Positions 1 to 34,254 of a stretch of 34,254 bases of DNA are shown piece by piece. The notes beneath the pieces were generated by a model, which was given only the letters and a program-made list of their open reading frames with translations, ran no database searches and had not been told where the DNA came from. The position numbers were made by a program, and so were the translations under genes. This DNA comes from a virus: IMG/VR virus record IMGVR_UViG_3300010938_000097, positions 1-34,254 of that record. The stretch is one strand, 5' to 3'. Numbering within the stretch: the stretch's first letter is position 1; every line of letters starts with the position of its first letter.

Positions 1-551
1 GCCACGGCCCGGCTGTATTCGGGGATCGTGGCGAGCAAGGCGAGCCGGAAGAAGTTCCGTTCCTCTTTCGTCGCGTTCAACCCGGCGACGTTCAGCGCAC
101 TGATGCTGCGATCCAGTGCGTCAAAGACGCCTAACAGCTTTCCGGGGAGCGCTTGCCGCACCAAGTTGGGATAGTTCCTCCCGCTCCGACGCGCGGGCTG
201 GATGCCCTGGCGGAGGTGGGACCACAAGTCACGCGATAGATCGCGCAGGCGGTCGGTTTTGTAGTCGGCGGTTTTCACTTGCGCCGTGAGCACGGCGAGC
301 GGAGAAAGATCATAACCAGTTGCGGGGATACCCCTCTCCTTCGCGGCGACCAACGTTGTCCCAGCTCCGGCGAAGGGGTCGAGGATACGATCGTCCGGTG
401 TGAGTCCCCACTCGTCGATCAGGGCAAGCACCAGCTCGCTCGCGAAGCTGTGCGGAAAGATGTACCAGCGGTGAATCGGCTTCCCCACCAGTGGCTTCGG
501 GGTCACCCACCATCGCCAGCACTTGCGTTCTTCAATCGCGACCGGCCTCAT
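1..551 (-). CDS. DNA methyltransferase (N4/N6 amino-MTase type), N-terminal part, cut by window edge
   Basis: The reading frame is open from an ATG at 551 to the left edge (about 183 residues). It contains the SAM-binding motif DPFAGAGTT near residue 60, preceded by a region rich in aromatic residues (HRWYIFPHSF) and followed by GYDLSPLAV. This is typical of the N6-adenine/N4-cytosine DNA methyltransferases that carry the FxGxG motif before the catalytic (S/D/N)PPY motif. The catalytic motif is not visible here. The start overlaps the end of the upstream gene (532-906) by 20 bases, which suggests translational coupling and a phage-encoded gene. The C-terminal segment at 33832-34254 is in the same orientation and probably belongs to the same gene across a circular junction. 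The two parts do not join in frame: one base, plus a multiple of three, is missing. Codon use is GC-rich compared with the structural genes. Target specificity cannot be read. Confidence 0.82.
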   Translation of the reverse strand, partial: MRPVAIEERKCWRWWVTPKPLVGKPIHRWYIFPHSFASELVLALIDEWGLTPDDRILDPFAGAGTTLVAAKERGIPATGYDLSPLAVLTAQVKTADYKTDRLRDLSRDLWSHLRQGIQPARRSGRNYPNLVRQALPGKLLGVFDALDRSISALNVAGLNATKEERNFFRLALLATIPEYSRAV

Positions 552-906
552 CTATTGCCAGGGGATTGGATATATTTAGCTCTTGGATTTGCTTTCGCGC
601 CAGCGCGGCTTTCGCATCAAGCGCATCAAGATCGCGTAGTAACCGAGCACGTTTTTTCCCCACAAGTGCATCCAATTTGATTAGTGCTTCAGCTTTTGTT
701 TCGGCATACATCTGTGGAGACAATATGCGATCACCTCCCCAAAATGTATGTGTAACATATCGGCTCTGCGGCCTACCATTGCGGGTCGTGTAAGTTACTC
801 TGCGCGCTTGGGCGATATAAGGACCTGACGTATTCCATCGCTCGAGTACGATGAGCGTATGTGTGTTTGAATTTGTGCTGATTGTGGTGGTATTCGTGCT
901 ATTCAT
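532..906 (-). CDS. hypothetical phage protein with C-terminal coiled coil
   Basis: This is a 124-residue protein I do not recognise. The N-terminus is low-complexity Thr/Asn/Ser-rich. The middle (residues 20-70) is mixed and rich in aromatic residues. From about residue 68 to 115 it is charged, Ala/Leu-rich and heptad-like, so it probably forms a helical coil. It starts 15 bases after the lysozyme-like gene (922-1356) and its stop lies inside the start of the methyltransferase gene, so it sits in the same operon just ahead of the packaging genes. No signal peptide, membrane segment or catalytic motif is visible. Confidence 0.6.
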   Translation of the reverse strand: MNSTNTTTISTNSNTHTLIVLERWNTSGPYIAQARRVTYTTRNGRPQSRYVTHTFWGGDRILSPQMYAETKAEALIKLDALVGKKRARLLRDLDALDAKAALARKQIQELNISNPLAIDEAGRD

Positions 907-921
907 AGCATTCTTGGCATT

Positions 922-1356
922 CTATCTGTATTGCCCGACCAACTGCTCAAACTTTCGCGCGCGTTGCCGGACCCAACTTGGGACAGATGATACTTTGCAT
1001 TTGTATTTTCGGATGAATTTGGTTGGGCCGAGATTCCATGCGCAATAAATTTGAGTGAGAGTTGGCTTCGCGTGCGTGTAGCACTCGATTTTTGCCTCGC
1101 ATAATTTCCAGTATCGAGCGGCCACCTCCGAAGCCCGAACCGGGTCGTGCGCGAAAATCTCCCAGTCTTGTTTGGAGGTTTTGGGCCCCAGGTGTGGGTG
1201 CACATCGCGCCAAGCCGAGAGATGCAATTGCCAGGCTCCTCGGGCGCGAGGGCGATCGCGCACGTCGAAATCACCTACAGCATCGTGGTTGATCCCACTC
1301 TCGAGTAATGCGAGCGCCCATAGGATGGAGCGCAAATGGAAAGAGAAAGTGCTCAT
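922..1356 (-). CDS. lytic transglycosylase / lysozyme-like muralytic enzyme (putative endolysin)
   Basis: The protein has 144 residues with the layout of a soluble lytic transglycosylase (SLT, goose-lysozyme-like) domain. A catalytic-type Glu sits at residue 19 in ALLESGINHDAVGD, the ARGAWQL block at 38-44 matches the usual ARGLMQ-type motif, and AWNLGP at 106-111 matches the AYNAGP-type motif. Such enzymes cleave the MurNAc-GlcNAc bond in peptidoglycan. There is no signal peptide, so it would need a holin to reach the wall as an endolysin, or could be virion-associated. The ATG overlaps the stop of the DnaA-like gene as ATGA. It lies far from the small membrane lysis genes at 22.1-22.9 kb, which is an odd split. 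Family assignment rests on motif spacing only. Confidence 0.7.
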   Translation of the reverse strand: MSTFSFHLRSILWALALLESGINHDAVGDFDVRDRPRARGAWQLHLSAWRDVHPHLGPKTSKQDWEIFAHDPVRASEVAARYWKLCEAKIECYTHAKPTLTQIYCAWNLGPTKFIRKYKCKVSSVPSWVRQRARKFEQLVGQYR

Positions 1357-1811
1357 GCATTGGTTTGCTGCGATTGCTGCACCCCTGCAAGTATCTCCTT
1401 AATTCTTTCTTCTAGCCCAACTATTTTGTGCCTTTCCCGGGCATCAGTCCCGATGATGTTGAGCACATGTTTGAATGCATGATTGCAGCTCGTGTAATGC
1501 CGGTTGAATTGTTTAGCTATTGCGCGGATATCGAGCGATGTGTGCCGGTGTAGCATGAACATTGCAACATGCCGGGCGAGGGTAATGTGCTGATCACGAC
1601 TTGGGCTGCACAAGCTCTCAGCGGTGACCTCGTAGTATCCGCAGACCAGGTTGATGATCAGCAATTGTTTCTGCTCGTCGGCTAGCGCGGGTTGTGTTTG
1701 CAGTGCGGCAATCTTGAGCAGGAGTCCACTGACTTTTTGCAGGAGCTCCTCGGCCTGAGATCGGTACTCTCTAAGTTGCCAATCGATTGGGTTGGGTGTG
1801 TTTATTTGCAT
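1353..1811 (-). CDS. DnaA domain-IV-like DNA-binding protein
   Basis: This is a 152-residue protein starting at the ATG at 1811; a longer open frame to 1916 exists but lies inside the preceding gene. Residues 50-120 resemble the C-terminal DNA-binding domain of DnaA: a helix with GYYEVTAESL, then R..HITLARHVAMFML, and FNRHYTSCNHA at 102-112, which parallels the DnaA signature FGRDHTTVLHA. There is no Walker A motif or AAA+ domain, so it would bind DnaA-box-like DNA without being an ATPase. The N-terminal 45 residues look helical. It overlaps the replication-initiator-like gene by 41 bases and the lysozyme-like gene by 4. A role at the phage origin, or in capturing or blocking host DnaA, is an inference. 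Confidence 0.75.
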   Translation of the reverse strand: MQINTPNPIDWQLREYRSQAEELLQKVSGLLLKIAALQTQPALADEQKQLLIINLVCGYYEVTAESLCSPSRDQHITLARHVAMFMLHRHTSLDIRAIAKQFNRHYTSCNHAFKHVLNIIGTDARERHKIVGLEERIKEILAGVQQSQQTNA

Positions 1812-3438
1812 AATCGTGGTGTGTGTTATCTGCGCGTGCGAATGCTTTCCGAATTGCGCGCAGGGTGGAATTGAGATCGGTGTGCCCGCGCATAATGCTT
1901 TGCGTGAGCTGCGCAATATCGATGTCGGATCGTTGCGTCTCGGGATTTAACCGCCGGCGGAGATACTGATAGATCTCAAGCCCATTGCGGAGCAGAAATG
2001 TACAAGATTCTGTTAGTTGTTTGGGCGGTTCAGAGAGATGGGTGCTCCCTACGTAATACCGCATGAGCGAATCCAACTTGCACTCGACCTGTTCCGATAG
2101 GTGTCGCAATTCCGAGCAATGCTTGCAGCAGACCATCGATTCAAACCGGGTGATCCATTCAGCCTCCTCGTCATCCGGTATGTCCAGATGCAAAGCTCGA
2201 CCGCAATTGGTGCAGAATGCATTCACCTTCTTGGGGATGGGTTGATCATCTGGTAGATCATCAATTGCCATCGCGATCTTGATCAGGCTTCGCTTGATGT
2301 CTTCGATCATAGCATTCCTTTGCTTATTTGCTTTTTCAGCCCGCTCTTGCTTCGACGGGCCGACGATCTTACGGGCCTCGGTCGCTTTTTGCTCCCAGGA
2401 CGCGAGTAATGCGTAAGGCGATTGTGGAAGCCATCGCCGCTGGTCGGCGGGTACCTGCTGATACCATCGCGCGATGCAATCCACCTCGCGCTCCCAGTGC
2501 TCGCGGGTGATAACATCGAGCATGAGCCGATTCTCCGCGCGATTCCACGGGTGATTAGGCTGCCGGTTGAAGATTGCCGCCAGGACCGCGCGTAGATGGG
2601 GTACGCTTGCTGTCGTGTGTTGGGTGGGTTGTGTCCGGGTTGGGGACGGGTGTGCAGCCTTGGTTGATTGGGAAGTGGTCTTAGCCGTGATCACGCTCGG
2701 ATTGGGTGTCGCTGCTGCTTTCACTCCTGCTTGCGCTGATGCTTGCGCTGATGCTGCCGTTCCTGCTTTCGCTGGCGCTGCCGCTGGTCGCGCTTGCTTG
2801 ATTATTTGTTTCATCGCTCTAGCACCACCCCCCTCGGTTGGAGTCGCATCTCCAACAATAGATCTACTAGGTAGAGGGGGAGATGTATTGCAACGATGAC
2901 TTCGTAGAGTCTCTCTATCTGTATTAGATTGTACAAAGCGAGCAATCTGATGATTTGCAAATACTTGTGTGCACTGGGATGAACAAATTGATGAATGCTC
3001 TAAGGATAGATGCGGTGATGCCGGCGCTGACGCAGGTGCTGATACCAGGTTGGAGGTGCGCAATTGGCTCGAGCACGACGATGACACTGGTGCTGATTGA
3101 ACCAGGTATTTTTCGACCGCATTCGCATCAACGCGGTACCAGAGTCGAGCAGGAGTTCCCCGCCGCTCTTCGCACCAGAAGCCCGTCGATCGAAGGACCT
3201 TCCGCGCCCCCTCCTGTTCACGCCGACTCAAGCCACAATCCTTTTGCCATTGCTGGGCCGATTTGTAAAACCATCCTGGACCAGGTCCGGATGATTTCCG
3301 GTCCGCGTAATAGCTCGACCACCAAATAGCCTCCGTAAGCATGACAAGGGCGGCCTTATTACCCCCAAGCAGAGGTAACCAATCCCAATTGGTTACTCTC
3401 GCATGCGAGACAAAATGCTTATCTAATTTAGCGGACAT
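1771..3438 (-). CDS. phage replication-initiation-like protein with winged-helix N-terminus and zinc-ribbon C-terminal half
   Basis: The protein has 555 residues. The first about 110 (WDWLPLLGGNKAALVMLTEAIWW, then KSAQQWQKDCGLSRREQ and an aromatic strand turn) look like the winged-helix domain seen in phage replication-initiation proteins. Residues about 200-270 are a low-complexity Ala/Pro/Thr/Ser linker with a duplicated 12-bp unit at 2729-2752. The next part (PNHPWNRAENRLML..ITREHW) resembles the C-terminal part of such proteins. Near residue 408 a CTNCGR pair and, about 35 residues on, a CCKHC pair could form one zinc ribbon. It follows the structured leader at 3459-3569 and overlaps the DnaA-like gene, which fits an origin-recognition or helicase-loading role. 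The function is inferred from layout. Confidence 0.6.
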   Translation of the reverse strand: MSAKLDKHFVSHARVTNWDWLPLLGGNKAALVMLTEAIWWSSYYADRKSSGPGPGWFYKSAQQWQKDCGLSRREQEGARKVLRSTGFWCEERRGTPARLWYRVDANAVEKYLVQSAPVSSSCSSQLRTSNLVSAPASAPASPHLSLEHSSICSSQCTQVFANHQIARFVQSNTDRETLRSHRCNTSPPLPSRSIVGDATPTEGGGARAMKQIIKQARPAAAPAKAGTAASAQASAQAGVKAAATPNPSVITAKTTSQSTKAAHPSPTRTQPTQHTTASVPHLRAVLAAIFNRQPNHPWNRAENRLMLDVITREHWEREVDCIARWYQQVPADQRRWLPQSPYALLASWEQKATEARKIVGPSKQERAEKANKQRNAMIEDIKRSLIKIAMAIDDLPDDQPIPKKVNAFCTNCGRALHLDIPDDEEAEWITRFESMVCCKHCSELRHLSEQVECKLDSLMRYYVGSTHLSEPPKQLTESCTFLLRNGLEIYQYLRRRLNPETQRSDIDIAQLTQSIMRGHTDLNSTLRAIRKAFARADNTHHDYANKHTQPNRLAT

Positions 3439-3458
3439 AAACGCGATACCAAGGTGAG

Positions 3459-3569
3459 AAAGAAAAGGTCATCGCCAGGAAAGCGTGGAACATTGGCCTT
3501 TTGCGCTTGAGGGAAGCGCGGCCAAACCCAGCGATGACCAAAATCATCTTCCACGCTTTAGATTGCATT
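3459..3569 (-). ncRNA. putative structured leader RNA or small RNA with pseudoknot topology
   Basis: Reading the minus strand from the expected start near 3569, the order is: B (AAAGCGTGGAA, 3559-3549), 9 nt, A (GGTCATCGC, 3539-3531), a nested hairpin C (TTGGCC 3525-3520 with GGCCAA 3498-3493, enclosing GCGC/GCGC), then B' (TTCCACGCTTT, 3490-3480), 4 nt, A' (GCGATGACC, 3475-3467), then TTTTCTTTCT. B/B' (11 bp) and A/A' (9 bp) are perfect complements and interleave, so they can form an H-type pseudoknot, or compete in practice because of the short connector. The A' strand followed by a U-rich run is terminator-like. It lies between a promoter and the replication gene. Length and processing are unknown. 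It could act as an attenuator, a translational switch or a free small RNA. Confidence 0.5.
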
Positions 3570-3575
3570 GCAACT

Positions 3576-3604
3576 AGTATCAACTCGATCACATCCAATG
3601 TCAA
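3576..3604 (-). promoter_or_regulatory. sigma70-type promoter for replication/late block
   Basis: On the minus strand a perfect -35 TTGACA (3604-3599) is followed by exactly 17 bases and then GATACT (3581-3576), a 4-of-6 match to the -10 consensus. It lies in the only large gap of the minus-strand operon between 1 and 9.3 kb. It would start transcription near 3569, just ahead of the crossing inverted repeats and the replication gene. Confidence 0.6.
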
Positions 3605-3632
3605 GAGGCCACCGCGGGACAATGCATGCATC

Positions 3633-3968
3633 TTATCTCGCCGGAGGGTGCGAGCTTATTGCCCGCGGTGGCCAAAAATTAGCACCACAGCCGGGGCATT
3701 GGCGCACGTGTCGATTGCGCAGCGACTGACCGCAATTCTCGCAGCGCGCGCGCATCGCGCAGTGCACCGCGCAAATCCAGAGCAGCGGCACGAAGAGCAG
3801 GATGAAGAGCCCTAGCAGATCGACGATGCGTGAATTCGCAGCGACCGCGATAAAGGACCACACCAGCGGCATCGCGAAGCTCGCGATCGCGCAATAGAGA
3901 CCGATGCTGATCGAGTGCCAATCAGGTTTGGTCCCGATGAGGTTGTAAGGATCAGTTATGTTGTTCAT
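3633..3968 (-). CDS. small membrane protein with C-terminal zinc ribbon
   Basis: The protein has 111 residues starting at the ATG at 3968, which overlaps the preceding gene by 17 bases; the longer open frame to 4178 lies in another gene. Two hydrophobic segments (about residues 17-38 and 46-66) are followed by a Cys-rich tail, CENCGQSL then CPGCGANF, a CxxC-CxxC zinc-ribbon pattern. The likely topology is two transmembrane helices with a cytoplasmic zinc finger. I do not recognise the family. It is the last gene before the promoter gap, in an early position downstream of the cytosine methyltransferase. A host-takeover or superinfection role would be a guess. Confidence 0.6.
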   Translation of the reverse strand: MNNITDPYNLIGTKPDWHSISIGLYCAIASFAMPLVWSFIAVAANSRIVDLLGLFILLFVPLLWICAVHCAMRARCENCGQSLRNRHVRQCPGCGANFWPPRAISSHPPAR

Positions 3969-4209
3969 ATTGACAATGTCCACGTATGTGCTCGCGTGAG
4001 ATGAGAAAGCGCACCAGACCTTTCGTCGCGCGTCGATCTTTCCGGCCGATGACATCGATGACTTTGTATCCGGTGCCGATGTGCAAAAGCTCCAGCTTCG
4101 CTGCGGTGTGTATGCGATGGTAAGATGGTGTCCCATATAAATATTGAGCGACAATTTCTGGTGCGGCCTTAAGTGCATTACCCACCTTTTCGAGCTGATT
4201 CCACGTCAT
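3952..4209 (-). CDS. hypothetical early protein
   Basis: This is an 85-residue basic protein. The ATG at 4209 overlaps the methyltransferase stop as ATGA, which decides the start over a longer open frame reaching 4323. The sequence is mixed alpha/beta with a His/Arg/Lys-rich second half (VIDVIGRKDRR, then FLISREH). No known motif is recognised. Tight coupling to the C5-methyltransferase gene suggests coexpression, but nothing in the sequence shows that the two proteins interact. Confidence 0.55.
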   Translation of the reverse strand: MTWNQLEKVGNALKAAPEIVAQYLYGTPSYHRIHTAAKLELLHIGTGYKVIDVIGRKDRRATKGLVRFLISREHIRGHCQYEQHN

Positions 4210-5411
4210 ATTACGACTAAATAGCGAGCAATCGCCCGCCCTATTGCTTCCCCGAGAATACATGGGACCGCATTCCCAATGAGGCGTTTTGCTACCTGCA
4301 TACTCCTGGGGAATATGAACCAATCTGGGAATGTTTGGAGTCGTGCTCGTTCGCGTATGCTAAGCAGCCGATTTTGCGTTGGATGAATGTAAATAATGGG
4401 ATTAGAATCGTGAGTAGTAACAGTTGGGCCCGATTCATCTTCACGGAGGCGTTTGATGGCATTTACTGACAGATTGAATCGTTTAATTGCAAAGTTTATT
4501 CCGCGTTTTAAGGCCGCAGGATTATATTCACCTTGTCGTAATTTCTCGCAATCACGCACGAACTTCTCTGATATTCTCGGGCTGACATGCATTGTGAGAC
4601 GTGATGAGTGCTCTATCTCCAAGGTATTATACAAGAATCGTGACCCGAATCGACAGATGTGTTTATGCCGCAGGTGGGAATCGTAGTCTCGCTCGCGTGG
4701 TTGATTGTCGAGGTCTAGAATCGGTAAATCACCAATCGCCTCCAACAGTGTTACAGGTGACTCCATTTTGCTGAGTTCTGGGAATAATTCAGGTGATGTG
4801 CTTTCTTCCTTCTCACAAGTTGCATGCGTCGGTGGATGGTAATACTCGACATCGCAGAATGTCGTTATATCCCGCCGTGATCCAACAATGAATATCCTCT
4901 TGCGATATTGCGGAGCACCGTATCGTGATGCGCAAATCGTATTGATGGATACGCGATACCCCATTGCTTGTGTCTCTTTTATGATCTGCTCAATCGTCGT
5001 TCGCTCGACGAGCTCCTCCCTCAAAATCCCCTGGATATTCTCCATGATAAAAACCAAGGGTTTAAAATAGTCCACAAATCGCAGGAAATCGCGATATAGA
5101 TAACTACGATGATCACATTTGCTAGATATGCTATCATTTAGATTTTTTGCGGTTGAGAATGATTGGCACGGTGGTGATCCGATAATCACATCGGGGTGAC
5201 ACGGGATTAATTCACCGATCGCGCTTGGGTTGATCTTGGTAATATCTTGACAGAGGGTGATCGGTACATTGGGCAGGTTGATTTTGAATGTCTCGATCGC
5301 GACGGGATCAAAATCGATTGCGCAGAGTGGATGGAAACCGGCGCGCTCGAATCCAAGTGAAAATCCTCCGCACCCGCAAAACAAATCAAGGTATGTCCAG
5401 GGCTTAGGCAT
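4206..5411 (-). CDS. dcm: DNA (cytosine-5-)-methyltransferase
   Basis: The protein has 401 residues, near the usual length for this family, starting at the ATG at 5411 (a TTG at 5423 is a poorer choice). All main C5-MTase motifs are visible in order: motif I DLFCGCGGFSLG (9-20, SAM binding), motif IV GSPPCQSFS (78-86, catalytic Cys82), motif VI MENIQGI (123-129, usually ENV), motif VIII YGAPQYRKR (164-172), a target-recognition region around 200-330, then motif IX near RERARLQTFPDW and motif X GNAVP. The enzyme would transfer a methyl group from SAM to cytosine C5 at an unknown site. No restriction endonuclease lies beside it, so it is probably an orphan phage MTase used against host restriction. 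It overlaps its neighbours at both ends. Confidence 0.95.
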   Translation of the reverse strand: MPKPWTYLDLFCGCGGFSLGFERAGFHPLCAIDFDPVAIETFKINLPNVPITLCQDITKINPSAIGELIPCHPDVIIGSPPCQSFSTAKNLNDSISSKCDHRSYLYRDFLRFVDYFKPLVFIMENIQGILREELVERTTIEQIIKETQAMGYRVSINTICASRYGAPQYRKRIFIVGSRRDITTFCDVEYYHPPTHATCEKEESTSPELFPELSKMESPVTLLEAIGDLPILDLDNQPRERDYDSHLRHKHICRFGSRFLYNTLEIEHSSRLTMHVSPRISEKFVRDCEKLRQGEYNPAALKRGINFAIKRFNLSVNAIKRLREDESGPTVTTHDSNPIIYIHPTQNRLLSIRERARLQTFPDWFIFPRSMQVAKRLIGNAVPCILGEAIGRAIARYLVVI

Positions 5412-5625
5412 GCCACTTTGCAATGACCAGTAGTTTCCATTTGCCTGGTTGATTTGGATAATGCCCGAATGAATCGGTCACGATTAAGTCCGAATCGGGA
5501 TCGATCTCTATATCCCTGGTCTGTGCAAGTATTTTGCGGTCCGTAGATAACTCGATCGGCGGTTCACCTACTTTCGCCCAGACAATTAAGATATTGCGAT
5601 AACCAGCAACATCATCATTTTTCAT
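5404..5625 (-). CDS. hypothetical small early protein
   Basis: The protein has 73 residues and begins at ATGA overlapping the stop of the RuvC-like gene. It is acidic in the middle (DIEIDPDSDLIVTDSF) with flanking beta-like stretches (NILIVWAKV, WKLLVIAKW), suggesting a small beta-rich fold. No family is recognised. Its last codons overlap the start of the cytosine methyltransferase, so it is translated as part of the early operon. Confidence 0.55.
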   Translation of the reverse strand: MKNDDVAGYRNILIVWAKVGEPPIELSTDRKILAQTRDIEIDPDSDLIVTDSFGHYPNQPGKWKLLVIAKWHA

Positions 5626-6089
5626 AGGTCCTTATCGATTGCGTATGTCACCAGGGCGACCGCACTCCACAGGTGACTCTTGATACCGTAGAGTGTACCC
5701 GGTGCTTTCTTGGTCCCGGGTTTGCCCCAGCGATCGATGAGCGCCTGCCGGATGTTCCGGTCCTTAGCTCGCATCGATCCGCATAGATGCATCTTCACCT
5801 GCGACCGGTATATCAACTGCACCGGCACATTTCTCTGTAGCATCAGCTCAGCAAATCGACCAGCCCAATAGCACGTGTAGAAAACCTCTTGACCAACGGG
5901 CATACCAAAGGATTGGACAAACTCGATGCAGACAATATGAGGTGGGTCCATCGACCTTAGCACATCGAGCAAGATATAATTTTTGATGATAGCACCCTGA
6001 CCAAAGTGGACCGCCTCCTCGCGACGAATACAGGAAAGATAAGCACTTTGCTCGCAGCCAGGATCAATCGTTAGCAACGTTCTCTCCAT
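5622..6089 (-). CDS. RuvC-like (RNase H fold) nuclease, putative Holliday junction resolvase
   Basis: The protein has 155 residues from the ATG at 6089. The strand TLLTIDPG (4-11) carries the first acidic residue of RuvC-type nucleases, and HIVCIEF (51-57) carries the Glu of the second strand. The blocks MPVGQEVF, YRSQVKMHLCG, AKDRNIRQALIDRWG and KSHLWSAVAL match a conserved phage protein family with RuvC-like organisation. The last acidic residue is not obvious, since the position where RuvC has its C-terminal Asp pair reads KSHLW. In the recombination block with RecT and the exonuclease it would resolve or trim branched DNA before packaging. It overlaps the exonuclease by 26 bases and the next gene by 4. 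Confidence 0.7.
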   Translation of the reverse strand: MERTLLTIDPGCEQSAYLSCIRREEAVHFGQGAIIKNYILLDVLRSMDPPHIVCIEFVQSFGMPVGQEVFYTCYWAGRFAELMLQRNVPVQLIYRSQVKMHLCGSMRAKDRNIRQALIDRWGKPGTKKAPGTLYGIKSHLWSAVALVTYAIDKDL

Positions 6090-7233
6090 GCGATTCCTCA
6101 ACTGATGGTAATGACTTGATGGTCGTAATGATCGGCGTGTCCTCGCGCGTGGTTGTGCAACCATCGGTGGCTGATCGGTAGATCATCTCAGCCTCTTTCG
6201 CACTGCATCCATGCACGCGCCGGATCGCGTCGAGCAGCTTGCTCTTCTGCACCTGGCAGCACCCGAAGAAATCTGCTGGTGTCCAACCTAGCGTAGCCAA
6301 TCGCTTACCAACTGTGATGGGGTCGGTGATGATCTGCACTTTACGCCCGGGCTTCCGGCACAAACCCACCTTGGCAAGTTCGTCATCACTTAGATGGCGC
6401 AAGCGCTCTTTCACGCTCGCAAATAATCGCTCAGCGTAAGCTATCCTGCGGAAAATATAAGCGCAAGATTCAGCCGGTAATTGACCCACGAATTGGTCAA
6501 TATCTTCGCGTGAAGAATCTTCGCGGAGAGTCGCCTGGACGGGACCGAGCGCCCATCGCTGGTGTGTGGGGCAAATCGTTGTAGCCGGGCAGTATTTGCA
6601 TTGCGACTCGCCTGGGACCGGAGTTAGCGGCATCAATCCCTTCGACATCAGCATGCACTCTTCAGCGATCACTACACAATCAAGACTGATTGCGCGGATA
6701 TCATCGAGATCATACACGCATTGATTGATACCAGGATCACCCTCAGGCTGGATGATCGCAGTGATGATTTTGCTCGTGGATACCGGCTCGGCCATGCGAT
6801 GTTCGCGCTCGTAGCATAAGAGCGCAGCCAATGCGCGCAATTGCCAGTTCGATTTCGCCAACTCGACCGGTTCAGAACCCGTCTTGTAATCACAGATCAA
6901 AGCCACATCTTCGTGCTCGACAATAAGGTCCGCCTGGCCGGAGAAGAGATCCTTGTACCAGAGCCGTATCTCGCGGCGCTTGGTCCCACGATCCAAGAGT
7001 GCAAAAGCCTCAAGCAGCTCGGACTCGAGCGCGAGACACCGCTCGTAAATAGCTTGTTCACGGTCGTCGAGGGCGACCTCTTCGCCGGCCAATCGCCGGT
7101 GAATGCGTGTCCCACTCTCGGCCTCGGGCGAGGTCGTGATCGGGCATTGTTGCGCAAGTGCGAAACTCGCGCGACAGAGTGCATAGCGACCGAATGCACT
7201 CGCACTGGGATGACCTTTGCGTGGATCGTACAT
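6064..7233 (-). CDS. RecB/Cas4-like PD-(D/E)XK exonuclease (DUF2800-like), partner of RecT
   Basis: The protein has 389 residues. The ATG at 7233 follows AAAGGAGG, one of the clearest Shine-Dalgarno sites in the window, located inside the recT 3' end (TAATG junction). PD-(D/E)XK features are SGTRIHRRL (His45), SGQADLIV (Asp102) and CDYKTG (Asp115, Lys117). Cys20 together with Cys212, Cys215 and Cys221 gives the AddB/Cas4-type CxnCx2Cx5C pattern for a 4Fe-4S cluster. It would degrade one DNA strand from ends to give ssDNA for RecT. Residues beyond about 270 form an extra C-terminal region (helical, with GCCQVQKSKLL) whose role I do not recognise. Confidence 0.82.
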   Translation of the reverse strand: MYDPRKGHPSASAFGRYALCRASFALAQQCPITTSPEAESGTRIHRRLAGEEVALDDREQAIYERCLALESELLEAFALLDRGTKRREIRLWYKDLFSGQADLIVEHEDVALICDYKTGSEPVELAKSNWQLRALAALLCYEREHRMAEPVSTSKIITAIIQPEGDPGINQCVYDLDDIRAISLDCVVIAEECMLMSKGLMPLTPVPGESQCKYCPATTICPTHQRWALGPVQATLREDSSREDIDQFVGQLPAESCAYIFRRIAYAERLFASVKERLRHLSDDELAKVGLCRKPGRKVQIITDPITVGKRLATLGWTPADFFGCCQVQKSKLLDAIRRVHGCSAKEAEMIYRSATDGCTTTREDTPIITTIKSLPSVEESHGENVAND

Positions 7234-8372
7234 TATGCGCCTCCTTTATAAAGCTGGAGTGATCGCAGGATGCCGGTCTTATTTTTGAGTAACCAACTAG
7301 CATCAGCATCCGAGAGATCAGCGAATGATGGGACCGATGCAAGATTAGGTCGGAAACCTTGCTCGACCGCAACGTGCTGGAGATCGTTGTAGGTGCATCC
7401 GGCACCCAAGATGAGCGACTCAACCTGCGCTTGGAGAGATCCAGATTGCACTGTTGATGCAGTGGGCGGTGGCTGCGGTGCTGTCGGTGCTTCTTCCGAT
7501 ATTTCTTCGGGTACTTCCTCATCTTTCTCGCTCGTAGCTTTCGGGGTGTCCGCAGCATCCCCGAAGACTTGCTCGATCGAAGATTGCGAATCGCGGATCT
7601 GAGCTAATGCGGAATGGACATCGACAACCTGCGCAGCGGTATCCTCAGCTTCCAATGCGTCGAAAATCTCCGCTGGGAATGGGATTGTTTTCGCCCCGCG
7701 CCGTAGTGTGGTCTTCTTTGCCATCTCGGCCCAGTGTGTTTTCCACGGGCCCGCATCAGGATTGTTTGAGCACCGGCGCACAGCCTCGATCTCATCGCGA
7801 CTCATGACTTCACATTTGGGTGGTCCATCGCGGAATCGGAAGATCGTATAAGCAGCATAAGGTTCACCGCGCGGTTTGCGAAAATCGATGATATGCTTCT
7901 CGATGATACCGAGATTGTAAACAAACACATCATTCTCGCACACGATATCCGAGTGCACATTCGCGATCGCCGGGTTTCGCATAATGAGCTCGACCAGCCC
8001 CTTATAATCAATAATGAGCTGGCACTCCAGCGTGCCTCGCCGGCGATTCCCGAATGGGATGAGATGGGCCCGCCGGCCATCCGGCTCGAGTCCGAGCTGG
8101 CTCAAGGTGAGGAGACAATTGAAAACTGAAGCTTTATCGCACTCGAGCAGCTTCGGAGTCCGCGTGATCGTCGTGATCGCAATGCGCAAAAATCGATCGG
8201 GTGATAGATGCTTGGGTAACGCTTTCGCGACAGCCGCGCGGAACTCAGGCCCCTCGATAAGGGTGCGCAATGTTCGACGCGAGGGTGCTACCACCGGCGC
8301 TACCGGTGGCGCTACCGCTGCTGCTGGTGTTGGTGAGGTTGGTCCTGTTGATTTTTCGGGTGGCTTATTCAT
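7233..8372 (-). CDS. recT: RecT-family ssDNA-annealing recombinase
   Basis: The protein has 379 residues and overlaps the preceding gene as ATGA. After a Pro/Ala-rich N-terminal tail (1-30), the RecT core is recognisable: FLRIAITTITRTPKLLECDKAS, then LGLEPDGRRAHLIPFGN, ECQLIIDYKGLVELIMRN, and GPWKTHWAEMAKKTTLRR. The C-terminal about 130 residues are an acidic linker plus a small domain. RecT proteins bind ssDNA and anneal complementary strands without ATP. With the exonuclease directly downstream it forms a two-component phage recombination system like RecE/RecT or Red. The position early in the operon fits expression soon after infection. Confidence 0.92.
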   Translation of the reverse strand: MNKPPEKSTGPTSPTPAAAVAPPVAPVVAPSRRTLRTLIEGPEFRAAVAKALPKHLSPDRFLRIAITTITRTPKLLECDKASVFNCLLTLSQLGLEPDGRRAHLIPFGNRRRGTLECQLIIDYKGLVELIMRNPAIANVHSDIVCENDVFVYNLGIIEKHIIDFRKPRGEPYAAYTIFRFRDGPPKCEVMSRDEIEAVRRCSNNPDAGPWKTHWAEMAKKTTLRRGAKTIPFPAEIFDALEAEDTAAQVVDVHSALAQIRDSQSSIEQVFGDAADTPKATSEKDEEVPEEISEEAPTAPQPPPTASTVQSGSLQAQVESLILGAGCTYNDLQHVAVEQGFRPNLASVPSFADLSDADASWLLKNKTGILRSLQLYKGGA

Positions 8373-8683
8373 GTGTTGGTCGCTTTGAGTTGATCGAGTC
8401 GTGTTTGCGCGCGGTCGGCTGTATTTCGCGCGGCCACGGATAGGCGATACATTAGCTTACTATCCTCAGCCCAGCTAGGTGATAAGGCCGTCGCAAGCCC
8501 CTGTGCCCAGCGAGCTGAATTCACTGCGTACTTATACATGTCCGATTGACGATGTTTCCACACCGGTTTATTTGCGAGACGTATTTGCTCACGCGCACCA
8601 CGGATCGCGTACAAGATATCGAGGTAATCGCGGAGCCTGCGCTCAAAAACTGTCGCATTCATCGCATTCATTGCGCTATGCAT
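8369..8683 (-). CDS. hypothetical early protein with repeated start codons
   Basis: This is a 104-residue, mostly helical and basic protein (RLRDYLDILYAIRGAREQIR, then many Arg/Lys/Ala). No family is recognised. The start is ambiguous. The ATG at 8683 overlaps the previous stop, but a perfect 9-bp tandem repeat encodes Met-Asn-Ala twice and offers in-frame ATGs at 8671 and 8662. The stop overlaps the recT ATG, so it is coupled to recT. A role as a recombination accessory protein is inferred from position only. Confidence 0.6.
   Translation of the reverse strand: MHSAMNAMNATVFERRLRDYLDILYAIRGAREQIRLANKPVWKHRQSDMYKYAVNSARWAQGLATALSPSWAEDSKLMYRLSVAARNTADRAQTRLDQLKATNT
8654..8671 (-). repeat. 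9-bp tandem duplication at a gene start
   Basis: CGCATTCAT occurs twice in direct contact (8654-8662 and 8663-8671). On the minus strand each copy reads ATGAATGCG, adding an extra in-frame start codon near the 5' end of the gene at 8369-8683. Confidence 0.85.
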
Positions 8684-9077
8684 TTATACCAATAAGCCCT
8701 TCGAATCGATATGGGCGGACCCAGCCAAGGTGCCTGAAAACACTGGTCTTGGTCACGCTCCCATCGGCTTGTTTCTGCTCAGCGGATACGCGCTGCGTGA
8801 ATGAATACACGGGCTCGATGCCCATGTGGCTGAGCATGAACTCGAGCACCGATGTAAGATAGGGTGGCCCGCCCAACATCGCAGCATCGGTTTTGTGCAT
8901 CCGCGCTAGGGCTGCGAGATCGCCGGCGCGGCTGATGATTTCCCGACGACCAGGTAGATGATCGAATGTCAGCAATCGATGGATGAGCATCCTATCATCA
9001 GCATGGATGCAATCCATGAGCCCATCGGCTTTCTGGTCGGGTGTTGCTTCGTGTTGTGTTAGGTTGAGGACTAGCAT
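8676..9077 (-). CDS. conserved phage protein of unknown function (LNLTQH...ATP type)
   Basis: The protein has 133 residues. The opening VLNLTQHEATPDQ, the middle LLTFDHLP.R.EI..RA.DLA and AAMLGGPPYL, and the end YSFTQRVS..Q..DGSVTKTSVFRHLGWV look like a small protein family I associate with phages and plasmids, with no known function. No transmembrane or DNA-binding motif is evident. It is the second gene behind the early promoter, so it should be expressed early. Family recall is from memory and should be treated as moderate evidence. Confidence 0.65.
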   Translation of the reverse strand: MLVLNLTQHEATPDQKADGLMDCIHADDRMLIHRLLTFDHLPGRREIISRAGDLAALARMHKTDAAMLGGPPYLTSVLEFMLSHMGIEPVYSFTQRVSAEQKQADGSVTKTSVFRHLGWVRPYRFEGLIGINA

Positions 9078-9115
9078 ATCTTGCCGGTGTGTGTTGTAAT
9101 TGATCGAGCCTCCAT

Positions 9116-9361
9116 CTACTCGCTCTTGCGCGCGATGATCATCTTGTCGCCGACCACCCTCCGGCTGACCGGGATATGATGACGCAGCGCGTAAATGTAC
9201 GCGCTGATCATCTGCCGGATCGGTCCCTCGAGTGTTTCTCCTGGTCGAAGTTGCGATACCGCAACCGAGAGTGGGCTCGGTTTCCGACCTCGCGTCTCGG
9301 GTAGGTGCACTGTTTCAGTTGCTTGATTAGCTACATTAGTTGTTATCGTTTCGTTTGTCAT
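9116..9361 (-). CDS. first early gene, small basic putative DNA-binding protein
   Basis: The protein has 81 residues and starts at the ATG at 9361 with a GGA Shine-Dalgarno-like site about 9 bases upstream. Residues 22-30 contain an AT-hook-like TRGRKPS, followed by a probable helix pair (SVAVSQLRPGETLEGPIRQMI) and a basic C-terminus. It is the first gene of the leftward operon behind the promoter at 9403-9431, a usual position for a phage regulator. No named family is recognised, and a regulatory role is inferred from position and charge. Confidence 0.55.
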   Translation of the reverse strand: MTNETITTNVANQATETVHLPETRGRKPSPLSVAVSQLRPGETLEGPIRQMISAYIYALRHHIPVSRRVVGDKMIIARKSE

Positions 9362-9387
9362 GTTGCATTCCTATTATTAGCTTTGCA

Positions 9388-9406
9388 CTTAGCTTAGCTT
9401 AGCTTA
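9388..9406. repeat. CTTAG tandem repeat at the early promoter start region
   Basis: Three full CTTAG units plus CTTA lie between 9388 and 9406. On the minus strand this is the segment from the -10 element through the expected transcription start, so it could be a repressor or activator site or influence start-site slippage. Confidence 0.8.
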
Positions 9407-9431
9407 TATCTTTCAGCATTCAGCATGCCAA
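9403..9431 (-). promoter_or_regulatory. sigma70-type early leftward promoter
   Basis: On the minus strand TTGGCA (9431-9426) and TATAAG (9408-9403) are spaced by exactly 17 bases, 5-of-6 matches each to the -35 and -10 consensus. The start would fall near 9396, about 35 bases ahead of the first early ATG at 9361. It faces away from the palindrome cluster at 9461-9802. Confidence 0.65.
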
Positions 9432-9460
9432 GTTGCGAGACAATTGCAGAATTCTGTGCT

Positions 9461-9802
9461 CTAACCGGTTAGTGAGTACCCCCACGTGGGGGCAATCCAC
9501 TGATGCAGCGATGGATGCACGGATGGATGTTGGGGCCTGGCCCCGAGCCCCACCCATTCGATTTCCTGCGGTTTCTCAAATTTGCGAAACCCTACCCAAC
9601 CCGAATTCTCAAAAATGCGAAAATCTGTCCAATTTTGGGACATTTCCCAGGTTTTCGCAATTTGTGTCTTATTTTTGCGAAAGTGGCATAAGGCTCGTAA
9701 CATCAAGCTGTTACGCTGCTTGCCGCGCATCCGCAAAATACCCCGAAAATTTTCACCTTGCGTAAGTCTCTGGTGCTCACGCCTTTGTCCGAATAGCACC
9801 AG
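9461..9802. promoter_or_regulatory. palindrome and TTTGCGAAA-repeat control region (operators or origin)
   Basis: I see no convincing gene here. There are many palindromes: CTAACCGGTTAG (9461-9472), CCCCCACGTGGGGG (9479-9492), GGGGCC-T-GGCCCC (9532-9544), a 22-bp near-palindrome (9570-9591), TGTCC...GGACA (9626-9642), TTTCGCAA/TTGCGAAA (9653-9682), CGTAACA/TGTTACG (9696-9715), GAAAATTTTC (9745-9754) and CTGGTGCT/AGCACCAG (9770-9802). TTTGCGAAA-like boxes centre at 9585, 9618, 9657 (inverted) and 9678. The region separates leftward phage genes from rightward cassette genes. It could hold operators for both, or an iteron-type origin. A weak rightward promoter (TTGCGA, 17 bases, TAACAT at 9698) would overlap the CGTAACA palindrome. 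Confidence 0.55.
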
Positions 9803-9838
9803 TTTCGGCATACCTTATGCTATATGTGGGATGATCGG

Positions 9839-9924
9839 CGCCTGGTGGCGACGGTCCCCCGGCAAACCGCGTGAGCGGCCAGACGGGGAAAGGAAGCCCG
9901 AAGTGACGGGCACGAAGTGTGCCC
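9839..9924 (+). other. structured 5' leader ahead of the plus-strand cassette
   Basis: Several stable hairpins are packed before the first cassette gene: CGCC-TGGT-GGCG (9839-9850); CCCCG (9857-9861) with CGGGG (9884-9888), enclosing a 5x5 internal loop and CCGC-GTGA-GCGG with a GNRA-type loop (9867-9878); GCCCG/CGGGC (9896-9911); and GGGCAC/GTGCCC (9908-9924). The last two share GGGC (9908-9911) and cannot form together, so a switch is possible. The ribosome site AAAGAAAGG follows and the gene starts at 9949. I cannot match it to a known riboswitch. Confidence 0.4.
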
Positions 9925-9948
9925 GGTGGAAAAAAGAAAGGCAAGACA

Positions 9949-10326
9949 ATGAACGACAACGACATTAGAATTGATCGGGTGCAGGGCCGGCATGGTTACG
10001 AGATCGTGCTGATCACGACAAATGGCGGGACCCTGGAGTACCTTGACCCCGCTCTCTTCGACGAGCGCGGGGAAATTGCCGAGGGGTCAGAAATCCATCC
10101 CAGCGAGGAGCAAGACCTCGCGGCCTGTGTGGAAAAAGCTGACCTGTGGAGATTAGCCCAGGATGAGGATTGGGGGATCGCGCGGAAAGCGCTGGGGGCC
10201 TGGGTGTTGGCGGCCTCGGAGGAGGAGATCGCCAGGATGGTGCACCCGCTCCTGGATGAGGTCGCCGGGGCATACTACACCCCGGAGGAAGTCCGCACCA
10301 AACTGGCCGCTGTCCGCGGCCTCTGA
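9949..10326 (+). CDS. cassette gene 1, hypothetical acidic protein
   Basis: The protein has 125 residues starting at the ATG at 9949 with purine-rich AAAGAAAGG upstream; a frame extension to 9919 would remove that site. The N-terminal about 45 residues look beta-rich and read like a small binding fold (YEIVLITTNGGTLEYLD). The rest is helical and acidic (EEQDLAACVEKADLWRLAQD, WVLAASEEEIARMV). No family is recognised. It is GC-rich, opposite in strand to all phage structural genes, and lies two bases ahead of the next gene, so the two are probably co-transcribed. Confidence 0.6.
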   Translation: MNDNDIRIDRVQGRHGYEIVLITTNGGTLEYLDPALFDERGEIAEGSEIHPSEEQDLAACVEKADLWRLAQDEDWGIARKALGAWVLAASEEEIARMVHPLLDEVAGAYYTPEEVRTKLAAVRGL

Positions 10327-10328
10327 CC

Positions 10329-10706
10329 ATGAAGATCACCTTTGATTCCCCGCGCCAGCTCGACCACGTCGGGCGGGCGCTTCAGGCCATTCCCGACTTC
10401 GCCCGCGCGCTCGCTTGGTGCCAGGCAAGCCCGTGGGCCGAAGGCGGGACTCGGTCCCTTGGGGAGGTCGTGGACTGCCTCCTCTCCGATCACGAGGAGG
10501 GTGGCTTCCGCCCGTGGGCTATTTCCCGCGGGCTCGCGGGGAGGTATCTTTACCTGCTCGGGGCCGTCACTAAGCCCGAGCGCGAGGGGAAAGTCCCCAT
10601 CGCGCCGGTCGTGGGGGAATGGCATGTCGGCCAGGAAGTCGTGCCGACCGCTGGCGGCACCACGCTCATCTCGCTCCCCACAGAGTCGGGGATCATCACC
10701 AGGTGA
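10329..10706 (+). CDS. cassette gene 2, hypothetical protein
   Basis: The protein has 125 residues and starts two bases after the stop of gene 1 without a clear Shine-Dalgarno site, suggesting reinitiation. It has a helical, Trp-containing core (FARALAWCQASPWAEGG, LGEVVDCLLSDHEEGG) and a glycine-rich end with beta character (VGEWHVGQEVVPTAGGTTL). No motif is recognised. It is as long as gene 1, but I see no sequence similarity between them. Confidence 0.6.
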   Translation: MKITFDSPRQLDHVGRALQAIPDFARALAWCQASPWAEGGTRSLGEVVDCLLSDHEEGGFRPWAISRGLAGRYLYLLGAVTKPEREGKVPIAPVVGEWHVGQEVVPTAGGTTLISLPTESGIITR

Positions 10707-10716
10707 AGCACACACC

Positions 10717-11361
10717 ATGAAGCACCTAAACTATTCCAGCGTGTGGGTGTGGACCACCACCCCATACCCAATGTTTGAAGCCAGGTTGGTCTATGGGGCC
10801 AACAAGCGGGATCAGAAGTTTCTCCGCGCAGTCGGCGTCGAGCCGCGGCATGTGGTCGCGCTCCTGGACGATGGTAAGGAAATCTTCCTCGGCACCAAGC
10901 AAGAGGTGGAGGCCGAGGAGGCTCGGCTCCGGGCTGAGGCCGCGGCCAGTGGTAAATACGTCTGGCTACGCACGCGGGAAAGGGACATCCTTCCGGCGGA
11001 CCAGTTCCAGGTCCGCCAAACCGCGGGCGGCGAGGTCTTCATCGCCGCTGGTCCCGACACTAGCCCGCGGTGTTTGCTGTTTGATGACCTGGGGGGCGGC
11101 TTCCGCGGTGGGTGCGGTCTCCAGGCCGAGACCACCGCGCGCATCCTGGTGCAGTGTTGCGCGGCCAACGCCTGCGAGAGTGCACTCGCGTTCGCCGCCC
11201 TGCTCGCCCCCGGCCAGCAGGTCGTGGGCCGGTCGTGGGGACGGAGGGGGGACAATATCACCACGTGGACCTGGGACGGGGTGTCTATCCAGATTCAGAC
11301 GTACAGCCGGGCGCAGTGGGAGGCCCGGACAATCACGCCCGCCGACGGGCAAACGATTTAG
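10717..11361 (+). CDS. cassette gene 3, hypothetical protein
   Basis: The protein has 214 residues starting at the ATG at 10717, ten bases after gene 2; the open frame extends back to 10342 but that part overlaps gene 2 entirely. An N-terminal aromatic stretch (SSVWVWTTTPYPMF) is followed by a charged helix (KQEVEAEEARLRAEAAASG), then WLRTRERDILPADQF and a long mixed region with three Cys residues (VQCCAANACESA). The last about 45 residues are Trp-rich (SWGRRGDNITTWTWDG). It is not recognised. No signal peptide or membrane segment is apparent. Confidence 0.6.
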   Translation: MKHLNYSSVWVWTTTPYPMFEARLVYGANKRDQKFLRAVGVEPRHVVALLDDGKEIFLGTKQEVEAEEARLRAEAAASGKYVWLRTRERDILPADQFQVRQTAGGEVFIAAGPDTSPRCLLFDDLGGGFRGGCGLQAETTARILVQCCAANACESALAFAALLAPGQQVVGRSWGRRGDNITTWTWDGVSIQIQTYSRAQWEARTITPADGQTI

Positions 11362-11424
11362 CCGCTTGGGCATGTGGAAATCGAATTTTGATCAGTAAAA
11401 CAACAAACAGAAAGGAAAGTTAAA

Positions 11425-11619
11425 ATGAACGAAATCACTAATCACATTAATAACGCGGTAGTGGCACTCGCGCACGGAGATAAGGCCCTAGTGCACCAGT
11501 GTATCGCCGAGGTCCTCCGGTGTATCGTAGAGCGGGGGGCTGAGGTGCAGAGCCCCGAAGAATGCCGCGCACTCCTCGCAAAGCTCGAGGAAGTGCGGAT
11601 GCTCTACGAGCAAGCTTAA
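11425..11619 (+). CDS. cassette gene 4, small helical protein
   Basis: This 64-residue, all-helical-looking protein has a good ribosome site (AAAGGAAAG about 10 bases upstream). The sequence (NAVVALAHGDKALVHQCIAE, then CRALLAKLEEVRMLYEQ) suggests a helical hairpin or a dimeric coil, like many small regulators or antitoxin-type partners. No family is recognised. The 63-base gap before it is longer than the others in the cassette, so it may be expressed at a different level. Confidence 0.55.
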   Translation: MNEITNHINNAVVALAHGDKALVHQCIAEVLRCIVERGAEVQSPEECRALLAKLEEVRMLYEQA

Positions 11620-11625
11620 CCCACC

Positions 11626-11657
11626 GCCCGGGTGAGACCCCCGAGGTCCGCCCGGGC
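11626..11657 (+). other. nested GC-rich hairpin between cassette genes 4 and 5
   Basis: GCCCGGG (11626-11632) pairs with CCCGGGC (11651-11657), enclosing GACC (11636-11639) and GGTC (11645-11648). There is no T-run, so it is not a standard terminator. It lies 17 bases before the ATG of gene 5, which lacks a clear Shine-Dalgarno site, and could control mRNA stability or translation. Confidence 0.5.
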
Positions 11658-11674
11658 ATAGCCACAAAGTACCT

Positions 11675-12175
11675 ATGACCAAGACCTACACACCCCCAGA
11701 ATTCCACACCCACGTGATCCTAGTCGGTCAATGGCCGAAGGCACGGACCGAGTTGATCCGCTGCCCGAGCACCTGGCCGGTCGAGCAGGCGGTCCGCACC
11801 GCCTTCCCCGGCGGGTTGCCAGGCGAGTGGTTCCTCCTCAACACATGCTGGCGCTTCGAGGATGCCAACGACTGGGACGCCCGGCTGTGCGCCCTCCTCG
11901 ACCGCACCGCGAGCCCGGAGGCACCGCTCTCCTCGGCAACAGCAGGTGATATCGTATGCCCGACCTGGCGGCACGCCGTAGTCGCGGTTGGTCGCCAGCC
12001 GGACATCACCTTCGTGCTCGTCCGCTTTGCCGCCGGCCCCGGCTGGCTCGAGCGAGTCCAGAGCCAGCTCGGCACCATCCCCGATGCAGGCTGGGGCATC
12101 ATCGGCATCTGGTCATCGTTCGACCAGGCTCAAAAGTGCCTCGACCTGCTACTCGGCTGCGAAAGCCCAAATTAG
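11675..12175 (+). CDS. cassette gene 5, hypothetical protein
   Basis: This 166-residue protein is not recognised. It opens with a beta-like strand (HTHVILVGQWPKARTELIRC). The middle is Trp/Asp-rich (WFLLNTCWRFEDANDWDARL). The second half has VVAVGRQPDITFVLVRF and WGIIGIWSSFDQAQKCLDLL, which reads like a compact alpha/beta domain. No catalytic pattern or membrane segment is visible. It is the last gene of the rightward operon: a strong terminator begins 26 bases after its stop. Confidence 0.6.
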   Translation: MTKTYTPPEFHTHVILVGQWPKARTELIRCPSTWPVEQAVRTAFPGGLPGEWFLLNTCWRFEDANDWDARLCALLDRTASPEAPLSSATAGDIVCPTWRHAVVAVGRQPDITFVLVRFAAGPGWLERVQSQLGTIPDAGWGIIGIWSSFDQAQKCLDLLLGCESPN

Positions 12176-12201
12176 CGGGGGCTTCACGCGCTTCACACAC
12201 A

Positions 12202-12228
12202 CCCACCGGTGACCCCGGTGGGTTTTTT
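12202..12228 (+). terminator. Rho-independent terminator ending the five-gene cassette
   Basis: The stem CCCACCGG (12202-12209) pairs with CCGGTGGG (12215-12222) around the loop TGACC, followed by six T residues. It has the same architecture as the terminator at 13174-13200, with the inner two base pairs changed in a compensatory way. Confidence 0.9.
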
Positions 12229-12568
12229 GTTACCGCGCGGGCATCGGCATTTATCCGCTCTGGAGCCTGGTCGCCGTCGCCCTGCTGGCTCGTCCATGCG
12301 GCACCCCGCGCGGTCAGAAAGACTCCTCTTCGCCCGAGGCCTGAGCCAAGCCCAACGTCACGCCCTGGGCATTCGCCGACGGAAATACGGCTCTTAGCCC
12401 GCGCCCAGCTAGCCGGCCTTCTGCCGGATGATAGTGCATCTCGACGAGGAGGAATGGGTCCAGGAGCAAATCCGCGGACCCACCACCAACAACGAATTGA
12501 TCGTGCTGGACGGCTTATTAACGTTTTGACACTTTCCTTTAACAGATCTTTGATCTATTAAAGCTACG
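12229..12568 (+). other. stretch between terminator and DruA gene; one 33-codon open frame, no clear gene
   Basis: The first about 200 bases are GC-rich with no supported gene. A short open frame at 12428-12529 starts with ATG and has 33 codons ending LIVLDGLLTF. It could be a remnant or a small peptide, and no family is recognised. The last about 50 bases before the DruA start become AT-rich (ACACTTTCCTTTAACAGATC), so a promoter for the DruA gene may lie there, but I cannot define its boxes. Confidence 0.35.
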
Positions 12569-13150
12569 TTGAATAGCGCGCGATCTACTCGGATTCAGGT
12601 CCAACTGCTTTCCAGCAAGGAAGACAAAACCCGCGCCCGGTATCTGCTGATCAAGTATCATTACCTAGGCAACGGCCATGTCGTGGGTGAGCAGCTCTTT
12701 TACGCCATCACCGACGCACTCGGCTGCTGGTTAGGTGTATTGGTATTCTGCTCCGCCGCCCGCCGCTTGCGCGCCCGGGATCGGTGGATCGGTTGGACCG
12801 AGGAGCAACGCCAGCGCCACCTCCCACTGGTCGCCAACAACTGCCGCTTCCTACTTTTGCCCGATCGAACCTTTCCCAACTTGGGCTCCCGTTCGCTACG
12901 CTTGACACTCGCGCGCTTGAGCACCGACTGGCAAGCCCGCTACGGGCATCCGGTGGTGCTGGTTGAAACCTTCGTCGATCCGACGCGATTTAGCGGTGCG
13001 GTTTACATCGCCCAGGGCTGGCGGGAACTGGGTACAACCGCAGGATTCGCTCGCAGTACTCGGTATTTTTATGTCGAGCACCATCAGCCCAAATGTATCT
13101 TCGTCCATGAACTATGCAAGAATGCACGTCGCAGGCTGATCGCTGAGTAA
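12569..13150 (+). CDS. DruA/DUF4338-family protein
   Basis: The protein has about 193 residues and begins at a TTG at 12569; the frame is closed by a stop at 12551 and has no ATG. Family blocks in order are KYHYLG (29-34), GVLVFCSAARRLRARDRWIG (56-75), VANNCRFLLLP (88-98), PNLGSRSL (103-110), DWQ (120-122), VETFVDP (132-138), FSGAVYIAQGW (141-151) and the ending PKCIFVHEL. This matches DUF4338, the family of DruA from Druantia defence systems. The same domain also occurs in stand-alone or transposase-associated proteins of this short type. No druB-E helicase and no transposase lie beside it. The function is unknown here. It is GC-rich and bracketed by near-identical terminators. Confidence 0.82.
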   Translation: MNSARSTRIQVQLLSSKEDKTRARYLLIKYHYLGNGHVVGEQLFYAITDALGCWLGVLVFCSAARRLRARDRWIGWTEEQRQRHLPLVANNCRFLLLPDRTFPNLGSRSLRLTLARLSTDWQARYGHPVVLVETFVDPTRFSGAVYIAQGWRELGTTAGFARSTRYFYVEHHQPKCIFVHELCKNARRRLIAE

Positions 13151-13154
13151 TCCA

Positions 13155-13430
13155 TTACTCCAGCGCGTGCATACCCACCAATGACCTTGGTGGGTTTTTT
13201 GTTTCTCGATCCGGAATTAGTTTCGGACAATACCACCTTAGCCAGGGCCGAATCCTTAGGGGTGAATTCTTACAACCGACCGGGTATGTGCACATCTCTT
13301 CTCCACCACCATGATAATCCAGCCATTCACATGCTGCGCACAAATTGCGATCGCGCATAATCGGCTTGAACTGCACTAGTCGCAAATAAGCAGTCACGCG
13401 GTATTCAGTCATCTCAGTCATCTCAGTCAT
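13155..13430 (-). CDS. small Cys-rich protein, last gene of the late operon
   Basis: The protein has 91 residues starting at the first of three ATGs inside a 9-bp tandem repeat (MTEMTEMTE), 15 bases after the big tail gene stops. It has five Cys residues (CAACEW, MCTYPVGCKN, YCPK), a possible zinc or iron-sulfur site. The family is not recognised. Its last about 15 codons run through the DruA terminator (13174-13200), and its stop lies four bases from the convergent DruA stop. The C-terminus may therefore be a by-product of the cassette insertion. Confidence 0.5.
   Translation of the reverse strand: MTEMTEMTEYRVTAYLRLVQFKPIMRDRNLCAACEWLDYHGGGEEMCTYPVGCKNSPLRIRPWLRWYCPKLIPDRETKNPPRSLVGMHALE
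13174..13200 (+). terminator. Rho-independent terminator of the DruA gene
   Basis: The stem CCCACCAA (13174-13181) pairs with TTGGTGGG (13187-13194) around the loop TGACC, followed by six T residues. Loop, outer stem and tail match the terminator at 12202-12228. GG/CC is replaced by AA/TT at the inner pairs. Confidence 0.9.
13404..13430 (-). repeat. 9-bp tandem triplication at a gene start
   Basis: On the minus strand ATGACTGAG occurs twice and then ATGACTGAA, giving three in-frame start codons (13430, 13421 and 13412) for the Cys-rich protein. A fourth partial unit (ACTGAG) lies just upstream. Confidence 0.9.
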
Positions 13431-13444
13431 CTCAGTGATAGCTA

Positions 13445-16400
13445 TCAATCCGCCGGAGGGTCGCTGAGTGGGATATCCAGATACAATGTCGAACCCGGGA
13501 TGATATCGTAAGATCGCGAGTGCTGCACAAAATAAGTCAGCGTATCTTCGTCGCAAGGATGAACAAACCAACTGGTCGGAGGTACTCCAAGATCGACCGT
13601 GCCAGTCACCAGGAAATCGCATGCAGTCCAGGATACATCAAGTTGCGTGGTGAATTGGTGCGGTGCGAAATCATGACCACCGCATACCGTTGTCGGAGGT
13701 GCATCTTTGACGTGGATTGTATGCGTCTGGTGCGTGATGCTCACCAGTGCTCCCAATCGCGTGCTTAGCATATCCGACCAGATCGGTGGTATCGCGTAAG
13801 TCGCAAAATCCGCGTCGGTAAGTGCGATGCTGAAGCTAGCGACCTTCTTTTCCGATCGCAGCTTGAAGTTGTTCCCTGCGCATTCGGTGGACATGATGAA
13901 TGCCAGGCTGTGCGCGGTAAATTGCCCGGGGCACGACCCAGGTGCATCGGATGCGTACAATGTCACCGGGGCCGGTGGTGAGCCGTACCAGATGACGGGC
14001 TCATGGCCCGTGAAGCAATTTTGTGGGGCGGAGGGTGGCCAGTTCGGTGGGATGGGGATTTGCGCGTAGTAATAATTCGCACCGCAGGTCATGCTATAGG
14101 GAGCCTCGACCCGGACGCGAGTGAGAAGATTCACGGCCTTTGCGAGCTGCGCGAATATCTCCGCGTACGCCTCTGTGTTGGGAAGTGGTCCGTGGCCCTC
14201 GAGATTATCATGCCGGATACTCTTAGGTAGCTGATTAATCCACCGATTCCCAAAAGCTTCGTAGCATAGATTGGAAAATGTGTAATCGAATAGAGTATAG
14301 ACCCCGGTCTGGCATGCATATGCTTTGGTCGTCGCACCGTCCACGTATCCGCTGCACATCGCGAAAAGATAGGTCTCAGCCATTCGGACCCAATCACTGA
14401 GGAAAAGTGAATCAGACGCATCCTGCGCTTCATTATCATCACGCACCGGCTCAGGGACCAGGCGTAGAAACCAGAAATGCGGCAATACAGCTCCGTATAG
14501 GTTATCGTAATCAGTCCAAATGTGATTCGGATACGGATTCCCAACCGCAGCATCCCCGGGCTTTTGCCGCGTCGCATTCATCCCCTTATTCATCCATACA
14601 AGATATTCGCGCAACGCATTCTCCTGTGTGCGATGCGGTTCACTGCGCAATGCACTTATATCCCAGGCCGCAATATCGCGCGCGATACTTGCGGGGGCCG
14701 TAGATGCCGAATGTAATCGCCCGGTGAATTCGAGGCGCACAATGCATTCACCATTCTCGATCGAGCATGTGCATGATGCAATCCGCGCGGGTGGCTCGTA
14801 GATACGACAAGATGAATAATGCGCAATCTTTTGCGGCTGAGTCCATCCGAACGCATTCGGATTATTCGTACCAGCGAGGTAATTGTATCCACTCGCGGCC
14901 TCGGCCACTGGTGCATCTCCGAACCCGAGGCTGAAATGATAGCGCAGATTCGCATCGTATTGTCCCTGCGTATTCCAACATTGGCAGCGATTGTTAAATG
15001 CAAAATAGTCCGCGTACGCCTCGGGTTTATAAGTCCCGGAGTCGGAGGGCTGATAAGCGAATGTGTCGATCTCCATCAACCATTCGTTGCTCCACCCAGC
15101 AGCTCGTGGTGATGTGATGATTCCCTCGTATTCGTACACGTCCGCACCTTTCCAATCCGTCTCCGATTCGCAGGTGAACGGTTCACCGGCCTTATATTCC
15201 ACTCCCCGATAGACCACGCTCCCATCGCGTGATGCATAGGTCCGACCGACGATAAGCTGGTCGTGTTCGACAGGCGAATCGGATGGTGCGAGATCTGCGA
15301 AGTAATCGATCCTGGTCGTCTCGATAAAACCATATCGCTTGAACCACAACACTGATCTCCCATTGATCACCGCATAGCCGATAAATTGCTCGCGTGGTAC
15401 ATGCTTAATCCACCGCGACATCCTGCGGGCGGCATCGTAGAGAGCATTCTGATTAATCTCACCTACATTACCAAAGATCGCAGTCTCTCCTCGTTCATTG
15501 CCTGCGCAGCAGCGCGATTCGTAATGCTCCCAAATCTCGCGTGCCAACGTCTCGGATGCGCCCACTCCATCGGGGACTGCGCTATTATCCGCCGCACCAT
15601 TGCGCAGTACAAGATACATATCCTGTTCCTGCGGCTTGTAATCAAGGAGAGCTGTGCATTCAATGCTAAGCACTCCACCAGGGAGAAAATCCGCATCATC
15701 AAGTAAGACCATGGATAATACCCCGGGCTTATAGGATTGGGAGAATACTTCGATTCGCGAATCACCCGGAGACACAGTCAATATTGTGAGTCGCGTGCCA
15801 TTTGATTGCAGCTCGACGTGCACAGCATTCGTGAGCTTGGCCGCACTGATGAAACAACTCCGCAGGATTGCACCAGCAGGGTAGGTGAATGATTGCCCGC
15901 CAGTGTTGCAATTTGCGATGGTGCCCGCGCGAATGCGACCACTACCCGACCACGTGAATTGAGGATAGATTGCTACGACCGAATCACCACGCTGAGATCC
16001 AATTTGCGGTGCGAGGTGATATTGTCGCTCGAAAAATTCTTGCGTCGCGAATGCATGATCAAGCCAGGATTGCTGGCGCTGCTCGTCAGTGCCCCGGAAA
16101 TCCGCGATGAATTGCGAGAGGATACGCTGAGCATGTTCACCCCATACTTTTCGCAGCACCGCTGCCCCCGAATAGGGCCCCTCGATCCATTGCGATAGTG
16201 GGAAGTGATCTAGATAATACGATGTACCGTTGCGAATCCAAACCGTATAAGCCCATGCCCCCCGCGAGATATAAGCAACGTGGCCGTCAATGTCGGGACA
16301 TGAACCGGGATATGTAACGCGATGATTCCCGTCGGGTAGCGTGGAGATTGTCCCATGATATCCAGTCGTCGGCGCATTAGGATCGAGCGACGTGAAAAAG

Positions 16401-17014
16401 TAGATGTAATTGGGAGGTGGAGCCGCCCCGGTACCTGGATCGGAACAAGGTGGTGATCCTAATTCGGGTGAAGCAAGTAACCCACCGTAGGCCAATCCAT
16501 GCGGCCCGAGAAGCGACGATCGGAATGCAAAGAGAGATCGCGCAGCATCAAATGCCGGGCATGCGACCGCGCCGGTCTGCGGATCGTACGCACCACGTTG
16601 CAGTTTGCCCAATAGCCAATAGTCAGCGGCTGATTCTGGTGCGCGCCCGTCAATCGATGGTGGGCAAACAGCCAGGCGATCGGCCTCGGATGGGAGATCA
16701 CCTACTCCATAGATGAGAGATCCAAGAATCGTTGAGAGATTGATTCCCTCGGGCTCACCGGGACCAGCATCGGGCCAACCGATGTTAGGATCGAGCAGTT
16801 TATAGCTGAAATATTCCCACTGCGCTGGACTTAGTGAGCCGCTCGGATTGCGAATCTGGCGAGCAAGGGTAAGGTACCAATATCGGATGCGCCAGACCGG
16901 ATCACCCAGGCCTGAAGCCAATCGATCGTTGATCGCGCGCGCAAGCGAGCGCATTTGCGCACTCAGTATGAGATCACCTGAGCGCGGCTCAATTGCGCGT
17001 GTGAATTGGATCAC
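13445..17014 (-). CDS. very large virion protein, putative distal tail/baseplate component
   Basis: With 1189 residues this is the longest gene of the window and the last large one of the tail module, after the tape measure and two smaller tail genes. The N-terminus is helical (MRSLARAINDRLASGLGD). The rest is rich in Trp, Tyr, Gly, Pro and Cys with many short beta-like stretches, as in adsorption-related tail proteins. The last third has a Cys-rich region (CRIYEPPARIASCTCSIENG) and several internal domains I cannot name. There is no signal peptide and no enzyme motif. The position suggests a central tail hub or tip protein. The exact role is unproven. Confidence 0.6.
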   Translation of the reverse strand: MIQFTRAIEPRSGDLILSAQMRSLARAINDRLASGLGDPVWRIRYWYLTLARQIRNPSGSLSPAQWEYFSYKLLDPNIGWPDAGPGEPEGINLSTILGSLIYGVGDLPSEADRLAVCPPSIDGRAPESAADYWLLGKLQRGAYDPQTGAVACPAFDAARSLFAFRSSLLGPHGLAYGGLLASPELGSPPCSDPGTGAAPPPNYIYFFTSLDPNAPTTGYHGTISTLPDGNHRVTYPGSCPDIDGHVAYISRGAWAYTVWIRNGTSYYLDHFPLSQWIEGPYSGAAVLRKVWGEHAQRILSQFIADFRGTDEQRQQSWLDHAFATQEFFERQYHLAPQIGSQRGDSVVAIYPQFTWSGSGRIRAGTIANCNTGGQSFTYPAGAILRSCFISAAKLTNAVHVELQSNGTRLTILTVSPGDSRIEVFSQSYKPGVLSMVLLDDADFLPGGVLSIECTALLDYKPQEQDMYLVLRNGAADNSAVPDGVGASETLAREIWEHYESRCCAGNERGETAIFGNVGEINQNALYDAARRMSRWIKHVPREQFIGYAVINGRSVLWFKRYGFIETTRIDYFADLAPSDSPVEHDQLIVGRTYASRDGSVVYRGVEYKAGEPFTCESETDWKGADVYEYEGIITSPRAAGWSNEWLMEIDTFAYQPSDSGTYKPEAYADYFAFNNRCQCWNTQGQYDANLRYHFSLGFGDAPVAEAASGYNYLAGTNNPNAFGWTQPQKIAHYSSCRIYEPPARIASCTCSIENGECIVRLEFTGRLHSASTAPASIARDIAAWDISALRSEPHRTQENALREYLVWMNKGMNATRQKPGDAAVGNPYPNHIWTDYDNLYGAVLPHFWFLRLVPEPVRDDNEAQDASDSLFLSDWVRMAETYLFAMCSGYVDGATTKAYACQTGVYTLFDYTFSNLCYEAFGNRWINQLPKSIRHDNLEGHGPLPNTEAYAEIFAQLAKAVNLLTRVRVEAPYSMTCGANYYYAQIPIPPNWPPSAPQNCFTGHEPVIWYGSPPAPVTLYASDAPGSCPGQFTAHSLAFIMSTECAGNNFKLRSEKKVASFSIALTDADFATYAIPPIWSDMLSTRLGALVSITHQTHTIHVKDAPPTTVCGGHDFAPHQFTTQLDVSWTACDFLVTGTVDLGVPPTSWFVHPCDEDTLTYFVQHSRSYDIIPGSTLYLDIPLSDPPAD

Positions 17015-17042
17015 CAGTCACGAATTCCAGCTCACGCAATGC

Positions 17043-17438
17043 TTAGAGTGCAGGATCACCTAGCTCGACGCTATTGACTTCGAGCCAACTGCTGCCGGCA
17101 CTCGATTGAGCTTGCCACAGCACATTGGCCGGTGAGCGCAGCACGAGCGCCTCACCGGCGCGAATGCGGGCCACCTCAGCGGTGTATGTATCGATCGAGC
17201 AATATATGCGAATGTAATTAGCTGACTCAGTATTGCGCAAACACAGACCATATTCCTTGGCCGTATTCACCGACCCAAGATCGAGCGCAGTCTTGGAAGT
17301 CGAAATACTTTGCAGAATCGACGACATCGCCGTGGAGGTTGATTCCATGCTCTGCGTCTTGGTCTGCGTTGCATTGCCGATGGTGGTCCCAGCTTTGGTC
17401 GCCGAGAGCCCAAATTTCCAAGTTACTTCGTTTGCCAT
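17043..17438 (-). CDS. small virion-like protein
   Basis: The protein has 131 residues. The first half is Thr/Ser/Ala-rich (TKAGTTIGNATQTKTQSM, then STAMSSILQSISTSKTALDL), suggesting a helical bundle or low-complexity part. The second half is beta-rich (YGLCLRNT, NYIRIYCSID, LVLRSPANVLWQAQSS), as in small structural sandwich domains. The place between the large tail protein and the tail module suggests a tail or head fibre accessory. No family is recognised. Confidence 0.6.
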   Translation of the reverse strand: MANEVTWKFGLSATKAGTTIGNATQTKTQSMESTSTAMSSILQSISTSKTALDLGSVNTAKEYGLCLRNTESANYIRIYCSIDTYTAEVARIRAGEALVLRSPANVLWQAQSSAGSSWLEVNSVELGDPAL

Positions 17439-17477
17439 AGCATTATTTTATCCGATACTGTTTTTTTATCAAGTCGA

Positions 17478-17675
17478 TCAACCCCAGCGCGGTGGTGAGC
17501 TTTTCCGTATTTGTCGCAGATCATCGGTGTTGACCTCGATGTGCGTACCGGCTTCCGAGCGTGTGATGCGAATGGTACGCGATGGGAGAAGTCGCAGGCT
17601 ACGTGTGAATCGGAGTAATGAATTGAGCCAGGAATCACGTGTCCGATCGCTACCTATTGGAGTGGGTTCTTTCAT
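17478..17675 (-). CDS. small basic protein in the tail module
   Basis: The protein has 65 residues with the ATG at 17675 directly behind the preceding stop (TAATATG). It has a helical core SWLNSLLRFTRSLRLLPS and a beta-like RITRSEAGTHIEV, a layout seen in small proteins encoded with phage tail genes. The function is not recognised. A competing open frame of 71 codons at 17423-17638 lacks such coupling and is left out. Confidence 0.5.
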   Translation of the reverse strand: MKEPTPIGSDRTRDSWLNSLLRFTRSLRLLPSRTIRITRSEAGTHIEVNTDDLRQIRKSSPPRWG

Positions 17676-17676
17676 A

Positions 17677-18495
17677 TTATTCGGACGGCCAGTTGAGTGG
17701 GGGATATAAGAACGTGCACCACATATCCAAAGTCCATTCGGTTCGAATCTGAATCTTACGGCCCATCTGTGTTTCTGTCCCGGGCTTCTTCAGCCAGGAC
17801 CAGAGAAAGAAGGGACGCCGATCTTTGCGTACGGATAGCTCCGGGGCGCCGGGCGCGGGAATTGCGCGGAGCTTGAATTTGAGCCGCTCGGGTAAAGGGG
17901 CATCCGCCTCATTCTCGCTAATAAGCTCTTCCGTGGTATAGAGCTTTAGCACGCCAACATCCGTGGTTTGGCGCGCATAACGCGAACCTACGAACTTGAT
18001 CAATGCGATAGAATAACTCGCGGTGAGATATTGCAATTGTCCGCGAATCGCGAGGTAATAGACGGCCTGCATTGCGGCCGTCCATGATGTGATTGGCGGT
18101 GATGTATCGGGAGGTGGATCTTCAATCCATTTGCGCAGTGAACGCACGTCTTCCTCCGATGCCCCGCGTAAAACATTAGGATGCTCGTAGATACTTTTTG
18201 CAAGCTCCTGCCCGGGCGCTTCCCAGTGATAGCTTTCTTCTGTGCTTTGGGACTCAGTATCATCGTCACCCGTCCGAATAATGAGCCGCCACTCGGGTGC
18301 ATTCGAGGTGTCGATGCGATAGGTCTGGTCACGGGAAAGAGTCTTGATCGCTTGCAGTACCGCGGTCTGTGTTCCAGCCCAGGTGCGTGTGACAACGGTA
18401 CCAAATCGATTACGATCAACAGTCGTATCGACGAGTGTAAGATTCGCACCAAGCGCGAACCCAGGCTGATCCCCAGCATTATATAGGATACTCAT
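17677..18495 (-). CDS. tail-associated protein of unknown function
   Basis: The protein has 272 residues and follows the tape measure gene with a two-base gap. It is beta-rich at the start (LTLVDTTVDRNRFGTVVTRT), has a helical middle (EEDVRSLRKWIED, WTAAMQAVYYLAIRGQLQY) and ends in a Trp-rich stretch (LDMWCTFLYPPLNW). The position after the tape measure is usual for distal tail (Dit-like) or tip-assembly proteins, but I see no diagnostic motif. Confidence 0.55.
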   Translation of the reverse strand: MSILYNAGDQPGFALGANLTLVDTTVDRNRFGTVVTRTWAGTQTAVLQAIKTLSRDQTYRIDTSNAPEWRLIIRTGDDDTESQSTEESYHWEAPGQELAKSIYEHPNVLRGASEEDVRSLRKWIEDPPPDTSPPITSWTAAMQAVYYLAIRGQLQYLTASYSIALIKFVGSRYARQTTDVGVLKLYTTEELISENEADAPLPERLKFKLRAIPAPGAPELSVRKDRRPFFLWSWLKKPGTETQMGRKIQIRTEWTLDMWCTFLYPPLNWPSE

Positions 18496-18497
18496 CC

Positions 18498-19493
18498 TTA
18501 GAATGCCTCCTCCATAGCATCGATCGATTCAGGTCTGGTGTTGCGCTCGATCTGGCTGAGCAATCGCGTGTGTGTGCGCGCTTCGATAATGACAGGTTGC
18601 TGCGTCATCGCACCGACCTCTTGCAATGATGTGAGCATGGGCCCGATGATACGCGCACTTTCCCGCTCCTCGATTGTTGCCGGCGGCTGGCGACCGCGCA
18701 ATGCTTCCCACGGAATGCGCGCAGGGCGGCGCTCGACCGGCTGCTGTGCTGCGATCTGATCAGCGGACTGCCGGTGACCCATAATGAGATCAGTCCAGAA
18801 ATCCACAGCCACATCGGCCATGCGTAGCAGGCTCCCCACACCGGTCGTCGCAAGGTCTCTGATATTCCGCCACCAGCCGCCAATGCGATCCGAAGCTTCG
18901 TCCACCGCGCGGACATCTTCACTTCTTAGAAAAGCACCAGCAGGCTGTTCAAGCAAAGCTGATCTTAGAATAGGTAATGCTTTGAGTCCACCACGACCGA
19001 ATAACTTAATCATCAATGCTGATTCATCAGGTCCGAAATCTGTAGTCCTTATAATTGCACCAACCTTACGGAAAAGATCTACAACATTAGCGCGTAACAA
19101 TTCCTCACGACCAATGCCGAGCGCACTGAACAATCCGAGAGATTCCTGTTGTCCGGTGAGGGCGGCCTGCCGCACGCGAGCGAGTTGGGTCAAGAAAGTG
19201 CGCAGGTCTTCAATGCGCGCCCCAGCCCTGGCCGCGACTTCTTCCATCGTGCGCAGTTGTTCGACGGTCGTACCAAGCTGCTCAGCAAGATCAGTAATAT
19301 CGGAAGCAAATCGCGCAATAGCGCGAGCCCCCATGATCACACCAGCAACCGAGAGCGCCCCGCCGATGTGGGTGCGAATCATATGCGCCTGCCGCTGTGT
19401 CCAGCCCATCATCCCGCGCTCAGCCTCGGCCAGACCGCGCCGGAAGCCGATCGTGTTGAGGCTAAGATTAGCTATGAGTCGAAATACACTCAT
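18498..19493 (-). CDS. tail tape measure protein (short)
   Basis: The protein has 331 residues starting at an ATGA overlap with the previous gene (ATG at 19493; the open frame to 19622 overlaps that gene). It begins with a typical tape-measure N-terminus (LNTIGFRRGLAEAERGM), followed by a hydrophobic glycine-rich helix (GGALSVAGVIMGARAIARF), coiled-coil-like helices (DITDLAEQLGTTVEQLRTME, the FGRGGLKALPIL region) and an ending of polar linkers. At about 0.15 nm per residue, the known scaling for tape measure proteins, the tail would be roughly 50 nm, short for a siphovirus. It follows the chaperone-like gene, as in most tail modules. Confidence 0.75.
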   Translation of the reverse strand: MSVFRLIANLSLNTIGFRRGLAEAERGMMGWTQRQAHMIRTHIGGALSVAGVIMGARAIARFASDITDLAEQLGTTVEQLRTMEEVAARAGARIEDLRTFLTQLARVRQAALTGQQESLGLFSALGIGREELLRANVVDLFRKVGAIIRTTDFGPDESALMIKLFGRGGLKALPILRSALLEQPAGAFLRSEDVRAVDEASDRIGGWWRNIRDLATTGVGSLLRMADVAVDFWTDLIMGHRQSADQIAAQQPVERRPARIPWEALRGRQPPATIEERESARIIGPMLTSLQEVGAMTQQPVIIEARTHTRLLSQIERNTRPESIDAMEEAF

Positions 19494-20065
19494 GCACCAA
19501 GCGATGCACTGCGCTCGTATTCTTCCTGCCGCCGTGCCAGAGCCACAAGTAACTCGTGTCGCCGGCCTGCATAATAGAGATCGACGGCACCATTCATCTC
19601 CCAATAGCAAGCCCAGAGACAATGAGCCACGCGGACCGGTGTATCAAGAGCATCAGTCATATGCATACCCATCGTCGCAAGTAAGAATGTCAGCAGCCGC
19701 CAATGCCCGGGGGCGTTCAACTCTTTCCCATCCTTGATCTTGGTGCGCGGTGAAGCGAAACATTCGGTCCAATATTGTTTGAACCGCTCAGTTTCCTTAT
19801 CCAGGTCGAGCCGTACCAGGCGCTTGGTCCAACACCATTGCGCAATGTTCCACAGCCAGCGTGGTGCCCTGGCAAATTTACGCGCTCGTTGGTATGGCAT
19901 GGATAGCAATGCGCACGCGAATAGAATATCTGAGAGGGAGCATTGGACATCACACACCAACGGTGATTCCAATGACTCGAAGAGAAACCAATGACCTACG
20001 GTAACCGGTCGGACAATTAGACCGAAAAGCTCACATGGACCGAGCTCATGAAAAGCAGCATCCAT
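19490..20065 (-). CDS. tail assembly chaperone-like protein
   Basis: This 191-residue protein lies between the tube-like gene and the tape measure. Its start (CELFGLIVRPVTVGHWFLFE) resembles tail chaperones, which commonly have a L.P.T.GH..LLE pattern. The rest is helical with many Trp/Arg residues. Lambda-type phages make a frameshifted second product in this place. I do not see an obvious slippery heptamer near the end, and the stop overlaps the tape measure ATG as ATGA, so no frameshift is claimed. Confidence 0.6.
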   Translation of the reverse strand: MDAAFHELGPCELFGLIVRPVTVGHWFLFESLESPLVCDVQCSLSDILFACALLSMPYQRARKFARAPRWLWNIAQWCWTKRLVRLDLDKETERFKQYWTECFASPRTKIKDGKELNAPGHWRLLTFLLATMGMHMTDALDTPVRVAHCLWACYWEMNGAVDLYYAGRRHELLVALARRQEEYERSASLGA

Positions 20066-20077
20066 GCGACACTCATG

Positions 20078-20539
20078 CTAAGAGATCTGAGTTGCGCTCG
20101 CGATATTCTTGAAGCGCCTGCATTTGAGCGTCGCTGTCCAATTCTCGTTGCTCACGCAATTGATGCGACCATCTCCTTCATAAATCCATGGATTGGTCGT
20201 GTCCGCATTGAATGCATCTGCGAAACTTCCGATCTTCACAACCGGCATGCCCGTGATTTTGATGCGAGCACCGATGGGTGGTAACCAGGCACTCTTGAGT
20301 GCATCCGCGCGCGTGCCGGCCTGCGGGATGAAATTGATCGTCCAGGTCAATGTATCATCGTCAGCAATGATGAGCGCGTTCAATTGCCCGCTCTGATTGC
20401 GAACCTCGCGTACGGCCCCCTGATGCTCAATGTCAGCAGTGGTCAGTTGCGGCGATACGTATCCGACCAGGTCCGGCACGTCCATGGCCGCGCTGCCGAA
20501 GCCGTAGATCTCAGCTTTTCCAAGAAATGTTTCAGCCAT
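20078..20539 (-). CDS. putative tail tube protein
   Basis: The protein has 153 residues and a beta-rich composition with a short helix, as tail tube proteins have: AETFLGKAEIYGFGS, then DIEHQGAVREVRNQSGQLNA, DDTLTWTINFIPQAG, and a C-terminal strand region NWTATLKCRRF. The order (neck, this gene, chaperone, tape measure) matches the tube position. No direct family identification is possible by eye. Confidence 0.6.
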   Translation of the reverse strand: MAETFLGKAEIYGFGSAAMDVPDLVGYVSPQLTTADIEHQGAVREVRNQSGQLNALIIADDDTLTWTINFIPQAGTRADALKSAWLPPIGARIKITGMPVVKIGSFADAFNADTTNPWIYEGDGRINCVSNENWTATLKCRRFKNIASATQIS

Positions 20540-20549
20540 AAATCAATTG

Positions 20550-21008
20550 CTAAGCGATACTCGTTCCTGCGCATATCATGCGCTCATGCAGCGTACTGAT
20601 ATGCAGCCGTCGCGCAGTATCAATATTGTATTCCGTAGTCAAAGGAAATGCAAGAAAGACTGTGAGTCCGGTCGTGTTGCTATTGATTCGATCTGCGAAA
20701 TCGCTCGTGGTGATATAATTAAAGATCTCGCCGGCGTATGTGTTGTGATCGATCCGATTGATATCATCCGCCTTTGTGGTGATGCGGATTTCTGCATCAA
20801 CAATCCAATTCGCACCCAGGCCATTCGCTTCGCGATCAGCTCGGGTGGCGACCACATCGACATGCGTCCCGCGGATGATTGAAGAATCCAGGCCGGTGCC
20901 AATCGAGACATTAAATGTAAATGTCTGAGCTCGCAAATATTCTGCGATCGCTTGCTCGACCTTAAGCGGGATCTGCGCATGTGGAAATGTATCGGTCGCT
21001 TGGGCCAT
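20550..21008 (-). CDS. putative tail terminator / head-tail joining protein
   Basis: The protein has 152 residues. A helix PLKVEQAIAEYLRAQTF is followed by beta strands (VSIGTGLDSSIIRGTHVDVVAT, WIVDAEIRITT) and a helix DFADRINSN, which fits the alpha/beta fold of tail terminator proteins located just before the tube gene. The call comes from position and secondary-structure pattern only. Confidence 0.5.
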   Translation of the reverse strand: MAQATDTFPHAQIPLKVEQAIAEYLRAQTFTFNVSIGTGLDSSIIRGTHVDVVATRADREANGLGANWIVDAEIRITTKADDINRIDHNTYAGEIFNYITTSDFADRINSNTTGLTVFLAFPLTTEYNIDTARRLHISTLHERMICAGTSIA

Positions 21009-21010
21009 AA

Positions 21011-21697
21011 CTAACCGACCGCATTATATCGATCTGCAATCTCCTGCATTTTCTTGCGAACGTATTCGCGCGTGGAAGCGAGCTCATCGCGCATTGCAGA
21101 GGCCAGTGCGGATTCGACGCGCGGATCAATACGACCGCGCGCTTGCAGATCGTAATAAGCGATTGCCTCGGGTACATAGGATTGCCTCGCAATGCGCGCC
21201 TCACCAGGATGGCGCACACGCGGATCACCGGCGGGTGCGATCTGTTTCGCAGCGAGACCGAATGCGCGCAGCGCCTTGCGCCACCCAGCGCGCAGACTTC
21301 CGATCGCAGCTTTCCGGCGATTGATAAGCGATCGCACAGCCTTCGCCATCTTCGCACCGTAAAGCCCGGGCAATCCTTTATCTCGTCGCCGCGCCTGCAC
21401 AATGAGCGCGGCCCGGGGCGCCTGGGTAACCAGGATGTATCGTTTGACCCTCACCTTTCCTGTTTTCCGGCTCACGCGAGTTTCAACACCGCTAACACCC
21501 AATGCGGATTCAATCACCTCGGCAGTTGCTTTCGGAGTCAATTCGCGGGCGCGCTTGAGAATGAAAAACATCTTGGTGTTGAGCACCTCGGGCAAGGTCT
21601 TATCAGTCAGGCCAAGATATTGTCTCAGCGCCGATCGCCACTCCGATGCATCTATGTGTAGATCGAGCATATTAGCAGCGCGTGCATTATTGCTCAT
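21011..21697 (-). CDS. putative neck/minor structural protein
   Basis: The protein has 228 residues starting at the ATG at 21697, which overlaps the previous stop by 11 bases; the open frame continues to 21769. It is strongly basic and helical with a central Arg/Lys-rich region (KRYILVTQAPRAALIVQARR, RKAAIGSLRAGWRKALRAFG) and an ending helix MRDELASTREYVRKKMQEI. This composition fits the HK97 gp10-like neck proteins that sit between connector and tail, but the family is not certain. Confidence 0.5.
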   Translation of the reverse strand: MSNNARAANMLDLHIDASEWRSALRQYLGLTDKTLPEVLNTKMFFILKRARELTPKATAEVIESALGVSGVETRVSRKTGKVRVKRYILVTQAPRAALIVQARRRDKGLPGLYGAKMAKAVRSLINRRKAAIGSLRAGWRKALRAFGLAAKQIAPAGDPRVRHPGEARIARQSYVPEAIAYYDLQARGRIDPRVESALASAMRDELASTREYVRKKMQEIADRYNAVG

Positions 21698-22085
21698 CCA
21701 CAGATCGGACTTCAAATCTCCACACACCACGCGCGCAATCTGTGACACGCAGGATGCGGTACTCAACACCGGCCTCGGTGATTACATCGCCGGGTTGTGG
21801 GAATGCTGATGGTTTTTCCGCTGACGCCCAGGGGCCGTCGTAATTCAATACACCGGCGAAATAAGTATCTTCATCCTTGGGGAAAACATCTTGCTCGACA
21901 AAATAGCTCGCGGTGATTTGTTCTGCGCGCCCACCGATCACAATCTCTTCACCACGTCGCAAAGTTGATCGCACCGCAGGATACGATTTGCCTCTCCATA
22001 TGATCGATACATCTTCAAGCAAACTCATATCCGCGATGGCCGCAGCAATCAATCCACCGAGTGGTTTGCTTTGAATCCAGCTCAT
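21687..22085 (-). CDS. putative head-tail connector / stopper protein
   Basis: The protein has 132 residues from the ATG at 22085, one base after the preceding stop. The C-terminal half is beta-rich (PSAFPQPGDVITEAGVEYRI and VWRFEVRSV), as in head-closure/stopper proteins. The N-terminus has a helix and DVSIIWRGKSYPAV. It is placed after the lysis genes and before the neck genes. The assignment is positional. Confidence 0.5.
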   Translation of the reverse strand: MSWIQSKPLGGLIAAAIADMSLLEDVSIIWRGKSYPAVRSTLRRGEEIVIGGRAEQITASYFVEQDVFPKDEDTYFAGVLNYDGPWASAEKPSAFPQPGDVITEAGVEYRILRVTDCARGVWRFEVRSVDEQ

Positions 22086-22086
22086 A

Positions 22087-22293
22087 TTACTTGGATTCCA
22101 GCTCGTATTCGAGATCGGTGATCGTGTAGAGCGCGTCGCGCACCCAATCGGGGGCGGCCTGTGCCGCTGCATTGAAATCGGGCCGCGCGATCAATCGATC
22201 CACATTATTGAGAGTCCGCGGGGTCGCGCAACTGGTCGCGAGCGCGAGCAATAGACTCATCAATAGCAGCGCGCTTAACTTGACGCCGCGCAT
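22087..22293 (-). CDS. putative outer-membrane spanin (Rz1-like lipoprotein)
   Basis: The protein has 68 residues. A basic start and a hydrophobic core (LSALLLMSLLLALATSC) end in a lipobox with the lipidated Cys at residue 22, and a short charged periplasmic part follows. The first 89 bases overlap the 3' end of the upstream membrane protein gene in another frame, the hallmark layout of overlapping Rz/Rz1 spanin pairs. In Gram-negative hosts o-spanins complete lysis by joining the outer to the inner membrane. Lambda Rz1 is Pro-rich, but this one is not. Confidence 0.65.
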   Translation of the reverse strand: MRGVKLSALLLMSLLLALATSCATPRTLNNVDRLIARPDFNAAAQAAPDWVRDALYTITDLEYELESK

Positions 22294-22447
22294 CTGCATC
22301 GCGCATTCGCTTCCGATCATTGGACCGCTCGATGGCGCCGATGATCGCAAGCACGAGATCGCGCAGCGCTGGGATGGCTTGCGCGAGCGCGACCAGAAAT
22401 CCAATAAGAGCGTGCACATCAGCCCGGTGTATCCGTGCCTTTATCAC
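22205..22447 (-). CDS. small membrane protein with charged helical tail, putative inner-membrane spanin or holin
   Basis: The protein has up to 80 residues. The ATG at 22447 lies inside the previous gene; a GTG at 22417 just behind the previous stop would give 70 residues. One hydrophobic segment (ALIGFLVALAQAIPALRDLVLAIIG) is followed by a highly charged helix with repeated Arg/Asp/Glu (ERSNDRKRMRDADARRQ...) as in Rz-like i-spanins. It overlaps the lipoprotein gene in a second frame. It is shorter than classical Rz, so a holin-like role is possible. Confidence 0.55.
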   Translation of the reverse strand: MIKARIHRADVHALIGFLVALAQAIPALRDLVLAIIGAIERSNDRKRMRDADARRQVKRAAIDESIARARDQLRDPADSQ

Positions 22448-22619
22448 TCCCCTTATGATCTTTCGCGAAGATCAATCCGACTGAAGCAATTGCTCCCGCA
22501 ATCGCCTGGCTCCAATCCGGATTGGTATTTGGATTGCCATCAAAGAGAGCACTGAGTACTGTACCAATGATCACCAATAGCGATCCGAGTCCGGCCATTG
22601 TTGTTTTCCAACTCTTCAT
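22419..22619 (-). CDS. putative holin (two-helix small membrane protein)
   Basis: The protein has 66 residues with two hydrophobic stretches: MAGLGSLLVIIGTVLSALF (about 8-26) and a second around SQAIAGAIASVGLIFA (37-52), separated by an Asn/Asp/Pro turn. The basic start MKSWK and the charged tail KDHKGSDKG suit a class II holin. It sits in a tight run of four small membrane-protein genes. Holin function is inferred from size and topology. Confidence 0.6.
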   Translation of the reverse strand: MKSWKTTMAGLGSLLVIIGTVLSALFDGNPNTNPDWSQAIAGAIASVGLIFAKDHKGSDKGTDTPG

Positions 22620-22621
22620 AT

Positions 22622-22906
22622 TTACGGATTAGTGTACCATACATTTGTCGAAAATCGAGAACGTACCTCGACCATAATCAATCGCAGATTCTCCACGCTT
22701 TTCTCGATCTTATCGAGCCGATCATCTATCTTGTTGAAATTCCCAAGACGCGATTCGGTGACCGCGAGGCGCGCATGAGTTTGCACAATCCACCCACTAC
22801 TTGCGACGAGGGCTGCTGTCAACAATCCGAGCCATAGTTTGGTGAACGCGCTGCTGAACGCATTAGTGGCCCGCTTGTGGATATCAGTATCGTTAGAATC
22901 GCGCAT
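22622..22906 (-). CDS. membrane protein with coiled-coil tail (lysis accessory)
   Basis: The protein has 94 residues starting at the ATG at 22906, inside an 18-bp tandem duplication. One transmembrane segment (LWLGLLTAALVASSGWIV, about 25-42) is followed by a heptad-like region (FNKIDDRLDKIEKSVENLRLIM). This resembles i-spanins, and the reversed order of XhlA-type lysis proteins. It starts five bases after the tail fibre stop and ends two bases before the holin-like gene. Confidence 0.55.
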   Translation of the reverse strand: MRDSNDTDIHKRATNAFSSAFTKLWLGLLTAALVASSGWIVQTHARLAVTESRLGNFNKIDDRLDKIEKSVENLRLIMVEVRSRFSTNVWYTNP

Positions 22907-22923
22907 ATCATTAGAATCGCGCA
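22888..22923 (-). repeat. 18-bp tandem duplication at a gene junction
   Basis: Two copies of an 18-base unit ending TTAGAATCGCGCA (22888-22905 and 22906-22923) differ at one base. The fibre stop (22911-22913) and the start of the next gene (ATG at 22906) lie inside the repeat. Translated, the unit gives RDSND followed by MRDSND. Confidence 0.9.
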
Positions 22924-24350
22924 GTGTTGAAGATTTTCTCGAATTCGTAAAAATCCACGTACAGATAGCGTGTCCCGGTCCCAGCAGTTTTGAAATGCTG
23001 GATGATATGATACATGGTTGTGTTGGTAGCCACCGCGACATTCGAGGTGCCGATGGATGTACCATTGATCGCAAAGGATGCGCTATTACCATCTGCAGCG
23101 GAAAATCCCTCGAGCAAATACCATGTACCAGCGGTCACAGTGATATTCGAGTCAATCACATTATCCACAGATGCAACGCGATTGATCGCTCGCCATTTCC
23201 CCAAGTTGATATTGTGCGAGTAAACGAAGTAGATGCCATCTGATGGTTCGGCATTATAAGATGAACCGAAGCCAATGCGATCGACGAATGTATCGGTCGC
23301 ATCACTCAATGTCGGAATCATCACGAGTGCACGGAATAGTGTCTTACCACCGATCAATGGAATACCAATAAGCTTGATGACACTGGTTATCGTGCTCGCT
23401 GTTGTACCATTAGACAAACGCACAACACCTGGCCGATTATCAGCAAGCCATGGAGCTATCGCTATGGCCCCGCCTCCTGTATTAGATGACCAATCGGTTT
23501 GACCTGATATGGTACCAGAAATCCAATCATCAAAATAGTACGCGCGCAATGATGGATCGACCACGAGCATATCGGTCCCATCACTTTTCAGCCAACTCCC
23601 CGGCTTCCCCAGTGGGATACGTTCAGCACCCGATGCACCCTGGCGAATCATATCGCCGCGAGTCGTCATCGGGTTCGTGAGCTTCGACGCGAGGTCGCTC
23701 ACCAGATTTGTGACCTGCGATTCTGCGATCGTAATCGCATCACTCCCACCACTGCCATGCGAGCTTGCATGCGCGGTCGGTGTTCGCGCATCCGCATTAC
23801 GCGGATCGCTATTGGTCACGTACTTGTTTGTTGCACCAGGTGCTCCATTAGTACCCGCGAGCGCTGCTTTTTCATCCGATGTTGGAAACCGAGAATCGGT
23901 AAGATTGGCCTTATTCCCTAGGTCAGTCACCAGATTGGTGACCTGACTCTCAGCAATTGTGACTGCATCGCTCCCACCCGATCCGTGCGAGGTCGCATGC
24001 GCGGTCGGTGGGAATGTGCTCGGTTTACCGCTGACCTGGTCCCAGGTTGGTGGTGGTGGTGTTCCATGTGTATGATCCCCGCGACTGTAGGTCGTAGCTA
24101 CTCCAGCAGATGAAGATTGCGAATATGCTGTTTCACTCGCGACCGTATCACTAGGTGTTCCACCACCACCTCCTCCCGTGATCCATTGCGTGTCGTAATC
24201 TACTGCTGAAGCTTTTGCCAGGACCTGACCGCTACTACCACCCGCTGGCACACCAACTCCAGGCACCGGAGCACCCATTGATACCTCGACCGTAGTCTTG
24301 GTCTCGGTGATCTGCACTCCATTGGTGAATTCTGAAATCTCAAGTTTCAT
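22911..24350 (-). CDS. tail fibre protein with repeated motif and lectin-like C-terminal domain
   Basis: The protein has 479 residues. It has an N-terminal strand and a Gly/Pro/Ser-rich linker, then two copies of a repeat starting HASSHGSGGSDA or its near match and running into ITIAESQVTNLV (about residues 118-145 and 195-220). The linker RGDHTHG is common in phage fibres. From about residue 260 a beta-sandwich-like region (YYFDDWISGTISGQTDW, GIYFVYSHNINLGKWRAINR, TWYLLEGF) suggests a jelly-roll carbohydrate-binding domain. It probably contacts the host surface. It is encoded between head and lysis genes rather than at the end of the tail module. Confidence 0.75.
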   Translation of the reverse strand: MKLEISEFTNGVQITETKTTVEVSMGAPVPGVGVPAGGSSGQVLAKASAVDYDTQWITGGGGGGTPSDTVASETAYSQSSSAGVATTYSRGDHTHGTPPPPTWDQVSGKPSTFPPTAHATSHGSGGSDAVTIAESQVTNLVTDLGNKANLTDSRFPTSDEKAALAGTNGAPGATNKYVTNSDPRNADARTPTAHASSHGSGGSDAITIAESQVTNLVSDLASKLTNPMTTRGDMIRQGASGAERIPLGKPGSWLKSDGTDMLVVDPSLRAYYFDDWISGTISGQTDWSSNTGGGAIAIAPWLADNRPGVVRLSNGTTASTITSVIKLIGIPLIGGKTLFRALVMIPTLSDATDTFVDRIGFGSSYNAEPSDGIYFVYSHNINLGKWRAINRVASVDNVIDSNITVTAGTWYLLEGFSAADGNSASFAINGTSIGTSNVAVATNTTMYHIIQHFKTAGTGTRYLYVDFYEFEKIFNTARF

Positions 24351-24380
24351 GCCGAATACGCAGCACCATTCACAGCGTGA

Positions 24381-24725
24381 TTATACAGCGACCTGTCTTT
24401 TGACCTCGACATCGCCTTCGAGCAGGCGCGTAGCAATTCCACCCGGCGAAGTAAGCTTGAGATCATACACGTATGCACCGGCAGCCAGGGCCGTAGTTTG
24501 CGCAGCCGTGAGCGTCGCCGTGAGCTTCCCATTGGGCCCATCTATACTGATCCCGCTTGCCTCACTAAGCTGGACCTCAGCGGTGCTTGAGTATGCCGAT
24601 TTGATCCAAAGCTTGGCTGTATATCCGGTGAGTGGGATCGGTGTCCCCGTCTCATCCTTCCACACCAATTCGAGCGTCCAAGTCGCACCTTGCTCGATGG
24701 TAAGATCGTACTGCGCGGCGCTCAT
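24381..24725 (-). CDS. BppU-like N-terminal domain protein (fibre/baseplate attachment)
   Basis: The protein has 114 residues. The start YDLTIEQGATWTLELVW followed by DETGTPIPLTGYTAKLWIK matches the widespread small phage beta-domain related to the N-terminal part of BppU-type baseplate proteins, which anchors receptor-binding proteins. The last part YVYDLKLTSPGGIATRLLEG completes the strand pattern. It lies between the tailspike and fibre genes, consistent with an adaptor that attaches one of them to the virion. Confidence 0.7.
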   Translation of the reverse strand: MSAAQYDLTIEQGATWTLELVWKDETGTPIPLTGYTAKLWIKSAYSSTAEVQLSEASGISIDGPNGKLTATLTAAQTTALAAGAYVYDLKLTSPGGIATRLLEGDVEVKRQVAV

Positions 24726-24748
24726 GCACTGCTGGCATTATGCTGCTA

Positions 24749-26923
24749 TTAGGGTAGGACCCGAATCCATGAGGTCCCGTTGAACACATAGGGACTGTGC
24801 AAATCCGTATCGTAAACCATCAGCCCCTCTGCGGGCGAGCTGATCGCATTACGTTGAACGGTCGTCATGCGTGGCGGTAGGAATCCTTTATTAGTCGCAT
24901 CGGCTTGTAATACTGCGCTGGCCGCGGCTGGACCATAACTTTGTCCGGAATTGTAAATGCGCAAACCGCCGGCCTGGACGGATGCAATGAGTCCCTCGGA
25001 TTCGTGAGAGCCGATGAACGCAAGCGACGCCGCACTAGGTGACCCGCGGTAAAAGTAGAGCTGCGGGCGAGGCGTGCTTGCATGGTCACTTTGCAATCGT
25101 ATAGCGACATTGGCATTAGCACCTTGACCAATAAATGCCCAAGCATCCGCTGCATCATCAAGCACACTGCGAAAGAGCTGGCCGCTACCGGAATGTGCTT
25201 CGAGTCCGGTCGTAGTCCCGCGCAAATAACCAAGTGATGTTGCGCCTGCGGTGAATTTCAAAGTCGGATAGTACGGGCTACTCGCCGTCGAATTGATGAA
25301 GAGCCCACCATTCTGCTGATTGCTTTCGACGCGCAGCACCTCAGTCACACCATCATGCTGCGCGCGGATGACACCATCTCCCGAGGCTTTGAGCTCGAGC
25401 GATGTACCACCGGTTGCGGTCACGACCGCCAGCGCATTCGTATGCGCATCAAGATAGCGCGCGTCGGTACTAGCGAATGAAATTGGGACCGCACCACTCC
25501 CGACTCTAGAGATGTCATTTCCACCAAGTACGATGTCGGTATTATTCGCGCTCGCCGTAATCCCGATCCCTGTGCGATTAGCGGTTGTGTAGTGATTGCC
25601 GACCGTGTTCCCTACAACGTTGATGCTCGTATTCCCAGATTGCAGGTAGATATCCCATAATCGATTGGTATCAAGTCTCCCATTATCCAAACACACATTT
25701 CCGCGCACGATTGCACCAACCGATTGATACAGACTGATACCGGTCGCACCATTCGAGGCGCACACATTGTTGAGATACTGCACCAGACTACCGCCGACCG
25801 CGCGGATGCCCTCGCGACCGCAGCCATAGATCTGGTTGTTTGCGACTAAAGCGTTGTGCACGTCGAAACTCGGAGGTACGCCATAGATTTGAATCCCATC
25901 CTGGTTCACTCGAGCGATGTAATTACCTACGACAACCGCATTGGTAGTGCCCTCGAGTTGAATACCGCTTGAATTCCCTGTCCCGGCTTCAGGTGCACCG
26001 TCGATGATCGTATTATCCGCAATCAGCGCTTCATTCGGGACCTCGATTGCATCGTGCGTGTAAGATCGAATCAGATTCCCAATGACCCGCACGCCATTAG
26101 GTAGCCCATCCATTCCTTTGCATCCGGTCTTCTCGATGATGCAATTGATCACGGATACATTGGTCGAGTACCCACCCGGGGCCACCCCGGTAATACCCAT
26201 GTCGAATCCGATCTCCGCATTCTGGCCGCCCTCGGTATTCGAGTTGCGACCGAATACGCATTGATCGATGAGCACATTCGTGAGCTGAATCCCGCGGAAG
26301 GCGCCACCGGGTACTGCGAAAGCTGATACCCGCCGCAGCGTGAGATCGGTGACATTCACAAACCAGAAATGTTTCTGGTCATGAATACCATCGCCCTGGC
26401 TGCCAGGATTATCTTTGCCGGTTAGCAGTAGATCTTCAAAGAGCACATTCGTGACCGGCCAATCGCAACGATACCAATTGGTCGCTGGTGTCGGACCAAG
26501 ATCGAGCCTATGCGCGAACGTTGTAGTGTAATCCGAAGCAGTATTATTGATCACACTCGCATTACCAACTCCGCGGATGTGCGTATTATTCGTGATACGC
26601 AAGGTCGCGCTGATGTTGTACGTACCAGGCGGCACGAAGAGCAACCACTTGTTCGTCGAAGCCTTTGTGATTGCAGCCTGGAATGCTGCTGTATCATCAG
26701 TCACCCCATCACCTTTCGCGCCAGCAGTCTTAAGATTCAGCACCCCATCATAGCTCACCACATTACTTAGAGCAGTGTTGATCTTGATGAATGCTGTGCG
26801 AACACTATCACCCGATCGATTATCAGGTGTCCCACCCACGTTGACCGGAATAAAATCGCCCCCACGACACACCATCGTGAGGGCGATGACACCAACACAC
26901 ACACCGCGCACTAGCTCATGCAT
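24749..26923 (-). CDS. tailspike with right-handed beta-helix (pectate-lyase-3-like)
   Basis: The protein has 724 residues. GAKGDGVTDDTAAFQAAI (68-85) is the classical start of the pectate_lyase_3/tailspike beta-helix. Many NV..N..I/VGN repeats follow (for instance IADNTIIDG, VVGNYIARVNQDGIQIYG, VANNQIYGCGREGI), forming the coils. The C-terminal part ends with a block common in phage tail proteins (KGFLPPRMTTVQRNAISSPA, then EGLMVYDT). It probably binds or cleaves surface polysaccharide. The first 20 residues (MHELVRGVCVGVIALTMVCR) look like a signal peptide, odd for a virion protein; a start at the ATG at 26875 would remove most of it. Confidence 0.85.
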   Translation of the reverse strand: MHELVRGVCVGVIALTMVCRGGDFIPVNVGGTPDNRSGDSVRTAFIKINTALSNVVSYDGVLNLKTAGAKGDGVTDDTAAFQAAITKASTNKWLLFVPPGTYNISATLRITNNTHIRGVGNASVINNTASDYTTTFAHRLDLGPTPATNWYRCDWPVTNVLFEDLLLTGKDNPGSQGDGIHDQKHFWFVNVTDLTLRRVSAFAVPGGAFRGIQLTNVLIDQCVFGRNSNTEGGQNAEIGFDMGITGVAPGGYSTNVSVINCIIEKTGCKGMDGLPNGVRVIGNLIRSYTHDAIEVPNEALIADNTIIDGAPEAGTGNSSGIQLEGTTNAVVVGNYIARVNQDGIQIYGVPPSFDVHNALVANNQIYGCGREGIRAVGGSLVQYLNNVCASNGATGISLYQSVGAIVRGNVCLDNGRLDTNRLWDIYLQSGNTSINVVGNTVGNHYTTANRTGIGITASANNTDIVLGGNDISRVGSGAVPISFASTDARYLDAHTNALAVVTATGGTSLELKASGDGVIRAQHDGVTEVLRVESNQQNGGLFINSTASSPYYPTLKFTAGATSLGYLRGTTTGLEAHSGSGQLFRSVLDDAADAWAFIGQGANANVAIRLQSDHASTPRPQLYFYRGSPSAASLAFIGSHESEGLIASVQAGGLRIYNSGQSYGPAAASAVLQADATNKGFLPPRMTTVQRNAISSPAEGLMVYDTDLHSPYVFNGTSWIRVLP

Positions 26924-26951
26924 CGCTCATTAAGATCGCTAAGGTTGGTAC

Positions 26952-27359
26952 TTAGAATCGCAGGGTAATCGTCGAAGACGATCCTGTAATATCACCGCCA
27001 AGGGCGTCGAGTGTCTGTTTGACCGCAACATATCGGCGCACTGTCGGTGTCAACCGGAATTGCACCGATCCCGCAGCCACACCCACACCACCAGCACCGG
27101 TGAGTGTCTTACTCAGTCCGATGTTCGCAAAGTTTGTGTTGTCCGCTGAATCCTGGACCTCGAGTAACAGGTTTTTATTATCCGCAAGTGCAGACAGCGC
27201 CGGCCATTCAATCTTCAATTCGACCGTCTCGGGCAAGATACCACCGGATGCACCGTCCGAAAGGCGGGTGCCCACGTCGAACGCTGTGGACCGATTATTA
27301 GCACCAGCACCGGGGAACGTTTTGGTCGTCGAGTATAGTGCGTCTTGAATGTCACGCAT
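26952..27359 (-). CDS. putative capsid decoration/cement protein
   Basis: The protein has 135 residues, directly after the major capsid gene in transcription order. It is beta-rich with a small-domain pattern: LPETVELKIEWPAL, NLLLEVQDSADNTNFANIGL, GSVQFRLTPTVRRYVAV. The location and the Gly/Ala/Thr-rich sequence resemble capsid cement proteins (Bbp16-like type) that stabilise the head. The family is not certain. Confidence 0.6.
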   Translation of the reverse strand: MRDIQDALYSTTKTFPGAGANNRSTAFDVGTRLSDGASGGILPETVELKIEWPALSALADNKNLLLEVQDSADNTNFANIGLSKTLTGAGGVGVAAGSVQFRLTPTVRRYVAVKQTLDALGGDITGSSSTITLRF

Positions 27360-27390
27360 AAGATCTCTCAGTCTTGATTACCTGGTTGTT

Positions 27391-27420
27391 ATTCATCATT
27401 ACTCATCATTACTCATCATT
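27391..27420 (-). repeat. 10-bp tandem triplication at the end of the capsid gene
   Basis: ATTCATCATT is followed by two copies of ACTCATCATT. On the minus strand the units place stop codons in all three frames right behind the capsid gene, whose own TAA is at 27411-27409. Confidence 0.9.
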
Positions 27421-28353
27421 ACGAATGCTGTCTGTAACGATGATTGGAATTCCGAAGGCTTCGGTCGGCAGAGGTGCGACGTTCTCCATCGCACCACTCG
27501 CGCGCTGACCGAGGCCGGAGAAGATGGTCACCGACCGCGATTTCTGCAACAGCGATCGCGCCCGCCGATTCATGAAGAGCTTGAGATTCCCGCTCTGGAC
27601 AATCGGGACCGGGAATTTCGCGACCAAATCAGCAATCAACGAGTCAGTCAAAGGTTTGGCATCGGTAATCAGCTTGATGCGACCGATCGCTTGGCTATGA
27701 TTCACACTAAGCCCCACCCATCCATACAGGTTACTCACCCAGGCGAAGTAAGCCCTGCTATTAGCGTCCTGGACCTGCTGGCGCGTCCATGGGCTCATTG
27801 TCAATCCACCGTTTCCACCGAACACCCAATGCACACCGTGCGGATCATTCCACACGGCCCACACTGAGGTCGCCGTGCCGCTGACTCCGCCGGCGCTGAC
27901 CTCCATATTAGTCGCATCATAGCTTGCCTGGAGCCCGATGAACCCTTTCGCATCCGCTGTTTTACCGCGGTAAAACTGATCACCGAGTGCAATTGCTTTT
28001 TGCCGCACGACACCGATAGCCTCATCAGCGAGGAGTTGCTCGCGACCACCTTCCTCCGGCGCGTCGGCTACGGCCTCGTCCACGCGAAACTGCGCGTCGA
28101 ACACGTAGCACTCGCACAGGCGCTGCTCGTATGCAGATGAGACAATATCCGATCCTTCATTAGCAGCACGGAAAGCAGGGCCGGCGGGGAGTGATTTGCG
28201 CACGCGGGTCTTGTAGCTTGTCCCTGGAATCACGCGCCCGAGGAGTGAATCGATCTCAGGTGCATAAGTCAGCACTTCCTCGACCAGGCCGATGGACGCA
28301 TCGGTTCCGTTGCGCTTGCTGATGTCAAGCAGACTAAGGTATTTGTTTGCCAT
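27409..28353 (-). CDS. major capsid protein
   Basis: The protein has 314 residues, a usual length for capsid proteins made with a separate scaffold. The N-terminus (SLLDISKRNGTDASIGLVEE, then LTYAPEIDSLLGRVIPGTSY, R.SLPAGPAFRAANEG) matches a group of phage major capsid proteins, presumably HK97-fold. A central helix (REQLLADEAIGVVRQKAIAL) precedes a Trp-rich insertion (WNDPHGVHWVFGGNGG), and the end LPTEAFGIPIIVTDSI is typical. It follows protease and scaffold genes, giving the standard head-assembly order. Confidence 0.85.
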   Translation of the reverse strand: MANKYLSLLDISKRNGTDASIGLVEEVLTYAPEIDSLLGRVIPGTSYKTRVRKSLPAGPAFRAANEGSDIVSSAYEQRLCECYVFDAQFRVDEAVADAPEEGGREQLLADEAIGVVRQKAIALGDQFYRGKTADAKGFIGLQASYDATNMEVSAGGVSGTATSVWAVWNDPHGVHWVFGGNGGLTMSPWTRQQVQDANSRAYFAWVSNLYGWVGLSVNHSQAIGRIKLITDAKPLTDSLIADLVAKFPVPIVQSGNLKLFMNRRARSLLQKSRSVTIFSGLGQRASGAMENVAPLPTEAFGIPIIVTDSIRNDE

Positions 28354-28384
28354 ACATTACTACGTTGTTACAGGTTCTTAGAAA

Positions 28385-28801
28385 TTACTTGCGGTTAACT
28401 TCATTCGCAATTGCTTGAGCGATTTTTTCCCGACGGCTCAGCGGTTTCCCATCTTGAGGTGCGGCAACCGGGATGGGTGCAATAGATACGGCGGCCTTCT
28501 GGATTTCGATCTGCGCGGTCTCTTTCTTTTGCTCCTGGAATTTCGCGATGTCCGCGCGGAGCCCGTTGTATTGCTCACTCAATTGTGTGAGGATCTTGTT
28601 GATCTCCTCAAGTTTCGCTGCGGTCTGTTGCCAGTTGGATTCTTGCTCGGCAGCGATGGCCTGAATTTTCACCAAAGCTTGTGTCGCCTCCCCATCAGCC
28701 TTTGCAGCCTGTTCGGTGGCCTTTGCGGCTTGATCACTTATCGCGCTCATCTGTTCTTTCAATGCTTTGAACATAAGCTTGTCTGTAATAAATGCAAGCA
28801 T
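28385..28801 (-). CDS. putative scaffolding protein
   Basis: The protein has 138 residues and is almost wholly helical with Ala/Gln/Glu/Lys-rich heptads (QAAKATEQAAKADGEATQAL, then EEINKILTQLSEQYNGLRAD). A Pro-rich linker and a short basic C-terminal helix (SRREKIAQAIANEVNRK) follow. Scaffold proteins often bind the capsid protein through such a basic C-terminal helix. The position between the S49 protease and the capsid gene supports this role. The N-terminal MLAFITDKL could be replaced by the ATG at 28774. Confidence 0.65.
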   Translation of the reverse strand: MLAFITDKLMFKALKEQMSAISDQAAKATEQAAKADGEATQALVKIQAIAAEQESNWQQTAAKLEEINKILTQLSEQYNGLRADIAKFQEQKKETAQIEIQKAAVSIAPIPVAAPQDGKPLSRREKIAQAIANEVNRK

Positions 28802-28811
28802 TGTAATCCTG

Positions 28812-29567
28812 TCAAGTGCTTATTTTGCTTTGAAAATCAACGATAGCATCTTGCTCGAAGGGTACGAGCTGATCGATCAAACCAAGATTGATCGCTTCAC
28901 TCCCATCAAATATCCAGCCCGTAAGAGCGCTCCTGCTGATATTGCGCCCATCGGAAATGAAGCTCACAAATTCATCACGCGCGCGATCTACTCTTTGTTG
29001 CAACAGACCAGCGGCCCGCTCGTCCAAGGGGAAATATTCACTTGCAGCCAGCTTATCCTCACCGGCCTTGATCGCTGTGATTTTCACACCAGCCTTCTCG
29101 ATCATGCCGCTGTAGTCAATGTGCAAAATGTATGCCCCAATGGACCCGACCAGTGAGCTCGGGCTTGCGTAGATGCGATCAGCCGCAGCAGCAAGCCAAT
29201 ATGCACCGCTGGTCATGATGCGCGAGGTGAAAGATGCGGTCGGCTTGCGTAAATCGCGTAGCGCATTCGCTGCTTCGGGTAATCCGGTCACTTCCCCGCC
29301 CGGGCTGTCCCAGATAAAGAGAATGCCATTGGTCGCGGGCGATTGGTCATGCTCTCTGGCCACCGCAACAAGCCGGGTAGTATCAATTCCGAAATCGGGG
29401 CTTAGCACACCTGAGACACGAATAATACTGAGCCCATTATTCTGCTGAGCATCCAGATACCACGTCGGGACAACATCAAGTGAGCATTCGCCGATACCGA
29501 CCCTGATAAAAGCCTCGGCTTGAGACGGGTCCTGGACGAACCAGATGGTATTATTTTGTGGAATCAT
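28812..29567 (-). CDS. S49-family (SppA/ClpP fold) prohead protease
   Basis: The protein has 251 residues. IWDSPGGEVTGLPEAANAL (85-103) and SRIMTSGAYWLAAAADRIYA (115-134) carry the oxyanion region and the catalytic Ser120. KAGEDKLAASEYFP (167-180) provides the Lys172 expected of an S49 Ser-Lys dyad. SSLVGSIGAY is also typical. Phage S49 peptidases process the scaffold and mature the capsid. The start overlaps the portal stop as ATGA, and the scaffold gene follows. There is no membrane anchor, in contrast to cellular SppA. Confidence 0.9.
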   Translation of the reverse strand: MIPQNNTIWFVQDPSQAEAFIRVGIGECSLDVVPTWYLDAQQNNGLSIIRVSGVLSPDFGIDTTRLVAVAREHDQSPATNGILFIWDSPGGEVTGLPEAANALRDLRKPTASFTSRIMTSGAYWLAAAADRIYASPSSLVGSIGAYILHIDYSGMIEKAGVKITAIKAGEDKLAASEYFPLDERAAGLLQQRVDRARDEFVSFISDGRNISRSALTGWIFDGSEAINLGLIDQLVPFEQDAIVDFQSKIST

Positions 29568-31117
29568 GCGGAATTCGTGTCGTTATTTGGAAGCGGTGCT
29601 GCCGCAGATTGCCGGCGTTGCTGAATCAACATCTCCACCGGTACACCGAGCGCATTCGCGCGGTCGATCAATCGCCGGTGCCACTCGATGGTCTCGTCCT
29701 GGATTTGTTTCCAGTCGCGATTCCGACTCGCACAAAGTTGCTGCGGTGATAATGCACCGCGATCAATCTCGAGCGCCGCAGATTCGATCTCGTACTTGCG
29801 GTCCGCGGTTAGATCGCTGGGCTCAATGTATTGCCATTTCTGCCAGGTCGGATTTTCTGGTAGGATACCCGATGCAATCGCTCGGGCGATGCGATAGCGA
29901 TCAATGTAGGTGCGCAAGGGTGCAACGATACTTCGGAACAGCTCGGATTTCCGCGCGTTAATGCGCTCGACAATCACGCGCACACTCGCACCACCGACCT
30001 TGGTTGGGTTGTGCTGGAAATCGTAGCTCCAACCTATCGATTCCAATGCTGATCTAAGCTCTTCATCCTGGTACCCCACCCAGTTCGCACTCGGCCTATC
30101 GTTCTCGACCGGTTTTATCTGTTGGCCGGACCCAGCCTTGAAATACATGATGCGCCCGTTGCTTAGTAATTCCTTGGGAAGTGATGTCGCATTGCCTGAG
30201 CTGTCGGGTTCTGATGCGGGCCCGCGAATCAGCGCCTGGGCTGCATCGGGCTCACCTGCTTCGTTATATATTTGCAATGCATAGCTGGCCTCGATTTTTT
30301 GCGCAATAAGCTGAGCGCGCCGGCTCTCTGCGATATCAGTCCAACTCAGTGCACTCGTCGCCAGCATGGACACTCCACGCAATTGATCGCAAGTAAATGG
30401 GAGGAAAACCAGGCGCCCGACCTCGACGGAAGGATAAGCGAGTACGGCGTCAAAAGCATCGGTGATGACATAGGCCACCGGCCTGCCGAATGGAGTCGTA
30501 ATCACTCCGTCCACCACCGGCATTCCCTCGTAAGGTCCATCTTCAATCCACCGCGACCAGCGCCGGCCAATGCGGTGACTGCGAATGATCTGAATGGCCG
30601 GCATACCATCGGGATGCTGAGTCAATAATATAAGCTGGTCACCATCCACGATAATATCGCGCAGAATATTCTGGAGTACGACATCGATACTCTGCTCGAT
30701 ACCGCGCACGTCCAGATTCGCATCAGTCGCATCGAGCCATTCATGCGCGCGTTGGCCCCATTCGGCATCATCACCGATATATTGCCTGCGCGTGGATAGT
30801 GTGCACAACCGCGCGCACTCATCAACCGCTCCGCGCACGACCCCGAAATTGTAGTAAAGCCATCGCCCGAAGCTAAGCAATGTCCGCCGACCCCAGGGAG
30901 TGAGAATATTATGGAAATCGTAGTCGAGCTGAGGAATCGATCGACGATCGGTCTGTTGGACAGCCGCCTCGAAAGCACGATCTCCCATGAGATAGGTCGA
31001 TCGTATTGACGATGCCGGCGTCGTTCCGCTGGGTCCCTGGGGCACGATGGGGATTGGTTTCCCGTTCCGATCGGATTTTTGCATCCTGATCGCGAGACGA
31101 TTTTCAAGTGCCGTCAT
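29564..31117 (-). CDS. portal protein (lambda gpB-like)
   Basis: The protein has 517 residues from the ATG at 31117, one base behind the preceding stop. Features match the lambda portal family: RRTLLSFGRWLYYNFGVVRG followed by AVDECARL, an ILRDIIVDGDQLILL block, IQIIRSHRIG, and a polar end (EWHRRLIDRANALGVPVEML). The dodecameric portal forms the DNA gateway and binds terminase. It lies between the gpW-like gene and the protease, the usual lambda-type order. Confidence 0.9.
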   Translation of the reverse strand: MTALENRLAIRMQKSDRNGKPIPIVPQGPSGTTPASSIRSTYLMGDRAFEAAVQQTDRRSIPQLDYDFHNILTPWGRRTLLSFGRWLYYNFGVVRGAVDECARLCTLSTRRQYIGDDAEWGQRAHEWLDATDANLDVRGIEQSIDVVLQNILRDIIVDGDQLILLTQHPDGMPAIQIIRSHRIGRRWSRWIEDGPYEGMPVVDGVITTPFGRPVAYVITDAFDAVLAYPSVEVGRLVFLPFTCDQLRGVSMLATSALSWTDIAESRRAQLIAQKIEASYALQIYNEAGEPDAAQALIRGPASEPDSSGNATSLPKELLSNGRIMYFKAGSGQQIKPVENDRPSANWVGYQDEELRSALESIGWSYDFQHNPTKVGGASVRVIVERINARKSELFRSIVAPLRTYIDRYRIARAIASGILPENPTWQKWQYIEPSDLTADRKYEIESAALEIDRGALSPQQLCASRNRDWKQIQDETIEWHRRLIDRANALGVPVEMLIQQRRQSAAAPLPNNDTNSA

Positions 31118-31118
31118 A

Positions 31119-31370
31119 TTAAGCGAACGCAGCGATAACCTGGTTACGTCCCACGGTGGCAAATTGTGCGTAAGTCACAGGATCGAACTCGTATAGTGCG
31201 CGTTGCAATGCTGTAATCCGCTGCAAAGCGCTGCGTTCAGCAACCGAGGTCGAGCTGACATCACCGGCACCCGCACCTACGATCACGCGACCGCGCGCAT
31301 AATCTTCCTGCGCCGCGCGCAGTGCAGCCAGGAGATCACTCTCGCTCCAGCCGTAAAATAGCGTTCGCAT
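31119..31370 (-). CDS. head-tail joining protein (gpW-like)
   Basis: The protein has 83 residues. Two helices (ESDLLAALRAAQEDYARGRV and VAERSALQRITALQRALYEF) flank a Gly/Ala-rich hairpin (VIVGAGAGDVSSTS), the plan of the gpW family that lies between terminase and portal genes in lambda-type phages. gpW attaches below the portal before the tail joins. It ends two bases ahead of the portal ATG. Confidence 0.7.
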   Translation of the reverse strand: MRTLFYGWSESDLLAALRAAQEDYARGRVIVGAGAGDVSSTSVAERSALQRITALQRALYEFDPVTYAQFATVGRNQVIAAFA

Positions 31371-31401
31371 GCAAGCAATATGCTCGCTCCATTATTTAAT
31401 A

Positions 31402-33177
31402 TCAAGTTTCCAAATCCGCAAGTAATCCCGCGAGGGTCGCAAAAAGCACCTGCATCTTTGCGCAGTCGTATGCATGATTATTCCCACTTGGACAGACGCG
31501 CTCGAATGTTACACGACCTGACAACTTATCAACTTTCTTACGTTTCCACTCCGCACTCATTTGCCGCGTGTACTCAGCAAGTATCGGGTCATCTGTGTCC
31601 CGCGCAGGTAGTACATGCATTCCCTTATCGATCAGCCCATCCAAGCGGTCTGCAATTGTGTTGCTCGCGAAAAGAATGAGAGGTGCACACTTGCGCCGCG
31701 GGCCCGCACCCGATTCCGGGTCACCCTGCGTGAGCGGTGCGTAACTGCGTTGCACCGCGCGACCGTTATGCCGGTGCACGAAAAAATCGCGATTGGTCCC
31801 CTTGCACGCAATCCAACCGTACCGCACACAGGCCGCATACACACCTTGATCACCCTTGGGCCGGTATCCTGAGTCGATGCCCACATGCCGCGTTGGTATC
31901 CCAAGTTTGATTCGTAATTCCTCGATCTCAGCAAAGGAATATAGCTTGCCGAAATAATGCAGTGCTGATTTGCCTTTGACATCGGCCAACCATTTCCACA
32001 CGACCACCCAGAACGTATCTTCGTCCTGTCGATCTACAGTCAAAAACAGGTGCCCGTCCTGTGTGCTTACATCAATCGTCTCTCGCTTGAATTGTCTTAG
32101 TTGCGATACGACTTCCTCGCTCTTTACTTCTGCCAGTTGCTTTTGAACGAATGCAATGATAGGAAATACGTTACCGCTCCGCATCGCGTTGACCGCATTC
32201 AGCCAACTTTCGACCAGTGCTGACCATGGGCTGTCGATGATTGCATTCCAATGGTAGCTACGAATCGCATGGTAGCTCGGTTGCGCGGAGTCTCCGGCGG
32301 TTACTTGGTATTGACCGGCCGCGTTCCATCGTTGTTTGAGCGCGGGGCTATCCACGTGCTTATACCCGCAGAATGGGCACTCGTAAAATGCGGTCTCTGC
32401 TGCTCGCGGATTCCATAACCCGGACGAATCGCGAAATGATTGGTCCCACCGCATTCCAGCAATAGTCCCATCCGCGCGATGATGCGTCCAGCGCGGCTCG
32501 AAATGTTTCCCACACCCGTCGCAAGGGACCGTCCATTCCTCCTGCGTTCCAAGTTTCCAGCGCAGATCGAATTCATCCCCCACATCACCACCTTGGGAAA
32601 TATTGAGAATCTTCGCCAGGCGCATCTTGCGATAATCACCGACGCGCCCATAAACCTCTGCAAGGCGCCCTGGTCTCCACATCCAGACTTCGTCATTAAA
32701 GAGATAGCGAATGCCCTTGCTTTGCAAATTACTTAGACCTGCTCCTTGAATATATAATGGTATGCCGTTGGAGAATATGATCTCGGTCGTCTCATCATCG
32801 TATCCCTTGGGCAGCAACTGGGCCAGAGGTTCGCACATCCGAAACATCGGGCGCAGCCGCGATTTCGCGGTCTCCCTGGCAACATCATCGGTCTGCTGCG
32901 TGTACATCGTCGGACCGGGGTCGCGTACCAATTTCGCAATCAACAGCACGTCGGCGATCAGCGATTTACCGCTCCGCACAGGTGCGCGGATACTGACCTC
33001 CTCGACGGCATCATCGTCGAACGCCTCCATCGGCGCAATGAAATGTCGTGATCTGGTCGCGTCGAATTTTCCGCGCACCGTCAGCGCCGGCGGTAACTCA
33101 ATATAATCAGCCGCCCACTGCCAACTCGGACGACGATCGCGCGGAGCCCAGTGCTCGCGCCATACATCTGCTAACAT
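31402..33177 (-). CDS. terminase large subunit (lambda GpA family)
   Basis: The protein has 591 residues. The N-terminal ATPase has an APVRSGKS Walker A (65-72) and a YLFNDEV Walker B (158-164), with ILNISQGGDVGDEF further on. A zinc-ribbon-like pair CDGCGKHF and CPFCGY lies between the domains. The C-terminal RNase-H-type nuclease shows FLTVDRQ, GIDSGYRPKGDQGVY and HAYDCAKMQV as candidate metal-binding acidic sites. It packages DNA with the small subunit, whose gene overlaps its start by seven bases. Confidence 0.93.
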   Translation of the reverse strand: MLADVWREHWAPRDRRPSWQWAADYIELPPALTVRGKFDATRSRHFIAPMEAFDDDAVEEVSIRAPVRSGKSLIADVLLIAKLVRDPGPTMYTQQTDDVARETAKSRLRPMFRMCEPLAQLLPKGYDDETTEIIFSNGIPLYIQGAGLSNLQSKGIRYLFNDEVWMWRPGRLAEVYGRVGDYRKMRLAKILNISQGGDVGDEFDLRWKLGTQEEWTVPCDGCGKHFEPRWTHHRADGTIAGMRWDQSFRDSSGLWNPRAAETAFYECPFCGYKHVDSPALKQRWNAAGQYQVTAGDSAQPSYHAIRSYHWNAIIDSPWSALVESWLNAVNAMRSGNVFPIIAFVQKQLAEVKSEEVVSQLRQFKRETIDVSTQDGHLFLTVDRQDEDTFWVVVWKWLADVKGKSALHYFGKLYSFAEIEELRIKLGIPTRHVGIDSGYRPKGDQGVYAACVRYGWIACKGTNRDFFVHRHNGRAVQRSYAPLTQGDPESGAGPRRKCAPLILFASNTIADRLDGLIDKGMHVLPARDTDDPILAEYTRQMSAEWKRKKVDKLSGRVTFERVCPSGNNHAYDCAKMQVLFATLAGLLADLET

Positions 33178-33710
33178 AAACTTAGCTTGGCCATTTCAGC
33201 AGCAATTTCATCTGCTAATTTGCGACCGTATATCCTGGCTGCGACTACATCAAGCCCGGCGCACATACTTGGGTATTCGTTCACCAGCCGCGCCTCAAGA
33301 ATCGCGCGGGCCCGATCAATCACGGTCGCGATGGCTGCCTCAACCTTGGCTCGCTCGATGAGCAGTCCGGCCATCCGATCATTGGCCATCTTGATCTTAC
33401 GATGCCGTTCTGCGAGCTCAGCACATCTTAGCTCTACGAGCCGAGGTGATGATGCTAATTTGTTACGACCTTCCTTTACTTGATTGATAAATTCTCGGAC
33501 CTCGAGCACGTTCCAGCCCTTGTCTGTTGCGCGGGGAGCACCTACCTTATCCAGATACCGGATGACAGTCGTCGTGGAAATCCCGAGTAAAGAGGCTAGT
33601 TCACGCCTTGTTTTCGCCCATACCGGGTGCCTGCGACCACCTGCGCGTCTGTGAGGAGTGCTCGCATCAATGACATCAGAGGTAATATTGGAGGTAACAT
33701 CAGCACTCAT
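33171..33710 (-). CDS. terminase small subunit (Nu1-like)
   Basis: The protein has 179 residues. The N-terminal helix-turn-helix RRELASLLGISTTTVIRYLD (35-54) with GWNVLEVREFINQ resembles lambda Nu1-type winged helix-turn-helix proteins. The following Arg/Glu-rich helices (ELAERHRKIKMANDRMAGLL, then IERAKVEAAI) are the dimerisation part, and the end binds the large subunit. It recognises the packaging site, which may lie nearby in 33711-33831. The start is the ATG at 33710, without a visible Shine-Dalgarno sequence. Confidence 0.85.
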   Translation of the reverse strand: MSADVTSNITSDVIDASTPHRRAGGRRHPVWAKTRRELASLLGISTTTVIRYLDKVGAPRATDKGWNVLEVREFINQVKEGRNKLASSPRLVELRCAELAERHRKIKMANDRMAGLLIERAKVEAAIATVIDRARAILEARLVNEYPSMCAGLDVVAARIYGRKLADEIAAEMAKLSLC

Positions 33711-33831
33711 TGCGCAATATGCAATATTTTGGGCCTCCGCGTGAAAAAAGTTGAGACTCGTGCGGTCACCCGTTAGTGCTGCTTATAATAGATTCCTTAT
33801 GAATTGCGTTGAGCATCCTAATAAGTGCTAA
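33711..33831. other. gap between methyltransferase and terminase, candidate packaging-site region
   Basis: This 121-base stretch separates the methyltransferase stop from the terminase ATG. It is AT-rich, with a direct repeat GCAATAT-GCAATAT near 33720 and a TATAAT-like box near 33784 on the plus strand that precedes no gene. I could not define a promoter, cos or pac site, although packaging sites often lie here. Confidence 0.35.
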
Positions 33832-34254
33832 TTATGGTTTCCTGAAAATGACCACAGTCTCGCGCGATGGGTTCCTGCCGTACTTGCCCATCTGCTGGGC
33901 GCTGTTGCCGCGATACCGCGCGACCAACAGTTTTTCGCACTTGAGACCGGTCTGCTCACCTATCTCCGCCGTGAGCTCGTCCACGGCAAGCGGCACGCCT
34001 CGATACTGTGCATTTCCTACGACGAAGGCGATGGGCGCCCTTGACTTGCAGACGCGCCGGACTTCTCGCAGAGCCAAATACAGATCGAGGAAATACCCTT
34101 CGAGCATCTCCTTCACTCGAGGGTCCTTTTCCTTCCGCGCGATCCGCGCGACCGCCCGCGCGAGGTGGCGCGGCTGGGTGTAGCCACTCGCGTCGGGCCG
34201 GACCGGACGCGCCTCGGGGTGAGAATGGAAGCTCTGGTAGCGGAGTTGGCGGGT
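33832..34254 (-). CDS. DNA methyltransferase, C-terminal part, cut by window edge
   Basis: The frame is open from the right edge (first codon at 34254) to the stop at 33832, 140 residues. LRYQSFHSHPEARPV follows closely after where the catalytic SPPY region would be expected, then helices (HLARAVARIARKEKDPRVKE), RRVCKSRAPIAFVVGNAQYR and the ending RETVVIFRKP, which fits the C-terminal beta-sheet part of FxGxG-motif DNA methyltransferases. It is probably the end of the gene starting at 551, with the catalytic segment missing between the window ends. GC-rich codons match that N-terminal part. Confidence 0.78.
   Translation of the reverse strand, partial: TRQLRYQSFHSHPEARPVRPDASGYTQPRHLARAVARIARKEKDPRVKEMLEGYFLDLYLALREVRRVCKSRAPIAFVVGNAQYRGVPLAVDELTAEIGEQTGLKCEKLLVARYRGNSAQQMGKYGRNPSRETVVIFRKP

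Follow-up and report, generated by a model that had tools for sequence, protein, structure and literature searches.

Gene order and anatomy of the leader

The stretch of DNA analysed here (the window) is a virus record of 34,254 bases in which all recognised genes lie on the minus strand. A leader region was located in the gap between a small zinc-ribbon-like gene and the gene of an O-like replication initiator (rep; 555 aa, 1771..3438, minus strand), the product of which matched PHROG 9773 (E = 1.4e-20) and could be aligned with O-like proteins of named phages; the replication gene that an earlier note on this DNA had placed behind the leader was thereby identified. The next gene after rep (1353-1817, minus strand) encodes a protein with a DnaA C-terminal domain (Pfam Bac_DnaA_C, 2.3e-16).

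Examination of the minus strand revealed a sigma-70-type promoter, TTGACA-17-GATACT (3576..3604), with the -35 box TTGACA at 3604-3599, a 17-nt spacer and the -10 box GATACT at 3581-3576, agreeing with the consensus at 10 of 12 positions; a promoter match of this kind is unremarkable by itself, 0.9 being expected per 1.3 kb. From these letters, transcription is predicted to start near 3569. The promoter is followed by the 5′ arm of a helix, P1 (AAAGCGTGGAA, 3549..3559), which pairs perfectly over 11 bp with its 3′ arm (TTCCACGCTTT, 3480..3490), and by the 5′ arm of a second helix, P2 (3527..3539), consisting of GGTCATCGC (3539-3531) and TGGG. The 3′ arm of P2 (3467..3479) consists of CCTG and GCGATGACC (3475-3467), so that P2 has 9 perfect base pairs, or 13 with the adjoining UGGG/CCUG when G-U pairs are counted. 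An inner hairpin of 6+6 bp, P3/P4 (TTGGCC GCGCTT-CCCTC-AAGCGC AAAA GGCCAA, 3493..3525), stands between the 5′ and 3′ arms, and a U-rich tail (TTTTCTTTCTC, 3456..3466), the run of which is interrupted by a C, comes directly after P2. A GC-containing stem with a U-tract directly behind it and a gene ahead, as in an intrinsic terminator, is thus found in P2 (3539-3527/3479-3467) and TTTTCTTTCTC, and we treat P2 as a putative terminator stem; 17 bases separate the end of the U-tract from the rep ATG at 3438, which lies 28 nt on from the first base of the tract. The order of the parts is P1 5′, P2 5′, hairpin, P1 3′, P2 3′ and U-tract, with P1 and P2 crossing, 9 nt linking the P1 5′ arm to the P2 5′ arm, and the P1 3′ arm directly abutting the P2 3′ arm. 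The earlier note had read from this region the promoter, the two interleaving repeats (11 bp, 3549-3559 with 3480-3490; 9 bp, 3531-3539 with 3467-3475), the inner hairpin and the U-rich end, and all of these were recovered with coordinates and pairings correct.

The same note had held that such repeats were unlikely to arise by chance. Of 4,599 Markov-shuffled 34-kb windows, 35 (0.8%) had two perfect helices of at least 9 and at least 11 bp that cross within 130 nt, and therefore the crossing repeats alone are suggestive, not decisive; it is for the whole anatomy, in which the P2 3′ arm has the P1 3′ arm close upstream and the U-tract behind it, that the claim stood, as no such arrangement appeared in 2,215 shuffled windows. 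The nested part of the leader had a folding energy z of -4.2 relative to shuffles. It was also noticed that a second strong inverted repeat (3607-3673; 12 bp perfect, 16 pairs with extension, folding z -4.3) straddles the zinc-ribbon-like gene's stop codon and stops 2 bases short of the -35 box, with no U-tract on either strand. Elsewhere in the window, an imperfect 25-nt inverted repeat (12226-12320, 76% complementary, arms 45 nt apart) showed no significant folding on either strand.

Leaders with the same order in other phages

Searches with the window leader itself gave no relatives. No Rfam 15 family was matched at gathering score, and at E values up to 5 the only match was isrG, with 10.5 bits against a cut-off of 100. 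The leader and its arms, used as sequence queries, had no match among INPHARED phages or IMG/VR, nor did the Rep protein as a single query, and the nearest phage by structural genes, found through terminase relatives (G001), has a different replication module without the element. Literature searches returned no description of such a crossing-helix leader, which, together with the Rfam result, agrees with the earlier note, which knew of no described phage element with this order. Since no homologue of the window leader was found, its helices have no covariation of their own.

The O-like domain was then aligned with its named phage relatives, and 80 IMG/VR loci encoding it were collected. A scan for crossing helices upstream of the O-like genes singled out two of the 80 loci (L098 and L102), in which the same order is present just before the gene: promoter, P1 5′ arm, linker, P2 5′ arm, hairpin, P1 3′ arm, a CCTG opening the P2 3′ arm, U-tract and initiator. 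One of the two has the P1 arms TGGGAAACTGG/CCAGTTTCCCA, the other TGATAAGCGC/GCGCTTATCA. A pattern derived from these two leaders was run over the viral collection irrespective of genes and yielded a family of eight members (family A: L122, L123, L124, L125, L127, L132, L133 and L135). Four of the eight stand directly before replication initiators (O-like in L122 and L133, of other types in L123 and L132) and two before a DNA helicase (L125 and L135); the L127 element is followed by an unknown gene, that of L124 by a small ORF and, about 400 nt further on, an O-like initiator. The elements lie on the same strand as the replication genes and a short distance upstream of them.

In the family A alignment (n = 8), 95.8% of cells were paired, compared with 39-52% when the partners were slid. 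Two-sided changes were seen at six pairs of P1 and three pairs of P2, and no shuffle attained the covariation score. Compensatory changes are thus present in both crossing helices of family A, and this covariation indicates that both are under selection for pairing. In the P1 state the P2 5′ arm sits inside the P1 loop, within a small invariant hairpin of its own, GCCUU...AAGGC, and the family shares a conserved core, GGCGGGUCAGGCAAC, and a 5′ hairpin with GUGACG. In every one of the eight members, the loop UGACG of the latter could base-pair with that of P3, which reads CGUCA or UGUCA; a loop-loop contact is suggested, not demonstrated, by these letters, because the pairing varies on one side only. 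Attenuation by a leader peptide was considered for family A and rejected, as substitutions in the open frame are non-synonymous, which argues that the family conserves RNA rather than peptide.

No Rfam family was matched by L098 or L102 at E values up to 1, and in the loci of four further members only a tRNA was matched at gathering score. DNA-similarity searches for family A in INPHARED phages and PLSDB plasmids gave nothing; 62 pattern matches in the genome collection included no true member, and its covariance model had no match in 797 genomes at an E value of 1e-4. The window shares with family A the order P1 5′, P2 5′, hairpin, P1 3′, P2 3′ and U-tract shortly after a promoter, whereas the core GGCGGGUCAGGCAAC and the GUGACG 5′ hairpin are absent from it, and the family A covariance model (R1) had no match in the window at E values up to 5. 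As no leader homologue was found, the family A model did not match and G001 is without the element, the tie of the window to the other elements is purely one of architecture. By analogy of architecture, and not from covariation of its own, the window leader probably works alike and may belong to one class with them.

A topology descriptor (P1/P2/hairpin/P1′/P2′ plus U-tract), designed after the window and L098/L102 had been seen, was run on 2.95 Mb of fetched loci, both strands counted. Besides the window and family A, it matched two sequence types found afterwards, one in L016 and one in L018, L019 and L020, which are unlike each other, the window and family A; all lie in phages related to the window via RecT. 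L016 has two copies, one before a gene for a DnaD-like initiator and one before an HNH gene, and the elements of the other type precede a helicase of the L125/L135 type or an HNH gene. Most of the recovered elements have a replication initiator or a DNA helicase behind them. Shuffled sequence amounting to 124 Mb gave no match that reached a P1+P2 of 24 and three that reached 22, compared with at least 24 in the window and in all named elements except L123, whose 7-bp P1 is under the descriptor minimum. Relatives of the helicase that some elements precede do not in general have the element, and a search for relatives of the L016 initiator gave the initiator alone. No strong descriptor match was found in lambda (30-48.5 kb), P4, HK022, phage P1 (first 50 kb) or N15.

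It was also noticed that both L016 copies (4799-4886 and 6860-6947) and the L018 element (7352-7458) have TGTGCGT in common close to the inner hairpin, which may be another conserved core. The L018 element is the same RNA as that at 4942-5048 of L019, a near-identical phage, with the helicase next in one contig and an HNH endonuclease next in the other; the HNH gene seems to have been inserted immediately downstream of the leader.

Folding order and a possible switch

Folding was computed for the window and nine other elements with programs that ignore pseudoknots. In all ten, P1 was complete in the transcript reaching to the end of the P1 3′ arm (cut before P2′), and the minimum free energy (MFE) structure of the full transcript had P2 instead of P1. 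When six elements were folded base by base, the MFE flipped at points from 6 nt before the end of P2′ to 8 nt after it, and in the window at the last base. The computed folds thus place P1 before P2 and bring the two close to balance.

In the cut transcript of the window, the MFE structure also contains a small hairpin, PA (GAUGAU-UUUG-GUCAUC, 3533..3548, minus strand), which could possibly hide the terminator 5′ arm in the P1 state. PA was matched by 17% of random linkers of genome composition and by 0.5% of shuffles of the window linker, and it is weak by itself because so many of the former do as well. P1 and P2 have no bases in common, so that their exclusivity rests on geometry and, weakly, on PA. 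To judge from the geometry, the two helices at full length would strain one another: the linker of 9 nt has to span P2, and there is no gap between P1′ and P2′. A pseudoknot in which both are partly formed is possible. As to the pseudoknot topology proposed in the earlier note, the helices do cross and a static pseudoknot could exist, but the data are explained no less well by P1 and P2 folds that exclude each other.

Taken as a whole, we consider the leader to be a cis-acting transcription attenuator, an RNA switch controlling the replication operon, with a probability of about 0.6. A built-in on/off switch is probable because the same crossing fold, in different letters, recurs before replication genes of other uncultured phages. 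RNA polymerase would initiate near 3569, and as the leader emerges P1 would close first around the inner hairpin, holding the terminator 5′ arm in its loop. Once the last leader bases are made, this arm could pair with P2′ instead, giving a long stem directly before the U-tract that would end transcription ahead of the replication initiator. The winning fold would then decide on rep transcription, P1 being the early, read-through-favouring state and P2 the terminator; conditional termination is what we infer for the window leader. Candidate deciding factors are a phage or host protein, a small molecule, the speed of the polymerase, or stable coexistence of P1 and P2 as a pseudoknot.

Two other readings also take the region as RNA. 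It could be a separate small RNA of about 110 nt, transcribed from its own promoter to its own terminator, that targets a protein or another RNA in trans while rep is transcribed from elsewhere. The promoter, RNA and terminator do make a complete unit, with the 5′ end locked in P1 and the 3′ end in P2, and the highly conserved core of family A and its possible UGACG/CGUCA loop-loop contact, with pairs kept in all eight, would suit such a molecule; yet in family A the element stays close to replication genes, upstream of them and on their strand, the identical RNA of L018 and L019 before two different genes is what a leader would show after gene insertion, and the P1 sequences vary freely, which fits a structural role in cis, so that we find a trans-acting RNA unlikely. 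Still less probable is a static pseudoknotted terminator that has no regulatory part and only shields rep from transcription arriving from upstream or reduces its basal level. P2 and the U-tract are a plausible terminator and P2 is the end state in 10 of 10 elements, but an insulator needs no P1, which is complete until the termination point and is preserved by compensatory changes in family A.

That the inverted repeats are accidents within a coding sequence seems improbable. A 67-codon ORF (3631-3428, minus strand) spans the leader, begins 1 base past the preceding stop codon and overlaps the rep start, as in tight gene junctions, and its codon score of 0.12-0.13 (gene mean 0.19, off-frame ORF mean -0.04) exceeds that of 95% of same-strand off-frame ORFs. 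However, 21% of antisense ORFs reach that level, the GC content by codon position (0.47/0.41/0.60, against 0.58/0.48/0.55 in genes) is not gene-like, PHROG and Pfam searches with the ORF gave no match, and the structure was met in none of the 2,215 shuffled windows. We give slightly less credence again to an element acting as DNA, with the inverted repeats as binding sites at a replication origin: the leader adjoins rep and the repeat at 3607-3673 is nearby, but interleaved repeats are an unusual layout for operators or iterons, G-U pairs lengthen P2, the promoter and U-tract confer RNA polarity, and the covariation in family A preserves pairing, not sequence.

Known leader RNAs and the meaning of the element

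The cis-acting attenuator that we favour was compared with known systems. In phage P4, the CI RNA brings about premature termination in the leader of the replication operon through RNA pairing and needs a processed trans-acting RNA. The window resembles it in a putative leader termination ahead of phage replication genes governed by RNA pairing, but no trans-acting RNA was seen for the window, and P4 had no descriptor match. Control of plasmid rep genes, as in pT181 attenuation or the IncB/IncI pseudoknot, likewise lets RNA folding ahead of a replication initiator decide expression, and needs an antisense RNA from an opposing promoter. The earlier note had seen a likeness to this type of control, which we did not find: between 3000 and 4300 the only promoter-like site at scan threshold was that of the leader itself, none opposing it, and the U-tract comes directly after P2, as in an intrinsic terminator with a rival fold upstream. 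The reading of that note is thus partly supported, for a structured RNA but not for plasmid-style antisense control. HDV-like ribozymes have a short J1/2, a P1 of 7 bp and, after P4, a catalytic C in J4/2; their topology is related, but in the window J1/2 is 9 nt, P1 is 11 bp and P1′ abuts P2′ without P4, and there was no Rfam match, so that this candidate was rejected. The C4 antisense RNA of phages P1 and P7 (RF01695) is also a leader RNA with short paired segments controlling downstream genes, but its order in phage P1 (a1-b1-b′-a′) is nested whereas that of the window is crossing, and it was set aside with no Rfam covariance-model or descriptor match.

The timing of phage replication is commonly attributed to repressors and to protein antiterminators. 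If true, an RNA switch in a replication leader would be an additional layer of control on this timing. A leader attenuator is a known kind of element, and there is a real chance that a broader class of phage RNA switches, not yet catalogued, includes the window. In its full form, a new class defined by topology would comprise crossing-helix attenuators after early replication-gene promoters of unrelated uncultured phages, one family having a loop-loop contact, and would respond to a specific infection signal (a phage protein, a nucleotide or the state of the polymerase); this we regard as possible but doubtful. The window and family A have one architecture but no sequence relationship, which suggests that such phages either converged on a single design or kept the fold fixed while the sequence changed very fast.

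Two RNAs with cited descriptions come near in other respects. The HK022 putRNA, of about 70 nt with two stem-loops, binds RNA polymerase and suppresses distant terminators (PMC9378689); like the window leader it is a phage RNA right after an early promoter, and it acts in cis on transcription as the window leader would, but it is without a terminator of its own. It was rejected as an identification, as put is defined by two consecutive non-crossing stem-loops (PMC9378689), whereas the window helices cross and carry their own putative terminator, and HK022 had no descriptor match. Closest in logic, by analogy, is the HMP-PP (thiS) riboswitch (PMC6478431), in which the terminator contains a small embedded aptamer that has a P1 of its own and possibly a pseudoknot. 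In both, a compact leader structure would compete with one long terminator stem and the decision would fall within the last nucleotides made; the riboswitch differs in serving bacterial thiamin genes, in its known ligand and in sequence and layout.

Family A is a well-defined RNA family with covariation in each of its crossing helices and no Rfam entry, and is thus directly testable. Parts of it were also seen apart from complete elements. In L205 (1950-1500, minus strand), an extra copy of the family A 5′ hairpin lies behind its own promoter-like -10 box and ahead of a tRNA (Rfam RF00005, detected in the overlapping locus L127), without P1 and P2, and is followed by a second promoter-like -10 box and the complete element; to judge from this arrangement, the 5′ hairpin may be a leader module of its own. 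L199 (11270-11335) holds a remnant lacking the 5′ half, in which a 14-bp hairpin is followed by TCTCAAAGGGCTTTTTG, corresponding to the family A 3′ arm and U-tract, and it lies ahead of a small ORF that is itself upstream of an O-like initiator.
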